Of a stretch of 64,000 nt of DNA, positions 1 through 64,000 are shown one piece after another (position 1 is the stretch's first letter; every line of letters begins with the position of its first letter). The position numbers and the translations under genes are program-made. The DNA is from Paracoccaceae bacterium (GTDB lineage Bacteria > Pseudomonadota > Alphaproteobacteria > Rhodobacterales > Rhodobacteraceae). A model generated the notes under the pieces. It had not been told where the DNA came from and ran no database searches. It saw only the letters and a list, made by a program, of their open reading frames with translations. Location: NCBI GenBank assembly GCA_027486345.1, contig JAIXPH010000036.1, forward strand, positions 62,001 through 126,000, read 5' to 3'.

Positions 1-1139
1 CCGATGGCCTTGAACACCTGATCGGCCTTCAGGCGGAAGGTCTGTGCGGTCAGTTTCAACCCTTCGGCGGTGTCCTCGGTATAGGCGAACTCCACCTCTG
101 ACACTGCGCCGTCGCCATGCACCGCCACAGGGGCGGCGTTGCAGATGATCCGCATCCCGGCGCTGGTGGCATGTTCTTGTTCATAGCCCGAGGCACTCAT
201 CTTCTCCTGCCCACGGCGATAGACGATGGTGACGTTCTCGGCGCCCAGTAGTTTCGACTGCACCGCCGCATCCACCGCCGTCATGCCGCCGCCGATCACC
301 ACAACATCGCGCCCGATGGGCAGGGTGGTCTTGTCGGCGGTCTGGCGCAGGGTGGCGATGAAATCGACGGCGTCCTGGACATTGGCCTTGTCTTCGCCGC
401 CCGCGCGCAGGGCGTTGACACCGGCCAAACCCATGCCAAGGAAAACCGCGTCATAGTCCTTTTGCAGATCGGCCAGATGCACATCGCGGCCAAGCGCCTT
501 GCCGTGGTGCAGGGTGATCCCGCCGATTTGCATCAGCCACGCCACCTCGGCCTGCGCGAAGTCGTTGGTGGATTTGTAGCTGGCGATGCCATATTCGTTC
601 AGACCGCCCGCCTTGGGACGCGCGTCGAAGATCACCACGTCATGGCCCTTCATCGCCAAGCGATGCGCGCAGGCAAGCCCCGCAGGCCCTGCCCCCACCA
701 CCGCCACCTTGCGCCCCGTCGCCGCCGCGCGGGTGAAGGGATGCACCCCCTTGGCCATCAGCGTGTCGGTGGCAAAGCGTTGCAAGCGCCCGATCTCCAC
801 CGGTTTGCCCTCGGCGGTTTCGCGCACGCAGGCCTCTTCGCACAGGGTCTCGGTCGGGCAGACGCGGGCGCACATTCCGCCAAGGATGTTCTGGCTCAGG
901 ATGGTTTTCGCCGCCGCATCGGGCGTGCCGGTGGCGATCTGGCGGATGAAGAGCGGGATGTCGATGCTGGTCGGGCAGGCTGTCATGCAGGGCGCGTCAT
1001 GGCAGAAGTAGCAGCGGTCGGCGGCCACCCGCGCCTCGTGCCGGTCAAAGGGCGCTTCGTGATCGGCGAAATTCTCGGCGATGGCCGCGGGTGCTAGGCG
1101 ACCGGCAACGATGCCGGGGGTCAGCGGGCTGTTGGACAA
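1..1139 (-). CDS. preT: NAD(P)-dependent oxidoreductase, PreT-like dihydropyrimidine dehydrogenase small subunit (partial)
   Basis: Partial gene whose 3' end lies beyond the left edge; about 379 codons are visible. PreT passes electrons from NADH to PreA for reductive pyrimidine catabolism. The N-terminal part (residues ~40-95) has two cysteine clusters of the GltD/PreT type, CYFCHDAPCMTACP and later CARVCPTETLCEEAC, expected to bind two [4Fe-4S] centres. Two Rossmann motifs follow, VVGAGPAGLACA (FAD) and VVIGGGMTAVDAA (NAD(P)). The best start is TTG at 1139 preceded by AGGGAG; no ATG gives the full N-terminus. Expected partners (preA, hydA) would lie to the left. A glutamate synthase small-subunit homologue is the main alternative. 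Confidence 0.85.
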   Translation of the reverse strand, partial: MSNSPLTPGIVAGRLAPAAIAENFADHEAPFDRHEARVAADRCYFCHDAPCMTACPTSIDIPLFIRQIATGTPDAAAKTILSQNILGGMCARVCPTETLCEEACVRETAEGKPVEIGRLQRFATDTLMAKGVHPFTRAAATGRKVAVVGAGPAGLACAHRLAMKGHDVVIFDARPKAGGLNEYGIASYKSTNDFAQAEVAWLMQIGGITLHHGKALGRDVHLADLQKDYDAVFLGMGLAGVNALRAGGEDKANVQDAVDFIATLRQTADKTTLPIGRDVVVIGGGMTAVDAAVQSKLLGAENVTIVYRRGQEKMSASGYEQEHATSAGMRIICNAAPVAVHGDGAVSEVEFAYTEDTAEGLKLTAQTFRLKADQVFKAI

Positions 1140-1466
1140 GGCGGAACTCCCTGTGATGTTGTGTTCTTTTGTCAAAGGCTGGCACAGGTCAGAAATTTTA
1201 TCAAAAGGTAAAATATCGTCCGCCGCAGGTTTTTCGCGGCTTTTGCGTCCAACACGCTTTGGATGCCCGCAAAAGCGGCAAACATCGGCGCTTTTCACCT
1301 CGGACGGGCTGGCGTATAAGGCCACGATCCTTGCTTCCGCCGGGTCCCTCCCGGGACGGCTGCGGGAGGGCAAGGCAATGATAGCACGCGCAGGCACCCT
1401 GCCCTGCGGCACAACAGGCGTAATTCGGGTGGCCCGCGGTTCGGGCAAGGCCCCAAAGAGGATGGC
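1140..1466. other. Divergent intergenic region preT/accB
   Basis: This 327-base stretch separates the divergent preT and accB genes and holds no credible gene. Its preT-proximal part (about 1185-1215) is A+T-rich and carries the inverted repeat listed separately. Toward accB, TATAAG at 1315-1320 is a good sigma70 -10 box, but the matching -35 (TTTCAC, 1293-1298) is poor, so an accBC promoter here is only a candidate. Confidence 0.5.
1195..1214. promoter_or_regulatory. Inverted repeat, candidate operator of preT
   Basis: ATTTTA (1195-1200) and TAAAAT (1209-1214) form a perfect 6-base inverted repeat around an 8-base spacer. It lies about 56 bases upstream of the preT start in an otherwise G+C-rich region. 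It could be a repressor operator or simply promoter-associated A+T-rich DNA; no regulator is identified. Confidence 0.3.
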
Positions 1467-1961
1467 ATGAGCAAAAACACTTCCGAAGCGGACGTCGCCT
1501 TCATCCAGGCGCTGGCGGAACTCCTGAACCAGAACGAGCTGACCGAACTGTCGGTGAAGCGCGAATATGGCGAGGATGACAGTCTGGAAGTCCGCGTGGT
1601 CAAACAGCAAAACGTCGTGACCGTCACCGCCGCAGCGCCCGCCGCCGCCCCCGTGGCCTATGCCGCGGCCCCCGTGGCCGCCGCAGCACCCGCCGCCCCC
1701 GCCGCACCGGAAGACCCGGCGCAGCATCCCGGCGCTGTGACCTCGCCCATGGTGGGCACCTGCTATCTGGCGGCCGAACCGGGTGCCACTCCCTTCATCA
1801 CCGTGGGGGCCACCGTGTCCGAAGGCCAGACCGTGCTGATCATCGAAGCGATGAAGACGATGAACCACATCCCCGCGCCGAAATCCGGCACGGTGAAGCG
1901 CATCCTCGTCGAGGATGGGTCGCCCGTCGAATACGGCGCGCCGCTGTTGATCATCGAATGA
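1467..1961 (+). CDS. accB: Acetyl-CoA carboxylase biotin carboxyl carrier protein
   Basis: The 164-residue protein carries the biotin of acetyl-CoA carboxylase, the first committed step of fatty-acid synthesis, and is carboxylated by AccC encoded next. The biotinyl domain occupies residues ~88-164, with the biotin-acceptor lysine K130 in EAMKTM. An Ala/Pro-rich flexible linker (~residues 55-85) joins it to an N-terminal helical region, as in E. coli AccB (156 residues). The stop codon overlaps an ATG in the accC frame, so the pair is co-transcribed and probably translationally coupled. Confidence 0.97.
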
Positions 1962-1972
1962 TGGGTGCCCCC

Positions 1973-3322
1973 ATGTTCGACAAGATTCTGATCGCCAACC
2001 GGGGCGAGATCGCCTTGCGCGTCATCCGCGCCTGTCAGGAAATGGGGATCAAGTCGGTCGCCGTCCATTCCACTGCCGATGCCGATGCGATGCATGTGCG
2101 GATGGCGGATGAATCGGTCTGCATCGGTCCGGCCTCCTCCTCGCAAAGCTATCTGTCCAAGGCGGCCATCATCTCGGCCTGTGAAATCACTGGCGCGCAG
2201 GCGGTGCATCCCGGTTACGGCTTCCTTTCGGAAAACGCGGCCTTCGCGCAGGCGCTGGAAGATCACGGTATCACCTTCATCGGCCCCTCGGCGGAGCATA
2301 TCCGCATCATGGGCGACAAGATCACCGCCAAGGAAACCGCCAAGGCCTTGGGGATTCCCGTGGTGCCGGGGTCGGATGGCGGGGTGCCAGACTTTGAAAC
2401 CGCAATTGGCGTGGCGGCAGGGATCGGGTTCCCGGTCATCATCAAGGCCACGGCGGGCGGCGGCGGTCGCGGCATGAAGGTCGCCAAGAATGCCGAAGAG
2501 CTGGAGATCGCCTTCCGCACCGCGCGGTCCGAGGCGAAAGCCGCCTTCGGCAATGACGAAGTCTATATCGAGAAATACCTGCAAAAGCCCCGCCACATCG
2601 AAATTCAGGTGTTCGGCGATGGCAAGGGCAATGCGGTGCATCTGGGCGAGCGCGACTGCTCCTTGCAGCGCCGCCACCAGAAGGTGTTCGAAGAGGCGCC
2701 GGGTCCGGCCATCACGCCCAAGATGCGCTCTGAAATCGGCGCGATCTGTGCGGAGGCTGTTGCCAAGATCAACTACATCGGCGCGGGCACGATCGAGTTC
2801 CTATATGAAGACGGCAACTTCTACTTCATCGAGATGAACACCCGCCTGCAGGTGGAACATCCGGTGACAGAGGCGATCTTCGGCGTGGACCTCGTGCGCG
2901 AACAGATCCGCGTGGCCTCCGGCCTGCCGATGTCGTTTTCGCAGTCCGACCTCGAGATCAATGGCCACGCCATCGAGGTGCGGATCAACGCCGAAAAGCT
3001 CCCGAATTTCGCGCCCTGCCCCGGCAAGGTGCGGGTGTTCCACGCCCCCGGCGGGCTTGGCGTGCGGATGGATTCGGCGCTTTACGGCGGCTATTCGATC
3101 CCGCCCTATTACGACAGCCTGATCGGCAAGCTGATCGTGCATGGCCGTGACCGCCCCGAAGCGCTCGCCCGCCTGAAGCGCGCGCTGGGGGAGTTGATCA
3201 TCGACGGCATCGACACCTCGGTCCCGCTGTTCCACATGCTGCTGGCGGAACCGGACATCCAGAACGGTGAATACAACATCCACTGGCTGGAAAAATGGCT
3301 GGCCGTGCAATTCGCGGAATGA
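1973..3322 (+). CDS. accC: Acetyl-CoA carboxylase biotin carboxylase subunit
   Basis: AccC carboxylates biotin on AccB using ATP and bicarbonate. The start at 1973 ([17 protein letters not shown]) gives 449 residues, the same length as E. coli AccC. An earlier in-frame ATG at 1958, overlapping the accB stop as ATGA, would add only five residues and lacks a clear Shine-Dalgarno. The ATP-grasp glycine-rich loop GGGGRGMKV and the [13 protein letters not shown] active-site segment are intact. A strong hairpin terminator follows at once, so accBC looks like a two-gene unit. Confidence 0.96.
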
Positions 3323-3325
3323 CGG

Positions 3326-3350
3326 AAAGGGCGGGGAAACCCGCCCTTTT
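3326..3350 (+). terminator. Rho-independent terminator of accBC
   Basis: Arms AAAGGGCGGG (3326-3335) and CCCGCCCTTT (3340-3349) form a perfect 10-bp stem closed by a GAAA (GNRA) tetraloop and ending in T4. It begins four bases after the accC stop. Confidence 0.9.
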
Positions 3351-3397
3351 CTGTTCCGCTCTTACCAGCCTTTGCCCTTCCCCCCTTCCCCGTTGCT

Positions 3398-3439
3398 CAA
3401 ATATCCCACGGGGGGTGCGGGGGGTGTGAAACCCCCCGC
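3398..3439. repeat. CAAATATCCC...GGGGGG intergenic hairpin
   Basis: The segment CAAATATCCCACGGGGG leads into a perfect 9-bp hairpin, GCGGGGGGT (3417-3425) with ACCCCCCGC (3431-3439). It sits between the convergent accC and dehydrogenase genes. From general experience, CAAATATCCC followed by G-runs is a frequent intergenic motif in Rhodobacteraceae. It has no T-tail on either strand, so a terminator role is not certain. Confidence 0.5.
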
Positions 3440-3465
3440 TTCTGTCGGGTCAAGCAGCGCTGCCC

Positions 3466-4383
3466 TCAGACCGTCACGTCCCACGGCTTGACCCAATCGC
3501 CCGCAACCCGCAGGTCAATCCCGGCGTCGTCTTCGATCACCTTGCAGACCGTCATCTCGCCCGCCCCCATGCCATAGCGCCGCCCCGCCTCGCGGAAGCG
3601 CTCATGGGTGGCGTCGGTCAGAGTGCTGGTGGTGCCGGTGCGGTCCAACAACTCGCGGATCAGCGAGAGGTCTTTCAGGCAGAGCGCAATCGGAAAAGAC
3701 GGGTCATAATGGCCCGCGAAGATCGAGGGCACATCATGCGACAGCACGAAACTGTCTGCCGCCCCGCCCTTCATCACCTCCCACCAAGTCAGCGGATCAA
3801 GACCGGCGAGTTTTGCGGTCACCATCGCCTCGCCAATTGCGGCAGCGTGGATTTTCCACAGCTGGTTGTTGACCAGTTTGGCAACATAGCCATTGCCGTA
3901 GGCCCCCACCTTGCGCAGGTGGCCCATCGCCTCGATCACCGGGCGGACGCGTTCGATCACCGCATCATCACCGCCGACAAACATCGGCATATCGCCCCGG
4001 ATCGCCGCATCGACCGAGCCTGTGACGGGCGCATCCACCGCCTGCCCGCCCGCCGCGTGGAACTCTGCCGCCAATTCGCGCATCAGAAAGGGGGAGGATG
4101 TGGTCATGTCGATCCAGACCTTCCCCCGGCATTCCCCGGACAACAGCCCCCCCGGCCCGCGCAGCACCTGTTCCACCTCGGCGGGGCCGAACACCATCGT
4201 CACCACGACATCGGATGCCGCCATCACCTCTGCCGCCGACCCCGCCGCCGTGGCCCCTTGGGCCACCAGACCTGCCACCGCCTCGGGCCGCAGGTCATGG
4301 ACGGTCAGGGCAAAGCCCTTGCGGCGCAGGTTGGCGGCGGCGTTTTTCCCCATCATCCCAAGGCCGATAAATCCCACACGCAT
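3466..4383 (-). CDS. NAD(P)-dependent beta-hydroxyacid dehydrogenase (HIBADH family)
   Basis: The 305-residue protein belongs to the 3-hydroxyisobutyrate dehydrogenase/tartronate semialdehyde reductase family. It starts with the dinucleotide-binding motif GFIGLGMMGKNAA, has the substrate-binding segment DAPVTGSVDAA (~residues 117-127), and the catalytic-lysine region YVAKLVNNQLW (~170). The substrate cannot be read from the sequence. It is divergent from the LysR regulator at 4495, which makes that regulator its likely controller. The pair sits between accC and aat. Confidence 0.85.
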   Translation of the reverse strand: MRVGFIGLGMMGKNAAANLRRKGFALTVHDLRPEAVAGLVAQGATAAGSAAEVMAASDVVVTMVFGPAEVEQVLRGPGGLLSGECRGKVWIDMTTSSPFLMRELAAEFHAAGGQAVDAPVTGSVDAAIRGDMPMFVGGDDAVIERVRPVIEAMGHLRKVGAYGNGYVAKLVNNQLWKIHAAAIGEAMVTAKLAGLDPLTWWEVMKGGAADSFVLSHDVPSIFAGHYDPSFPIALCLKDLSLIRELLDRTGTTSTLTDATHERFREAGRRYGMGAGEMTVCKVIEDDAGIDLRVAGDWVKPWDVTV

Positions 4384-4450
4384 CGCATTCTCCCCGCGGT
4401 TCCTTGGGGCAAAGCCTGCGGTGGCCGGTCTGGCCTGTCCAGCAAATGGT

Positions 4451-4469
4451 CGTTAAGGTGGGCTTAACG
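4451..4469. promoter_or_regulatory. LysR-type operator candidate (T-N11-A dyad)
   Basis: CGTTAAG (4451-4457) and CTTAACG (4463-4469) form a perfect 7-base inverted repeat around five bases. The core fits the LysR box T-N11-A (T4454 to A4466). It lies in the gap between the divergent dehydrogenase and LysR genes, 26 bases before the regulator's preferred start, as expected for an autoregulatory site. Confidence 0.6.
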
Positions 4470-4494
4470 CGTCGTGATGCCGAAAGGGGGCAGC

Positions 4495-5331
4495 GTGGAG
4501 ATCGACCTGCGGCTGTTGCGGTCCTTTGTGCAGATCCATGAAAGCGGCAGTCTCGCCCGCGCCTCGGATCGGCTGGCCTGCACCCCTGCCGCGCTGTCGA
4601 TGCGGCTGAAACTCTTGGAGACCGAGATTGGTGCGCCTCTGTTCATCCGGCATCCCGGCGGATTGGACCCGACGGCCCGGGGGGCAGAGCTTTACGCCCG
4701 CGCCCTGTCGGTCCTGTCGGCCTATGATGAGATGATGTCGGCCACCCGCAGCCGCCCCCTGCGGGATCGGGTGCGGATCGGTCTGCCGGATGATTACGCC
4801 ACGGGGTGGCTGCCGGGTCTGCTGACGCGATTGGGGCCAGGCTTGGACCGGATCGAGGTTGAGGTGACCTGTGATTTGTCCGCCCATCTGATGGCGGCGG
4901 TGCAGCGGCAGGAGTTGGACCTTGCGCTTGTGACCCTTGCTGCGCGTCCGGCGCGGGCGCGGGCAGCGGCGCATCTGCCGCTGCACTGGGTGGGCGAGGT
5001 GGGGAGCGAGATTCGCCTTGCCGCCTATCCCGAAGGCTGCGTGTTCCGCCGCGCGATGATTGCAGCGCTTGAAGGCGCGGGACTGCCGTGGCGCATCGCC
5101 GTGCAAAGCCGCAGCCCCGCCGCGATCTTTGCCGCCGTGCGCGCAGGGGTGGCGGTGACCTGTGTCGCCGAAGGCACCGCCCCGCCGGAGGTTCGTGCAA
5201 CTTCGGCGCTGCCTCACCTGCCCGATGTGCCGATCTACCTCGTCGGCGATCCCACGCCGCGCCGCGCGGTGGCCGAGGCCGAGGCCGCGCTGATGGCCGC
5301 CTTCCCCGCGCTGGAAAGCCTGCCCGCATGA
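4495..5331 (+). CDS. LysR-family transcriptional regulator
   Basis: Residues 1-60 form a LysR winged helix-turn-helix (DLRLLRSFVQIHESGSLARASDRL, then a recognition helix around PAALSMRLKLLE). The remainder is the periplasmic-binding-protein-like effector domain, about 278 residues in all. The GTG at 4495 has AAAGGGGG six bases upstream and gives the usual start E-I-D-L-R-L-L-R-S-F; GTG 4474 or ATG 4477 would add six or seven unconserved residues. It probably regulates the divergent dehydrogenase at 3466-4383. Its stop overlaps the aat start as ATGA. Confidence 0.88.
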   Translation: MEIDLRLLRSFVQIHESGSLARASDRLACTPAALSMRLKLLETEIGAPLFIRHPGGLDPTARGAELYARALSVLSAYDEMMSATRSRPLRDRVRIGLPDDYATGWLPGLLTRLGPGLDRIEVEVTCDLSAHLMAAVQRQELDLALVTLAARPARARAAAHLPLHWVGEVGSEIRLAAYPEGCVFRRAMIAALEGAGLPWRIAVQSRSPAAIFAAVRAGVAVTCVAEGTAPPEVRATSALPHLPDVPIYLVGDPTPRRAVAEAEAALMAAFPALESLPA

Positions 5332-5996
5332 AGGACGACCGCCCCTTGCCCAGCATCACCCCGGAAATCCTGCTGCGCGGTTACGCAGCAGGGATCTTTC
5401 CCATGGCGGAATCGCGCGATGATCCGGCCATCCATTGGGTCGATCCGCGCCGCCGGGGGATCTTGCCGCTGGACGGGTTTCACATTTCGCGTTCGCTGCG
5501 GCGGCGGATCTTGCGCTGTGGTTGGCAGGTGCGGGTGAATACCGACTTTGCAGGCGTGGTGCAGGGCTGCGGCGACCGGCCGGAGACGTGGATCAACGCG
5601 GAAATCTTTGCGCTTTACCAAGCACTGCATCAGGCAGGCTTCGCCCATAGTCTGGAGTTGTGGGAAGGGTCCGACCTGATCGGTGGCGTCTATGGCGTGA
5701 CGCTGGGGGCGGCGTTCTTTGGCGAGTCGATGTTCTCGCGCCGCACGGATGCGTCAAAGGTGGCGCTGGCCTATGCGGTGCATCGGCTGCGCGCGGGTGG
5801 CTTCACGCTGTTTGACACGCAATTCCTGACGCCGCATCTTGCCACCTTGGGCGGTCTGGAAATCCCGCGCGCGGAGTATCACCGCCGTCTGAACGCCGCC
5901 CTGCGCCAAGGGGCCGATTTTGATCCGCCGGGTTACTGCCCGTCATCCGCCGATGTGGCGGGGTCCGCGTTCGGATCGGGGGCAGCTTCGACCTGA
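5328..5996 (+). CDS. aat: Leucyl/phenylalanyl-tRNA-protein transferase
   Basis: Aat adds Leu or Phe from aminoacyl-tRNA to proteins with N-terminal Arg or Lys, marking them for ClpAP degradation (N-degron pathway). The 222-residue product begins with the typical region LPSITPEILLRGYAAGIFPMAESRDDPAIHWVDPRRRG (quoted in part by position, residues 7-44) and includes LIGGVYGVTLGAAFFGESMFSR (~117-138). The ATG at 5328 overlaps the upstream LysR stop. The last 64 bases overlap the end of the convergent DUF2155 gene. The C-terminal SSADVAGSAFGSGAAST tail is low-complexity and probably reflects that overlap. Confidence 0.95.
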   Translation: MKDDRPLPSITPEILLRGYAAGIFPMAESRDDPAIHWVDPRRRGILPLDGFHISRSLRRRILRCGWQVRVNTDFAGVVQGCGDRPETWINAEIFALYQALHQAGFAHSLELWEGSDLIGGVYGVTLGAAFFGESMFSRRTDASKVALAYAVHRLRAGGFTLFDTQFLTPHLATLGGLEIPRAEYHRRLNAALRQGADFDPPGYCPSSADVAGSAFGSGAAST

Positions 5997-6358
5997 GGCG
6001 GCGGTTCCGGCGTCACGCAGCGCAGCACCCAGACGTCATAGCGCGGGTGGTCCAGCGCCGACAGGCCGGGGGAGGATGCGATCATCCAGCCGTCAAACAC
6101 CGGGGCGGGAATATCGGTTTCGGTGATGGTCAGATGCGCCTCGGCATCCGAGGTGGGGTTGTCGGTCGGGTAGCGGCAGGAATCCAGCCGGATGGTCAGG
6201 CGGCCCGATACAGCGGATTGTCCGCGCATCAGTTCGATATCCGCCGTCTCGCCTGTCAGCTTGTCCAGCCAGCGCAGCACGCCGGAGTCCGAGTCGGAGA
6301 AGGACTGCGCCGCAGCCGGACTGGCCAAAAGCGCAAGGACAAGTGCTGCGCGCCTCAT
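5933..6358 (-). CDS. DUF2155 domain-containing secreted protein
   Basis: The protein has 141 residues with an N-terminal signal peptide (LALLASPAAAQS, cleavage near residue 18). A DUF2155 core follows, with LDKLTGETADIEL, two cysteines (in DSCRYPTDNP and VLRCVTPE) and the FDGWMIASSPGLSALDHPRYDVWVL region (residues ~88-112). The Pro/Asp-rich C-terminus overlaps the aat 3' end on the opposite strand. Function is unknown; the alphaproteobacterial family lies next to envelope and respiratory genes. The start ATG overlaps the mlaD stop (ATGA). Confidence 0.85.
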   Translation of the reverse strand: MRRAALVLALLASPAAAQSFSDSDSGVLRWLDKLTGETADIELMRGQSAVSGRLTIRLDSCRYPTDNPTSDAEAHLTITETDIPAPVFDGWMIASSPGLSALDHPRYDVWVLRCVTPEPPPQVEAAPDPNADPATSADDGQ

Positions 6359-6822
6359 GGCGTGCTGTCCGCCTTGTCCGATCCGCCGCCCGCGAACTTC
6401 ATCATGAGCGAGATGATCGACACCGCGCCTTGGGTGTCCAGAATCTCTGCCCCCGCCGCCAGATTGTCCACCGATCCGCCGGGGACCAGTTCGACGAAAT
6501 TGCCGCCCAAGAGCCCTTCGGAGGAGACCAGCGCCGCCGAATCGTCGGGCAGCGCGATCTGGTCCTGCACGGTCAGGGTGGCATCGGCGTAAAAGGTCTG
6601 CGGGTTCAGCGTCAGCGCCGTGACGGTGCCCACCTTGACGCCCGCAAGGCGCACATCGGTGCCGACCTTCACCCCCTCGACCGAGCGGAACGAGGCTTTC
6701 AGGTCATAGCTGCCCACATTGCCCGTGCCGCGTCCGGTGATCTGGCCGGCATAGACGACAAAGCCGATGGCCGCCAAAATCACGGCCGCCCCGGTCAGAA
6801 CCTCTGCGCGTTGACCGGCCAT
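6355..6822 (-). CDS. MlaD/MCE-family lipid-transport protein
   Basis: The 155-residue protein has one N-terminal membrane helix (LTGAAVILAAIGFVVYA) and one MCE domain (residues ~38-116: YDLKASFRSVEGVKVGTDVRL through LGGNFVELVPGG). This is the plan of MlaD, the periplasmic substrate-binding subunit of the Mla phospholipid-transport ABC system. No mlaE/F/B/C genes are nearby. The start at 6822 shares its A with the stop of the NDUFA12 gene (TGATG), so the three genes form one coupled operon. Confidence 0.88.
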   Translation of the reverse strand: MAGQRAEVLTGAAVILAAIGFVVYAGQITGRGTGNVGSYDLKASFRSVEGVKVGTDVRLAGVKVGTVTALTLNPQTFYADATLTVQDQIALPDDSAALVSSEGLLGGNFVELVPGGSVDNLAAGAEILDTQGAVSIISLMMKFAGGGSDKADSTP

Positions 6823-7196
6823 CACTCGGGCTGCCACGCCTCGTAGTCGCGGCGGGCGACGGGTTCGGCGCGGCGAAGCGATCCGGCGGGGGCATAGGCG
6901 GCGGCGGTGCCGGTCAGGTTTTCCTGATGCGGCTTTTCCCAGGCCTTGTGGACCAGCGGCGCCTTGGTCGGCGGTTGGTCCCAGGTGTGGTGCAGCCAGC
7001 CATGCCAATCGGGGGCCACGCGGCTGGCCTCGGCCTCGCCGTTGAAGATCACCCAGCGGCGCTTTTTGTCGCGGGTTTCGTAGTAAAGGTTGCCCTGCGC
7101 GTCCTCACCCACCTTCACGCCCTTGCGGGCGGTGTAGAATTGCGTGCCGAGCGTCTGGCCATTCCACCAGGTGACGAGCCGCTTGAGGAAATCCAT
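6822..7196 (-). CDS. NADH:ubiquinone oxidoreductase subunit NDUFA12 homologue
   Basis: The 124-residue protein has the NDUFA12 (complex I B17.2) signature: [26 protein letters not shown] near the N-terminus, then the charged [15 protein letters not shown] and the [15 protein letters not shown] segment (~residues 63-77). It is an accessory subunit of complex I in alphaproteobacteria and mitochondria. The start at 7196 gives the usual [15 protein letters not shown] terminus. It is the first gene of the operon leading into mlaD and DUF2155, with a long G-rich and hairpin-rich region upstream. Confidence 0.9.
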
Positions 7197-7268
7197 CGCA
7201 TGCCTCCGAATGTCATTGCCCTCCATATGGCGGAAAGAGCGGCAGAGGTCCAGTGGGCAGAGGGTCAC

Positions 7269-7300
7269 GGGGCCGTGGGGATGGGGGCGTGGGGATGGGG
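7269..7300 (+). other. Putative G-quadruplex motif
   Basis: Five runs of four or more G lie at 7269-7272, 7277-7280, 7283-7287, 7291-7294 and 7297-7300, with loops of 4, 2, 3 and 2 bases. This satisfies the G4+ quadruplex rule with short loops. It is 73 bases upstream of the NDUFA12 start, and the G-rich strand is the template strand of that operon. Confidence 0.55.
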
Positions 7301-7317
7301 CCGTAACGGCGGATAGA

Positions 7318-7501
7318 GGACCGACGCGGGGCTGTCCTGTGGACAGACCCGCCGGTCCGATTGCGGCTGAGGCAACGAAGCCGCAAGGGGTGGTCAGCAG
7401 TCCCGAGGTTTCAGGCACGGGTCGTGACCGCCCGGCGGGTGCGCTCTTTGCGCGCCCGTCCCCCGCAGGGCGGACACGGCCCGTGCGTTGGGCGCACGGG
7501 C
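7318..7501 (+). repeat. Structured intergenic repeat, copy A
   Basis: The 5' hairpin (7318-7358) runs from GGACCG to CGGTCC with apex GTCC-TGT-GGAC. The middle is a GC-rich CGCCCGGCGGGTGCGC...GCGCGCCCG module. The 3' hairpin has perfect 9-bp arms GCCCGTGCG (7479-7487) and CGCACGGGC (7493-7501) with loop TTGGG. The order matches copies C, D and E. Confidence 0.7.
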
Positions 7502-7616
7502 GGGCATGGGGCAACCGTTGCGATGCGCGCGGGTCACTTGCCCCGCGCGAGTGACCGGGGGGGCCGCGCTTCCCTGTCGGTCCTCTGTCCCCTACCGGTC
7601 CCCAGCGGCCCGTCCG

Positions 7617-8810
7617 TCACATCACCGCTTCCCGGAACCGAAAGAATCCATGTGTCGCATGGGGCCATGCCTCCCGGTCATGGTCGCTCAGCGCCTGCAC
7701 AAGCGCGATTCCCCGCGCCTCCAGCAGAGGGCGCAACTTCCGCAGCGCGCTGGCCACCGGACCCACCGGCGCATAGGGGGCCGCCACCTGCGCTACACCC
7801 AGACCCGCCGCGTGATCGGCCAGCGCCTCCAACCCCTCGCGGTCAAAGGACAAACCACCGCCCTGCCGCGCCAAGGCGTCGGCCACGGCCCCGGCCACAA
7901 AGCCATGCACTCCCATCGCCACCGCCCCCGGCGACCGCCCCGCCGTGGCCGTCAGGCCCGCCACCGCCACCGGACGCAAACCCCGCGACAAAAGCCATGA
8001 TCCGTCCAGATCATCCTCATGCAGCAGCAAGAGCGTGGGCACTCCGGTCTCCACCCCATCGTCGACCGGGGCGGGACGTGGCGCGGGCGGTGCGGCAAAG
8101 CACAACGGCTCTGCCACCGTCGCCAGACCCTTGGGCCGGAACCGCCCGCCCGTGTTCTTGCCGATGTTCTCCGCCGTCGCCAGATAGGTCTTGCCTGGCG
8201 TGTGCAGCCCCGCCACCCAACGCCATGACAGGGTGTTGGAGGCCGGATCACCATCCAGCAGATGGCGCAAGAAGAAATCCGCCCCCAATTCCCACGGCAA
8301 CCGCAGGGTGAAGATCCAGATCGAGGCGAACCACATCCGCGCGTGATTGTGCAGCCAGCCTGTCGCCACCAACTCCCGCGCCCAATGGTCGAAGCCCTCG
8401 ATCCCCGTCGTCCCGGCGCAGGCATCCTGCCAGACCGCGCGCAGGCCGCCTTCCACCGCCAGGCGGTTCTGCGCAGCCATCACGCCTTGCGCATAATCGG
8501 TCCAAACCTGCGGGCGCAGTTCCAGCCAGCCCTTCCAATAGGTCCGCCACCAGACCTCGGCCAGAAACTTGTCGGCCCCCTGCGGATGCCGCTGCCGCAC
8601 CGCCGCGATCACCTCGGCCTCGGTCACCAGACGGTGGCGGATCCAGGGCGACAGACCCGACACATGCGGGTGGCCCGGCAGATCCTCGTTGCGGCGCGCG
8701 GCATAGGCAACACCGGCCCGGGGCAGAAAATGGGCAAGCCGGTCCAGACCCGCCGCCCGCGTGGGCTTGGGCAAGGGGTCGGGGGGCAGCGGCAGGCGGG
8801 CTTGATCCAT
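7617..8810 (-). CDS. Photolyase/cryptochrome-like FAD-binding protein with reordered domains
   Basis: The 397-residue protein contains a photolyase FAD-binding domain at its N-terminus (residues ~40-230). It shows [14 protein letters not shown], the E-W-W-R-x-Y-W-K segment, [21 protein letters not shown], and the signature [21 protein letters not shown]. In normal photolyases an alpha/beta antenna domain of ~130 residues precedes this; here only ~30 residues do. Instead an alpha/beta-looking segment follows (~250-390: [49 protein letters not shown]). DNA repair or light sensing is plausible but not shown. It is divergent from clpP. Confidence 0.82.
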
Positions 8811-9012
8811 CGCGCGGTTTTTCCATCATTCCAATCGCTTGGCGCAGTTAGTCCGCGCCTGCCCCCAGACAAGGGACCATCGGTCGCACAGATCCGTCAC
8901 AGCCGCGCACAGCCAATTGCCCGCCCTGCCCTTGCAGCCCCCGCACGCCCCTACTAAGACTCTGACAAGAACATGGCGTTATTCCTATTGGATGGATGAA
9001 GAGGCAGCACCG

Positions 9013-9645
9013 ATGCGCGATCCCGTCGAGCACTACATGAACACCCTCGTCCCGATGGTCGTCGAACAGACCAGCCGGGGTGAGCGCGCCTATGACATCT
9101 TCTCGCGCATGCTGAAGGAGCGGATCATCTTCCTGTCCGGCCCGGTGCATGACGGCATGTCCAGCCTGATCTGCGCGCAGCTTCTGTTCCTTGAGGCGGA
9201 GAACCCGTCGAAGGAAATCAGCATGTACATCAACAGCCCCGGTGGCGTCGTGACATCCGGTCTGTCGATCTACGACACGATGCAATACATCAAACCCAAG
9301 GTCTCCACCCTCGTGATCGGGCAGGCGGCCTCGATGGGCTCGCTCTTGCTGACGGCAGGCGAAAAAGGGATGCGCTTCTCGCTCCCGAACAGCCGCGTCA
9401 TGGTGCACCAGCCTTCGGGCGGGTATCAGGGTCAGGCGACCGACATCATGATCCACGCGCGTGAGACCGAAAAACTCAAGCGCCGCCTGAACGAAATCTA
9501 CGTGCGCCACACCGGCAATGACTACGACACCGTCGAAGCGGCGCTGGAGCGCGACAATTTCATGTCGGCCGAGGACGCCAAGGCTTGGGGCCTGATCGAT
9601 GAGATCGTCGCCGCCCGTGGCAAGGTCGATGACGCGGCCAAGTAA
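9013..9645 (+). CDS. clpP: ATP-dependent Clp protease proteolytic subunit
   Basis: ClpP is the serine peptidase that forms the chambered tetradecamer working with ClpX. The catalytic triad is visible as S107 (GQAASMGS), H132 (VMVHQPSGG) and D181. The start at 9013 ([10 protein letters not shown]) has AGAGG eight bases upstream and gives 210 residues; ATG 8992 would add MDEEAAP. The upstream gap contains CTTG at 8931 and a CTACTA box at 8951, which loosely resembles a RpoH-type promoter, but the match is weak. clpX follows after a hairpin. Confidence 0.96.
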
Positions 9646-9667
9646 GGCTGCGCCGTGACGTGATGTG

Positions 9668-9699
9668 CCCTTCGGCGGGATGATCCGCCGAAGGGTTTT
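9668..9699 (+). terminator. Hairpin terminator/attenuator between clpP and clpX
   Basis: CCCTTCGGCGG (9668-9678) and CCGCCGAAGGG (9685-9695) form a perfect 11-bp stem with a 6-base loop followed by TTTT. It ends clpP transcripts or partly attenuates read-through into clpX. Confidence 0.85.
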
Positions 9700-9792
9700 A
9701 CCGGGCCGATTTGGCATTGTGGGGGCCGAAGGTCTGGCCTAGACTTTTCCCCAAGAGCGGCCCGTCAGGGCGGCGCACGGCAGAGGATGACG

Positions 9793-11058
<1,266 letters not shown>

Positions 11059-11083
11059 GGTCGGGGTGACATGGAACAAGAGG

Positions 11084-11108
11084 GGCGGGCCGCAGGGTCC
11101 GCCTTTTT
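11084..11108 (+). terminator. Rho-independent terminator of clpX
   Basis: GGCGG (11084-11088) pairs with CCGCC (11099-11103), extended by weaker inner pairs, and is followed by T5 (11104-11108). Confidence 0.8.
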
Positions 11109-11139
11109 GCTTTGGGGCGCGGTTTGGGCTGACAGACAG

Positions 11140-11181
11140 TTTCCTTTGAAGGAAATTGCAAATTTCTTCAAAGAAATTTGC
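11140..11181. terminator. Paired A+T-rich palindromes, probable bidirectional terminator
   Basis: Two perfect palindromes stand side by side: TTTCCTT/AAGGAAA (11140-11146, 11149-11155; centre TG) and GCAAATTTCTT/AAGAAATTTGC (11158-11168, 11171-11181; centre CA). They lie between the convergent clpX and phosphatidyltransferase genes and end two bases before the latter's stop. The A+T content is exceptional for the region. The motif resembles repeated intergenic terminators seen in Rhodobacteraceae (general knowledge, not checked). Confidence 0.65.
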
Positions 11182-11183
11182 CG

Positions 11184-11786
11184 CTAGCCGAACACCCGCG
11201 CCGCCAACCGCAACCGCGCCACGGCCGTGACCAGACATAGACCCGCAAAGACCCATGCCAAGGGCGCAAAGCCCGCAGGCCACAGGCACATCAGGACGAA
11301 AAACCCGATCGTCTCGGTTCCTTCCATCAATCCGACCGTGAAATACAGCGACTTTTCCCCCCGCGCCCGCGTCTCCATCCCGCGTTTCTCGGCGAGGATG
11401 GCATAGCCCAGAAAGGTGGCCGCGTTGACGTAGAACGCTGCCAGAAGCGCCGCGCCCGCCGCCCCGTTCCCCGCAGGATCAGCCAGCACGAAGCCAAGGG
11501 GAATCGCGGCGTAGAACACGAAATCGCAGGCGATGTCCAAGACCCCGCCGAAATCGGTCTTGCCCCGGAGGCGCGCCACCGCCCCGTCCAGCCCGTCCGC
11601 GATCCGGCTGGCCAGCAGCGCCAAGACCGCCAGCCCCGGCCACCCATAGGTGATCATCGCCCCCGCCAGCAGGCCAAAGCCTGCCCCCGCCAACGTGACC
11701 TGATCCGCCGTCATCCGCCGCGCCACCGCTATGGCCAGACGGTCCAGCCCCGGTTGCACGATCCGTCGCGCGATGCCGTCCAGCAT
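11184..11786 (-). CDS. CDP-alcohol phosphatidyltransferase family membrane protein
   Basis: The 200-residue integral membrane protein carries the CDP-alcohol transferase motif D-G-x2-A-R-x8-G-x3-D-x3-D in DGLDGAVARLRGKTDFGGVLDIACD (by position, residues ~64-88). Several hydrophobic segments follow. It should transfer a phosphatidyl group from CDP-diacylglycerol to an alcohol; the acceptor (glycerol-P, serine, inositol or other) is not readable. It is short for phosphatidylcholine synthase and lacks its features. It is divergent from the ynjB-like gene. Confidence 0.85.
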   Translation of the reverse strand: MLDGIARRIVQPGLDRLAIAVARRMTADQVTLAGAGFGLLAGAMITYGWPGLAVLALLASRIADGLDGAVARLRGKTDFGGVLDIACDFVFYAAIPLGFVLADPAGNGAAGAALLAAFYVNAATFLGYAILAEKRGMETRARGEKSLYFTVGLMEGTETIGFFVLMCLWPAGFAPLAWVFAGLCLVTAVARLRLAARVFG

Positions 11787-11900
11787 ATCACTTCTCCCCG
11801 ATCCGGGCGGGAAACGGCTGTCACGCCGCCGCCTTCGTGCTAGCTATCGTCGCCAGACCGGGCGCGGCAAGCCTTAGCCGACCCTAGACAGGAGAATAGC

Positions 11901-13112
11901 ATGGACCGCCGCCGCTTTGGCCAATTGACCGCCCTTTTCGCCCTTGGGGCCAGCCTGCCCCGCATGGCCCTTGCCGGAGAGTGGGAGGCGGTTCTGGCCG
12001 AGGCGCAGGGGCAGACCGTCTATTGGCATGCCTGGGGCGGTGATCCGAAGATCAACGATTTCATCGCCTGGGTCGGCGAACAGGCGCAGGCGCAATACGG
12101 CGTGACCTTGGAGCATGTGAAGCTCGCCTCCACCGCCGATGCCGTGGCGCAGGTGCTGGCGGAACGTGATGCGGGCAAGACCACAGGCGGCGCGGTGGAC
12201 CTGATCTGGATCAACGGCGAGAATTTCGCCGCGATGAAGGCGGCGGGCTTGCTGCACGGTCCCTTTGCCGAGAACCTGCCGAATTGGCCGCTGGTCGATG
12301 TGGCGGGCAAGCCTGCGGTGGTGACCGACTTCACCCTGCCGACCGAGGGGTTTGAATCGCCTTGGGCCATGGCGCAACTGGTGTTTGAATATGACAGCGC
12401 CCGCGTCGCCACCCCCCCGCGCAGCGTCACGGCGCTGGCCGATTGGGCGGCAGCGAACCCGGGGCGCTTTACCTATCCGCAGCCGCCGGATTATCTGGGC
12501 ACGACCTTCCTCAAGCAGGTGCTTTACGGGGTAATGGCCGATCCATCCGTCCTGCAAGCGCCGGTGGACGAGGCTTCTTATGCCGCGCAGGTGGCACCCT
12601 TGTGGGCCTACCTTGATGCGCTGCACCCGAACCTTTGGCGTGCGGCACAGGCCTTTCCGCAGAATGAACCGGCCTTGGGCCAGCTTTTGGCGGATGCCGA
12701 GGTGGACATCGCCTTCGCCTTCAACCCCGGTCGGGCGAGTGCCGAGATCGCGGCGGGCACTCTGCCCGACACGGTGCGGACGGTCACCTTTGATGGCGGC
12801 ACCATCGGGAATGCCTCTTTCGTGGCGATTCCCTTCAACGCCACTGCCCGCGCCGGTGCGCAGGTGGTGGCGAACCTGATCCTGTCGCCTGCGGTGCAGG
12901 CCCGTGCGCAGGACCCGGCCGTCCTTGGCTTTCAGACCGTGCTGAACCTCGCCGCGCTCACGCCCGAGGATCGCGCCCGCTTTGACGCGCTGTCGCTTGG
13001 CGTGGCCACGCTGTCACCGGCCGAGCTTGGCCCGGCGCTGTTGGAGCCGCATGCCAGTTGGATGACCCGCATCGCCGCAGATTGGGTTGCGCGCTACGGG
13101 GTCGCGCAGTGA
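11901..13112 (+). CDS. ynjB: ABC transporter substrate-binding protein, YnjB-like
   Basis: The 403-residue protein begins with a twin-arginine-like signal (MDRRRFGQLTALFALGASL, cleavage near ALA-GEW). A periplasmic binding-protein fold follows, opening with QTVYWHAWGGDPKINDFIAW. Size, sequence style and the two following genes (two-domain permease, ATPase) match E. coli ynjBCD, whose substrate is not established. The stop overlaps the permease GTG start as GTGA. No riboswitch is visible in the 114-base leader. Confidence 0.82.
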   Translation: MDRRRFGQLTALFALGASLPRMALAGEWEAVLAEAQGQTVYWHAWGGDPKINDFIAWVGEQAQAQYGVTLEHVKLASTADAVAQVLAERDAGKTTGGAVDLIWINGENFAAMKAAGLLHGPFAENLPNWPLVDVAGKPAVVTDFTLPTEGFESPWAMAQLVFEYDSARVATPPRSVTALADWAAANPGRFTYPQPPDYLGTTFLKQVLYGVMADPSVLQAPVDEASYAAQVAPLWAYLDALHPNLWRAAQAFPQNEPALGQLLADAEVDIAFAFNPGRASAEIAAGTLPDTVRTVTFDGGTIGNASFVAIPFNATARAGAQVVANLILSPAVQARAQDPAVLGFQTVLNLAALTPEDRARFDALSLGVATLSPAELGPALLEPHASWMTRIAADWVARYGVAQ

Positions 13113-14767
13113 CGCCAGCCGTCATTCTGCGGCAACTGCCGCGAGTGACTGTGGCCATCATGGCCCTGCCGGTTCTGGCGGGGCTTTTGGGCACATTGAT
13201 CCCGGCCCTTGACGGCGGGTTTGATCGACTGGCCGAGTGGCCGGGTCTGCGCGGGGCGATGGGTCTTTCCTTGGTCACGGGCTTTGCGTCAACGGGGGTG
13301 TCGCTGGCGCTGGCGCTTTTGCTGACGGCGGCGCTTTATGGCACGCCCGCCTTTGTCCGGGTGCAACGCCTGCTTGCGCCGGTCTTGTCGCTGCCCCATG
13401 CGGCAGCGGCGCTGGGGCTGGCCTTTCTTCTTGCCCCCTCTGGTTGGATCGCCCGTGCCATCTCGCCTTGGGCGACGGGCTGGACCGTGCCGCCGGACCT
13501 GCTAACCCTGAATGATACCGGAGGGGTGGCGCTGATCCTTGGGCTGGTGGTCAAGGAGGTGCCGTTTCTGCTGCTCATGATCCTGTCGGCCCTGCCGCAA
13601 ACCGATGCGGCGCGGCGGATGATGCTGTGCCGCACGCTGGGTTATGGGCGGGTGCGCGGCTTTGCCCTGACCGTGTTGCCCGCGCTTTATCCCCAACTGC
13701 GTCTGCCCGTTTATGCGGTGCTGGCCTATGCGATGACCTCGGTCGAGACGGCGCTGATCCTTGGCCCGACGCTGCCCCCCTCGCTTTCGGCGCAGGTGGT
13801 GCTGTGGATGAACGCCCCCGATCTGCAAGGGCGCGGGCTGGCGGCGGCGGGGGCGGTCGTGCAACTGGTCTTGGTGATCGGCGCTTTGCTGGTCTGGCGG
13901 GCAGGAGAAATCCTCTGCCGGATCGCCCTGCCGGCCTTGGCGCAGAGTGGGCGGCGCGGCCTGTGGCTGGACCAGCCCTTGGCCATTTTGGCCCGGGTGA
14001 TGGGCGGCGGCCTCGCCTTGGCCATGGCCGCGGCACTGGCCGGATTGGCGCTGTGGTCGGTAGCGGGGCCGTGGCAGTTTCCCGACGCCCTGCCCGACCG
14101 GCTGACCCTGAGCACGTGGTCGCGCGCCCTGCCCGATCTGCGCGACAGTGCCGTCGTGACGCTGGCCATTGCCGCGCTCTCCACCCTTGCCGCGCTGGCG
14201 CTGGTGCTGGGCTGTCTTGAGGCCGAGCACCGCTTTGCCCTGCATCCCGGTGCCGGGGCGATGTGGCTGCTCTATCTGCCGCTGGTGATGCCGCAGGTGG
14301 CGTTCCTGCCGGGGGTGCAGATGCTGGCCTTGCAGGCGGGGCTTGGGGGCACGGTGCTGGCGGTGGCGCTGATGCATCTGGTGTTCGTGCTGCCCTATGT
14401 CTTTCTGTCGCTCTCCGCGCCGTTCCGGGCCTGGGACACACGCATAGCTGCGGCGGGGGCCACCTTGGGGGCCGCGCCTGCCCGCGTGTTCTGGCGGTTG
14501 CGCCTGCCGATGCTGATGGCCCCGGTGCTGACGGCGGCGGCGGTGGGGATGGCGGTCTCCATCGGGCAGTATCTGCCGACGCTGATGGCCGGTGGGGGGC
14601 GGGTCGAGACGGTGACAACCGCCGCCGTGGCGCTGGCCTCGGGCGGGAACCGGAGGTTGATCGGGGCCTATGGGCTGTTGCAGATCGTGCTGCCTGCGCT
14701 GGGATTTGTGCTGGAGCTGGCCCTGCCCGCGCTGGTCTGGCGCAACCGAAGGGGGATGCGGGCATGA
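13109..14767 (+). CDS. ynjC: ABC transporter permease, YnjC-like fused two-domain subunit
   Basis: The 552-residue protein contains two successive binding-protein-dependent permease domains, each with six or so hydrophobic segments (residues ~15-270 and ~290-545), so one chain supplies both halves of the channel. EAA-loop-like regions occur at RTLGYGRVRGFALTVLP and AAGATLGAAPARVFWRLRLP. The GTG at 13109 overlaps the upstream stop, as expected for a coupled operon. E. coli YnjC (511 residues) has the same fused plan. Confidence 0.85.
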   Translation: MTPAVILRQLPRVTVAIMALPVLAGLLGTLIPALDGGFDRLAEWPGLRGAMGLSLVTGFASTGVSLALALLLTAALYGTPAFVRVQRLLAPVLSLPHAAAALGLAFLLAPSGWIARAISPWATGWTVPPDLLTLNDTGGVALILGLVVKEVPFLLLMILSALPQTDAARRMMLCRTLGYGRVRGFALTVLPALYPQLRLPVYAVLAYAMTSVETALILGPTLPPSLSAQVVLWMNAPDLQGRGLAAAGAVVQLVLVIGALLVWRAGEILCRIALPALAQSGRRGLWLDQPLAILARVMGGGLALAMAAALAGLALWSVAGPWQFPDALPDRLTLSTWSRALPDLRDSAVVTLAIAALSTLAALALVLGCLEAEHRFALHPGAGAMWLLYLPLVMPQVAFLPGVQMLALQAGLGGTVLAVALMHLVFVLPYVFLSLSAPFRAWDTRIAAAGATLGAAPARVFWRLRLPMLMAPVLTAAAVGMAVSIGQYLPTLMAGGGRVETVTTAAVALASGGNRRLIGAYGLLQIVLPALGFVLELALPALVWRNRRGMRA

Positions 14768-15423
14768 CGGCGGCCTTGGCCTTGGATCAGTTTCGGGTGA
14801 CCTTGGCGGATCAGAGCGTCGTCCATCTGGACGTCAGCGTCCAAGCCGGAGAGGTCCTGACCCTGATGGGACCATCCGGCAGCGGCAAGTCCACCGCTTT
14901 GGCCGCGATGATCGGCACGCTGGCCCCGGATTTTCGGCAAAGCGGGCGCATCTGGCTGGCCGGGCGCGACATCACCGGCCTGCCCACCCATGCGCGCCGG
15001 ATCGGGCTGATGTTTCAGGATGATCTGCTGTTCCCGCATCTGTCGGTCGGCGGCAATCTGGCCTTTGCCCTGCCGCCCCGCGTCAAGGACCGCGCCCTCG
15101 TGGTGGCGGCCGCGCTGGTGGATGCGGGGCTGTCCGGGTTTGACCACCGCGACCCTGCCACGCTTTCGGGCGGACAGCGGGCGCGGGTGGCGCTCCTGCG
15201 GACCTTGCTGGCTGAGCCTAAGGCGCTGCTGCTGGATGAGCCGTTCTCGCGCCTCGATGCCGGGTTGCGCGGGCAGATCCGCAGCTTTGTCTTTGATCAG
15301 GCCCGCGCGCGCGGCCTGCCGGTGATTCTGGTGACCCATGACATCGAGGATGCCCGCGCCGCAGGGGGCCGGGTGCTGACGCCCTTGGGGCAAGCCGTTG
15401 GCATTGGCCCCGCGCCGGTTTAA
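14764..15423 (+). CDS. ynjD: ABC transporter ATP-binding protein, YnjD-like
   Basis: The 219-residue ATPase has Walker A GPSGSGKST (~37-45), signature LSGGQRARVALLR, Walker B ALLLDEPFSRLD and the H-loop VTHD. Its start overlaps the permease stop (ATGA). It powers the transporter formed with the two preceding genes. The short length, without the C-terminal regulatory domain of sulfate- or spermidine-type ATPases, matches E. coli YnjD (217 residues). Confidence 0.88.
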   Translation: MTAALALDQFRVTLADQSVVHLDVSVQAGEVLTLMGPSGSGKSTALAAMIGTLAPDFRQSGRIWLAGRDITGLPTHARRIGLMFQDDLLFPHLSVGGNLAFALPPRVKDRALVVAAALVDAGLSGFDHRDPATLSGGQRARVALLRTLLAEPKALLLDEPFSRLDAGLRGQIRSFVFDQARARGLPVILVTHDIEDARAAGGRVLTPLGQAVGIGPAPV

Positions 15424-15457
15424 TCTGCGGAAGTGTTTTGTGGTGAAAGGTGCCCCG

Positions 15458-15997
15458 ATGCTGCGACCCGTTGCGCTTTATCTTGGCCTCAGCGCCCTCT
15501 TGTCGGGCTGTATCGTGGTGCCGGTGCCCGTGCCGGATGGTCTGGGCATGACCCCGCGTCCGGTGGATCTGTCCAGCCCGCCGCATCCCTGCCCGGTCAG
15601 CGCCGAGACCGAGGCTGCCGCCCCCTCTGGCATCACCGCCCTGAACGCGGCCCGCGCTTCGGCCGGACTGCCCACCTTGTCAGCGGCCCCGCGCCTGATC
15701 CGCGTGGCGCAGAACCATGCCTGCGATCAGGCGGTGAGCATGAAGATGGGCCATGTCGGATCGGACGGGGCCGACCTGCGCAAGCGGTTGGACCGGGGCG
15801 GTGTGGCGGGAAATGCCTGGGCCGAGAATGTCGGCATGGGGATGCAAAGCGCAGAAGAGATGGTGACCGCCTGGATGAACTCCCCCGGTCACCGCGCCAA
15901 TATCCTGAACCCGCGCTATGGCGCGGCGGGTCTGGCCGTGTCGCGCGATGTGGCGGGCCGCCCCTACTGGACGCTGGTGTTGGCGGACCGGCCCTAA
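15458..15997 (+). CDS. CAP (SCP/PR-1) domain lipoprotein
   Basis: The 179-residue product has a lipoprotein signal with lipobox LLSGC (Cys18). A CAP domain spans ~62-178: LNAARASAGLPTL, QNHACDQAVSMKMGHVGSDG, WAENVGMGM, and the family motif MNSPGHRANILNP. CAP proteins are secreted and functionally diverse, so no reaction is assigned. The ATG at 15458 has AAAGG upstream. It lies 34 bases after ynjD but may have its own promoter. It is convergent with the sensor kinase gene. Confidence 0.88.
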   Translation: MLRPVALYLGLSALLSGCIVVPVPVPDGLGMTPRPVDLSSPPHPCPVSAETEAAAPSGITALNAARASAGLPTLSAAPRLIRVAQNHACDQAVSMKMGHVGSDGADLRKRLDRGGVAGNAWAENVGMGMQSAEEMVTAWMNSPGHRANILNPRYGAAGLAVSRDVAGRPYWTLVLADRP

Positions 15998-16023
15998 GGC
16001 CTGCGGCGGCTGCGCCGCCTGCC

Positions 16024-17340
16024 TTAGCGCATCAGCGTCAGGTCCGCCCGCAGCCCGCCCAACCGTGCGGATTCGCCCAGCCGCAGCGACCCGCCGTGGC
16101 TGCGCGCGATGTCGGCGGCAATGGTCAGACCCAGACCCACGCCACCGCCCCGGTTAGGATCGCGCGCATCGTCCAGCCGGGCAAAGGCCGTCATCGCCTC
16201 GTCGCGCTTGTCCGGCGGAATTCCGGGACCGTCATCCTCGACGGTGATCCTCAGGCTGCGCTCGGTCACGGTGACCGACACTTCGGCCCGGGTGCCATGG
16301 CGCACGGCATTGCCGATCAGGTTCTCCACCGCCCGCGCCACCGCCTGCGCGCGCAAGGTGACCAGACCCTGCCCGTCCACCGGCCCCAGCGTTACCGCCT
16401 GCCCGGCCCGTTCGGCATTCTCGATCACCCGCCGCACGAGGGCAACGGGATCGACCGTCACCGACTCCTCGGTCGCGTCGCCCCGCACGAAGGACAGGAA
16501 TTCATCGACCAGACGCTCCATATCCACGACATCGCCTTGCAGGGCGCGGGTGTCCTCGTCATCGGGCATCAGCGACAGGCCGAGTTTCAGCCGCGTCAGC
16601 GGCGTGCGCAGGTCATGGCTGATCCCCGACAGCAAGAGCGTGCGCTGTTCGATCTGCCGCTCGATCCGCGCGCGCATGTCAAGAAAGGCAAAGCCCGCCG
16701 CCCGCACCTCTGTCGCGCCACGGGGGCGGAAGGGGATGGTCTGGCCCTTGCCGAAAGCATCCGCCGCCTCGGCCATTTGCTTGATCGGGCGCAACTGGTT
16801 GGACAGGAAAAGGAAGGCGATCACCGTCATCAGCGCCGAGGTCACCAGCATCAGCACCAGCAACTGATGCGGGTTGGAGGCCGACAGGCGCCCGCGATCC
16901 ACCGTCAATTGCAGCGTGCCCCATTGCGTGGCCACCGTCGCGCGCACCCCGTTGCGCACCACCAGCAGATCGACCGGCCCGATGTCGGGCACCAGCGCCC
17001 GCAACTGCCGGATCAGCACCTTGCCCGACAGGTCATAGAATTCCACCTGATCCCCGTCCGGGATCGCCGCCGTGGCGGGCAGGCGCGAGGAGATGGCCAA
17101 GGGCCGCGTCATCACCGCCAACCGTGCCCGCGCCTCGGCCAGGGAGGGGGCGCTGTCCACCTCGGCCCGCAAGAGCCGGATCTCCCGCGCCACGCTTTCG
17201 GTCATCTGTTCAGTGACGCGCTCGAAATGGCGCTGGATGAAAGTGATGGACACGACCAGTTGGATCGTGACGATGGGCACGATCAGGATCAGGGCAGCGC
17301 GGCCATAGAGGCTGCGGGGCAGGAAGGACAGGCGGCGCAT
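16024..17340 (-). CDS. Two-component sensor histidine kinase, EnvZ-like
   Basis: The 438-residue kinase has two membrane helices (~15-35 and ~158-180) flanking a periplasmic domain. These are followed by HAMP, a DHp domain with phospho-acceptor H242 (SGISHDLRTPLTRL), and an HATPase domain (N box ENLIGNAVRHG, G1 [11 protein letters not shown]2 GGGVGLGLTI). This is the EnvZ/RstB-type layout. No response regulator gene adjoins it, so the partner is unknown. The reading frame stays open upstream of the ATG at 17340, but that region belongs to the divergent MBL gene. Confidence 0.88.
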   Translation of the reverse strand: MRRLSFLPRSLYGRAALILIVPIVTIQLVVSITFIQRHFERVTEQMTESVAREIRLLRAEVDSAPSLAEARARLAVMTRPLAISSRLPATAAIPDGDQVEFYDLSGKVLIRQLRALVPDIGPVDLLVVRNGVRATVATQWGTLQLTVDRGRLSASNPHQLLVLMLVTSALMTVIAFLFLSNQLRPIKQMAEAADAFGKGQTIPFRPRGATEVRAAGFAFLDMRARIERQIEQRTLLLSGISHDLRTPLTRLKLGLSLMPDDEDTRALQGDVVDMERLVDEFLSFVRGDATEESVTVDPVALVRRVIENAERAGQAVTLGPVDGQGLVTLRAQAVARAVENLIGNAVRHGTRAEVSVTVTERSLRITVEDDGPGIPPDKRDEAMTAFARLDDARDPNRGGGVGLGLTIAADIARSHGGSLRLGESARLGGLRADLTLMR

Positions 17341-17385
17341 GGCGGTCACCCTACCGGCGCCGACCCGGCAAGGAAAGGGCCTCGC

Positions 17386-18270
17386 ATGGAGGTGATGACG
17401 ACAGCCGCGCGCATCCGGCGGGTGCGGGCGAACAACCCCTCGGCCCTGACCGGCACCGGCACGAACAGCTGGCTTGTGGGAGAGGGTCGCGTCACCCTCA
17501 TCGACCCCGGCCCCGCTCTGCCCGACCATCAGGCGGCGATTCTGGCCGCGCTTGCACCGGGTGAGCGGATCGACCGCATCCTTGTCACCCATGCCCATCT
17601 GGACCACAGCGCCCTGTCGCGCCCCATGGCAGAGGCGACCGGTGCCCCGGTGCTGGCCTTTGGCCGCGCCGAGGACGGCCGCAGCCCGGTGATGCAGGCC
17701 TTGCTGGCCGATGGCTTCACGGGCGGCGGCGAAGGTGCGGACACGGGCTTTGCCCCGGATGAGCGGATCAGGGATGGCGACCGTCTGGACCTGCCCGCCC
17801 ATGGCGTAGCGCTGGAGGTGCTGCACACGCCCGGCCATATGGGCGGACATCTGGCCTTCGCGCTGGGGGATGTGCTGTTTTCGGGCGACCATGTGATGGA
17901 CTGGTCCACCACGCTGGTCTCGCCCCCGGATGGCGACATGGCGGCCTATATGGCCTCGCTCGCGCAGCTCTCCGCACGGCGCTGGTCCGGCTTTCTGCCC
18001 GGCCATGGCGAGGCTGTGGCAGACCCCGCCAGCCGCCTTGCCGCCCTGACCCGGCATCGCCTCCAGCGCGAGGCGCAAATCCTGTCGGCCCTGCAAGAGC
18101 GGCCCGACACCGCCACCGGTCTGGCCGCGCGCATCTACACCGACACCCCCACCGCCCTGCTGGCTGCCGCAGCCCGCAACGTCCTATCGCATCTCATTGA
18201 TCTGGCGTCCAGAAACCGGATTTCGGCCGAGGCCAGACCCAGCCTGACCACCCATTACCATCCCGTCTGA
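17386..18270 (+). CDS. MBL-fold metallo-hydrolase (LACTB2/glyoxalase II-like)
   Basis: The 294-residue protein has the metallo-beta-lactamase zinc motif HAHLDH (in VTHAHLDHSAL, ~residue 66), further ligands in HTPGHMGGH and FSGDHVM, and PGHGE. The last ~70 residues (LQREAQILSALQERPDTATGLAARIY onward) look like the small winged-helix domain of LACTB2-type MBL proteins. Hydrolase or nuclease substrate is unknown. The ATG at 17386 has AAGGAAAGGG upstream. It is divergent from the sensor kinase by 45 bases. Confidence 0.85.
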   Translation: MEVMTTAARIRRVRANNPSALTGTGTNSWLVGEGRVTLIDPGPALPDHQAAILAALAPGERIDRILVTHAHLDHSALSRPMAEATGAPVLAFGRAEDGRSPVMQALLADGFTGGGEGADTGFAPDERIRDGDRLDLPAHGVALEVLHTPGHMGGHLAFALGDVLFSGDHVMDWSTTLVSPPDGDMAAYMASLAQLSARRWSGFLPGHGEAVADPASRLAALTRHRLQREAQILSALQERPDTATGLAARIYTDTPTALLAAAARNVLSHLIDLASRNRISAEARPSLTTHYHPV

Positions 18271-18299
18271 AAATTCTCACATTTTTCGCCCCAGCCCCC

Positions 18300-18328
18300 T
18301 TGCGACCCCCAAAACCCGCCGCTATACA
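18300..18328 (+). promoter_or_regulatory. Sigma70 promoter of tRNA-Asn
   Basis: TTGCGA (18300-18305) and TATACA (18323-18328) are separated by exactly 17 bases and end 12 bases before the tRNA. Placement and matches are those of a strong housekeeping promoter. Confidence 0.75.
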
Positions 18329-18339
18329 CCCCCTCGTGT

Positions 18340-18414
18340 TCCGGCGTAGCTCAGCGGTAGAGCAGTTGACTGTTAATCAATTGGTCGTAGGTTCGATCCC
18401 TACCGCCGGAGCCA
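18340..18414 (+). tRNA. tRNA-Asn (GTT)
   Basis: The cloverleaf is complete. The acceptor stem TCCGGCG/CGCCGGA (18340-18346, 18404-18410) is followed by discriminator G and an encoded CCA (18412-18414). The anticodon loop CTGTTAA holds anticodon GTT, and the T arm contains GTTCGATCC. A good promoter precedes it and a hairpin terminator follows. Confidence 0.97.
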
Positions 18415-18445
18415 AAAATCCCTGAGACTTCAAGGATTAAAGAGG

Positions 18446-18466
18446 AAGCCCCGCAAGGGGCTTTTT
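18446..18466 (+). terminator. Terminator of tRNA-Asn
   Basis: AAGCCCC (18446-18452) and GGGGCTT (18457-18463) form a 7-bp stem around a GCAA tetraloop and run into T5, with further T-runs just after. Confidence 0.88.
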
Positions 18467-18629
18467 CCTTTTTTGGGCCAAATTACTGGAATTGTCACCA
18501 GAAGCACGGGCCCTTTGTCCGGCAGGTCACGGCTTGCGTGATCCGCGGGACGGCTGCCTCCATCCCGGTTGCAAGTCCGTTCTCATGGCGCGGCGGACCT
18601 TTCCCTTCCTTGGCGCGCCGAAGGCGTCT

Positions 18630-19214
18630 TCAGGCGTCGAGTTCAGCATCCCAGTAGAGGTAATCCATCCAGCTTTGGTGCAGGTGGTTGGGCGGGAATT
18701 TGCGCCCGTGTCCTTGCATCTCTTCGGGCGTCGGGGCGCGGGGGATGCGGTTCAACGACAGGCCGGATTGGCGCAAGGTCTTGGACCCTTTGCGCAGATT
18801 GCAGGGCGAACAGGCGGCGACCACATTCTCCCAGCTGGTCACCCCGCCACGTGAGCGGGGCAGGACGTGGTCAAAGGTCAGGTCGCCTTTCGCGCCGCAA
18901 TACTGGCAGCAGAATTCGTCCCGCAGAAAAAGATTGAAGCGCGTGAAGGCCACGCGCTTCTGGGGTTTGACGTATTCTTTCAACACCACGACCGAGGGGA
19001 TGCGGAACTCGGCCCTCTGGCTGCGGACGACGTGGTCATATTCCGCGACAATCTGCACCCGTTCCAGCACGGCGGCCTTGATCGCCTCTTGCCAGGGCCA
19101 GAGGCTGAGCGGGTAGTAACTGAGCGGTCGGTAATCGGCGTTGAGGACCAAAGCGGGGTAATGCTTCAGCGCCGCCGGGTCGCGTACGAATTGTGTCCTG
19201 AAATCGCCGTCCAT
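18630..19214 (-). CDS. HNH endonuclease family protein
   Basis: The 194-residue protein has an HNH/zinc domain at ~100-145: EFCCQYCGAKGDLTFDHVLPRSRGGVTSWENVVAACSPCNLRKG (by position). It contains two CxxC knuckles, the DH of the metal site, and the N of HNH in WENVV. The N-terminal ~95 residues (VLNADYRPLSYYPLSLWPWQEAI) are typical of a common bacterial HNH family of unknown substrate. It does not look like a homing or phage enzyme here, as no intron or phage genes adjoin. Confidence 0.88.
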   Translation of the reverse strand: MDGDFRTQFVRDPAALKHYPALVLNADYRPLSYYPLSLWPWQEAIKAAVLERVQIVAEYDHVVRSQRAEFRIPSVVVLKEYVKPQKRVAFTRFNLFLRDEFCCQYCGAKGDLTFDHVLPRSRGGVTSWENVVAACSPCNLRKGSKTLRQSGLSLNRIPRAPTPEEMQGHGRKFPPNHLHQSWMDYLYWDAELDA

Positions 19215-19411
19215 TCCGATAGAGACTCCGCCTTCATCCCGTGGCCACCGGCCAGGGGCGGGGAGCCCCGCCCCGACAGTTGGACTATATCTGGCGGTTG
19301 AACGCTGGCAAGCCCCTCAAGCCATGGTGGGACGTTCAACTGCGCGGGTGCAGGTTTAGTGCCTGTTAATGACGCAGGCGTGACAAGGGCCTTACTGGTC
19401 GAAGGGTGCAA

Positions 19412-19615
19412 GGTGAAACCAAACAGTCCGGGGGACTGTTTGGTTTCACCGCTCTAGGTCCGCGCGCGCACCGTCGGGGTGGGCGCTTCATGCGCACGCC
19501 CCGGTGGGGGTGATGAGCGAACAGAAATCGTCCAGTGGACGATTTCCGCGAAGAACGCCCGGCCCGTGGCCGGGCCGGGAGGGCGTGCGCGGACCGGGCC
19601 TTTGGGGCCCGGTCC
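19412..19615 (+). repeat. Structured intergenic repeat, copy C (with extra hairpin)
   Basis: The 5' hairpin is a perfect 18-bp stem, GGTGAAACCAAACAGTCC (19412-19429) with its complement (19433-19450), apex GGG. A middle GC-rich module follows (TCGGGGTGGGCGCTTCATGC). An additional perfect 10-bp hairpin is inserted, GAAATCGTCC-AGT-GGACGATTTC (19524-19546). The 3' hairpin is GGACCGGGCC (19591-19600)/GGCCCGGTCC (19606-19615) with loop TTTGG. Confidence 0.75.
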
Positions 19616-19633
19616 CATCCTGAGCGCGTGCGA

Positions 19634-19668
19634 CAAAGAAAGGGCGGCTCCTTGCGGAACCGCCCGTC
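19634..19668 (-). terminator. Terminator of the cox operon
   Basis: Read on the minus strand, GGGCGGTTCC and GGAGCCGCCC form a near-perfect stem around GCAA, followed by TTTCTTT. It lies about 25 bases after the coxM stop. Confidence 0.8.
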
Positions 19669-19687
19669 GTTCAGACTGTCGTGAGGC

Positions 19688-20476
19688 TCACTTCGCCCCG
19701 GCAACCGCCCGCTTGGTCAGGACCTTGACCAGATTGGCGCGGTAGGCCGCCGTGCCGTGCAGGTCGGTGATGAGGTCATCGGCCGACACCGTCAGGCCCT
19801 CCACCGCCGCCGCCGAGAAGGACGCCGACAGCGCAGCCTCAGCCTCTGTCCAGCGGAAGACGCCGTTGTTGCTGGCCCCGGTCACCGCCACGCGCACGCC
19901 GCTGGCGTATTTGGCGACGAAGACGCCGGTCAGGGCAAAGCGGCTGGCGGGTTGATTGAACTTCACGTAAGCCGCCTTTTCCGGCACCGGGAAGGTGACG
20001 CCGGTGATGAACTCACCCTCGTCCAGCGCGGTGGAGAACATGCCCTGGAAGTAGTCATCCGCCGCGATCTTGCGCTTGTTGGTCACCACCACAGCACCTG
20101 AGGCCAGCACCGCCGACGGATAGCAGGCCGCCGGATCGTTGTTGGCAACGGACCCGCCGATGGTGCCACGGTTGCGCACCATCGGGTCGCCGATGTTGGC
20201 GGCGAGGTCAGCCAGTGCGGGGTAATGCGCCCGCGCCTCTGCCGCAACGGTGGCATGGGTGGTCGCCCCGCCGATGGACAGGCCATCGGCGCCAAGGCAG
20301 ACGCCCTTCATCTCGGCAATCCCGGTGAGGGAAACCAGAACCGAGGGGCTGGCCAGACGCTGCTTCATCGTGGGCGTCAGGGTTTGGCCGCCCGACAGCG
20401 CCTGCGCGCCGTCTTGCGCCATCGCCGCCACGGCATCGGCAATCGTCGAGGGTTTCACGAAATCGAAGTTGAACAT
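19688..20476 (-). CDS. coxM: Molybdenum hydroxylase FAD-binding medium subunit (CoxM-like)
   Basis: The 262-residue flavoprotein is the medium subunit of a CO-dehydrogenase/xanthine-dehydrogenase-type enzyme. It takes electrons from the FeS subunit and passes them to the acceptor. FAD motifs are AQALSGGQTL (~24-33) and the TIGGSVANNDPAACYPSAVLA segment (~109-129). It is last in the G-S-L-M operon, 14 bases after coxL. The start MFNFDFVKPSTIADAV has GGAGG upstream. Confidence 0.9.
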   Translation of the reverse strand: MFNFDFVKPSTIADAVAAMAQDGAQALSGGQTLTPTMKQRLASPSVLVSLTGIAEMKGVCLGADGLSIGGATTHATVAAEARAHYPALADLAANIGDPMVRNRGTIGGSVANNDPAACYPSAVLASGAVVVTNKRKIAADDYFQGMFSTALDEGEFITGVTFPVPEKAAYVKFNQPASRFALTGVFVAKYASGVRVAVTGASNNGVFRWTEAEAALSASFSAAAVEGLTVSADDLITDLHGTAAYRANLVKVLTKRAVAGAK

Positions 20477-20490
20477 GGTGCGATCCTCCC

Positions 20491-22869
20491 TCAGCCGTTG
20501 ATGGCAGCCCAGACCCGCGCGGGCGAGACTGGCATGTCGATATGGGTGACGTGGGTGTGACCGCCGCGATGCAGCGCGTCGATCACGGCATTCACCACAG
20601 CCGGGGGCGATCCGATCGCCCCGGCCTCGCCGCAACCCTTCACGCCCAAGGGGTTGTGCGTGCAGGGCGTCGCGCAGGAATGGTCTACCGTGTAGAATGG
20701 CACATCATCGGCGCGCGGCATGGCGTAATCCATGAAGGATGCCGTCAGGATCTGGCCGTTCTCGTCATAGACGGTGTTTTCCAACAGCGCCTGACCGATG
20801 CCCTGCCCCACGCCGCCATGCACCTGACCTTCGACGATCATCGGGTTCATCACATTGCCGAAGTCATCGGCGCAGGTGAAGGAGGCGATATCGACCTTGC
20901 CGGTTTCCGGGTCCACTTCCACTTCGCAGATATAAGCGCCTGCGGGATAGGTGAAGTTGGCGGGGTCGTAGAAGGCGGTTTCTTCCAGCCCCGGTTCCAG
21001 CGTTTCCAGCGGGTAGTTGTGCGGGACATAGGCCGAGAACGCGATCTCGCCGAAGGTTTTCGCCTTGTCGGTTCCGGCGACAGAGAATTTGCCCGCCTCG
21101 AACACGATATCGCCTTCAGCCGCTTCCAGCATATGGGCCGCGATTTTCTTGCCCTTGGCGATGATCTTGTCCACCGCCTTGTTCATCGCCGATCCGCAGA
21201 CCGCCAAGGACCGCGAGCCATATGAGCCCATGCCGAAGGGGATTTTCGACGTGTCGCCATGGACGATGTCCACCGCGCTTTCGTCGATGCCCAGCTTGTC
21301 GGCGACGATCTGGGCAAAGACGGTCTCATGCCCCTGCCCGTGGCTGTGCGCACCGGTCATGACGCTGATATTGCCGGTGGCGTTGACGCGCACGGTGGCG
21401 GCATCAAACAAACCGACGCGGGAGCCAAGGACGCCCACCAGATGCGACGGCGCGATGCCGCACGCCTCGATCCACGTCGACAGGCCCATGCCGCGCAACT
21501 TGCCCTTGGCAGCCGAGGCCGCGCGCCGCGCTTCGAACCCGGCGACGTCGCCCAGCTCAACCGCCTTGTCCAGGGTCGCCTGATAGTTGCCAGTGTCATA
21601 GACCAGCCCAACCGGGGTAGTGTAGGGGAACTGGTCCGGCGTCAGCAGGTTCTTGCGGCGCACCTCGAACGGGTCGAGGCCCAATTCGCGGCACATCTTG
21701 TCCACCACACGCTCGATACTGAACGTCGCTTCGGGACGACCCGCGCCGCGATAGGCATCCACCGGCGCCGTGTTGGTGAACACGGTCTTCACGTTCACAT
21801 AGACATGCGGCACCTTATAGGGACCGGCCATAAGCGTGCCATGCAGGAAGGTCGGCGTCGCGGTCGAGAAGTTCGACAGATACGCGCCGACATTGGCCAA
21901 GGTCTCAGTGCGGATCGCGAGGATTTCGCCGTCCTTGGTGGAGGCCAGTTCGATCTTGGTCACATGGTCACGGCCATGGGCGTCTGACAGGAAGGACTCC
22001 GACCGTTCGGCAATCCAGCGGACCGGACGGCCCAGCTTCTTGGCCGCCGCCAGAACCAGTGCCTCTTCGCCGTAGTGATAGATTTTCGACCCGAACCCGC
22101 CGCCCACATCCGGGGCCACGACGGTCAGCTTGTTTTCCGGGATGCCCAGAACGAAGGCCGCCACCAGAAGCCGCGTCAGGTGCGGGTTCTGGCTGGTTGT
22201 GGTCAGCTTGTAATCCCCCGTGCCGGGGTTGTATTCGCCGATGCTTGCGCGCGGCTCCATCGCGTTCGGCACCAGACGGTTGTTCACCAGTTCCAGCGTG
22301 GTGACATGCGGCGCGGATTTGAAGGCTGCGTCCACAGCGGCGCGGTTATCCTCGATCCAGCCCCAGTCAAAGCAGAGGTTGTCCGGGATCTCGTCATGCA
22401 CGCGGTTCGCCGGATTGGCGACGGCGGCTTTCATGTCGATGATCGCGGGCAGTTCTTCGATCTCGGTGTCGTCCGCCAGTTGCTGGGCGGCGTCTTTGGC
22501 CTGATTGTAGGTCTCTGCCACGATCGCGGCATAGGCGTCGCCGACATGGCGCACCTTGCCATGCGCCAGCACCGGGCGCTTGGGTTCGCGCATCGGGGTG
22601 CCGTCGCGGCTGTTGATCAGCCACCCCGCCGGGTTGCCGCCCACGTCCTTGAAATCCTCGCCGGTGAAGACGGCCAGCACGCCGGGCATCGCGGCGGCAT
22701 TGGCGGTGTTGATCGACTTGATCTTTCCGTGCGCCACGTTGGAACGCACCATGACCGCATAGGTCTGGCCCGCCAAGGCGATGTCCTGGGTGTAAAGGCC
22801 CTTCCCGGACAGGAAGCGCACATCTTCGCGCCGCTTCGAGCTGGCGCCGATTCCGGTATCTTTCGGCAT
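20491..22869 (-). CDS. coxL: Molybdenum hydroxylase large subunit, form II CO-dehydrogenase-like
   Basis: The 792-residue catalytic subunit binds the molybdopterin cofactor. Motifs are QNPH (227-230), GGGFG (256-260) and the catalytic glutamate E748 in GCGEAGAIG. The active-site loop is AYRGAGR (372-378). Genuine form I CO dehydrogenases carry AYxCSFR with the Cu-binding Cys, so this is a form II enzyme without that cysteine. CO oxidation is therefore uncertain and another small substrate is possible. Gene order S-L-M also fits form II. Confidence 0.9.
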
Positions 22870-22891
22870 CTTGATCCCTCCCTGAGCGTGA

Positions 22892-23377
22892 TTATTCGGC
22901 AGCTACCGCAGGGACGTCCTGACCGGACGCCGCAAGCACGGCCTTGACGATGTTGTGGTAGCCCGTGCAGCGGCAGATGTTGCCTTCAAGGTGGTGGCGC
23001 ACCTCTGCTTCGGTCGGTTTGGGGTTGTCTGCCAGCAGCGCGGCCGAGGCCATCACCATGCCCGGCGTGCAGAAGCCGCATTGCAGCCCGTGATGGTCCT
23101 GAAACGCCTGCTGGATCACCGACAGCGAGCCATCGGCATTCGCCATGCCTTCGATGGTGCGGACATCCGCCCCATCCACATCCAGCGCAAAGACGGCGCA
23201 GCTTTTCACGGCTTTGCCATCGACATGCACGGTGCAAGCGCCGCATTGCGTGGTGTCGCAGCCGATATGGGTGCCGGTCAGTGCCAGCCCCTCGCGCAGA
23301 AAGGCGGACAGAAGCGTGCGCCCCTCCACCTCAGCCGAGACGGACTTGCCGTTCACCGTCATCGTGACTTTCGTCAT
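22892..23377 (-). CDS. coxS: Molybdenum hydroxylase [2Fe-2S] small subunit (CoxS-like)
   Basis: The 161-residue subunit has two [2Fe-2S] clusters that relay electrons from molybdenum to FAD. The plant-ferredoxin-type cluster is [22 protein letters not shown] (residues ~39-60). The second is CGFCTPGM with CRCTGY (~100-138). Length and motifs are standard. It sits between coxG and coxL in the operon. Confidence 0.94.
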
Positions 23378-23413
23378 GGTCTCCCTCCCTTGGAAGTCGT
23401 GTTGTTTGGCGGG

Positions 23414-23935
23414 TCAGCCCAGAAGGCGCTTGAACCAGCCCTTTTTCGGTGCGTCCGCTTCGGCGGCTTCGTCTGTTGCGGGGTCTTCCTCGTCCGGTCC
23501 TTCGACAGCATCCTGAAAGCGGGTGAAAAAGTCATCCGCCATCTTCTTGGCAAAACCGTCGATGATGCGGCTGCCCAGTTGCGCGATCTTGCCGCCGACC
23601 GAGGCTTCGACGACATAGGACAGGCGCGTGCCGGTTTCGGTTGCTTCCAGCGTCACATCCGCGCCGCCCTTGGCAAAGCCCGCAGGCCCGCCCTTGCCCT
23701 CACCGCTGATGCGCAGGCTTTTGCCCTCGACGATGTCCGACAGTTTCACCACGCCGGTGAAGGTGGCCTTCACCGGGCCGACCTTCTGAACCACGGTCGC
23801 CTCGAATCCTTCGGCCACGCTGCCCGCCATCGATTCGCAGCCCGGCACGCATTCTTTCAGGACGTCGGGGTTGAGGATGGCCGCCCAGACCGTCATCGGG
23901 GGGGCCTTGATGTCGCGGTGGTCGGTCAGTTGCAT
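23414..23935 (-). CDS. coxG: CoxG/SRPBCC family protein of the cox operon
   Basis: The 173-residue protein has a CoxG-type SRPBCC domain over ~1-145 (APPMTVWAAILNPDVLKECVPGCESM near the start). An acidic linker (GPDEEDPATDEAAEADAP) follows, then a short basic-aromatic tail KKGWFKRLLG likely to touch the membrane. In carboxydotrophs CoxG helps anchor the dehydrogenase to the membrane. Being first in the operon, it fixes the promoter in the gap upstream of 23935. Confidence 0.88.
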   Translation of the reverse strand: MQLTDHRDIKAPPMTVWAAILNPDVLKECVPGCESMAGSVAEGFEATVVQKVGPVKATFTGVVKLSDIVEGKSLRISGEGKGGPAGFAKGGADVTLEATETGTRLSYVVEASVGGKIAQLGSRIIDGFAKKMADDFFTRFQDAVEGPDEEDPATDEAAEADAPKKGWFKRLLG

Positions 23936-24283
23936 GGCGGCTCCGGGTCGGAAAAGACGGATGGTGGGCTTGGGCGAAACTCTATGCTCGTGCGGGATGG
24001 CAAGGGTATTGTCCCTTGGTCGCGTTATGTTTTTGGGGATATAGCGAGACCTAGCGAAACGATAGGGATTGCTTCACCTCATTGGCCGAGGCCATCGCCG
24101 AGGTCACGCGATGCCGCTTGCCCCATCCCGGTCGGGGGCCCCGAAGGCCCCCGGCCAGCGCCCGTCCCGCCCATGGCGGGCGCTGGCCTCTGCCGGTTTG
24201 GCGGAACACGAGAGCGGGGATGTGGTCGCGGCGGGCGGGGACAGGCAGTGCCTTTCCTTGTCCGCCCGTTGCCTAGGTCGCCC
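23936..24283. other. Intergenic region between the cox operon and the hybrid kinase gene
   Basis: This 348-base gap should contain the cox promoter (about 23960-24070, locally more A+T-rich, with CGCTATATCC on the minus strand) and repeat copy B (24128-24200). A further imperfect GC-rich hairpin (24235-24274) lies just after the kinase stop and could terminate that operon. No gene is visible. Confidence 0.5.
24133..24188 (-). repeat. Structured intergenic repeat, copy B (short)
   Basis: On the minus strand, a 12-bp stem GGCCAGCGCCCG/CGGGCGCTGGCC (24153-24164 with 24177-24188 on the plus strand) precedes an 8-bp hairpin (24133-24140/24146-24153) with apex TTCGG. This resembles the TTTGG 3' hairpin of the other copies. 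The TCC-NNN-GGA hairpin is missing, so this is a partial or divergent member. Confidence 0.5.
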
Positions 24284-26479
24284 CTACCCCAACCCGGCCA
24301 AGAACCCCTCCAGCGCCCTTGGCTCGATCGGCTTGTACAGCACCCCCACCTCCAGCGCCGCTGCCGCCTCGGCCAATGCGGCGGAATGGTCTGCGGTGAT
24401 GATGCGCGCCGCCACGGGGCGATGCCGCGCCCGCACCGTCTGCACGAAGGTCAGGCCATCCATCCCCGGCCCCAGCGCATGATCCACCAGAAAGCAATCC
24501 GGCAGGATGCCCAGTTCATCGATCAAGGCCAGCGCCGCTTCGCCGCTGTCTGCCTCCAGCACATTGACGCCCCATTTTTCCAGCAGATGCGCCATGGCCC
24601 GTCGCAGGGGATCATCGTTTTCCACCAGAAACACGATCCGATCCGCCACCGAGGGCCGGGGGCCCCGCGCCGCCGCCGGGGGCGCGTCCATCGCCGCCAT
24701 CTCGGCCAAGGGCACCTGCACCATGAAACTGGAGCCTCGCCCCACCTCTGAGTGCAGGCCCAAGGGGTGGCCCAAGAGCCCGCAGGCCCGTTCGACGATG
24801 GCCAGACCCAGCCCCATGCCCTCGGAGGCACTCGCCCGTGCGTTCAGGCGGTGGAATTCCTTGAAGATGTTGTCCTGCTCTGCCTCGGGGATGCCCGGTC
24901 CGGTGTCATGCACCTCCAGTCGCACCATGCCCGCCTTGCGCCGCGCGCCCACCACGACACGGCCCGCATCGGTGTAGCGGATGGCATTGCCGATCAGGTT
25001 TTGCAGGATGCGCCTGAGATACCCCGCATCCGACAGCACCACCGCCCGTGAGGGCACCACCGTCAGCCGCAAGCCCTTGGCCGCCGCAATCGCGCCGAAT
25101 TCGTCGTTCAACTGCGCCAGCAGCCGGTCCAGCGCCACCGGCCCCACCGACACCGCCGCCCGGCCCGATTCCAGCTTTGAGATGTCCAGAAGCGCGCCAA
25201 GAATGCCCTCGACCGACAGAAGCGCGTTCTCCGCCTTTTCCAGCGCCGCCCGCGCGCCGGGGGTCAGCCCGTCATCCGCAATCGACGACAAGAACAGCTT
25301 GGCCGCCGACAGGGGTTGCAAGACGTCATGGCTGGCCGCCGCCACAAAGCGCGACCGGCTGGCATTGGCGCGTTCGGCATTTCCCAGCGCATCCTCAAGC
25401 TCCAGCGTGCGCGCCATCACCCGTGCTTCCAGCGTTTCATTCGCGCGGCTCAGCGCCTCGATCGCGGCGCGTTCGGCGGTGACATCGGTGAAGCTCATCA
25501 CGAAGCCACCGCCCGGCATGCCTTCGGCGAAGACATCCAGAATCATGTCCGGCCCGCGCCGCATCTCGAACCGCAGGCCCACCCGCGCCCCCGGCCCCTG
25601 AACCCAGGCAATCAGCCGCGCCGCCGTCATGCCGTCGCCAAAGCGGAAATCCGGGCGGAGCGCGTCGATCACATGGTCAAACCCCGCCCCCATCCGCAGC
25701 CGCGCCATGGGCAAGGCAAGCAGCGTGGCCAGCCGCTGGTTCCAGCCCACCAGACGCGCCTCGGCGTCAAAGATGCACACCCCTTGGCTCAGGTGATCCA
25801 AGGTCGCCCGGATCACGCGCGCCTGTTCATCCAGCATCTTGCCGCGTTCCAGCCGCTCCAGCCGGATCAACTCGGTCACCTCGGTCTGCAGGATCACCGT
25901 GCCACCGCCTGCGGTGCGATGCTCGGAGACCTGCACCCAGCGATCCCAGACCATGCGGACGTTGAAGATCACATGCCGGTCCTGATGTCGCCTGCGCCGC
26001 GCCACGGCCCAGTCTTCGGGCGTCTCGCCTGCGGGCAGTTCCAGAAAGCGCGAGCGGCTCACCCGGTCCACATAATCGTCGAAACTCAGACCTGGGCGCA
26101 GATGTTCACGCACATCCAGCATGTGCATCCCGAAGCGCGAGTTGCACAAGACCAGCACATCCTGCGCGTCAAACAGCGCGAAGCCTTCCTGAATGGTCTC
26201 TATGGCGTTGGACAGGTTCTGGCGCGCGGCCTCGGTCTCGCGGTTGGCTTCGGCCAGACGGGCGTTGCTGTCGTTCAGCAGGTCCAGCGCATGTTCCAGA
26301 TCACGCGTCCGCTCGCGCACCTGATCTTCCAGCATCGCGGCGCGCTGGAACTGGGCATAGGCCGCGCCCGAGTCATCGGTGATCTGTTCCACCCGGCGCA
26401 TCAACACGCTTGCGATGGTCAGCAGCTTTTCGATCTGCCGCTCGGGCGGATCGGCGGGATTGACCAGCCCGACGGTCAT
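24284..26479 (-). CDS. Hybrid sensor histidine kinase, NahK-like (PAS-PAS-HK-REC)
   Basis: The 731-residue kinase has no clear membrane helix. It has a coiled coil (~55-95), two PAS-like regions (~95-205 and ~225-350), a second coiled coil, a DHp with AAASHDVLQPLSAAKLF, an HATPase domain (GNAIRYTDAG, HDTGPGIPE, GMGLGLAIVE) and a C-terminal receiver (VENDD... CFLVDHALG with the acceptor Asp). This is the plan of NahK, the kinase partnered with the NO sensor NosP. The start overlaps the FIST gene stop (ATGA). Confidence 0.85.
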   Translation of the reverse strand: MTVGLVNPADPPERQIEKLLTIASVLMRRVEQITDDSGAAYAQFQRAAMLEDQVRERTRDLEHALDLLNDSNARLAEANRETEAARQNLSNAIETIQEGFALFDAQDVLVLCNSRFGMHMLDVREHLRPGLSFDDYVDRVSRSRFLELPAGETPEDWAVARRRRHQDRHVIFNVRMVWDRWVQVSEHRTAGGGTVILQTEVTELIRLERLERGKMLDEQARVIRATLDHLSQGVCIFDAEARLVGWNQRLATLLALPMARLRMGAGFDHVIDALRPDFRFGDGMTAARLIAWVQGPGARVGLRFEMRRGPDMILDVFAEGMPGGGFVMSFTDVTAERAAIEALSRANETLEARVMARTLELEDALGNAERANASRSRFVAAASHDVLQPLSAAKLFLSSIADDGLTPGARAALEKAENALLSVEGILGALLDISKLESGRAAVSVGPVALDRLLAQLNDEFGAIAAAKGLRLTVVPSRAVVLSDAGYLRRILQNLIGNAIRYTDAGRVVVGARRKAGMVRLEVHDTGPGIPEAEQDNIFKEFHRLNARASASEGMGLGLAIVERACGLLGHPLGLHSEVGRGSSFMVQVPLAEMAAMDAPPAAARGPRPSVADRIVFLVENDDPLRRAMAHLLEKWGVNVLEADSGEAALALIDELGILPDCFLVDHALGPGMDGLTFVQTVRARHRPVAARIITADHSAALAEAAAALEVGVLYKPIEPRALEGFLAGLG

Positions 26480-27609
26480 CGCGTGCCTTCGGGCGGATAG
26501 ATCGCGACGCCGGTCATGGTCTGGTTGACATGCATCGAATTCATCTGCTCGCCATAGGTGGAAAAGCCCACCACGCCGAACCGGCGCAACAGGGCCGAGA
26601 CGGCACCGGTCTTTTGCTTTTCCTGCGCCTCCATCCGCCGCAGGATGCAATCGCAGGCCAGGATCGCCTCGGGCGCGCCCAAAGCGGAAAGCTCGGTTTC
26701 CAGATGGGCCACCATGTCTGACGGTTCCGCCAAGGACAGCACCAAGCCTTCGTCGATGGCCGAAAAGAACACCAGATCGCCATTCTCAGCCACCTGCTGG
26801 ATGGCGCGCACGTGATGCTTGCCGCCGATCCGCACCACCACCGGATGGGCGGCAAAGGTGAAGGTGGTCAGTTGCGCCGGGTCTTTCCCCAAGAGCCGCG
26901 CATATTCACGTGCCGCCGGTTCGGCATTGATGCGCCGCACGATGCGGCGTGCGGGGTCGGCCTCGGTCACCACCATGCGCTGGCCGGTGGGCGTCAGATG
27001 GTCGAGGTTGAACACCCGCACCCGGCAATCGCTGCGCACCATCGTGACCACGGCAGCATTCCGCAGCACCTGCCCCCGGTGCAGAATGAACGTCTCCTTG
27101 AACCGCGTGCCATCCCCCGCCGATCCGCCAAAGAGCGGCACGGGGCCGAGGCCCGAGGCAAGGGCCGAAGTCAGCTCATCCTCCCGCGTGGACAGGCCAT
27201 CGACCAGCAGGAAGGCGAACTCATGCTCCCACTCGGGCCGCGCCCGTGCGAGGCCCTGCCGCGCGCGGATCAGACCGCCGATCAGATCCGCCGCCGCCAA
27301 TTCCCGCAAATCCGGGATCAGAATCGGATCGGCGGCAAATTGCGTGGCCGATAGGCCCACGGCGACAATCTCGCCCTCGGCATAGCCCTGCGCCGAAATC
27401 TCTCCGGCCGTGGTGCAGCCGATCACCGCCGCCCCGCCGAACTCTGCCTCCGCCGCCAGACGGTGGATGTCGGCAAGGGGCGAGACAAACAGGATCACCA
27501 CGGCGAAAGGCCCCGGCCCCAGCGCGCGCGCAAGCTCCGCCGCCGCCCCGACATGCCCCGCCGGGACCGAGGCTGTCGCCACGATCTGACCCTTACCCTT
27601 TGCCGTCAT
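26476..27609 (-). CDS. FIST-domain sensory protein, NosP-like
   Basis: The 377-residue protein consists of FIST_N (~20-215; FGGAAVIGCTTAGEI, LFGGSAGDGTRF) and FIST_C (~225-365; LACDCILRRMEAQE, GFSTYGEQMNSMHVNQTMTGVAIYP). FIST proteins adjacent to PAS hybrid kinases include NosP, a haem-based nitric-oxide sensor that controls NahK. The gene pair here is translationally coupled in the same way. NO sensing is inferred from this context, not seen; small-molecule sensing in general is the safer call. Confidence 0.82.
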   Translation of the reverse strand: MTAKGKGQIVATASVPAGHVGAAAELARALGPGPFAVVILFVSPLADIHRLAAEAEFGGAAVIGCTTAGEISAQGYAEGEIVAVGLSATQFAADPILIPDLRELAAADLIGGLIRARQGLARARPEWEHEFAFLLVDGLSTREDELTSALASGLGPVPLFGGSAGDGTRFKETFILHRGQVLRNAAVVTMVRSDCRVRVFNLDHLTPTGQRMVVTEADPARRIVRRINAEPAAREYARLLGKDPAQLTTFTFAAHPVVVRIGGKHHVRAIQQVAENGDLVFFSAIDEGLVLSLAEPSDMVAHLETELSALGAPEAILACDCILRRMEAQEKQKTGAVSALLRRFGVVGFSTYGEQMNSMHVNQTMTGVAIYPPEGTR

Positions 27610-27661
27610 GCCGTCCTCCCGACCCCAAGGCTAGCCCTCGGTGTGGCGACAAGGCAAGCGG

Positions 27662-28360
27662 TCAGCCATTCTCTGGCATCAGGCTGGCGAAACTCGCCTC
27701 ACGCGCGATCAGCACCGCCTGCGTGCGGCTTTGCACGCCCAGCTTGCGCATGATGGCGGTGACATGGGCCTTGACCGTGGTTTCGGCGATGGTCAGCTCA
27801 TAGGCGATCTGCTTGTTCAGCATCCCCTCGCAGATCAGTTGCAGGATCTTGGCCTGCTGCCGCGTCAAGAGCCCCAGCCGCAGGATGGCCTGTTCGCGCG
27901 GGTTGGCGGGACCGGCAGCCTCGGCCTGCGGGGCAAAGCCTTCGGGCAGCCATGTTCCGCCCGTGCGCAGCGCATCAAAGGCGGCGCGGAACACGTCGCG
28001 ATGCGAATGCTTGGGCACAAAGGCCACCGCCCCCGCCATCAGCGCCGCCCCGATCACCCGGTTGTCATCCAGCGAGGACACCACCACCACCGGCACCTCC
28101 GGCACCGTGGCGCGCAGGCGGATCAACCCGTCGAGGCCCGTCACATCCGGCAGGTTCAGGTCCAGCACCACCACATCCGGCACCGGGGCCTGCTCCAACC
28201 GCAGCAGGGCCGTTTCAAGCCGCCCCGCCGTCTCGATCCGCTCCACGCCCGCCACCGCCTTCAGCGTCATGCCAAGCGCGTCGCAAAACAGCGGATGGTC
28301 ATCGACGATCAGCGCAAAGCGCAGGCGCGGGGTGTCGGGCACGGGATATGGGGCGGTCAT
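27662..28360 (-). CDS. NarL/FixJ-family response regulator
   Basis: The 232-residue regulator has a receiver domain (ALIVDDHPLFCDAL, phospho-acceptor Asp in VVVLDLNLPDVTGLDG, Lys in AFVPKHS). Its C-terminal LuxR-type HTH is LTRQQAKILQLICEGMLNKQIAYELTIAETTVKAHVTAIMRKLGV (by position, ~164-208). It is the first gene of the regulator-FIST-kinase operon, 52 bases before the FIST gene, so it is the probable output of that pathway. Confidence 0.9.
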   Translation of the reverse strand: MTAPYPVPDTPRLRFALIVDDHPLFCDALGMTLKAVAGVERIETAGRLETALLRLEQAPVPDVVVLDLNLPDVTGLDGLIRLRATVPEVPVVVVSSLDDNRVIGAALMAGAVAFVPKHSHRDVFRAAFDALRTGGTWLPEGFAPQAEAAGPANPREQAILRLGLLTRQQAKILQLICEGMLNKQIAYELTIAETTVKAHVTAIMRKLGVQSRTQAVLIAREASFASLMPENG

Positions 28361-28505
28361 GGCAAACTCTCCGAGTCTGCGCCCATGTTAGCAAGACGGC
28401 ACCTCCCCGCCTATCGCGCCAAAAGTCTCAGGTCCTACGGAGCGCAGCGCTTCCCAGACCGGACCGGCCCGGCTAAAGAAGGACAGGTTTCATCCGAGAG
28501 GTTCC

Positions 28506-28958
28506 ATGGTTTCCGTCTCCCGCCGTTCGACGCTGGCCCTTCTGGTCGCTTTGCCTCTGGCCGCCTGCGGGTCTGGCCGTGACACAAGTTCAAGCCCGCA
28601 GGGCCCCGAGGCGATCAACCGTCTGGTGACGAAATACGCCCGCATCTATGACATGCCTGAAAGCCTGATCCACGAAACCATCGCGCGCGAAAGCGGCTAC
28701 AACCCCGCCGCCCGCAATGGCCCCTATTACGGGCTGATGCAGATCCACCCGCAAACCGCGCGCACCATGGGCTATCGCGGCGCGCCGGAAGGTTTGCTGG
28801 ATGCCGAAACCAACCTGATCTACGCCGGCAAATACCTGCGCGGCGCTTGGCTGGTGTCGCGCAAGAACAAAACCCGCGCCCATGACTGGTATCGCCGCGG
28901 CTATTATTACGAGGCCAAGCGCATGGGCCTGCTGGAAGAAACCGGCCTGCGCTCCTGA
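28506..28958 (+). CDS. Lytic transglycosylase lipoprotein (SLT domain)
   Basis: The 150-residue product has a lipoprotein signal with lipobox LAAC. An SLT-fold catalytic domain follows with the glutamate in IHETIARESGYNPAARNG, then GLMQIHPQTARTMGY and the NLIYAGKYL helix. It should cleave peptidoglycan glycan strands at the outer membrane. It is compact compared with MltE/Slt70 (catalytic domain only). It is divergent from the response regulator gene. Confidence 0.9.
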   Translation: MVSVSRRSTLALLVALPLAACGSGRDTSSSPQGPEAINRLVTKYARIYDMPESLIHETIARESGYNPAARNGPYYGLMQIHPQTARTMGYRGAPEGLLDAETNLIYAGKYLRGAWLVSRKNKTRAHDWYRRGYYYEAKRMGLLEETGLRS

Positions 28959-29117
28959 TCCCCAACCCAAGGCCGGGGCGCGCAGCGCTTTAGCGGACCC
29001 TTCCACGGTGCCCTGTCCTGACGGGGTGATCTAAAGAAGGCGGAACGGCGCGCCCGCCGTCCGGGAGAGGTCGCAATCGTCATGGTCGCGCCATGGCGGC
29101 GGTGCTATGGAGCGGGC

Positions 29118-30329
29118 ATGAGCATGACCTCCGCCCCCACCGCCCCGCGTCTGAGCCAGCCGGAATTCATCGCCCTGATGGCGATGCTTTTTGCCATGGT
29201 GGCCTTTTCCATCGACTCTATGCTGCCCGCCCTGCCCGAGATCGCGCGCGAACTGTCGCCCGATGCCCCCAATGCGGCGCAGTTGATCCTGACCTCCTTC
29301 GTCATGGGGATGGGGGTGGGCACGCTGTTCACCGGCCCCTTGTCCGACAGTTACGGCCGCAAGCGGGTGATCATCTTCGGCGCGGTGCTTTATTCGTTGG
29401 GCGCGCTGCTGGCCTATCTTGCGCCGACCCTGGAAACCGTGCTGGCCGCGCGGATGATACAGGGCTTGGGAGCCGCCGCCCCGCGCATCGCCGCCATCGC
29501 CTTGGTGCGCGACCTTTACAAGGGCCGCGACATGGCGCGGATCGTCAGTTTCACCATGATGATCTTCACCCTCGTCCCCGCCATCGCGCCCTTCATGGGT
29601 CAGGGCATCATCGCCATCGGGGGCTGGCGGTCGATCTTTCTGGCCTTCGTGGTCTTTGCGCTGGTGGCCTGCCTCTGGCTCGGTCTGCGTCAGCCAGAGA
29701 CCCTGCCGCCTGAGGCGCGGCGCAAGATGTCGGTCGCCTCGCTCTGGTCCGCCGCGCGCGAGGTGTTGTCCCACCGCGTCATCCAGATTTCCATCGCGGT
29801 GCAGACGCTGGTGTTTTCGGCCCTCTTTGCCACGCTGTCCACCACCCAGCCGATCTTTGACCAGACCTTCGGGCAGGGTGACAATTTCCCGATCTGGTTT
29901 GCGGTGATCGCGCTCTGCGGTGGCACCTCCAGCTTTTTGAACTCGCGCCTTGTGGGGCGGTTGGGGATGCGGCGGATGGTGACCTGGGCGCTGATGTTGC
30001 AGGTGGGCTTCACCGCCGTGATGCTGGTGGCCCTTCTGGCCGGGGTCTGGCCGCCCGCCATGGCCTTTGGCGCGCATCTCGTTTGGACCATCGGCGTGTT
30101 CTACATGGTCGGCCCCACGGTCGGAAACCTGAACGCGCTGGCGCTGGAGCCTGTGGGCCATATCGCGGGCATGGCGGCCAGCGTCACGGCGGCGATTGCC
30201 ACCATCGCCTCGGTCCTGCTCGCGGCCCCGGTGGGGTTGATGTTTGACGGGACCGCCGTGCCACTGATGGCGGCGATCCTTGTCTTCTCCGCCCTTGGTG
30301 TCGTCCTGATGCGGATGATCCCGCGTTAA
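29118..30329 (+). CDS. Multidrug efflux MFS transporter (Bcr/CflA family)
   Basis: The 403-residue, 12-helix major facilitator has the family features PEFIALMAMLFAMVAFSIDSMLPALPEI at the first helix (by position, ~14-41) and the motif A segment GPLSDSYGRKRVI. The Bcr/CflA families export drugs such as bicyclomycin and chloramphenicol; the substrate here is unknown. The ATG at 29118 has GGAG five bases upstream. The stop overlaps the convergent mfd stop by four bases. Confidence 0.9.
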   Translation: MSMTSAPTAPRLSQPEFIALMAMLFAMVAFSIDSMLPALPEIARELSPDAPNAAQLILTSFVMGMGVGTLFTGPLSDSYGRKRVIIFGAVLYSLGALLAYLAPTLETVLAARMIQGLGAAAPRIAAIALVRDLYKGRDMARIVSFTMMIFTLVPAIAPFMGQGIIAIGGWRSIFLAFVVFALVACLWLGLRQPETLPPEARRKMSVASLWSAAREVLSHRVIQISIAVQTLVFSALFATLSTTQPIFDQTFGQGDNFPIWFAVIALCGGTSSFLNSRLVGRLGMRRMVTWALMLQVGFTAVMLVALLAGVWPPAMAFGAHLVWTIGVFYMVGPTVGNLNALALEPVGHIAGMAASVTAAIATIASVLLAAPVGLMFDGTAVPLMAAILVFSALGVVLMRMIPR

Positions 30330-33300
30330 CGCTTGTCAAAGCGCGGCAGAGCCTTGGGCTTGGTCTTGACCACCGGGCGGAAGGGCGCGGGCGCGGCTTT
30401 GGCCACGGGCTTTGGCGCGGGTTTCGGCACCTCTGGAGCGGGCGGTTTGGGCGGCGCATCCGGGCGCACCACCTTTTCGGCCAGATCGCGGGCGATGGCG
30501 AAAGCGCCCTTGATGCGGTCACCTTCCGTCTTCCAGTCGCGCATCAGGACGATCTTGTTGCCTGCGACGCGGCCCGCCGCCCCTTCGGTTTTCAGGAAAT
30601 CGACAAGGCCCGCCGGATTGGCGAATTTGTCATTGTGGAATTGCACCGTGGCCCCTTTCGGCCCGGCATCCAGCCGCGAAATCCCGGCGCGTTTGCACAT
30701 CGACTTGATGCGCACGATCAGCATCAGGGTGTTGACCTCTTTCGGCAACGGACCGAAGCGGTCGATCAACTCGGCGGCGAAGCCTTCCAGTTCCACCTTG
30801 GTGGTCAAGCCGGACAGGCGGCGATAGAGGCCAAGGCGCACGTCGAGATCGGTAACGTAATCCTCGGGGATCAGCACCGGGACGCCCAGATTGATCTGCG
30901 GTGCCCATTGGTCATCCAGCGGCGTCAGCCCCTGCAACTCGCCGGATTTGATCTTGGCAATCGTTTCTTCCAGCATCTGCTGGTAAAGCTCATATCCCAC
31001 TTCCTTGATATGGCCGGACTGTTCCTCACCCAGAAGGTTCCCCGCCCCGCGCAGGTCAAGGTCATGGCTGGCAAGATTGAACCCCGCCCCCAGACTGTCG
31101 AGCGAGCCGAGCAGCCGCAGCCGTTTCATCGCCTGCGGTGTCAGCGGCGCGCGGGGCTTGGTGGTCAGATAGCAATAAGCGCGGGTTTTGGCGCGGCCCA
31201 CCCGGCCCCGGATTTGGTAAAGCTGGGAGAGGCCGAACATATCGGCGCGGTGGATGATCATCGTGTTGGCGGTGGGGATATCCAGACCCGACTCCACGAT
31301 GGTGGTGGCCAAGAGCACATCATATTTGCCGTCGTAGAACTGGTTCATCCGGTCATCCAGATCCCCGGCGGCGAGTTGGCCGTGGGCGATGAGGTAAGTC
31401 ACCTCTGGCACATGGGTTTTCAGGAAATCCTCAACTTCAGGCAGGTCGGAAATCCTTGGCACGACGAAGAACGACTGCCCGCCGCGATAACGTTCGCGCA
31501 ACAGCGCCTCGCGCAGGGTGACGGTGTCGAACTCGCTCACATAGGTGCGGATCGCCAGACGGTCCACGGGCGGGGTGGCGATGATCGACAGGTCCCGCAC
31601 CCCGGTCAGCGACAGTTGCAGCGTGCGCGGGATCGGCGTGGCGGTCAGGGTCAGGACGTGCACCTCGGAGCGCATTTCCTTGAGCCGTTCCTTATGGGCC
31701 ACGCCGAAGTGCTGTTCTTCGTCGATGATCAAGAGGCCCAGCGTCTTGAACTTCACGCCCTGCGCCAGCAGCGCATGGGTGCCCACGCAGATATCCACCG
31801 TGCCATCGGCCAGACCGGCGCGGGTGGCGTTGGCCTCCTTGGTGGTGACAAAGCGCGACAAGGGTTTGACGTTGATCGGAAATCCGCGGAAACGTTCGGC
31901 AAAGCTGCGGTAGTGCTGGCGGGCGAGCAAGGTGGTCGGGCAGATCACCGCGACCTGCATGCCGGCAAGTGCCGCGACAAAGGCCGCACGCATGGCGACC
32001 TCTGTCTTGCCAAAGCCCACATCGCCCACGATCAGGCGGTCCATCGGACGGCCCGCCTCAAGATCGGCGACCACATCGGCGATGGCCGACAGCTGGTCAT
32101 CGGTTTCCTGATAGGGGAAACGGGCGGAAAATGCCTCCCACATGGAATGGGGGGCCTCAAGGATCGGCGCATGGCGCAGATGGCGTTCGGCGGCGATGCG
32201 CATCAGACGGTCCGCGATTTCGCGGATGCGTTCCTTCAGCTTCGCCTTCTTGGCCTGCCACGCGCCGCCGCCCAGACGGTCCAAAAGACCCTCTTCATGG
32301 CCGTAGCGTGACAGAAGTTCGATATTCTCAACCGGCAGGTAAAGTTTCGCGTTTTCAGCATATTCCAGCGCGACGCAGGCATGCGGTGCCCCAAGGGCGG
32401 TGATGGTTTCCAAGCCCAGATAGCGGCCTACGCCATGTTCGACGTGAACGACCAGATCGCCGGGCGAAAGGGTATCGACCTCGCGCAAGAAGTTGTCAGC
32501 CTTGCGCTTGCGTTTGGGTTTGCCGACCAAGCGGTCGCCCAAAACGTCCTGTTCCGAGATGACGGCCAGACCCGGCGCGGTAAATCCGGCCTCCAAAGGC
32601 CAGACCATCAGGAACAATCCGCCTTTTCCATCCGGGACTTCACGGAAATCCTTCACATCGCGTGCGAACGTGATGCCCTGATCGTCCAAGAGCCCGCGCA
32701 ACCGTTCCCGCGCGCCATCGGACCAAGAGGCGATGACGACCTGACGCTCTTCGAGCAACGCTTTAAGATGATCCGCCAAAGCTGCAAAAAGGCTAACGTT
32801 TTCCTGCTGACGTTCCGGCGCGAAAGACCGCCCGAAACGACCCGAGGCATCCAGCACACCCGGACCGGGGGATTGCGGCAAGGGCGAAAGCTGCACCACG
32901 CGGTGCGGAGCAAGGGCCGCCTCCCACGCCGTGTCATCCAGATAAAGCAAACCCGGCGCGCAGGGCTTATAGACCGTATCCAGCCGCCCCTTGGCCGCCA
33001 TCGCATCGCGCCGCGTATCGTATTGATCTTCAATGCTTTCCCAGCGCGACAGGCGGGCGGGCGTCAACTGATCGTCCAGCATGACCGAGGCATCGGCCAT
33101 ATAGTCAAACAGCGTCTCCATCCGGTCATGAAAGAACGGCAGCCAATGCTCCATCCCCTGATGCTTGCGGCCTGCGCTGACCGCCTCATACAGGGGATCA
33201 TCCGACCCGCCGACGCCAAACTCTGCACGGTAGCTTTGGCGGAAACGGGTGATCGCGGCCTCATCGAGGATAATTTCGGACATCGGCGCGAAATCGACGG

Positions 33301-33895
33301 CACTCAGCTTTTCCGTCGTGCGCTGGGTTTCAGGATCAAAGCGCCGCGCGCCGTCCAACACATCCCCAAAGAAATCCAGCCGCACCGGCCCCCCGGCCCC
33401 CGGCGGGTAAATGTCGATGATCCCGCCGCGCACGGCATAATCGCCGGGTTCGGCCACAGTGGACACCGGCGAAAACCCCATCCGGGCGAGGAACCCCTTC
33501 AACCGCCCTTCATTCACCCGGTCTCCCACACGGGCGGAAAAGGCCGAGGTCAGCACAATTTCGCGCGCCGGAAGCCGCTGCATGGCCGCTGACATCGTGG
33601 TCAAAAGAACGAACGGCCCCTTCACCCCATCGGCCAGCGCGGCCAGCGTGGACATACGCCGCGCGCAGATATCCGGGTTGGGCGAGACGCGATCATAAGG
33701 CAGGCAATCCCAAGCCGGGAAATCCAGCACCACGGCGGCGGGGGCCATGACCGACAGGGCGATGCGCATCGCCTCCATCCGCTTGTCGTCGCGGGCGATG
33801 TGGATGACGGGGCGGCCACGCTCCAGCTCGCGCGACAAAAGCCGCGCGTCAAAGCCTTCGGGCGCGCCACCGAGAAGGATGCGATCTTTGCTCAT
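30326..33895 (-). CDS. mfd: Transcription-repair coupling factor
   Basis: The 1189-residue Mfd removes RNA polymerase stalled at DNA lesions and recruits UvrA. The order is the UvrB-like N-terminal region, the RNA-polymerase-interacting domain (~475-550, GDLVVHVEHGVGRYLGLE), the RecG-like translocase with Walker A GDVGFGKTEVAMRAAF and DEEQ box IIDEEQHFGV, and the TRCF C-terminal domain. The last ~45 residues are an extra Pro/Lys/Ala-rich tail (PPKPPAPEVPKPAPKP...). Length is normal for the family. Confidence 0.97.
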   Translation of the reverse strand: MSKDRILLGGAPEGFDARLLSRELERGRPVIHIARDDKRMEAMRIALSVMAPAAVVLDFPAWDCLPYDRVSPNPDICARRMSTLAALADGVKGPFVLLTTMSAAMQRLPAREIVLTSAFSARVGDRVNEGRLKGFLARMGFSPVSTVAEPGDYAVRGGIIDIYPPGAGGPVRLDFFGDVLDGARRFDPETQRTTEKLSAVDFAPMSEIILDEAAITRFRQSYRAEFGVGGSDDPLYEAVSAGRKHQGMEHWLPFFHDRMETLFDYMADASVMLDDQLTPARLSRWESIEDQYDTRRDAMAAKGRLDTVYKPCAPGLLYLDDTAWEAALAPHRVVQLSPLPQSPGPGVLDASGRFGRSFAPERQQENVSLFAALADHLKALLEERQVVIASWSDGARERLRGLLDDQGITFARDVKDFREVPDGKGGLFLMVWPLEAGFTAPGLAVISEQDVLGDRLVGKPKRKRKADNFLREVDTLSPGDLVVHVEHGVGRYLGLETITALGAPHACVALEYAENAKLYLPVENIELLSRYGHEEGLLDRLGGGAWQAKKAKLKERIREIADRLMRIAAERHLRHAPILEAPHSMWEAFSARFPYQETDDQLSAIADVVADLEAGRPMDRLIVGDVGFGKTEVAMRAAFVAALAGMQVAVICPTTLLARQHYRSFAERFRGFPINVKPLSRFVTTKEANATRAGLADGTVDICVGTHALLAQGVKFKTLGLLIIDEEQHFGVAHKERLKEMRSEVHVLTLTATPIPRTLQLSLTGVRDLSIIATPPVDRLAIRTYVSEFDTVTLREALLRERYRGGQSFFVVPRISDLPEVEDFLKTHVPEVTYLIAHGQLAAGDLDDRMNQFYDGKYDVLLATTIVESGLDIPTANTMIIHRADMFGLSQLYQIRGRVGRAKTRAYCYLTTKPRAPLTPQAMKRLRLLGSLDSLGAGFNLASHDLDLRGAGNLLGEEQSGHIKEVGYELYQQMLEETIAKIKSGELQGLTPLDDQWAPQINLGVPVLIPEDYVTDLDVRLGLYRRLSGLTTKVELEGFAAELIDRFGPLPKEVNTLMLIVRIKSMCKRAGISRLDAGPKGATVQFHNDKFANPAGLVDFLKTEGAAGRVAGNKIVLMRDWKTEGDRIKGAFAIARDLAEKVVRPDAPPKPPAPEVPKPAPKPVAKAAPAPFRPVVKTKPKALPRFDKR

Positions 33896-33949
33896 GCGCC
33901 CGACATAACCGCCCCCGCGCCAAGGTCAACCTTTGCCGCGCGGCGCCGG

Positions 33950-34465
33950 TCACAACGCGCCAAGCCGCAGGTTCTGATACATGCCAAATAGCGCGGTGAA
34001 GAAGATCGCGCACATGCCGATAACCTGCACGGTGGCGCGATGGCGTGACAGCACGCGGTCCAGATCGGCGCTGCCATGCGCGCCGCGTTCGAATTGCAGC
34101 GCCAGACGAATCCGCAGCGCAAGCACCGGCAGCATCGGCAACAGGATGCACAGCACGGCTTGGGCGAATTCGATCCCCATCACCGCCAGAACCACCATGG
34201 CCGACAGCACGAAGGCCATCCCCGCGACGGACACCACCCCGGCGCCGCGGGTGTAGAACAGCAGGCGGTGGACGTTGACGCGCAAGAGATCCTCAAGGTC
34301 GCGCTGCGCCTCTTCGCTGCGGCGGGCGCGGCGGATCAGGTCATAGGGCACGCCCAAGACCCAATGGCTGGCGCTGGACCAGATCACCGACAGCGCCAAC
34401 CAGTACCACAGGTTGGAAAAGGACCGGAAATCGATCAGTTCAAAGAGGATGTCGTACCACTGCAA
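33950..34465 (-). CDS. Small membrane protein of the Rhodobacteraceae 'component of SufBCD complex' family
   Basis: The ~171-residue protein begins MQWYDILFELIDFRSFSNLWYWL from a TTG at 34465. It contains SSASHWVLGVPYDLIRRARR and three or four hydrophobic segments. Homologues in Rhodobacteraceae are often labelled 'component of SufBCD complex', a name with no support in this sequence or neighbourhood. An ATG at 34573 would add 36 unconserved residues. Function is unknown. It is divergent from hemB and lies 54 bases after the mfd start codon region. Confidence 0.72.
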   Translation of the reverse strand: MQWYDILFELIDFRSFSNLWYWLALSVIWSSASHWVLGVPYDLIRRARRSEEAQRDLEDLLRVNVHRLLFYTRGAGVVSVAGMAFVLSAMVVLAVMGIEFAQAVLCILLPMLPVLALRIRLALQFERGAHGSADLDRVLSRHRATVQVIGMCAIFFTALFGMYQNLRLGAL

Positions 34466-34570
34466 AAAACCGTTCCCGACCGTGAATGCGCCCCGACCCA
34501 ACGCCCCGGTTGGCACGGCATCGACCAACTGCCACCTTGAGGCGCGATCCTTTCTCTGGCAGGCAAGTGA

Positions 34571-35671
<1,101 letters not shown>

Positions 35672-35788
35672 GCCTCGGCGTCTTGCCGCCCTCGTCATCG
35701 ACGGACCGATGACAGCCGGGCAGAAACACGGTAAAACATCGGCAGATGGGGCGATCAGACCCCGGTTTGAGGCGAAAGAGGGCGGATC

Positions 35789-36340
35789 ATGGTCACAAGG
35801 CGTGGGTTTTTCGGCGTTGCGGGCGGTGCGGTGGTGCTGGCCGGGTGCGCCAATGGCGTGGGCTCGAACGGCGCGGGGCAGATCGACGCGCGGGTCGATG
35901 CGACGCGGGATTATCTGTTCAGCCGCTATCCCGGCACGCGCGATCTGGCGGCACGCTCGGCGGGGGTGCTTTACATGCCACTCGTGACCGAGGCCGGGCT
36001 GTTCTATGGCGGGGCCTACGGGCGCGGCGCACTGCGCATCCGGGATGTGACGGTGGATTACTATTCGGCGACCAAGGCCTCGTTCGGGTTGCAGGTCGGC
36101 GCGCAGCAATATGCCCATGCGCTGTTCTTCACGAATGAGAATTCGCTGGCCGAATTCCGCCGCTCTGCCGGTTGGGCCGCCAGCGGCGACATCCGCTACG
36201 CCACGCCCGAAGAAGGTGCGAGCATCGGCAAGCAGACCAATGAGATCGACACCGGCGTTCAGGCCTTTGTCTTTGGCCAGCAAGGGCTGATGGCGGGCGT
36301 GTCGCTTGCGGGCGTGAAGTACACGCGGATCATTCCGTAA
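35789..36340 (+). CDS. SYLF/Ysc84-domain lipoprotein
   Basis: The 183-residue product starts with MVTRRGFFGVAGGAVVLAGC, a twin-arginine-like signal ending in a lipobox at Cys20. The remaining part fits the SYLF (Ysc84) lipid-binding domain: ARSAGVLYMPLVTEAGLFYGG, DYYSATKASFGLQVGAQQYAHALFF (~92-116) and GVQAFVFGQQGLMAGVSLAG. The role is unknown; homologues bind phospholipids. It is followed directly by repeat copy D. Confidence 0.87.
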   Translation: MVTRRGFFGVAGGAVVLAGCANGVGSNGAGQIDARVDATRDYLFSRYPGTRDLAARSAGVLYMPLVTEAGLFYGGAYGRGALRIRDVTVDYYSATKASFGLQVGAQQYAHALFFTNENSLAEFRRSAGWAASGDIRYATPEEGASIGKQTNEIDTGVQAFVFGQQGLMAGVSLAGVKYTRIIP

Positions 36341-36361
36341 CATCCTGAAAACTGGTACAAG

Positions 36362-36497
36362 GCACGCCCAAACTCTCCGGGGGAGCGTTTGGGCGTGTCG
36401 CCGTTAGGTCCGTGTGCAGACCGCCGGGATGTGCGCCCTTGGGCGCGCAGCCCGAGGGGGCGGGCTGCGCGCGGACCGTGGCTTTGGGCCACGGTCC
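36362..36497 (+). repeat. Structured intergenic repeat, copy D
   Basis: The 5' hairpin is ACGCCCAAAC (36364-36373)/GTTTGGGCGT (36387-36396) with apex CTCC-GGG-GGAG. TAGGTCCGTG and the GC-rich middle module follow, with arms GCGCAGCCCG/CGGGCTGCGC. The 3' hairpin is GGACCGTGGC (36473-36482)/GCCACGGTCC (36488-36497) with loop TTTGG. It starts 21 bases after the SYLF gene stop, in a convergent gap. Confidence 0.75.
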
Positions 36498-36543
36498 GAC
36501 ACCAACCGTTGCGTTTCGGCAATACGTCCTGAAACGACTGCGC

Positions 36544-37416
36544 TTACCCGTTCTTCCTCAACCGCCGGATCAGGCTCGACGTGTCATTCCGCCCGCCGCC
36601 CATTTGCTGCACGTCCTTGTAGAACTGATCCACCAGCGCCGTCACGGGCAGGCTCGCGCCCAACGCATCCGCCGTTTCCAGACAAATCTTCAGGTCTTTC
36701 CGCATCCAATCGACGGCAAAGCCGAAGTCGAACCGCCCCTCCAGCATGGACTTGTGGCGGTTGGCCATTTGCCATGATCCGGCGGCACCCTGAGAGATCA
36801 CCTCGACCACCGCAGCCCCATCCAGCCCCGCCTTCTCGCCAAAGGCCAGCGCCTCGGACAGGCCCTGCATCAGGCCCGCGATGCAGATCTGGTTCATCAT
36901 CTTGGCCAGTTGCCCGGCCCCCGACTCACCCAAGCGGCGGCAGATGCGGGCATAGGCGGCGATCACGGGTTCCGCCCGGTCATAGTCGGCCTGCGCGCCG
37001 CCGCACATCACCGACAGAACGCCATTCTCGGCCCCCGCCTGCCCGCCCGACACGGGCGCATCGACAAAGCCCAGCCCCTGCGCGGCCGCGACCCCGGCCA
37101 ATTCCCGCGTCACCTGTGCCGACACCGTTGTGTGATCTACAAACAAAGCACCCGCCGCCATGCCCGCGAATGCGCCCTGATCCCCCAGACAGACCGCGCG
37201 CAAATCATCGTCATTGCCGACGCAGGCAAAGACGATCTCTGCCCCCGATGCCGCCGCCGCAGGGGTTACAGCCGCCGCACCGCCATGCTTGGCCACCCAC
37301 GCCTCGGCCTTTGAAAACGTGCGGTTATAGACCGTCACCTGATGCCCCTTGGCCACCAGATGCCCGGCCATCGGCCCGCCCATCACGCCCAGACCCAGAA
37401 ACGCCACCTTTGCCAT
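36544..37416 (-). CDS. NAD(P)-dependent hydroxyacid dehydrogenase (tartronate semialdehyde reductase/HIBADH family)
   Basis: The 290-residue enzyme has AFLGLGVMGGPMAGHL at the N-terminus, FVDAPVSGGQAGAENG (~117-132) for substrate binding, and catalytic lysine region GQLAKMMNQI (~171). It is closer to 2-hydroxy-3-oxopropionate reductases than the family member at 3466-4383. No glyoxylate-pathway neighbours support a specific substrate. It is divergent from the penicillin acylase gene. Confidence 0.86.
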   Translation of the reverse strand: MAKVAFLGLGVMGGPMAGHLVAKGHQVTVYNRTFSKAEAWVAKHGGAAAVTPAAAASGAEIVFACVGNDDDLRAVCLGDQGAFAGMAAGALFVDHTTVSAQVTRELAGVAAAQGLGFVDAPVSGGQAGAENGVLSVMCGGAQADYDRAEPVIAAYARICRRLGESGAGQLAKMMNQICIAGLMQGLSEALAFGEKAGLDGAAVVEVISQGAAGSWQMANRHKSMLEGRFDFGFAVDWMRKDLKICLETADALGASLPVTALVDQFYKDVQQMGGGRNDTSSLIRRLRKNG

Positions 37417-37500
37417 GCGAACCTCCCCCTGATTGCCCTTGATGCCGGGATGGACTAGGAAGCCATCCTGTCCCGCCCGTCAAGAACAGGCCCATTTGTG

Positions 37501-39966
37501 ATGATCACCACATTCCGTTGGATGCTGCGTCTGTTGACCGGGATGATCGCCCTGTCGCTCGTGGCACTGGTGATCGCCTATTGGTTCCTGTCGCGCTCCC
37601 TGCCCGACTATTCGGAAACCTTCACCCTGCCCGACATCTCGGCCCCGGTGGAGATCGTGCGCAACAATGACAACGTGCCCCACATCTTCGGGAAAACCGA
37701 TGAGGATGTGTTCTTCGCCCTTGGCTTTGCCCATGCGCAGGACCGGCTGTGGCAGATGACCATGCTGCGCCGCACGGTCCAAGGACGGCTGTCCGAGGTG
37801 TTCGGCCCCCGCACACTGAAGATTGACGAATTGATGCGCCGCTATGATCTTTACGGGCTGGCTGGGCAGTCTTTGGCCGTTCAGGACGCCCCGACGCAAG
37901 CCGCCCTGTCCGCCTATGCGCGGGGGGTGAATGCGTGGATCGAACAGGTCAACGTGGGCGCGCGCGGGCGTGGCGCGCCCGAGATGTTCTTCTTTTCCAA
38001 TGAGATCGCGGCATGGCAGCCGACAGACTCGCTCGCCATCGTCAAGCTGATGGCGCTGCAGCTTTCGACCCAGCTGGAGACCGAAGTACGCCGCGCCCGC
38101 CTGTCGATGCTGCTGCCCGAGGCGCGGTTGCGCGACATCCTGCCCGATGATCCGGGGTCGGCAGTGATGGCCGCCCCGGATTATGCCGCGCTGATGCCGG
38201 GGGTCATGCCCTCCACGGCTCCGCTGCGCATGGCGACGGAGGATCCCCTGTCGCCCTTCCTGCGCGCCGATTTCGCGGGCGCCTCGAACGCCTGGGCAGC
38301 GGCCCCCACTCGCTCTGCCGCGGGCGGCACGCTTCTGGCCAATGACCCGCATCTGGGATTCACCGCGCCGACACTCTGGTATCTCGCGCGGTTGGAACTG
38401 CAATCGGGCGGCGTGATCGGGGCGACCATCCCCGGCGTGCCTTTGGTCTTGTCAGGGCGGTCGGACAAGTTCGGCTGGGGCGTCACTGCCAGCTATGCCG
38501 ATGATCTCGACGTGATGATCGAAAAGCTGAACCCCGCGAATACCGAGCAATACCAAACCCCCGAGGGCTGGAAGGACTTCGTCACCCGCCGGTCGATCAT
38601 CAACGTCAAGGACGCCCCCCCCATCACCATCACCCTGCGCTGGACGGACAATGGCCCGGTGTTGCCGGGGTCGCATTATGACCTTGGCTCTGTCACGCCC
38701 CCCGGCCATGTGGCCGCACTCGCGTGGACGGCCTTGGCGGCGGATGACAGCACAATGTCGGCGGCGATGGCGCTGATGCGCGCGGCCACGGTCGATGAGG
38801 CGGTCAGGGCCGGGGCGGGGATCGTGGCACCGGGGCTGAACCTGATGCTGGCGGATCGTCAGGGCATCGCCTTGCAGACCGTGGGCCGAATCCCACAGCG
38901 CGACGCCCGCCACCAGACCCAGGGCCGGATGCCCGCCGCCGGGTGGGAGGCCGTCAACCGTTGGCAAGGCACCCTGCCCTATAACCAGAACCCGCGCGAG
39001 GTGAACCCAACCTCAGGCCTGATCGGCAACACCAACAACAAGACGGTGGAGCGTCCCTTCCCCAACAACGTCTCCTTCGATTGGGGCGACACGCAGCGCA
39101 TCCAACGCTGGCTCACCCTGATGAAAACGCGCGAGGTGCACACGCGCGAAAGCTTCATCGAGGCGCAGCTCGACACCGTCAGCTTCACCGCACGGTCGCT
39201 CTTGCCGCTGGTGGGCGCGGATCTGTGGTTCACCGGCGACGCGGCCCCCGAAGGCACGCCCGAACGCATGCGCCAGCGCGCGCTGGAACTGCTGGCGGCG
39301 TGGAACGGTGAGATGAACGAACATCTGCCCGAACCGCTGATCTATCAGGCATGGCTGCGCGCCTTGAACGAACGGCTGATCCGGGATGAGCTGGGCCCCT
39401 TAGCCGATGAATTCACCCATCCCGATCCGGTCTTTGTCGAACGCGTGTTCCGCAACACCGATGGCGCGGCGATCTGGTGCGACATCATCCAGTCGGCCCC
39501 GGTGGAAACCTGCACGGACATCGCCCGTATGGCGCTGGATGACGCGCTGCTGAACCTGTCGGAACGCTATGGCCCCAATGTCGAAAGCTGGCGCTGGGGC
39601 GATGCGCATCAGGCCACCCATGACCACCCGGTGATGGGAGAGGTGCCGGTGCTGCGCTACTTCGTCAACATCCGCCAATCCACCAGCGGCGACGAAAGCA
39701 CGCTGATGCGCGGCAGCACCAAGGGCACGGGGCCGCAGCCCTATCTGAACGTCCATGGCGCGGGCTATCGCGGGGTCTATGACTTTGCCGATCCGGATTC
39801 GTCGGTCTTCATCACCTCGACCGGGCAATCAGGGCATCCGCTGTCCCGTTTCTACGATGATCTGGGCGTCTTGTGGCGGCGCGGCGAGTATATCCCGATG
39901 TCGCTGGACCCTGCCCTTGCCCGCGCGGCGGCGGTGGGGGTGACGACGCTGACCCCGGCGCCGTAA
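37501..39966 (+). CDS. Penicillin acylase family protein (Ntn hydrolase)
   Basis: The 821-residue protein has an N-terminal membrane anchor (LLTGMIALSLVALVIAYWFL). An alpha-chain region (~35-250) has GFAHAQDRLWQMTMLRR. The beta-chain nucleophile serine is in FAGASNAWAAAPTRSA (~residue 262), after which self-cleavage is expected, followed by LLANDPHLGF. Members hydrolyse penicillins, acyl-homoserine lactones or other amides; the substrate is unknown. GTG 37498 is an equally possible start, one codon earlier. Confidence 0.9.
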   Translation: MITTFRWMLRLLTGMIALSLVALVIAYWFLSRSLPDYSETFTLPDISAPVEIVRNNDNVPHIFGKTDEDVFFALGFAHAQDRLWQMTMLRRTVQGRLSEVFGPRTLKIDELMRRYDLYGLAGQSLAVQDAPTQAALSAYARGVNAWIEQVNVGARGRGAPEMFFFSNEIAAWQPTDSLAIVKLMALQLSTQLETEVRRARLSMLLPEARLRDILPDDPGSAVMAAPDYAALMPGVMPSTAPLRMATEDPLSPFLRADFAGASNAWAAAPTRSAAGGTLLANDPHLGFTAPTLWYLARLELQSGGVIGATIPGVPLVLSGRSDKFGWGVTASYADDLDVMIEKLNPANTEQYQTPEGWKDFVTRRSIINVKDAPPITITLRWTDNGPVLPGSHYDLGSVTPPGHVAALAWTALAADDSTMSAAMALMRAATVDEAVRAGAGIVAPGLNLMLADRQGIALQTVGRIPQRDARHQTQGRMPAAGWEAVNRWQGTLPYNQNPREVNPTSGLIGNTNNKTVERPFPNNVSFDWGDTQRIQRWLTLMKTREVHTRESFIEAQLDTVSFTARSLLPLVGADLWFTGDAAPEGTPERMRQRALELLAAWNGEMNEHLPEPLIYQAWLRALNERLIRDELGPLADEFTHPDPVFVERVFRNTDGAAIWCDIIQSAPVETCTDIARMALDDALLNLSERYGPNVESWRWGDAHQATHDHPVMGEVPVLRYFVNIRQSTSGDESTLMRGSTKGTGPQPYLNVHGAGYRGVYDFADPDSSVFITSTGQSGHPLSRFYDDLGVLWRRGEYIPMSLDPALARAAAVGVTTLTPAP

Positions 39967-39991
39967 AGGCCGGGGTTTCCCCCGGCCCTTT
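39965..39991. terminator. Bidirectional terminator between convergent genes
   Basis: AAAGGCCGGGG (39965-39975) and CCCCGGCC plus CTTT (39980-39991) form a stem over a four-base loop. It starts inside the acylase stop codon and ends five bases before the qorB stop, with A-rich and T-rich flanks suiting both strands. Confidence 0.8.
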
Positions 39992-39996
39992 GGTCA

Positions 39997-40827
39997 TCAG
40001 AGCGCGGCCTTGACCACATCGGCCATCGGCGTGGTCGCACGGCCAATCAGGCGCGAGAGCGTGCGGGAGTTATCCTCCAACGCGCCTTTTCCTGCCTGAA
40101 CGTCACTGTCGGCCAGCACATGGGCAAAGCCTTCGGGCAGGCCAAAGCCGGTCAGGATGCCCGCATAGACCTCCGCCGGCAGGTCATTGTAGGGGATCGT
40201 CTTGCCGGTCTGGCGCGACACTTCGGCGGCCAGATCGGCGTAGCTATAGGAGTGATCCCCGGCCAGTTCGTAAACCGCATTGTCATGGCCGCTGGTGGAG
40301 GCCGTCACGGCAATCGCTTCGGCAAAGTCCTTGCGGGCGGCCGCGGAAAAGCGCCCTTCGCCCGCCGAACCGATCAGGGCCCCAGCCGCAATCGCGCCGC
40401 CCAAGCTGCCGGTGTGGTTCTCGATATACCACCCGTTGCGCAGCAGCGTGTAGGTCAGGCCCGAGGCCTTCAGCGCCGCTTCCGTGCCCTTGTGATCCGC
40501 CGCCAGCAGCATGGGCGAGGTCTCGGCCCGCAGGATCGAGGTGTAGATCACCCGCCCCACCCCCGCCGCCTTGGCAGCCGCGATCACAGTCTTATGCGCG
40601 CCGACCCGGTCATCGAAATCATTCGAGGAGATCAGCACCAGGACCGACACCCCGGCCAGCGCCGCAGGATCGGCGGCTTTGTAATCAAAGGCGCGGACGG
40701 GCACGCCCAGATCTGCCGCCTTGTCCGGGTTGCGTGCCAGGGCGATGGGGGTGACGCCGCGCGCTGTCAGGGCGGCGATGGCAAGACGGCCCAACTGGCC
40801 TGTCGATCCGGTGATGGCAATGGTCAT
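39997..40827 (-). CDS. qorB: NAD(P)H:quinone oxidoreductase 2-like SDR protein (QorB/YtfG)
   Basis: The 276-residue atypical short-chain dehydrogenase of the NmrA group has the NADP motif ITGSTGQLGRLAI. It also shows YTSILRAETSPMLLAADHKGTEAAL and LLRNGWYIENH, typical of QOR2 (E. coli YtfG), which reduces quinones with NADPH. As in E. coli (ytfG-ytfH), it is divergent from a HxlR-family regulator gene, which supports the assignment. Confidence 0.88.
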   Translation of the reverse strand: MTIAITGSTGQLGRLAIAALTARGVTPIALARNPDKAADLGVPVRAFDYKAADPAALAGVSVLVLISSNDFDDRVGAHKTVIAAAKAAGVGRVIYTSILRAETSPMLLAADHKGTEAALKASGLTYTLLRNGWYIENHTGSLGGAIAAGALIGSAGEGRFSAAARKDFAEAIAVTASTSGHDNAVYELAGDHSYSYADLAAEVSRQTGKTIPYNDLPAEVYAGILTGFGLPEGFAHVLADSDVQAGKGALEDNSRTLSRLIGRATTPMADVVKAAL

Positions 40828-40865
40828 GGAACACTCCGTTGTTGATGCGACAGAGGTGGCGGCTT

Positions 40866-40902
40866 TACTTACGAAAAGAAAGTACCTACATTTTGGTAAG
40901 TA
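40866..40902. promoter_or_regulatory. Candidate operator for the HxlR/QorR regulator
   Basis: TACTTAC (40866-40872) and GTAAGTA (40896-40902) form a perfect inverted repeat, with a third near-copy TACCTAC (40883-40889) between. They lie between the divergent qorB and HxlR genes in an A+T-rich patch. This fits dimeric HxlR binding with autoregulation. Confidence 0.6.
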
Positions 40903-40928
40903 TCCTCTTTTTCTGCACAGAGGCTGTG

Positions 40929-41297
40929 ATGAAGGATTTTCCCTGCCTGCCCGAAGGTGCCAAAGCCGATGTGCTGCACCCGATGTGCCCCTCGCGGCAG
41001 GTGCTGGCGCATCTGACCAGCCGCTGGGGCGCGCTGATCCTTGTGGCGCTCAGCGGCAAAACCCTGCGCTTCTCGCAACTCCGCCGCGCCTTGGGCAATG
41101 TCAGCGAACGCATGCTGGCCCAAACCCTGCAAACGCTCGAGGCCGACGGCATGATCACCCGCGTGGCGCATGACGTGGTCCCGCCGCATGTCGACTATTC
41201 CCTGACCGAGATCGGCGAGGAGGCGGCGGGTCTGGTCAAAGGGCTGGCGGAATGGGTGGAACGGCGGTTGCCGGAGATATTGGGGGGGCGGGGGTGA
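40929..41297 (+). CDS. HxlR-family transcriptional regulator (YtfH/QorR-like)
   Basis: The 122-residue winged-helix protein has the HxlR core LTSRWGALILVALSGKTLRFSQLRRALGNVSERMLAQTLQTLEADGMI (by position, ~27-73). Cys6 and Cys20 lie near the N-terminus (FPCLPEG, MCPSRQ), matching the redox-sensing cysteine of YodB/QorR-type regulators, so quinone or disulfide stress sensing is plausible. The ATG at 40929 is preferred; the frame is open upstream, but that part covers the operator region. The next gene downstream is A+T-rich and convergent. Confidence 0.88.
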   Translation: MKDFPCLPEGAKADVLHPMCPSRQVLAHLTSRWGALILVALSGKTLRFSQLRRALGNVSERMLAQTLQTLEADGMITRVAHDVVPPHVDYSLTEIGEEAAGLVKGLAEWVERRLPEILGGRG

Positions 41298-41307
41298 CCA
41301 ATAACTC

Positions 41308-42189
41308 TCAGAACGGAATCTCTTCAAGTTCTTTTATAAGCTTGCCTTTCAGGTCTTGAACGCGGCCGTACAGGTTATGTATCAGCGTCTGCTCTTGCCT
41401 GCTCTCAATATGAGGCAAAATTCTTTCTATATCAGCTAGACAAGCATCGACCATTTCCAGTTTAGCACGCGCTGGCGTCCTAGAAGATTGGACAATTCTT
41501 TCCACGCTTGAGGAAATTCGTTCATGCTCTATAAAAACTACGCTATCGCGACGAATTGAACCCCTCGAAGTAACAGACATACCCTCAATCATCTTCCTTA
41601 TTTGCTGTACCTCTGCACGAAAAAAGTCAAGCGCAACGCCCTCTTTATCACCTTTTAGGTCAGGTATTCGAGCCGCATCCGCAAATGCAAGAAGCTTAAC
41701 AATGGAATTTATGTTACCCGCCTCGCCATCCGCAGCAATAGTTGCTGAAATCGAATCTGAAAGGCGTTTCTGGGTCTCGATGACCTCATGATACCTCAAT
41801 TCCCGTGAATACTCCAAATACCTCAAGGGTGATATATCAAAAATTCTCGGAGTTCCCTCCTCTTGAATAAGCACGACAGGCTTATCAAAAGCCTGCCGAA
41901 TGCCAAGTTCAAAAAGCACGTTGGGGTTTCGTGTGCTTAAATCACAAATTGCTATTGGTGCTTCAATAAGGCTTTTTAATATGTCCAAATGAATAAGATT
42001 GGTCTGCTTCACGTCATCTGCACGAACAGGCCTAACATTCGCCAATTTGCATGATGGGCAAATTAAATCTTCGTAAACATGCCTAAAATGCTCGCTTGGG
42101 TAGCCGTCCACCTCAGCTATCGGCATTATAACAAAACAATCTACGGCCGATGTGCGCTCGTCTGCTTTACGTTCGGGATCTTTTGCCAA
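41308..42189 (-). CDS. TIR/nucleoside deoxyribosyltransferase-like protein, A+T-rich, probably acquired
   Basis: The 293-residue protein has N-terminal FVIMPI (19-24), VRADDV, a D-I-L-K helix, and ICDLSTRNPNVLFELGIRQAF (81-101) with E94. This is the pattern of the nucleoside 2-deoxyribosyltransferase/TIR-like fold often found in antiphage or stress effectors. The C-terminal half (~130-293) is helical and coiled-coil-like with no recognised domain. G+C is far below the neighbours (17-29 of 60 per hand-counted line, versus 37 in hflX). The start is TTG 42189, as no suitable ATG exists. Function is unproven. Confidence 0.75.
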   Translation of the reverse strand: MAKDPERKADERTSAVDCFVIMPIAEVDGYPSEHFRHVYEDLICPSCKLANVRPVRADDVKQTNLIHLDILKSLIEAPIAICDLSTRNPNVLFELGIRQAFDKPVVLIQEEGTPRIFDISPLRYLEYSRELRYHEVIETQKRLSDSISATIAADGEAGNINSIVKLLAFADAARIPDLKGDKEGVALDFFRAEVQQIRKMIEGMSVTSRGSIRRDSVVFIEHERISSSVERIVQSSRTPARAKLEMVDACLADIERILPHIESRQEQTLIHNLYGRVQDLKGKLIKELEEIPF

Positions 42190-42256
42190 CTTGCTTTACC
42201 ATCACTTTTTAACTCGCCCGATAGTAGCCGAGCCGAACCACTAGTCAATACACCCC

Positions 42257-43495
42257 TCACAACTCCCGATACCGTTTCTCCTGCCGCGCCGTCCACCGCA
42301 CCTTGACCGCGAACCCCGTGTCCGTCGCCTGCTCCTCCAAAACCACGCCCTCAGCGTGCAGCCAGGCCCGACGGCGGCCGTCGCTGAAGGGGACGGCCAT
42401 CAGCCGTTCGGTTTTCTCCTCGTCGAACACCTGCGAGACGGCGTCCAAGAGCCCAGCCACCCCTTCGCCGGTCAAAGCCGACACGGGGAACACGCCCTCG
42501 CGGGCTTCGGCTTGGACGGTCAGCGACTCGCGGGCGGAAGACTCCACGAGGTCCAGTTTGTTCCACACCTCAAACATCGGTGTCCCCGCGCCAACCCCCA
42601 AAGAGGTCAGGATATCGGCCACATCGGCGGCCTGTTCGGCGGTTTCGGGGTGGCTGATGTCGCGGACGTGCAGGATCAGGTCTGCTTCCAGCACCTCTTC
42701 CAGCGTGGCGCGGAAGGCGGCGACCAGTTGCGTCGGCAGGTCCGAGATGAAGCCCACCGTATCGGACAGGATCACCTTGCGGCCCGAGGGCAACGTGACC
42801 CCGCGCATCGTCGGGTCCAGCGTGGCAAAGAGCATGTCCTTGGCCAGCACCTCTGCCCCCGTTGTGCGGTTGAACAGCGTCGATTTCCCGGCGTTGGTGT
42901 AGCCCACCAAGGCCACGATGGGGAACGGCACCTTGCGGCGCGCGGCGCGGTGCAGTTCGCGGGTCTTGACCACCTTGTCGAGTTGCCGCTTCAGGCGGAT
43001 CACCTGATCGTCGATGGCGCGGCGGTCAGCCTCGAGCTGCGTTTCCCCCGGACCGCCGACAAAGCCGAAACCGCCGCGCTGGCGTTCGAGGTGGGTCCAG
43101 GCCCGCACCAATCGCGTGCGCTGATAGGAGAGTGCCGCCAGCTCCACCTGCAACACGCCTTCGCGGGTGCGGGCGCGGTCGGCGAATATCTCAAGGATCA
43201 GCCCGGTCCGGTCGAGGAGCTTGACCCCCCATTCCTTTTCCAGATTGCGCTGCTGCACCGGCGTCACCGGGCCATCGACCAGCACAAGGTCCACCTCCAG
43301 ATCGTGGAAGCGGGTCTTCAGCTCCTCGACCTTGCCGGACCCGAACAGCATGCCCGGATGCAGGCGCGGCAGGCGCACCACCTCACCGCCCAGAACATCC
43401 AGTTCGGGCAGGGCATTGGCCAGACTGACCGCCTCCGCCAGCCCATGTTCGGGCAGACGGCGGCTGCGGTCGGCGCGCACATCGGGATGCAGCAC
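42257..43495 (-). CDS. hflX: Ribosome-associated GTPase HflX
   Basis: HflX is a GTPase that binds and splits stalled ribosomes. It has the N-terminal HflX domain (LHPGMLFGSGKVEEL, GPVTPVQQRNLEKEW), the RTHEGxLQVELA-like segment ARTREGVLQVELAAL, GGPGETQLEADRR, then G1 GYTNAGKST, G3 DTVGF and G4 NKLD. From GTG 43495 it has 412 residues. Conserved-looking sequence (ATRAF) continues in frame upstream to a CTG at 43588 that overlaps the hfq stop, so the true N-terminus may be up to 31 residues longer. Confidence 0.93.
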   Translation of the reverse strand: MLHPDVRADRSRRLPEHGLAEAVSLANALPELDVLGGEVVRLPRLHPGMLFGSGKVEELKTRFHDLEVDLVLVDGPVTPVQQRNLEKEWGVKLLDRTGLILEIFADRARTREGVLQVELAALSYQRTRLVRAWTHLERQRGGFGFVGGPGETQLEADRRAIDDQVIRLKRQLDKVVKTRELHRAARRKVPFPIVALVGYTNAGKSTLFNRTTGAEVLAKDMLFATLDPTMRGVTLPSGRKVILSDTVGFISDLPTQLVAAFRATLEEVLEADLILHVRDISHPETAEQAADVADILTSLGVGAGTPMFEVWNKLDLVESSARESLTVQAEAREGVFPVSALTGEGVAGLLDAVSQVFDEEKTERLMAVPFSDGRRRAWLHAEGVVLEEQATDTGFAVKVRWTARQEKRYREL

Positions 43496-43584
43496 AAAGG
43501 CGCGCGTCGCGCGTGCGGCAGTGATCCGCGCATCCCGGTCGGGGATCAGCGGCAGCTCATCGTCATCTTCGGGGAAGTCGGAAA

Positions 43585-43818
43585 TCAGTCTTCGCCTTCA
43601 TAAAGGTTGATCGGCGCGCCCGGCATGATGGTCGAGATCGCATGTTTATACACAAGTTGCGATTGGCCATCGCGGCGCAACAGCACGCAAAAATTGTCAA
43701 ACCACGTGATAACGCCTTGAAGTTTCACACCATTGATCAAAAAAATCGTCACCGGAACCTTGGCTTTGCGCACATGGTTAAGGAAGGCATCCTGCAAATT
43801 TTGTTTATCGGCGGCCAT
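43585..43818 (-). CDS. hfq: RNA chaperone Hfq
   Basis: The 77-residue Sm-like protein pairs small RNAs with mRNAs. Sm1 is [25 protein letters not shown] (by position, ~23-47) and Sm2 is [10 protein letters not shown] (57-66). The N-terminal QNLQDAFLN is the usual alphaproteobacterial form. The short acidic end NLYEGED lacks the long tail of E. coli Hfq. It lies immediately upstream of hflX, the conserved hfq-hflX order. Confidence 0.97.
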
Positions 43819-43992
43819 TGTTATCTTGCCTTTTCTTTTCGGTCTAACCGTCTTTCGCTCTCGCTGCCGGACCCCTGATCCCTCGCTCAGGTGTGACGGT
43901 CCAACGCGATGAGTATGGTGCGGGTTGCAAACAGTTTCCAGCCCAAAGCGTTGCCGGGCCTGCCTGTTTTGAACGGTGGCGGACAGGAAGGA

Positions 43993-45480
43993 TCAGCGCC
44001 GCAGCGTGGCGGGCACCAGAAAGACCAGCAGCGCCAGTGTTTCCAAGCGGCCAACAATCATCAGCAGTCCCATCGCGACCTTGACCGCGGGTGTCAGCGC
44101 GGCAAGCGGGATGGGCGATTCCGCGGCCAGCGCCGCCAGATGGCCCGTCGTGGTCAGGGCCGAGAGCGTGAGGATCAGCGCCGGTTCGAACCCCTGCCCC
44201 AGCAGCGTCAGTCCCGCCGTGCCCGCCGCGATGGACAGCGCATAGAGCATGAAGAACACCCAGGCTGCATAGGCCCCGTCGCGGCGGCGTCGCTGCCCGG
44301 CGCTGCCGATGGAATTGGGATGGATCAGCCTGTCCATCTCGCGCGTGCCGTGGCGGAACAGGGCATCGACGCGCAAGAGCTTGACACCGCCCGCCGTCGT
44401 GGCGACCCCGCCGCCGAGGATCGCCAGACCGGCCAGCACCAGTCCCGGCGTCTCCAGCCCCGACCACAGCCGCGCGGTCTGCCAATCGGCCGAGACAAAG
44501 CCCGTGGTGGTCAGAAAGGAGATCGTCGTGAACACCGCCCCCCACAGCGCCGCCAGCGCCGGGCCCAGCCCCTGCCCTTCGGTCGCGGCGACGGCATGGC
44601 GCAGGAACAGCACCGCCGCCACGAAGGCGGTGATCGCCAGCGCAAGGCGCAGTTCCGGATCGTGCCGCCACGGCCCCACCTCCGAACGCAGTGCAGCCCC
44701 CGGCCAGAACCGGCGGCTCAGCGCCAGCACCAACACCATCAGCACCATCGCCTCGGCCAGGCGGCCGGGCACGCCCGCCGCCGCCGTGATCCCGGAGGTG
44801 GACACCGACGAGAGCGCCAGCACAAAGGCGGGCAGCCCCTCACCGCCCGCAAGGATCAACCCCAGCCACAGCGCCAGCGTCACGCCCGCATAGACCGGCA
44901 GCATCTGGCGCGCGTGCCGCCGCACCCGCGATGCGGGGTCAACCGTCCCGGTGAACCAATAGGGCCCGTCGTCACGCTGGCCCGGCACGCGGCCCGTGAT
45001 CACCTCGGTCCCGCCGAGATTGATCGGGGCGAGGATGGCCGCCGCCGCGACAAGGATGACATAGCCCCCCATCCACCCCACCAGCGCCCGCCACAGGTGC
45101 AGCGTGTCCGGCACCTTGGCGGGCTCCATCAGCGTGGCGCCAGTGGTGGTAAAGGCCGAGATCATCTCGAACCACAGATCGCCCCAGGGCGCATCGGTCA
45201 GCACCTGCGTCAATGGCAGGGCCATCAGCACCGGCAACAGCAGATAGGCCCAAAGCAGCGCCGTCAGATGCGCGCGGGTCAGATCGCGCGGGCGACGCCC
45301 CGTCACCGCCAGCGCGACAAAGCCCAGCAGCACCAGCAGGATCACGGCGGAATAAAAGAATGACCGCGCGACATGGTGGTCCCCCGTGACCGTGGCATGG
45401 GCGGCGGGCAGCAGCATGGAGAGCGCGACCAGACCGGCCATCTGCACCAGAAGCGGCAGGTCGCGCAGCCAGATCCGCAT
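43993..45480 (-). CDS. trkH: Potassium uptake protein TrkH
   Basis: The 495-residue integral membrane subunit of the Trk K+ system has repeated selectivity-filter-like segments, e.g. FTTTGATLMEP, SVSTSGITAAAG, FLTTTGFVSADWQ and LSALTTTGHLAAL. These are the four P-loops of the Ktr/Trk family. Its start codon shares one base with the trkA stop (TGATG), so trkA and trkH are co-translated. Confidence 0.95.
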   Translation of the reverse strand: MRIWLRDLPLLVQMAGLVALSMLLPAAHATVTGDHHVARSFFYSAVILLVLLGFVALAVTGRRPRDLTRAHLTALLWAYLLLPVLMALPLTQVLTDAPWGDLWFEMISAFTTTGATLMEPAKVPDTLHLWRALVGWMGGYVILVAAAAILAPINLGGTEVITGRVPGQRDDGPYWFTGTVDPASRVRRHARQMLPVYAGVTLALWLGLILAGGEGLPAFVLALSSVSTSGITAAAGVPGRLAEAMVLMVLVLALSRRFWPGAALRSEVGPWRHDPELRLALAITAFVAAVLFLRHAVAATEGQGLGPALAALWGAVFTTISFLTTTGFVSADWQTARLWSGLETPGLVLAGLAILGGGVATTAGGVKLLRVDALFRHGTREMDRLIHPNSIGSAGQRRRRDGAYAAWVFFMLYALSIAAGTAGLTLLGQGFEPALILTLSALTTTGHLAALAAESPIPLAALTPAVKVAMGLLMIVGRLETLALLVFLVPATLRR

Positions 45481-46856
45481 CAGAAGAAGTCGATGCTGAC
45501 TTGCAAGAGACGCTCCACCTCGGGCACATCCTTGGTCAGGGCAAAGATCGCCAGCACATCGCCCGCCTCGATCCGCGTGTCGCCGGTGGGTTTCAGCACG
45601 CGGTCGCCCTTCATCAACCCGCCGACCAGCACGCCTTCGGGGAATTGAACGTCCCGGATCAGCCGTCCGGCGAGCGGCGAGGTGGAAAGGACCTGCGCCT
45701 CGATCACCTCGGCCTCGGCATCGCCGATGGAGTAGATCGCGCGCACCTTGCCGTGCCGGATGTGGCGCAGGATCGAGGACACCGTGGTGGCGCGCGGGTT
45801 GATATAGGCGTCGATGTCCAAAGCCCCCATCAAAGGGGCGAGCGTCGGATCATTGACCAGCGCGATGGACATGGGGCACCCGGCCTGCTTGGCGCGCACG
45901 GCCACAAGCAGGTTGGTCTTGTCATCATCCGTCACCGCAAGCACGGCATCGGCGCGGTCGATGGAGGCCTCCATAAGGATGTCCATGTCCATCCCGTCGC
46001 CGTTCAGCACGATGGTCCGTTCCAGACTGTCCGCCGCCTTTTCCGCCCGCGCGCGGTTCTTCTCGATGATCCGGGCGCGCACGCGGTCTGTCCGGGCCTC
46101 CAGCGCGCGTGCCACGGCCAGACCCACATTGCCGCCGCCGATGATGACGATGCGCTCCTGCTTCTTGGTCTGCTTGCCGAAGATGTCCAAGGCGCGATTC
46201 ATGTCCTCGGAATGGGTCAGGACGTAAATTTGATCCTCGGCAAAGAGTTGGTCCGAAGGATCGGGGGCGAACAACCGCCCGCGCCGCCGCACGCCGACCA
46301 CAATGGCGCGCAAGGACGGAAAGAGGTCATTCAACTGCCGCAGGGGCGTGTTCAGCACCGGGCAATCGGCGTCCAACTGGATGCCCAGAAGCTGTGCCTT
46401 GCCTGCGAAGAAGGTTTCCGTGTCAAAGGTGGACGGCGCGGCAAGCCGCTGCAACGCCGCCTCGGCCACCTCCCGCTCGGGGCTGATCACAACGTCGATG
46501 GGCAGGTGATCCCGGCGATAAAGGTCGGAATAGATCGCATCCAGGTAGCTTTGCGCCCTGAGCCGCGCGATCTTGCGCGGGATGGCGAAGATGGCATGGG
46601 CCACCTCGCAGGTGACCATGTTCACCTCGTCGGAATGGGTGGCCGCGATGATCATGTCGGCATCGCGCGCCCCGGCCTTTTCCAGCACGTCCGGGTAAGA
46701 GGCGAAGCCGACGATGCCCTGCACATCCAGCACATCGGTGGCCCGGCGGATCAGATCGGCGTTCTGGTCCACCAGCGTGACGTCGTTCCGCTCGCCGGAA
46801 AGCTGGCGGGCGATCTGCCACCCGACCTGCCCCGCGCCGCAGATGATGACCTTCAT
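45480..46856 (-). CDS. trkA: Trk system potassium transporter regulatory subunit TrkA
   Basis: The 458-residue cytoplasmic regulator contains two RCK-N/RCK-C repeats. The NAD-binding glycine motifs are VIICGAGQVGWQIA at the start and IVIIGGGNVGLAVARAL (~231-247). Length is identical to E. coli TrkA from the ATG at 46856, which has GGAGAG upstream; an in-frame ATG at 46886 would add ten residues. It gates TrkH in response to nucleotides. Confidence 0.95.
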   Translation of the reverse strand: MKVIICGAGQVGWQIARQLSGERNDVTLVDQNADLIRRATDVLDVQGIVGFASYPDVLEKAGARDADMIIAATHSDEVNMVTCEVAHAIFAIPRKIARLRAQSYLDAIYSDLYRRDHLPIDVVISPEREVAEAALQRLAAPSTFDTETFFAGKAQLLGIQLDADCPVLNTPLRQLNDLFPSLRAIVVGVRRRGRLFAPDPSDQLFAEDQIYVLTHSEDMNRALDIFGKQTKKQERIVIIGGGNVGLAVARALEARTDRVRARIIEKNRARAEKAADSLERTIVLNGDGMDMDILMEASIDRADAVLAVTDDDKTNLLVAVRAKQAGCPMSIALVNDPTLAPLMGALDIDAYINPRATTVSSILRHIRHGKVRAIYSIGDAEAEVIEAQVLSTSPLAGRLIRDVQFPEGVLVGGLMKGDRVLKPTGDTRIEAGDVLAIFALTKDVPEVERLLQVSIDFF

Positions 46857-47177
46857 GGCGCTCTCCGGCTGTGTCTGACGGCGCAAGGTGTCGCAGATGG
46901 CGAAGATTGGCGCAAGGGTGTGGGGTGATTTTGGCAGGAAGGGGGCAAGGCGCGCCAGTCAGGACTGGACCGTGGCCCAAAGCCACGGTCCGCGCCCGCA
47001 CCGCCCCCTCGGGGCGGGCGCATGAAGCGCCCACCCCGGCGGTTCGTGCACAGACCTACCGGCGGCAGCTTGAAACGCTCCCCCGGAGCCTTTCAACCCG
47101 CCTTGCTCTTACGGATATTAGCCCCAATAGCGCCAAAATGTAGATCCTGACACCGTCGCAAACCCATGAGAGGAAAC
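46857..47177. other. Intergenic region trkA/ntrX
   Basis: This 321-base gap holds repeat copy F (46967-47096) and, between it and 46857, the likely trkA promoter (no clear boxes). The A+T-richer part at 47105-47160 lies just after the ntrX stop. No credible gene is present. Confidence 0.55.
46967..47096 (-). repeat. Structured intergenic repeat, copy F
   Basis: On the minus strand the order is as in copy D. The 5' hairpin has TTGAAA and TTTCAA outer arms (47070-47096) with apex GCTCC-GGG-GGAGC after strand reversal. Then come TAGGTCTGTG and a GC-rich middle (CCGGGGTGGGCGCTTCATGC). The 3' hairpin is GGACCGTGGC/GCCACGGTCC (46967-46991) with TTTGG. This 3' hairpin is identical to that of copy D. 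It follows ntrX in the direction of transcription. Confidence 0.75.
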
Positions 47178-48593
47178 TCACTCCTCGGTCAGGTCATCCT
47201 CATCGTCATCCCCGCCCTTCACGCCGCGGCCCTTGGCGGTGGTGACGACGCCCAGCGATTTCAGCTTGCGGTGCAAGGCGCTGCGTTCCATGCCGACGAA
47301 ACTGGCGGTGCGGCTGATGTTGCCGCCGAAGCGGTTGATCTGCGTCAGCAGGTATTCGCGTTCAAAGACCTCGCGCGCCTCGCGCAGCGGCAGGGTCGCC
47401 ATCGCACCGCCAAGGACCAGACGCCCGTTCTCCGCGCCCGGAGCCTCTTGCCCCGGCAATTCGCGCGCCTCAATCGGGCCGGTGCCATCGCCCAGGATCA
47501 GCACGCGTTCGATCACGTTGCGCAATTGCCGCACGTTGCCGGGCCAGGACATGGTCTGCAACATCGCCTCGGCATCGGGCGAAAGGCCGCGCAAGGGCAG
47601 ACCTTGGGTGCGGTGGAACATGTCGATGAAATGGCGGGTCAGTTCGGGGATATCCTCGCGCCGTTCCTCAAGGCTTGGCACCGTGATGGGGACGACGTTG
47701 AGCCGGTCATAAAGCTCTTGCCGGAACCGCCCAGCCGCAATCTCCGCGCGCAGGTCGCGTGTGGTCGAGGAGATGACCCGCAGGTCAACCCGCACCTTGT
47801 CGGAGCCACCCGCGCGGGTGAACTGCTGTTCCACCAACACCCGCAGGATCTTGGATTGCGTGCCCAGCGGCATGTCGGCCACCTCGTCAAAATAGACGAC
47901 GCCGCCATGCCCCTGTTCCAACAGGCCTTTTTCCACTCCGCGTTCAGCGGTTTCCCGACCGAAAAGCACCTCTTCCATCCGCTCCGGTTCGACCGTGGCG
48001 GAAGAGACAGAGATGAAGGGTGCCGCGGCCCGCGCCGAATTGCCGTGGATAAAGCGCGCGGCCAGTTCCTTGCCAGAGCCAGCCGGGCCGGTCAGCATGA
48101 CGCGACCGTTGGATTTGGTGACCTTTTCCAACTGGCTTTTCAACGCCTTGAAGGCCGGACTTGCCCCGATCATGTCCGATTGCGTCACGTCCTTGCGGCG
48201 CAACTCGCTGTTTTCGCGGCGCAGACGGCTGGTCTCCATCGCGCGGGATACGACGACCATCAACTGATCAATATTGAAGGGTTTTTCGATGAAATCGTAG
48301 GCACCCTGCTTGATCGCCGCCACCGCGATTTCGATGTTGCCATGGCCCGAGATGATGACCACCGGCACATCGGGGTTGTCGCGCTTGACCGTTTTCAGGA
48401 TGTCGATCCCATCCATCCGGGAATCTTTCAGCCAGATGTCGAGGATCATCAGCGCGGGTGGCTCTGCGTTGATCTCGGCCATGCAATCATCGGAATTGCC
48501 TGCCAGACGAACCTGATAGCCCTCGTCCTTCAGAATATCGGCGATCAGTTCGCGGATATCCCTTTCGTCGTCAACGATCAGAATGCTGCTCAT
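47178..48593 (-). CDS. ntrX: Nitrogen/redox response regulator NtrX
   Basis: The 471-residue regulator has a receiver (D52 in LMILDIWLKDSRMDG), an AAA+ domain with Walker A GPAGSGKE and Walker B VVYFDEVADMP, and a Fis-type HTH (NISRTASFVGMERSALHRKLKSLGV). The loop that carries GAFTGA in sigma54 activators reads GRETAERGVEKG, so direct sigma54 activation is doubtful. The start overlaps the ntrY stop (ATGA). NtrYX responds to nitrogen and redox cues in alphaproteobacteria. Confidence 0.95.
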   Translation of the reverse strand: MSSILIVDDERDIRELIADILKDEGYQVRLAGNSDDCMAEINAEPPALMILDIWLKDSRMDGIDILKTVKRDNPDVPVVIISGHGNIEIAVAAIKQGAYDFIEKPFNIDQLMVVVSRAMETSRLRRENSELRRKDVTQSDMIGASPAFKALKSQLEKVTKSNGRVMLTGPAGSGKELAARFIHGNSARAAAPFISVSSATVEPERMEEVLFGRETAERGVEKGLLEQGHGGVVYFDEVADMPLGTQSKILRVLVEQQFTRAGGSDKVRVDLRVISSTTRDLRAEIAAGRFRQELYDRLNVVPITVPSLEERREDIPELTRHFIDMFHRTQGLPLRGLSPDAEAMLQTMSWPGNVRQLRNVIERVLILGDGTGPIEARELPGQEAPGAENGRLVLGGAMATLPLREAREVFEREYLLTQINRFGGNISRTASFVGMERSALHRKLKSLGVVTTAKGRGVKGGDDDEDDLTEE

Positions 48594-50881
48594 CCGTTCC
48601 CCATTTCGAGAGTTTGGCCCATTTCAGTCGTGAAAACCTGCGCGGGCGTCTTTTTGCGGCTGGCCCGTGACAGGCGCGGCAGCCGGATTTCGGCCATCGC
48701 CCCACCATGGGCGTTGTTGTCAAACAGCGGCGCGTCGGTCAGGGCAAGCGTGCCGCCGTGTTCCTCGATGATCTTCTTGACGATGGGCAGGCCAAGGCCG
48801 GTGCCCTTTTCCCGTGTGGTGACATAGGGTTCGAACAACCGGCTGCGGTCAGGCGGCAGGCCCGTGCCATTGTCCATGATGCGGATCGTGACGCCATCGG
48901 CATCGGGCAGGCAGATCACCCGGATTTCCGGCACAAAGCCTGCGCTAGCGCCCTTTTCCTGATAGCTTTCAATGGCTTCGCCCGCGTTTTTGATCAGGTT
49001 CGTCAAGGCCTGCGTGATCATGGTGGCATCAAGGTCCATGACCAAGGGATCGGGCGGCAGAAGTTTGACGAACCGGACGCCGGGCTGTCCGTTTTCCTGC
49101 AACAGCACGGCATCGCGCAGCAACAGCGCCAGATCGGTTTCGCGCCGGTCCGGTTCCGGCATCCGGGCAAAGCGCGAGAATTCATCCACAATCCGCCGCA
49201 AGTCATTGGTTTGCCGCACAATAACGTCGGTGTACTGCTCCAGGTCGGCGGGTTCGTTGACCTGAGAGCGGAACTTGCGCTTGATGCGTTCGGCGCTCAG
49301 CGCGATGGGCGTCAGGGGGTTCTTGATCTCATGCGCGATGCGGCGGGCCACGTCACCCCAAGCGGCCATCCGTTGCGCGCTGACAAGGTCGGTCACATCG
49401 TCAAAGGCCACGACATAGCCTTCCAGCCCGCCATCCTCGGCCCGGCGGACGGACATGCGCACCAGCAGGCTTTCCAGCTTGCCACGCCGGGTCATTCGCA
49501 CCTCTTCCTGCGCGGCGGAAAGGCCGCCCTCGTGCAGACGTTCAAACAACGCGGCATATTCCGGCACCACCGCCGCCAAGGGCCGCCCCGCCGGATCGCC
49601 CTGCAGATCCAGCAGCCGCGCCCCGGCCCGGTTGACGAAGTCGATCACCCCCGCCCCATCCAGCCCGATCACCCCGGCGGTGACGTTCGACAGTACCGAG
49701 TCGAACAACCGCCCGCGCTGTTCGGTCATGGCGTGGCTCTCGACCAAGGCGTCGCGCTGGCCCTTCAACTGCCGCGTCATCTGGTTGAACAGACGACCCA
49801 AGGTGGCAATCTCGTCATCGCCGTCGCTTTCGGGCACCTGCACATCCAGATCACCGCCGCCCACCCGCTGCGCCGCCCCCGCCAGACGTCCCACCGGGCG
49901 CGACAGGCCTTCGGCGAACCACAGCCCCACCCAGACGGCGGCAAGGATCAGGATCAGCGCAAAGCCCAGATACAAAAGCCCGAATTCAAACAAGAGCCGC
50001 CCGCGATCCGACTCCAGCTGATGATACAGCGCCACGGTTTCGCGGGTTTCATCCAAGAGCGACAACAGGTTACCATCCACCGTGCGCGAGACGTAGAGAT
50101 AGCGGTCGGCAAAGGCATCCAGATAGATCAGCGCGCGGAATTCGTTGATCGACCAGTCCTGGATCAACACCACCTCGCCGGCCTTGGCGCGGGCGAGTTC
50201 TTCGGCCTTGGGCGGTTCGTAGTCGAACAGATAGGACCGTTCGCCCCGCGTTTTCAGCGTGCCGGAACCGTCAATGAGAAAGGCCTCTTTCAAGCCGCGC
50301 TGCACGGCCTGTTGGCCTTGGGTCAAGAGCGGGCGCACATCGGCGTCTTTCAGGAAGAACGTCGATTGCTTGGCCACATTCAGATAACCGGCCAGTGCCT
50401 GCGCGTCTTCGGTCAGGTCGTTGCGGTGTTCGGCCTCATAGGCCTCGGCCGCCGAAAGGCTGGAGCCGACGACACCGCGCACCCGGTCGGAAAACCAGCC
50501 CTCAAGCCCGAAGTTGACCGTCACCGTGGCAAAGACCGCGACGAGGACCGTGGGCACCAGCGCCACCCCGCCGAAGATCGCGGTCAGGCGCAGATGCAGG
50601 CGCGATCCGGCAGATTCACTCCGCCGCGCGGCCATCATGCGGGCGATGCGCGCCAGCACGAGCGCAGCCACCACAAGGATATAGACAAGGTCAGCCAGCA
50701 GGATCAGCCGCAGCGCAGGCGAGTTGCTGCTCTGGCTCAGCGGTCCCAGCGCCAGAAAGGTGCTGACGGCCAGAAGCGGGCCCAGAAACACCAGACCAAA
50801 GGTCATGCCATTCTGGACTTGCCGCCTGCGCCGCAGACGGACCAGCCGTTCCCATGCCTGAGTTGCCACCGCGCGTTGCAC
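48590..50881 (-). CDS. ntrY: Sensor histidine kinase NtrY
   Basis: The ~763-residue kinase has N-terminal membrane helices (two near the start, one ~85-110), an extracytoplasmic domain, a further helix (FGLLYLGFALILILAAVWVGLWF), HAMP, PAS (GVIGLDGAGVIDFVNRAGARLL), a DHp with [23 protein letters not shown], and HATPase (NLIKNAGEAIE, GTGLGLPIVKKIIEEHGG). GTG 50881 is preferred because GGGAAGAG precedes it; ATG 50962 would add 27 residues, and the N-terminus remains uncertain. Confidence 0.94.
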   Translation of the reverse strand: MQRAVATQAWERLVRLRRRRQVQNGMTFGLVFLGPLLAVSTFLALGPLSQSSNSPALRLILLADLVYILVVAALVLARIARMMAARRSESAGSRLHLRLTAIFGGVALVPTVLVAVFATVTVNFGLEGWFSDRVRGVVGSSLSAAEAYEAEHRNDLTEDAQALAGYLNVAKQSTFFLKDADVRPLLTQGQQAVQRGLKEAFLIDGSGTLKTRGERSYLFDYEPPKAEELARAKAGEVVLIQDWSINEFRALIYLDAFADRYLYVSRTVDGNLLSLLDETRETVALYHQLESDRGRLLFEFGLLYLGFALILILAAVWVGLWFAEGLSRPVGRLAGAAQRVGGGDLDVQVPESDGDDEIATLGRLFNQMTRQLKGQRDALVESHAMTEQRGRLFDSVLSNVTAGVIGLDGAGVIDFVNRAGARLLDLQGDPAGRPLAAVVPEYAALFERLHEGGLSAAQEEVRMTRRGKLESLLVRMSVRRAEDGGLEGYVVAFDDVTDLVSAQRMAAWGDVARRIAHEIKNPLTPIALSAERIKRKFRSQVNEPADLEQYTDVIVRQTNDLRRIVDEFSRFARMPEPDRRETDLALLLRDAVLLQENGQPGVRFVKLLPPDPLVMDLDATMITQALTNLIKNAGEAIESYQEKGASAGFVPEIRVICLPDADGVTIRIMDNGTGLPPDRSRLFEPYVTTREKGTGLGLPIVKKIIEEHGGTLALTDAPLFDNNAHGGAMAEIRLPRLSRASRKKTPAQVFTTEMGQTLEMGNG

Positions 50882-50978
50882 GGACTGCTCTTCCCTGCTT
50901 TTGGGCGCTGTGTTCCGCCCGCCACATCTTGTGGCCTCTGTGCCATGCGCCCAGAATACCACGCTTGATGTTGCGGTT

Positions 50979-52343
50979 TTACATCAGCTTGCGGCGGCGT
51001 GTCACGCGGATATCGAGATCGGTGATCTTCTTGCGCAAAGTATTGCGGTTGATCCCCAGAAGATCGGCACATTTGGCCTGATTGCCCGCCGTGGCATCCA
51101 GCGCGATTTCGATCAGGGGCATCTCCACCTCGCGCAGGATGCGCTGATAGACGCCGGGCGGGGGCAATTGCCCGCCATGCAGATCGAAATACCGCTTCAG
51201 ATGCCGCGCCACGCTGGCAGAGAGTTTCTCACCCTCGCCGCCGCCCTTGCTGGGCTCCATCACCGGCTGGTTGCCCAACACCGCCTCTACCTCGGCCCGT
51301 GTGATCTCAACCTCGGAGGAGGTGACCATCAACCGGCGCAGGGTGTTTTCCAACTGGCGCACGTTGCCGGGCCAGGAATGGGCGCGGACCAGTTCGCGCG
51401 CGTCATTGGACAGGCGGCGGATGGTGCCGAAATCGCGTTCGCTGCGGGCAAGGAAATGCTCGGCCAGCAGCGGGATGTCGTCCACCCGTTCGCGCAGGGA
51501 GGGCACATGCAGCGTGACGCCCGAGAGGCGATAGAACAGGTCCTGACGGAAGGCACCCTGTTCCATCCGCGCCGACAGGTCGGTCTGGCTGGTGGCCATG
51601 ATGCGCGGGGCATTGTCGGTCATCATGTCCAGCATCCGCACGATGCGCGCCTGCGCGTCATCGTCATAATCGGCGACCTCGTCAAAGACCAAAGACCCGC
51701 CCCGCGCGCGGTTCATCAAGGTCGAGGGACCGTCCACCCCTTGCAGGTCTGACGCCTGCGCCACGACAAAGGGCAGCGTCCGGCGGTCGGAAAAGTCATG
51801 GATCGCACGGGCGATCAGGCTTTTGCCCGTCCCGCTTTCGCCGGTGATCAGCACCGCGAGATCCGTGTTCATCACCCGCGCCACCAGACGATACAGCGCC
51901 TGCATCGCGGGCGTGCGACCCACCAGCGGCAGATCCTCGCCCGCCTCGCGCGGGGCGGCGGGTTTGGCCGGGGCGCGGCGCTTTTGTTCCAGCGCGCGGG
52001 CGGAGCGTTTCATCAGATCGGGCAGGTCGAAGGGCTTGGGCAGGTAATCAAAGGCCTCGGCCTCGGCCGCCTGAATCGCGGTCATGATGGTGTTCTGCGC
52101 GGAAATCACGATCACCGGCAGACCGGGGCGCAGTTTCCCGATGCGGGGCAGCGCGTCCAGACCGTTGCCATCGGGCATGATCACGTCCGAGATGACCAGA
52201 TCGCCCTTCCCTTCCTCGACCCAGCGCATCAGCGTCATCAGGCTGGAGGTCGCATGCACCTTGCACCCGGCCCGCGTCAGCGCCTGTGTCAGCACCGTGC
52301 GGATCGTGCGGTCGTCATCGGCAACCAGTACCGTGCCATCCAT
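50979..52343 (-). CDS. ntrC: Nitrogen regulation response regulator NtrC (GAFTGA-less)
   Basis: The 454-residue activator has a receiver (D53 in [13 protein letters not shown]), an AAA+ domain (Walker [10 protein letters not shown], Walker [12 protein letters not shown]) and a Fis-type HTH ([20 protein letters not shown]). Between the Walker motifs the usual GAFTGA loop is missing. R. capsulatus NtrC has the same loss and activates the sigma70 polymerase instead of sigma54 (established). The start shares one base with the ntrB stop (TGATG). Confidence 0.95.
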
Positions 52344-53479
52344 CAGCGCAACTCCCTGTCACTCTTGGTTTTGTCTTGCGGGGTCTTCGGAACCAGCGGC
52401 AGGGACACGCGGAACACCGTGCGCCGAGGCACGGAATCCACGCTGATCCAGCCGTCATGGTCGGAAATGATCTTGGAGACGAGCGCGAGGCCAAGGCCCG
52501 TGCCATTCTCGCGCCCGGAAACGAAGGGTTCAAAAATCTCACCGGCGATTTCGGGCGGGATGCCGGGGCCGTCGTCAATCACCTCGATCTGCAAGGGCAG
52601 TGATGCCCCGGTGCCATCGCGTCGCCGCAGACGCAGCGAGAGGTCGTAGAAGGTCCGCAGACGGATGGTGTGGCCGCTGCCCCCCGTGGCATTGCCGCGC
52701 TGGATCGCCTCGGCCGCGTTCTTGATCAGGTTCAGAAAGACCTGCATCAACTGGTCGGGATCGGCATAGGTCGGCGGCAGGGAGGGGTCGTAATCCTCGA
52801 CGATGGTGATCCCCGCCGCGAATCCGACGCGGGCCGATTTGCGGGCCCGGTCCAGCGCATCATGGATGTTGACCGGGCGGCGTTCCGGCGGGCGCAGATT
52901 GCCGAACTGTTCCACCTGTTCCAGAAGTTTCACGATGCGGCGGGTTTCCTCGACGATCAACTCGGTCAATTCCCGGTCCTCGGGGGTCAGGTTCATCGAC
53001 AAAAGCTGCGCCGCGCCGGAAATGCCCGCCAGCGGGTTCTTGATTTCATGCGCCAGCATCTCGGCCATGCCGATGGCGGATTTGGCGGCGGATTTGACGT
53101 GCAGCGACCGGCCCAGACGGTCGGCGATGTCGCGCGGGCTGATGATCAGCAGGATCACATCCGGATTGTCGTGCATCGGCGCGACCTGGATGTTGCATTG
53201 CACGGGCGGGCGTTCGCCGGTGGTCACATCCACGTCGTTGATGAAGAGGGGCGATTGGTTGGCCCGTGCCCGCAACAGCGCCTCATCCATCGGGGCGTCG
53301 ATGGACAGCCGCTCAAAGGCCGGTTGCCCCATCAGCGTGCGGCTTGAGGCGTTCAGGAAAATCTCACCCGCCGGGTTCACCTCGGCGATGCGGCCATCGG
53401 GACCGATCAGCAGCGCCGGCAGCGGCAAGGAGGCCCAGACGACCCCCGGCACCGGATAGGGTGAGCGGTAGGGGGTCAT
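52343..53479 (-). CDS. ntrB: Nitrogen regulation sensor kinase NtrB
   Basis: The 378-residue soluble kinase has an N-terminal PAS domain ([22 protein letters not shown], ~21-42), a DHp with [21 protein letters not shown], and an HATPase domain ([35 protein letters not shown]). It phosphorylates NtrC under nitrogen limitation and is normally controlled by PII. No PII gene lies in the window. The start overlaps the dusB stop as ATGA. Confidence 0.96.
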
Positions 53480-54468
53480 GCGGCCACGGCCTCCGATTCA
53501 GTGAAGGCATGGCGCAGCAGACGCAGCACGCGGTCAGGGTCGGTTTCCGTCAGGATATCGCCGCGCGTCACGCCCGCGGCATCCAGATACCAGCCCAAAT
53601 GCTTGCGCGCGCAGCGCAGGCCCAGATCGCGGCCATAGAAGGACAGCATGTCGCTGTAATGTTCAGCCACCATATCGCCCAAGGCATCGCCCGTGGGGAT
53701 CACCGGCGCGGGCGTGCCGTGCAGCGCATGGGCGATTTCGGCCAGCCGCCATGGCCGCCCCTGCGCGCCGCGCCCCACCATCACGCCATCCGCCCCCGAT
53801 TGCGCCCGCGCCTGCGCCGCCGTGTCCGCATCCACGATGTCGCCATTCGCAATCACGGGAATCGTCACCGCCTCTTTCACCGCGCGAATGGCGGACCAAT
53901 CGGCATTCCCCTTGTAGAACTGACAGCGCGTGCGGCCATGGATCGTCACCATCCGCACCCCGGCCTGTTCGGCCCGCCGGGCAAGCTCTGGCGCGTTCAG
54001 CAGGGTGTCATCCCAGCCCAGCCGTGTTTTCAGCGTGACGGGGACAGCGACCGCGCCCACGACCGCCTCGATCAGCTCCAACGCCAGATCGAGGTCGCGC
54101 AGCAACGCAGACCCGCACAGCCCCGTCGTCACCCGCTTGGACGGGCAGCCCATGTTGATGTCGATGATGCGGGCGCCGTTGCCCTCCATCATCCGGGCGG
54201 CTTCGGCCATCCAATAGGGTTCGCGGCCCGCAAGCTGCACGGCAGTGGCCTGATCGCCAAGGCCAAGCTCGGCCCGTGCCCGCGCTTCGGGATGGGCGCG
54301 CACCACCTCTTGGCTGGCCACCATCTCGGACACCACCAGACCCGCGCCAAAGCGCGCCACCAGCCGCCGGAACGGCAGGTCCGTGATCCCGGCCAGCGGG
54401 GCCAGCAGGACAGGAGGGTCAATCAGTTGGGGGCCGATGGAAAGCGACACTGCCTTTTCCTTGTGCAT
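53476..54468 (-). CDS. dusB: tRNA-dihydrouridine synthase DusB (NifR3)
   Basis: The 330-residue flavoenzyme reduces specific uridines in tRNA. It has LAPLAGITDLPFRRLVARFGAGLVVSEMV near the start (by position, ~21-49), catalytic Cys in INMGCPSKRVTTGLCGSALL, FMN-binding TIHGRTRCQFY, ANGDI and GVMVGRGAQGRPW. nifR3 leads the ntrBC operon in R. capsulatus, and the same order holds here. The start MHKEKAVSLSIGPQ at 54468 is supported by homology; upstream codons belong to the leader. Confidence 0.95.
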   Translation of the reverse strand: MHKEKAVSLSIGPQLIDPPVLLAPLAGITDLPFRRLVARFGAGLVVSEMVASQEVVRAHPEARARAELGLGDQATAVQLAGREPYWMAEAARMMEGNGARIIDINMGCPSKRVTTGLCGSALLRDLDLALELIEAVVGAVAVPVTLKTRLGWDDTLLNAPELARRAEQAGVRMVTIHGRTRCQFYKGNADWSAIRAVKEAVTIPVIANGDIVDADTAAQARAQSGADGVMVGRGAQGRPWRLAEIAHALHGTPAPVIPTGDALGDMVAEHYSDMLSFYGRDLGLRCARKHLGWYLDAAGVTRGDILTETDPDRVLRLLRHAFTESEAVAA

Positions 54469-54538
54469 GTGGGTTTTTGGTAATCCCCGAAGGTAACGGG
54501 GCAAAGGGCGCAGCGCCTCAGCATGACTGAAAAACATG

Positions 54539-54561
54539 CGCTGCACAAATTTTGGGCAGCG
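54539..54561. promoter_or_regulatory. Probable NtrC-binding dyad upstream of dusB-ntrBCYX
   Basis: The arms CGCTGC.CAAA (54539-54549) and TTTG.GCAGCG (54551-54561) are fully complementary except one position pair, centred on T54550. The core GCAC-AAATTTT-GGGC (54543-54557) fits the NtrC consensus GCAC-N7-GTGC with one change. It lies 71-93 bases upstream of the dusB start and shares 13 bases (CAAATTTTGGGCA) with the amt site. Confidence 0.65.
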
Positions 54562-54715
54562 TTGCCGCATTCCGCGTCGGTCTATGATCTTGAAGTCCCC
54601 CGCGCAAGGCCAAGGGCGCGATGGGCCCACAGGCCATGCCAAGGCCCACCGCGCCGATTGTCAGCGGCGGGCGACTGGCCTAGAGCTATGGAAACCGCCG
54701 AGGGAGTTTCGCCGC

Positions 54716-55384
54716 ATGCAGACCGCCGCCATCATCGTCGCCGCAGGCCGAGGCTTGCGCGCCGGGGGTGATGTGCCCAAGCAATGGCAGATGCTGGCGG
54801 GTCGTCCGGTGCTGGCCTCGACGCTGGATGCCTTTCGCGGCCGGGTGGGCCGTCTGGTGGTGGTGGTGCATCCCGATGACCGCCCGCAGGCCGTGGCGCT
54901 GGCCCCGGATGCGCTGGTGGTGGACGGCGGTGCCACGCGCGCGCAATCGGTGCGCAACGCTCTGGAGGCTTTGGCAGAGGCGCCGCCAGACCGGGTGCTG
55001 ATCCATGACGGCGCGCGACCGCTGATCTCGGCCAATCTGATCGCGCGAATGGGCGCGGCGCTGGACAGGTCGGTGGGCGCGGCCCCTGCCCTTGCGGTGA
55101 CCGATGCGCTCTGGCGCGGGGCGGCGGGACTGGTGGTGGGCACGCAGGACCGCACCGCACTGTGGCGGGCGCAGACACCGCAGGCCTTTCGCTTTGACGC
55201 CATCCTGGCCGCCCACCGCGCCCATCCCGGCGATGCAGCGGATGATGTCGAGGTGGCCCGCGCTGCCGGGCTTGACGTCGCCATCGTCGAGGGCGACGAG
55301 GACAATATCAAACTGACCTTCCCCGGCGATTTCGCCCGCGCGGAACGGATCATCGCGGCCCGTCAATCAAGAGAAGCAAGGTAG
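54716..55384 (+). CDS. ispD: 2-C-methyl-D-erythritol 4-phosphate cytidylyltransferase
   Basis: IspD makes CDP-methylerythritol in the non-mevalonate isoprenoid pathway. The 222-residue protein has [21 protein letters not shown] (~4-24; CTP binding), [19 protein letters not shown]-like AQTPQAFRF, and [18 protein letters not shown]. The ATG at 54716 follows GAGGGAG. It leads an ispD-ispF-pgpA unit; many alphaproteobacteria fuse ispD and ispF, but here they are separate genes four bases apart. Confidence 0.96.
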
Positions 55385-55388
55385 GCGC

Positions 55389-55868
55389 ATGGATATCAGA
55401 CTGGGCAATGGCTATGACGTCCATGCCTTCACGGCCGGCGATCATGTCTGGCTGTGCGGGGTGAAGGTGCCGCATGGCAAGGCGCTATTGGGCCATTCCG
55501 ACGCCGATGTGGGCATGCATGCGCTGACCGATGCCATCTATGGCGCGCTGGCGATGGGCGACATTGGCCGCCATTTCCCGCCCTCCGACCCGCAATGGAA
55601 GGGCGCGGCGAGCCATATCTTCCTGTCACATGCCGCCGAAATGGCGCGGGCGCAGGGCTTCGCCATCTCCAACTGCGATGTGACGCTGGTCTGCGAACGG
55701 CCCAAGATCGGCCCCCATGCCGATGCGATGCGCGCCGAACTGGCGCGGATCATGGGCATCGACGTCGCCCGCGTCAGCGTGAAGGCCACGACCTCGGAAC
55801 GTCTTGGCTTCACCGGGCGGGAAGAGGGGATCGCGGCGCTGGCCACAGCCGCCCTGGTGAAGGCATGA
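55389..55868 (+). CDS. ispF: 2-C-methyl-D-erythritol 2,4-cyclodiphosphate synthase
   Basis: IspF catalyses the cyclisation step after IspD and IspE. The 159-residue protein has the metal-binding GYDVHAF (~8-14), [22 protein letters not shown] (~33-54), [11 protein letters not shown] and the C-terminal [19 protein letters not shown]. All zinc and substrate residues expected from these motifs are present. Its stop overlaps the next start (ATGA). Confidence 0.97.
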
Positions 55869-56353
55869 AGATCATCACCACGGTTTTCGGTGTCGGCTAT
55901 CTGCGCCCTGCTCCCGGCACATGGGCCTCGGCCTTTGCGCTGGTCGTCGGGTTGGCCATCAACACCGTCCTTGGCTTTCCCGCGCTGGCGCTGGCGACGG
56001 TGCTGGTCACCGCGCTGGGTTTTTGGGCCTGCGGGCGGGAACTGGCGGGCCGCCCCGGCGCGGACCCCTCCGAAGTGGTGATTGACGAGGTGGCGGGCCA
56101 ATGGATCGCGCTGCTGTTTCCGGCCTGCGCCTTCTGGTGGCGGGGGTGGGAGGGCGTGATGCCCTATCCCGGCTGGGTCGCGGCCTTTGCCTTTTTCCGC
56201 CTGTTCGACATCTGGAAGCCGTGGCTCGTGGGCCGGGCCGACCGGCGCGGCGATGCGGCGGGGGTCATGCTGGATGACCTCTGGGCGGGTCTTTTCGCCG
56301 GGGTCGCGGTGGTGGTCGCCGCAGGGCTTGCGCATGGGCTGCTGATGCGCTGA
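55865..56353 (+). CDS. pgpA: Phosphatidylglycerophosphatase A
   Basis: The 162-residue membrane protein dephosphorylates phosphatidylglycerol phosphate. It has [18 protein letters not shown] at the start, the acidic motif [17 protein letters not shown] (~68-84), and [36 protein letters not shown] (by position, ~109-144). Coupling to ispF is by a four-base overlap. Confidence 0.94.
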
Positions 56354-56397
56354 AATCCTTCGGGGTTGAAATCCAAAGCGGTTTCCGGGGGTTGGGC

Positions 56398-56907
56398 ATG
56401 GCTGGGCGCAAGACGACGAAAACCGTGGCACAGGCGGCCGTGGATGTGGCGGCGCTGCTGCAATCGGCGCGCTATTGGGGCTATCGCCTCGCCACGGCGG
56501 AAAGCTGCACCGGGGGCATGATCTCGGCGGCGCTGACGGCAGTGGCGGGGTCGTCGGATGTGTTCGACCGGGGCTTTGTCACCTATTCCAACGCCGCTAA
56601 GCAGGACATGCTGGGTGTGCGGCCCGAAACCCTCGTCGCCCATGGCGCGGTGTCCGAACCCGTGGCACGCGAGATGGCCGAAGGGGCCTTGGCCCACAGT
56701 CTGGCCCATCTGGCGGTCTCGGTCACCGGCATCGCCGGACCGGGCGGGTCAGAGTTCAAGCCCGAGGGGCGGGTCTGCTTCGGTCTCGCCCGGCGCGGCG
56801 CGGCAACCTTGGTCGAAACGGTGGAGTTCGGGGCCCTTGGCCGCGACGGTGTGCGTGAGGCCACCCAAGCCCATGCGCTGCGCCTGCTGATGGCCGCGCT
56901 GGCCTGA
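56398..56907 (+). CDS. CinA-family nicotinamide-nucleotide amidohydrolase (PncC-like)
   Basis: The 169-residue protein corresponds to the CinA C-terminal domain. It has LATAESCTGGMISAALTAVAGSSDVFDRGFVTYSN (by position, ~31-65), the catalytic Ser in ESCTGG, and VTGIAGPGGSE. It converts nicotinamide mononucleotide to nicotinate mononucleotide, a pyridine-nucleotide salvage step. The ATG at 56398 follows GGGGG; TTG 56392 would add two residues. Confidence 0.92.
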   Translation: MAGRKTTKTVAQAAVDVAALLQSARYWGYRLATAESCTGGMISAALTAVAGSSDVFDRGFVTYSNAAKQDMLGVRPETLVAHGAVSEPVAREMAEGALAHSLAHLAVSVTGIAGPGGSEFKPEGRVCFGLARRGAATLVETVEFGALGRDGVREATQAHALRLLMAALA

Positions 56908-56950
56908 CTTCACATTCCGCCGCTTCCCTGCGCGCTGCGCTGCGATTTGC

Positions 56951-56965
56951 GCGCAAATTTTGGGC
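56951..56965. promoter_or_regulatory. Probable NtrC-binding dyad upstream of amt
   Basis: GCGC-AAATTTT-GGGC is a 15-bp dyad with one mismatched pair, centred on T56958. It matches the dusB-ntrBC site (GCAC-AAATTTT-GGGC) and the NtrC pattern GCAC-N7-GTGC. It lies about 106 bases upstream of the start predicted from the promoter at 57030-57057. Confidence 0.65.
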
Positions 56966-57029
56966 ATGTTGCGAATTGCCCGATTATCCGGCGCTGAAAT
57001 CCCCTGACGCCCGTTTTCAAGGCGGTGAT

Positions 57030-57057
57030 TTGCCGTTCTCACACTCCGCAGCATATC
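57030..57057 (+). promoter_or_regulatory. Sigma70-like promoter of amt
   Basis: TTGCCG (57030-57035) and CATATC (57052-57057) are spaced by 16 bases, 21 bases before the amt ATG. No sigma54 -24/-12 (GG-N10-GC) pair fits near the upstream dyad. Confidence 0.45.
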
Positions 57058-57077
57058 CTGTGGGAGGACATCACGAA

Positions 57078-58256
57078 ATGAATGGCGCAGATACCGCCTG
57101 GATACTCATGGCCACCGGTCTGGTCCTGTTCATGACCTTGCCGGGTCTGGCGCTGTTCTACGGCGGCCTCGTGCGGGCGCGGAATGTGCTGTCGGTGTTC
57201 ATGCACTGCTTTGCCATCGCCGCCCTGATGAGCGTGCTGTGGCTGGCCTTGGGCTATTCCATTGCCTTCGGCGGGCCGGGGGCGCTTTGGGGTGGTCTGG
57301 GCAAGGCCTTCCTGAACGGCGTCACCGTGGACAGCCTGACCGGCACCCTGCCCGAACTGCTGTTCTTCGCCTTTCAGATGACCTTTGCCATCATCACCCC
57401 CGCACTGATCGTGGGCGCCTACGTCGAGCGCGTGGGCTTCGGCTTTGTCCTGCTGTTTTCCGCCCTGTGGATGCTGGTCGTCTATGCCCCCGTGGCGCAT
57501 TGGGTCTGGGGTGGCGGGATGCTGGCCGATGGCGGCATCTTTGGCGACACCGGCGTGCGGGATTTCGCAGGCGGCATCGTGGTGCATGAAACCGCCGGTC
57601 TGGCCGCGCTTTTGCTGGCCTTCCTGCTGGGACCGCGCAAGAACAAGCACACCCCGCCGCATTCGCCGGGCATGGTGATGATGGGGGCGGGCATGCTTTG
57701 GGTCGGCTGGTTCGGCTTCAACGGCGGTTCGGCCTTGGCGGCGAATGGCCAAGCCGCGCTGGCGGTGACGGTCACGCATCTTTCGGCGGCAGCGGCCTCG
57801 CTGACCTGGATCTTGTGGGAGCGGGTGAAGTTCGGGCGCACCACCCTCGTCGGTCTGGTCACTGGGACGATTGCGGGTCTGGCCTCGATCACCCCGGCGT
57901 CGGGCTATGTCTCGCCGATGCAGGCGCTGGTGATCGGCGCGGTGGCGGGCGTGCTGTGCCAAGAGGCGGTGGGTCTGATCCGCAACAAACTTGGCATCGA
58001 TGACACGCTGGATGTCTTCGCCGTGCATGGCGTCGGCGGGATTTTCGGCACCATCATGGTCGCGGTGTTCGGTCTGGGATCATGGGGCGCGCAACTGGGC
58101 GGGCTTGCCGTGGTGGGCGTCTGGACACTGGTGGCGACGTTCCTGCTGGTCAAACTCGTCGGTGCCGTGACGCCCTTCCGCGTGGATGCCGAGGCCGAGA
58201 CGAATGGTCTGGACCTGTCGGTGCATGGCGAGCGGGCCTATGAGCTGAATTCGTAA
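57078..58256 (+). CDS. amt: Ammonium transporter (Amt family)
   Basis: The 392-residue channel has eleven or so hydrophobic segments. It has the family start WILMATGLVLFMTLPGLALFYGGLVRARNVLS (by position, ~7-38), one pore histidine in VAHWVWGGGML, and the second in FAVHGVGGIFG, with the DFAGGIVVHETAG signature. No leader peptide is obvious. The ATG at 57078 follows GGGAGGA. glnK, the usual partner of amtB, is absent here. The upstream dyad suggests NtrC control. Confidence 0.95.
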   Translation: MNGADTAWILMATGLVLFMTLPGLALFYGGLVRARNVLSVFMHCFAIAALMSVLWLALGYSIAFGGPGALWGGLGKAFLNGVTVDSLTGTLPELLFFAFQMTFAIITPALIVGAYVERVGFGFVLLFSALWMLVVYAPVAHWVWGGGMLADGGIFGDTGVRDFAGGIVVHETAGLAALLLAFLLGPRKNKHTPPHSPGMVMMGAGMLWVGWFGFNGGSALAANGQAALAVTVTHLSAAAASLTWILWERVKFGRTTLVGLVTGTIAGLASITPASGYVSPMQALVIGAVAGVLCQEAVGLIRNKLGIDDTLDVFAVHGVGGIFGTIMVAVFGLGSWGAQLGGLAVVGVWTLVATFLLVKLVGAVTPFRVDAEAETNGLDLSVHGERAYELNS

Positions 58257-58271
58257 AGGCGGAAGGAGCAA

Positions 58272-58405
58272 GGTCGTTGACGGGGCTCCAGTGGAGCGCC
58301 GGCAACGACCGACATAGGGCCGCGCCCGACCGCCGGGTGGGTGCGCTTTGCGCGCCCGCCCAGGGGGGCGGTCGGGCGCGGCCCGGGTGCTTTGGGCACC
58401 CGGGC
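58272..58405 (+). repeat. Structured intergenic repeat, copy E
   Basis: The 5' hairpin has GGTCGTTG (58272-58279)/CAACGACC (58303-58310) with apex GCTCC-AGT-GGAGC. The middle stem is perfect over 14 bp, CGCGCCCGACCGCC (58321-58334) with 58367-58380. The 3' hairpin is GCCCGGGTGC (58381-58390)/GCACCCGGGC (58396-58405) with loop TTTGG. It starts 15 bases after the amt stop on the same strand. Confidence 0.75.
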
Positions 58406-58428
58406 AATCCCAAGCGCCGCGTTAAGCC

Positions 58429-58896
58429 TTAAATCCTCGGCCCGTGCAACTCCGCCGCGCGGCGTTCGAACGCGCGCACCACGCGCTGCATGGCATCGTT
58501 GAAGACCACACCGATGATGCCTTGCAGGATCGCGTTGCGGAATTCGAAATCCACGAAGAACTCCACCTCGCAGCCGCCCGGCACATCGCGGAACGCCCAG
58601 GTCGAGCGCATGTGCTTGAACGGCCCGTCCAGATACTCGGTGTCGATCTTCCTGACCGCTGGCCACAAGGTCACCCGGCTGCCGAAACGCTCGCGGAAGA
58701 CCTTGAAGCTGATCACCAGATCGGCCTCCATCACCTCTCCGCTGCCATGTGCCCCGCCCGCGATGGGCGTGCGCGACCTGATCCGCGCGGCGGAATTCCA
58801 CGGCAGGAATTTCGGGTAAGACCCGACATCGGCGACAAGCGCATACATCTGGTCCGCCGTATAGGGCAGCCGCTTGACTTCATGATGGGTCGGCAT
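58429..58896 (-). CDS. COQ10-like START-domain protein (RatA family)
   Basis: The 155-residue SRPBCC protein has the COQ10/RatA signature: [27 protein letters not shown] (by position, ~7-33) and the C-terminal [22 protein letters not shown]. Mitochondrial and alphaproteobacterial homologues bind ubiquinone and aid its delivery. Despite the RatA name in some databases, nothing nearby suggests a toxin role. It is divergent from hpt. Confidence 0.9.
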
Positions 58897-58985
58897 CGGC
58901 TCTCCCGCGCAAAAACCGCCATTCGTGCGGCGTGACTTGGATGTTGCTTTTCGTTACACGGGGGGCGGAAATCAAGGGTGTCCCG

Positions 58986-59525
58986 ATGTCGCAAAGACCA
59001 TATGTGATCGACCAGATGATCAGCGCCAAGGCCATCGCCGCGCGGGTCGAGGCGCTGGCGGCCGAAATCACCACGCATTACGCGGGCTGTGACAAGCTGG
59101 TGGTCGTGGGCCTGTTGCGCGGGTCCTTCGTCTTCATCGCCGACCTCGTGCGCGAGATCGCCCTGCCGGTAGAGGTCGATTTCCTTGAGGCCTCCAGCTA
59201 CGGCGACGCGATGCATTCCAGCCGGGAGGTGCGCATCCTCAAGGACTTGCGCGGCGAGATTGCCGGGCGCGACGTGCTGGTGGTCGAAGACATCGTCGAC
59301 ACGGGCTTTACCCTGCATCACGTCAAGAACCTGCTCCTCAGCCGCGAACCCAAGCGGCTGGAGGTCTGCGCTTTGCTGGACAAACCCTCGCGCCGTGAGG
59401 TGGACATCCGCGCCACCTGGACCGGATTTGAAATTCCCGATGAATTTGTCGTGGGCTACGGCATTGATTTCGCGCAGCGCAATCGCAATCTGCCCTACAT
59501 AGGCAAGGTGCGCTTTACCGAGTGA
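58986..59525 (+). CDS. hpt: Hypoxanthine phosphoribosyltransferase
   Basis: The 179-residue salvage enzyme forms IMP from hypoxanthine and PRPP. It has [19 protein letters not shown] (~39-57), the PRPP motif [16 protein letters not shown] (~97-112) and [23 protein letters not shown] at the end. The ATG at 58986 follows AAGGG. A 54-codon membrane-protein gene starts six bases after its stop and probably shares its transcript. Confidence 0.95.
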
Positions 59526-59531
59526 GGGCCG

Positions 59532-59696
59532 ATGGACCGGATGCTGATCAAGATGGCCATGTGGGCGCGCAATCCGCCGCCCCTGTGGAAGGTGCTGCTG
59601 GTGTTTGGCGTGGTGGTCGGCTGCTTTGTCATCGTCGGCTTTGAAAAGCTGTTCGGCTGGCCGGACTGGCTGACCGTCAACGGCAAGGTGCGCTAG
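59532..59696 (+). CDS. Small single-pass membrane protein (54 residues)
   Basis: An ATG at 59532 with GAGGG upstream opens a 54-residue frame ending at TAG 59694-59696. The product begins MDRMLIKMAMWARNPPPLWK. One hydrophobic helix follows (VLLVFGVVVGCFVIVGF, ~21-37), then LFGWPDWLTVNGKVR. The Pro-rich neck before a clean helix and the close spacing to hpt argue for a real gene. No function is known to me. Confidence 0.72.
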   Translation: MDRMLIKMAMWARNPPPLWKVLLVFGVVVGCFVIVGFEKLFGWPDWLTVNGKVR

Positions 59697-59798
59697 GGGC
59701 CCCTTGGGGGCAGATGCCCCGCCCTCGCGCGAAGTCGTGACTGGCCTCACGGCATCTGTCCCGCTAACCTTTGGGCGATTGCTGCCAAGGGGTTTTCC

Positions 59799-60680
59799 AT
59801 GCGCATTTTTCCGGTTCTCCTTGGTCTGGCGGTCATCGCGGCGGCGGGGGGATGGGTGCTGTCGGCGCCCTCACCCTTGCCGGCGGAGACCTTTGACGGG
59901 CTGACCGGCGATCCCGTGCACGGGCAACAGGTCTTCACCGCCGCAGGCTGTGCGTCCTGCCACATGGCCCCGGGTGCGACGGGTGACGCGCAACTGGTGC
60001 TGGCGGGGGGGCAGCGATTCCCGTCGGATTTCGGCACCTTCCTTGCGCCCAACATCTCGCCCGATCCGACCCATGGCATCGGCGGGTGGAGCGTGCTGGA
60101 CCTTGGCAACGCCATCCAGCGTGGAGCTGCGCCGGATGGCAGCCACCTCTATCCCGCCCTGCCCTATACCGCCTATGACAAGATGGTACCGCAGGATGTG
60201 TCGGACCTGCATGCCTATCTGATGACCCTGCCCGCCGACGCCACCCCCTCTGCCCCGCATGAGATCGGCTTTCCCTTCAACATCCGCCGCAGCCTTGGCC
60301 TGTGGAAGGTTCTGTTCACCGGTCAGGATTGGGTGGTTCAGGGCGATCTGACCGAAGCAGAAACCCGTGGCCGCTACATCGCCGAGGCGATGGCCCATTG
60401 CGGCGAATGCCACACGCCGCGCAACGCCTTGGGGGGCCTTGACCGTGCACGCTGGCTGGCAGGTGCGCCCGATCCGTCGGGTCAGGGGCGCATCCCGGAC
60501 ATCCGGCCTTCGGCGCTGACATGGACCGAGGAAGAGATCGTGGAATACCTGACCTCGGGCTTCACGCCGGAATATGACTCGGTCGGCGGCCATATGGCGC
60601 ATGTGGTGGAAAACATGTCCAAACTGCCCGACAGCGACCGTCAGGCCGTCGCCGCCTATCTGAAACGCGTGGGCGGCTGA
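59799..60680 (+). CDS. Dihaem cytochrome c
   Basis: The 293-residue protein has an N-terminal signal/anchor (FPVLLGLAVIAAAGGWVL). It has two class I cytochrome c domains with haem sites CASCH (~residue 51) and CGECH (~205). Distal methionines are likely in the segments before SDLHAYLMTLP and near HMAHVVENMSKL. It resembles membrane-anchored dihaem cytochromes that accept electrons from periplasmic dehydrogenases; no such partner gene adjoins. It is separated from hpt by about 270 bases. Confidence 0.9.
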   Translation: MRIFPVLLGLAVIAAAGGWVLSAPSPLPAETFDGLTGDPVHGQQVFTAAGCASCHMAPGATGDAQLVLAGGQRFPSDFGTFLAPNISPDPTHGIGGWSVLDLGNAIQRGAAPDGSHLYPALPYTAYDKMVPQDVSDLHAYLMTLPADATPSAPHEIGFPFNIRRSLGLWKVLFTGQDWVVQGDLTEAETRGRYIAEAMAHCGECHTPRNALGGLDRARWLAGAPDPSGQGRIPDIRPSALTWTEEEIVEYLTSGFTPEYDSVGGHMAHVVENMSKLPDSDRQAVAAYLKRVGG

Positions 60681-60748
60681 CCGGCGCTGACCGGGCCGCC
60701 AAAAGGTGCCAGAGGTTGCGCCAGGGCAAGAGGATCGCCCACTTGTGA

Positions 60749-60777
60749 TTGCAGCGGCATGCTAAAGATGGTATGCA
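60749..60777 (+). promoter_or_regulatory. Sigma70-like promoter of the porin gene
   Basis: TTGCAG (60749-60754) and TATGCA (60772-60777) are separated by 17 bases, about 34 bases before the porin start. Confidence 0.45.
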
Positions 60778-60810
60778 TCCGCCAAACAAACACGAGCAGC
60801 AGTGCCAATC

Positions 60811-61725
60811 ATGACCAAGTTTACAGGCTGGGCCGCCTTTGCGGCGCTTATCGCATATCCATCTTTCGCCTCCGCGCAGGACTATGGCATGGACCAGGCC
60901 GCCGGTCCGACCGGCGGGTTCGAGCTGGAATACATCGGGACCGAAAACCGGACGCGGTCCTACTTCGGCGGGAACATCGACCTGATGCAGCGCGGGCTGT
61001 CGGCGGGCGCGGTGACGCTGGGCTTTGACCTTGGCGTGGATGCAACCTTTGACCTGTCCAAAGGCGATGACCGTTACGCCTTCTTCGGGGCCATCGTCGT
61101 GGACCCCGGCTTTGGCGAGATTGCGGTGGGCGCGCCGCGCAGCATCGGATCGGTGCTGATCGACCGTCCGGTCTTTGCCGGCAATCAGGCGCGCGACCGT
61201 GATCTGGAGACGGTCTTTCCGCCGATGTCGGACAGTCTGGCCAAATCGCGACAGGTGCAAAGCTATGGCCTGCGCTACGAATCGACCTCCGGCGCCGTGC
61301 GCTATGGCGCGTCTGTGCAGCAACTGGACGGGCTGGATGGCACCTTTCTGCAAGCCGGGGCGGAGTACAGCTTTGGTCAGGGCGCGGTTGAGGGCGTCTT
61401 GGAAAAGCGCACCAACACCGATGGGTTGAACCTGACAGTGGGTGTGTCGGGAGCTTCGCAACAGGTGGATTACGCGCTCTATCTGGGCCATCAGGACGGG
61501 GCCACGGACACCACGGGCGTGCAGGCAGGTCTGGGCTATGCCGTGTCCGACAGCCTGCGCGTCGGCGGCGATTTCGGCCTGCGCCAGACGCCCACGGATG
61601 AGAGCACCTATTACGGTGCAAGCGCCGCCTACAGCTTTGACAGCGGCATCCGCGCCCAGATCGGCGTCAGCGATGGCAACGACACGCGGGTGATGTGGGA
61701 TGCGTCCATCGGGTTCGAGTTCTGA
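60811..61725 (+). CDS. Outer-membrane porin-like beta-barrel protein
   Basis: The 304-residue product has a signal peptide (TGWAAFAALIAYPSFASA, cleaved before QDYG). Alternating amphipathic strands follow, and the chain ends with aromatic phenylalanine (WDASIGFEF), the C-terminal signature for BAM-dependent insertion. It resembles Rhodobacter-type porins and related barrel proteins; specificity is unknown. A GTG at 60802 is a less likely start. A strong terminator follows. Confidence 0.84.
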   Translation: MTKFTGWAAFAALIAYPSFASAQDYGMDQAAGPTGGFELEYIGTENRTRSYFGGNIDLMQRGLSAGAVTLGFDLGVDATFDLSKGDDRYAFFGAIVVDPGFGEIAVGAPRSIGSVLIDRPVFAGNQARDRDLETVFPPMSDSLAKSRQVQSYGLRYESTSGAVRYGASVQQLDGLDGTFLQAGAEYSFGQGAVEGVLEKRTNTDGLNLTVGVSGASQQVDYALYLGHQDGATDTTGVQAGLGYAVSDSLRVGGDFGLRQTPTDESTYYGASAAYSFDSGIRAQIGVSDGNDTRVMWDASIGFEF

Positions 61726-61750
61726 TCCACGGCTCACGGGCGGAAAACGG

Positions 61751-61779
61751 GGCCATCCTTCGGGATGGCCTCTTGCTTT
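61751..61779 (+). terminator. Terminator of the porin gene
   Basis: GGCCATCC (61751-61758) and GGATGGCC (61763-61770) enclose a stable TTCG loop, followed by TCTTGCTTT. Confidence 0.85.
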
Positions 61780-61869
61780 GGCTCTTTCCACAGGCTTGGT
61801 CGGCCAAGACCGTTGCAAACCACGCGAACTGACACCATATTGCGTCAATAGACGTGGAGTTTTCGCATC

Positions 61870-62217
61870 ATGCTGAACCTTGTCGCAGATCAGGGGATGT
61901 TTCTGCCCGAGCGGATCGCCGGGGCGTTGCGCACGACCAAGGAAGAGGTGGCGCAAAGCGCGGGCTTGGGCCGCGATGCGGTGCTGCGGCAGGATCGGGT
62001 CACCTCGGTCAAGACCCAGAAACGCCTGCGCGAGATGGTGGAAATCCTGAACCGGATCGAGCCGCGCTTTGGCTCGGGGCTGATGGCCTATGCCTGGTAT
62101 CGGTCACAGCCGCTGCCGGGGTTTTCGGGCCTGACCGCGATGCAACTGACGGGCTTGGGCCGCGCGGCAGAGGTGATGGCCTTTATCGACGCGGTGGATG
62201 CCGGGGTGCATGCCTGA
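61870..62217 (+). CDS. Xre/MbcA/ParS-type antitoxin
   Basis: The 115-residue protein has an N-terminal helix-turn-helix-like region (IAGALRTTKEEVAQSAGLGRDAVLR) and a C-terminal toxin-binding domain of the ParS/MbcA (DUF2384) type (LREMVEILNRIEPRFGSGLMAYAWYRSQPLPGF..TAMQL, by position). Directly upstream of a RES toxin gene, with the toxin GTG abutting its TGA, it is the antitoxin and probably the autorepressor. Confidence 0.88.
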   Translation: MLNLVADQGMFLPERIAGALRTTKEEVAQSAGLGRDAVLRQDRVTSVKTQKRLREMVEILNRIEPRFGSGLMAYAWYRSQPLPGFSGLTAMQLTGLGRAAEVMAFIDAVDAGVHA

Positions 62218-62721
62218 GTGCGCTATCAGGGCCTGCTCTATCGCTGCCTGAACCCGATTTTCGCCGCTGATCCGCTGTCGGGCGAAGGGGCCAGACGCTA
62301 TGGCGGGCGCTTCAACCCCAAGGGCACGGCGGCGCTTTACACCGCAACCTCCATCGCGACGGCGATCCGCGAGTCCCAGCAGGTGGGTCATTTGCAACCG
62401 ACGATGCTGGTCTGCTATGCCGCCGATCTGTTCCCAGTTTTCGATGCCACCGCGCCGCAGGCTCTGGCCGCTTACGGCATGACAGAGGCGGGTCTGGCTG
62501 CCGCGGATTGGCGCGACGACATGCGCCTGAACGGCACATCGCAGACGCAACGCCTTGCCGAACGGCTGATCGCCGATGGCTATGTCGGCATGCGGGTCAG
62601 GTCCTTTGCCCAAGGCGCGCAAGCGCACGACCTGAACATGGTGCTTTGGACATGGCAGCACGAGGGCGCGCGGATCACCCTGATCGATGACGAGGGCCGC
62701 TTGAACCGGCCCCCGGCGTGA
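62218..62721 (+). CDS. RES-domain toxin (NAD+-degrading family)
   Basis: The 167-residue protein carries the RES domain: YRCLNPIF, GARRYGGRFNPKGTAALYTATSIATAIRES (by position, ~24-53) with R31, Y41 and E52 at the sites conserved in RES toxins, and QTQRLAERLIADGYVGMRVRSF. RES toxins such as MbcT deplete NAD+. The GTG start follows the antitoxin stop with no gap, consistent with coupled translation giving less toxin than antitoxin. Confidence 0.88.
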   Translation: MRYQGLLYRCLNPIFAADPLSGEGARRYGGRFNPKGTAALYTATSIATAIRESQQVGHLQPTMLVCYAADLFPVFDATAPQALAAYGMTEAGLAAADWRDDMRLNGTSQTQRLAERLIADGYVGMRVRSFAQGAQAHDLNMVLWTWQHEGARITLIDDEGRLNRPPA

Positions 62722-62727
62722 CGCCCC

Positions 62728-63714
62728 TCACCCGCGCCCCAGCTTCTCCAACCGGGCTGCGCGCATCCGGGCGAAGTCGTCGCCGGCGTGGTAGCTGGAC
62801 CGGGTCAGCGGCGTAGCTGACACCATGAGGAAGCCTTTGCCGTAGGCGGCTGTCTCATAGCTCTTGAATTCCTCGGGCGTCACGAAGCGGTCGATCCGGT
62901 GGTGTTTCGGCGTCGGTTGCAGGTATTGGCCGATGGTCAGGAAATCCACATCCGCCGCGCGCATGTCGTCCATGACCTGCAGCACGGCCTGACGGTCCTC
63001 GCCCAATCCGACCATGATGCCGGATTTGGTGAACATCGCGGGGTCGAGTTCCTTGACCCGCTGCAACAGGCGCAGCGAATGGAAATAGCGCGCGCCGGGG
63101 CGGACTTCGGGGTAAAGGCCGGGCACGGTTTCCAGATTGTGGTTGAACACGTCGGGGCGGGCTTCGACGACCTTTTCCAGCGCCTCCGGCCCGCATTTCA
63201 GGAAGTCGGGCGTCAGGATTTCAATCGTGGTGCCGGGCGCGCGGTGGCGAATGGCGCGGATGGTCTGAGCGAAATGTTCGGCCCCGCCATCGTCCAGATC
63301 ATCGCGGTCAACGGAGGTGACGACCACATGGTTCAACCCCAACTCGGCCACGGCATGGGCCACGCGTCCGGGTTCAAAGGCATCGAGCGTCTGCGGCTTG
63401 CCGGTCGCCACGTTGCAGAAGGTGCAGCCACGGGTGCAAATCTCGCCCATGATCATCATCGTCGCATGGCCCTGGGACCAGCATTCACCGACATTGGGGC
63501 ACCCCGCCTCTTCGCAGACGGTGACGAGCTTCTTTTCCTTCAGAATGTCGCGGGTTTTCTTGTAGCCCTCTGACGTTGGGGCCTTGACGCGAATCCATGA
63601 CGGCTTCTTGGGCTGTTCATTGTCGGGGCGATGCGCCTTTTCCGGGTGGCGCTGGTCGGGCAGTTTCAGGTCGCGCAAGGGGCATCCTCCCAGAATGGCC
63701 GTCGGCTGAGACAT
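62728..63714 (-). CDS. lipA: Lipoyl synthase
   Basis: LipA is a radical-SAM enzyme that inserts sulfur into octanoyl groups of lipoyl domains. It has both cluster motifs: [13 protein letters not shown] (auxiliary cluster) and [10 protein letters not shown] (radical SAM CxxxCxxC). The C-terminal [10 protein letters not shown] matches the conserved RSSY motif. The ATG at 63714 ([10 protein letters not shown]) gives 328 residues and has AGGAT upstream; ATG 63801 would add 29 residues. It is convergent with the RES toxin gene, six bases apart. Confidence 0.95.
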
Positions 63715-63841
63715 AAGCCGATCCTGCCCCTGTTGCAACGCATCGCCAAGGTATGGCCCAATGCGCGCCGTGCATGGCTTGATGCAGGTCATGGTGGGCA
63801 TCCCCCTTGCCCGCTATCCCCGCGAAAGGCATCTTTGGGTC

Positions 63842-64000
63842 ATGAACATGGGTCTGGTGGAATTCTGTCTGGCGATCTTCGTGCTTCTGGTGACACCGGG
63901 GCCGACCAATACCCTGCTGATGATGGGCGGCAGCGAGCGGGGATTGGCCCGCGCCCTGCGGCTGATCCCCTATGAAATCGCCGGATATTTGAGCACGGTC
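63842..64000 (+). CDS. LysE/RhtB family exporter (partial)
   Basis: Fifty-three codons are visible before the right edge. The start MNMGLVEFCLAIFVLLVTPGPTNTLLMMGG contains the first helix and the TPGP motif of the LysE/RhtB amino-acid exporter family. ATG 63848 is an alternative start. It is divergent from lipA. Confidence 0.85.
   Translation, partial: MNMGLVEFCLAIFVLLVTPGPTNTLLMMGGSERGLARALRLIPYEIAGYLSTV

Follow-up and report, generated by a model that had tools for sequence, protein, structure and literature searches.

How do the two arms of a hairpin stay complementary while the sequence of the stem changes from one copy to the next? The question is raised by an intergenic repeat at position 36362 of the window, as we call the whole 64,000-nucleotide stretch of DNA from a Paracoccaceae bacterium analysed here. 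The initial annotation grouped this repeat with five further loci (near 7318, 19412, 24133, 46967 and 58272) into one family with covarying stems and fixed loops, and held that such change implies selection on RNA or cruciform structure. The observation of a multi-hairpin repeat family is real, and we confirm it. Selection on RNA is not the favoured cause of the stem covariation. The loci are probably genus-level, non-autonomous, composite palindromic repeats, REP/BIME- and MITE-like and mobile over evolutionary time. Our verdict is a family mobile, or once mobile, within one genus, which falls outside the definition of a REP and has no known mobiliser.

A blastn search of the window's own genome with positions 36355-36504 returned 40 matches (E<=1), of which the top ten are near-complete copies. 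These ten, including the 36362 and 46967 copies, and the 58272 copy gave the 11 type I copies of a covariance model, R1. In the window it finds four strong copies, a match of 32 bits at 7408-7497 and one of 10 bits at 24131-24191. Three of the strong copies, all type I and all part of the R1 training set, lie at 36356-36515 (plus strand, the copy first annotated, 161.3 bits, E 1.5e-35 in the window), 46949-47107 (minus strand, 145.2 bits) and 58267-58423 (plus strand, 123.3 bits, apex TCC-AGT-GGA). The fourth, at 19407-19634 (plus strand, 99.3 bits), lies outside the training set and is a type I element with an extra core module of about 73 nt. According to a codon-usage gene caller written for this analysis, the 36356-36515 copy is flanked by the convergent genes 35831-36340 (+) and 36544-37416 (-), and the 58267-58423 copy by the convergent 57108-58256 (+, ammonium transporter family, Pfam) and 58429-58896 (-). 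The copy at 46949-47107 lies between the minus-strand genes 47178-48593 and 45480-46856, and that at 19407-19634 between two minus-strand genes.

All six loci hold multi-hairpin repeats of related layout. Four of them, 36362, 46967, 58272 and 19412, form one family at high R1 score, and the other two are diverged relatives. The 7318 locus is a type III sister repeat (7315-7558, plus strand, R1 and blastn), a longer unit with its own 5' hairpin, TCC-TGT-GGA; R1 gives 32.2 bits at 7408-7497, and blastn matches it to six other own-genome loci (L105, L110-L114), with a best E of 3e-85. The 24133 locus (24131-24191, minus strand), an inverted repeat, is weak in R1 (10.4 bits, E 0.77) yet matches own-genome locus L109 on the minus strand (blastn, 74% over 155 columns, E 1.3e-21), and we therefore treat it as a fourth, distant type, type IV. 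Its core stem has arms at 24153-24164 and 24177-24188, and an equivalent of the 3' hairpin, GGGGGCC-TTCGG-GGCCCCC, lies at about 24134-24152. Type III is longer than types I and II, and a GATTGCGGCTGAGGCAACGAAGCC-like left part is common to 7315-7558, L105 and L110-L114.

In the 36362 copy, sequence, folding and alignment define a 5' hairpin (hairpin 1, 36361-36399, plus strand) with apex TCC-GGG-GGA, whose outer stem is nearly private to this copy and whose inner stem is common to other copies. The core (36407-36477, plus strand, alignment and folding) is a long stem GGTCCGTGTGCAG...CTGCGCGCGGACC around an inner GC-rich hairpin, and a 3' hairpin, GGACCGTGGC-TTTGG-GCCACGGTCC, follows (hairpin 3, 36473-36497, plus strand, sequence and folding). 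By sequence, GGACC of hairpin 3 could alternatively pair with GGTCC at 36407, the two pairings being mutually exclusive. Stems and apices are as first annotated. The extent needs correction, since conserved sequence runs past the 36497 given initially to about 36515, with a conserved 3' end ..ACCAACCGTTGCGTT (36498-36515, plus strand, read by eye); in addition, the 46967 copy belongs to the minus strand. The right-end consensus, about AAYCCYRAYCGTTGCGCC, is by eye a short imperfect inverted match to the left ends, GGCGCAACG / GCAAGG. Type II ends read by eye as a short imperfect GGCGCAACG / CGTTGCGCC, and this match is weaker in type I; the ends of the elements are not fixed to the base.

Aligned together, five of the six loci (24133 left out) have a single layout: a TCC-NNN-GGA hairpin, a long GC-rich core stem that encloses an inner hairpin across the aligned loci, and a hairpin with a TTTGG-like loop. 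By eye, type I consists of the 5' hairpin, the core and the 3' hairpin, while type II has a core with a ACGTATACGT-like inner loop and a GATGC-TTTGG-GCATC hairpin, without the 5' hairpin; other copies are type III, odd or shortened. Type I matches are mostly 157-175 nt long and the aligned type II core about 113 nt. Since types were assigned by crude patterns (L286 is labelled II though its sequence reads type I), type switches are taken below from directly seen examples. Some copies have an extra core piece of about 20 nt, CCCCGTTYAGACTCGGCGGGG-like. The module inserted in the 19412 copy (19509-19581, plus strand, by eye and as an inverted repeat) consists of a hairpin GAAATCGTCC-AGT-GGACGATTTC and a second GC-rich hairpin. 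A near-identical module of about 73 nt occurs at a like core position in L046, L279, L318, L332 and L340, in three genomes including that of the window.

The 11-copy alignment bears out compensatory change around fixed loops. Both sides changed at 26 of the 53 predicted pairs, against a shuffled mean of 10.9 and 0 of 500 shuffles as high. The covariation score was 0.361 vs 0.115, and 94.5% of cells pair, compared with 33-49% for slid partners; as the structure prediction used this very alignment, the pairing figures are favoured, but the margin is large. Compensatory change alone is not proof of selection. Template switching between hairpin arms can yield the same: as described in PMC8794818, it can create and mend hairpins, giving compensatory change.

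In the own genome (4.08 Mb), R1 gives 61 matches at E<=1 and 57 at E<0.01, a lower bound, as the window's type III match at 7408-7497 is absent from the list. The family is thus dispersed, as first supposed, and it extends to related genomes: matches at E<=0.01 occur in 12 of 41 genomes (the own one and 40 relatives). These are 10 of 19 same-genus genomes (the own one included) and, in the same family, 2 of 6 genomes, with 1 and 2 matches at best E values of 4e-6 and 2.8e-4; 16 other genomes of the class gave none at this threshold. With a stricter filter, counts are 51 in the own genome, 49 in G016, 47 in G010, 45 in G006, 44 in G013 and 26 in G012, falling to 12 in G008, 10 in G003, 9 in G014 and 1 in G007; separate R1 searches at E<=0.01 gave 55 in G010 and 51 in G016. 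Each of five same-genus genomes therefore has 44-57 copies, and the other members examined have fewer or none. Among 80 named loci, mostly Rhodobacteraceae (1.6 Mb; single regions around relatives of one window protein, best identity 77%, not whole genomes), there was one weak match of 23.7 bits (E 0.017).

Phages and plasmids gave no blastn match to window positions 36340-36530 at E 1e-5, and viral contigs no exact match to one 25-nt hairpin; with these searches empty, a phage or plasmid origin is rejected. A literature search in PMC (subscription journals outside its scope) found no description of this repeat family, which apparently is undescribed within the literature searched.

Gene context was taken from 142 loci of three genomes: 58 own-genome loci and 84 of the 106 G010 and G016 matches, with copies at shared sites counted once per genome and not independent. 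Fifty-six lie between convergent genes, 56 between tandem and 12 between divergent ones, and 18 are unresolved; 112 of the 124 resolved copies are 3' of at least one gene, and in many elements one end is 5-30 nt away from a stop codon. Element-free intergenic DNA in the window is divided almost evenly among the three classes (1820 bases divergent, 2098 tandem and 2006 convergent), so the elements avoid divergent, promoter-bearing spaces. With the own genome taken by itself, convergent copies outnumber divergent ones 25 to 6 (binomial p 0.0009). The spaces beside elements in the fetched loci amount to 4789 divergent, 4321 tandem and 1439 convergent bases, a biased measure from which the occupied spaces are removed.

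Such placement would be expected of bidirectional terminators or read-through barriers preserved by selection, in which the site needs a strong hairpin and any landing element is retained, its identity and orientation being free. The excess of convergent over divergent copies (56 vs 12 of 124) and the 5-30 nt between many element ends and a stop codon agree with this, as does the other short G/C hairpin present at the 36362 site in eight element-free relatives. Against it, the right flanks listed after hairpin 3 read about AAYCCYRAYCGTTGCG, with no U tract, so the initial annotation was right that T-tailed terminators do not explain the repeats; nor were IS ends or coding found, which it had also set aside. 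Some copies are followed by a separate hairpin (e.g. L003, L005), and promoter avoidance alone could give the placement pattern. We thus hold it unlikely that the family is at bottom a set of read-through barriers.

A second reading takes the repeats as a structured RNA family, a 3'-UTR element or sRNA, with stems kept by selection on the folded transcript. It draws on the strong compensatory change around fixed loops, on the position of 112 of 124 resolved copies 3' of a gene and on the apparently switch-like choice of GGACC to pair with GGTCC on either side. Pairing itself offers a test, as folded DNA makes no distinction between G-T and A-C, whereas RNA does. In hairpin 3 (138 copies, 1242 cells) we counted 1213 Watson-Crick, 5 G-T, 8 A-C and 16 other cells, and in hairpin 1 (53 copies, 848 cells) 789, 18, 6 and 35, with 10 of the 18 G-T at one apex pair; the hairpins had been chosen for their Watson-Crick count prior to this tally, which lowers G-T and A-C alike. 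Outside the apex pair G-T is about as rare as A-C, and hairpins 1 and 3 therefore look DNA-like. The core stem (114 copies) differs: its 1692 Watson-Crick pairs are joined by 99 G-T, 13 A-C and 134 other. Its T-G pairs favour the RNA reading and are largely one inherited column; together with the mismatches, between arms far apart, they may reflect either RNA tolerance or an absence of correction. The contrast between the short-loop hairpins and the core stem would agree with template switching between arms that lie close together. The tRNA control for a G-T excess gave 34 Watson-Crick, 2 G-T and 0 A-C in 3 usable tRNAs, which is too small a set, so the G-T argument stands without an in-house RNA control.

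Strand and orientation point the same way. Of the tandem copies in the three genomes, 30 lie on the strand of the genes and 26 on the opposite one, and 15 of the 37 site groups occupied in two or three sister genomes hold elements in opposite orientations. In the window, Rfam gives no family at gathering score except tRNA elsewhere, and the 36362 locus has two sub-threshold hits; a known RNA family is rejected for lack of a gathering-score match at the elements. Since pairing, strand balance (30:26) and orientation turnover (15 of 37) agree, we prefer the DNA-level reading. The initial annotation left a choice between RNA and cruciform; we favour the DNA side, and an RNA family seems to us quite improbable. 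Here the DNA level explains strong covariation better, a warning to searches for new RNAs that rely on covariation alone, and G-T vs A-C counts, strand bias and orientation turnover provide three cheap tests between DNA and RNA.

The outer stem of hairpin 1 is the most variable part of type I: 51 copies have 46 distinct 7-mers. Between non-orthologous copies 2.2-2.6 of the 7 letters are the same on average, irrespective of how similar the remainder of the element is (identity bins holding 1244 of 1253 non-orthologous pairs), where chance gives 2.56, and 40 of the 51 copies lack a non-orthologous partner at 14 or more of the 15 arm letters. The eight same-site pairs in which the rest is about 0.9 or more identical agree at 5.7-5.8 of 7. 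Each type I copy might then carry a private, almost random barcode of 4-7 bp, newly written as a paired inverted repeat at site entry and not taken over from a donor. One outer 7-mer is common to L268, L313, L033 and L046, which occupy more than one site, and for 11 copies a non-orthologous copy does match at 14-15 letters; both findings speak against rewriting, which we judge very unlikely. Old drift of paired, sequence-free positions beside a constrained core also explains the outer stems and is the plainer alternative. Copying from flanking DNA is rejected, because matches between outer stem and flanks within 150 nt showed no excess over the null.

Between sister genomes, sites persist while their contents change. 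The 36362 site is filled by type I in the own genome, by a type II element in opposite orientation in G016 and by a type III element (by eye) in G010. Eight congeners (G005, G006, G007, G009, G013, G015, G017, G018) have the short G/C hairpin there, G006 and G013 being element-rich yet without an element at this site; the neighbouring gene is another one in G002, G003, G004, G008, G011, G012 and G014, and G001 has no orthologue. The 46967 site is a short element-free spacer in four of the seven relatives shown (G003, G008, G012, G014), holds an apparent decayed remnant in G010 and has another neighbour in G006 and G013. Absence at a site could be loss. At the 58272 site, the own genome, G010 and G016 have one common copy in the same orientation. 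Further type switches were seen directly in L269/L321, L275/L104, L058 vs L311 and L279, and L309/L055.

Comparison of flanks among the own genome, G010 and G016 gave 65 site pairs with both flanks matching (weighted flank identity 83.8-92.6%), 22 of them in opposite orientation; together they make up the 37 site groups, of which 15 contain a flip. G000 and G010 have 9 opposite-orientation, both-flank site pairs, where about 1.3 shared sites are expected by chance, a rough paper estimate from window intergenic counts. Type I pairs in opposite orientation (n=5) are 0.777-0.86 identical, unrelated copies having a median of 0.787 and a 95th percentile of 0.882. Same-orientation type I pairs divide into 8 of 17 at most 0.83 identical, in the range of unrelated copies, and 9 of 17 at 0.88 or more. 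In-place inversion is not favoured for the type I flips, as both elements and arms of the flipped pairs differ. It is possible for some type II flips, because 3 of 8 opposite pairs reach an identity of 0.947 or more; type II copies are too uniform to tell replacement from inversion. Element identity and arm letters may disagree: L271/L034 (0.83) and L272/L046 (0.822) have 15 and 14 of the 15 hairpin-1 arm letters in common, and L310/L039, 0.892 identical, only 10. Some sites may therefore show partial exchange rather than whole replacement.

Hairpin 1 in nine same-site type I pairs (not independent, three being one trio) shows 8 compensated double changes, 2 other double changes and 7 single ones; as single changes persist, any correction of the arms is incomplete. 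That the repeats are long dead, neither mobile nor functional today, and owe the likeness of their arms to template switching is highly unlikely: the mending of hairpins described in PMC8794818 and the 8 compensated doubles would suit it, whereas types and orientations differ at the same sites between flanks 83.8-92.6% identical, copies are present or absent between congeners, and core, ends and inner apex sequence are conserved.

We now propose a scheme for these repeats as mobile palindromic DNA. The unit, of roughly 113-175 nt, has the core stem and the TTTGG hairpin, to which type I adds the 5' hairpin. Copies may have been propagated in trans by a recombinase acting on a folded strand. 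The arms of the short-loop hairpins would be kept alike at the DNA level, through template switching, recognition of the folded DNA, or both. Downstream of stop codons, chiefly in convergent spaces, copies would persist since they do little harm there, and they may block read-through from both sides. A lost copy would readily be replaced, or partly overwritten, by another. Within one genus, the family provides a natural case of sites that persist while the palindrome filling them differs, in either orientation.

How do these elements compare with known ones? REPs are given in PMC3733652 as 20-40 bp long, with stems of 8-9 bp (CGTC) and a GTAG or CGTC tag. Our elements lie outside this size range and lack a constant tag: type I reads NTAG ahead of the core stem, the first base varying, and CGTC stands near the left end only in some type II copies (both by eye). 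The CGTC-tagged alphaproteobacterial REPs are intergenic palindromes, mostly between convergent or unidirectional genes and near stop codons; they seem to be without a dedicated transposase, and stems and loops vary within families (PMC3733652). By that account our elements resemble them in placement near stop codons, apparent lack of a dedicated transposase and variable stems, and differ in the unit of roughly 113-175 nt, the several hairpins, the stems of about 10-17 bp and the inverted-repeat-like ends. Enterobacterial RU-1, RU-2 and RU-3 are small mobile intergenic sequences of 103-168 bp, likened to MITEs (PMC2759123). Our family is likewise small, multi-copy, intergenic and MITE-like; by their description there, the nearly private but paired stem and the modular inserts set it apart.

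No mobilising enzyme or transposase for the elements was found in these searches. A RAYT (Y1 tyrosine transposase, PF01797) over the cut-off occurred in none of 13 same-genus genomes (a set that left out G013-G018), 7 of which bear elements; the one sub-cut-off match is in G009, which has no element. A RAYT-linked REP is thus rejected. One right-end pattern, searched in the own genome for an autonomous partner, occurs at 12 places, 11 of them inside known copies, with no clear partner; the lone match outside, G000:C39:57874-57891, could be a remnant or the end of a partner element. No target-site duplication was evident by eye in the 37 site groups.

An insertion sequence does meet the family in G010, where one element sits at the hairpin-1 apex with four right junctions (L312, L314, L315, L316) and a left junction at L356, beside an HNH gene that also neighbours the 19412 copy; the outer stems differ between the five junctions. 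Its protein matches DEDD_Tnp_IS110 and Transposase_20. At E 1e-20 the transposase has one assembled copy in G010 and a partial relative in G013, and none at E<=1e-20 in the own genome, G016, G006 and G012. IS110 as the mover of the elements is not supported, the transposase being found in only 2 of the 6 element-bearing genomes searched. REPs are known as targets of IS: ISPsy8 sits on the symmetry axis of one REP hairpin, and no family contributes more REP-associated IS than IS110 (PMC1525189). The G010 case resembles those described there in the fixed place in a palindrome and in the IS110 family; the target here, unlike theirs, is the apex of a hairpin of about 17 bp, with an outer stem that differs between junctions. 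An agent able to move REP-like DNA in the absence of a RAYT can now be sought, with an IS110-family element targeting the hairpin apex at hand.

Three minor observations remain. Contig C76 of G010 seems to join two different sites through the IS110-family element, probably an assembly collapse. ARAGORN calls a tRNA-Gln(ttg) across the 3' part of the element in L281 / L222 (G016, C379), very likely a false positive. Finally, a short palindrome, GGGTGCGCAATGAATGCGCACCCTA or close to it, adjoins L047, L053, L269, L275, L321 and L337, and looks like a separate intergenic repeat family.
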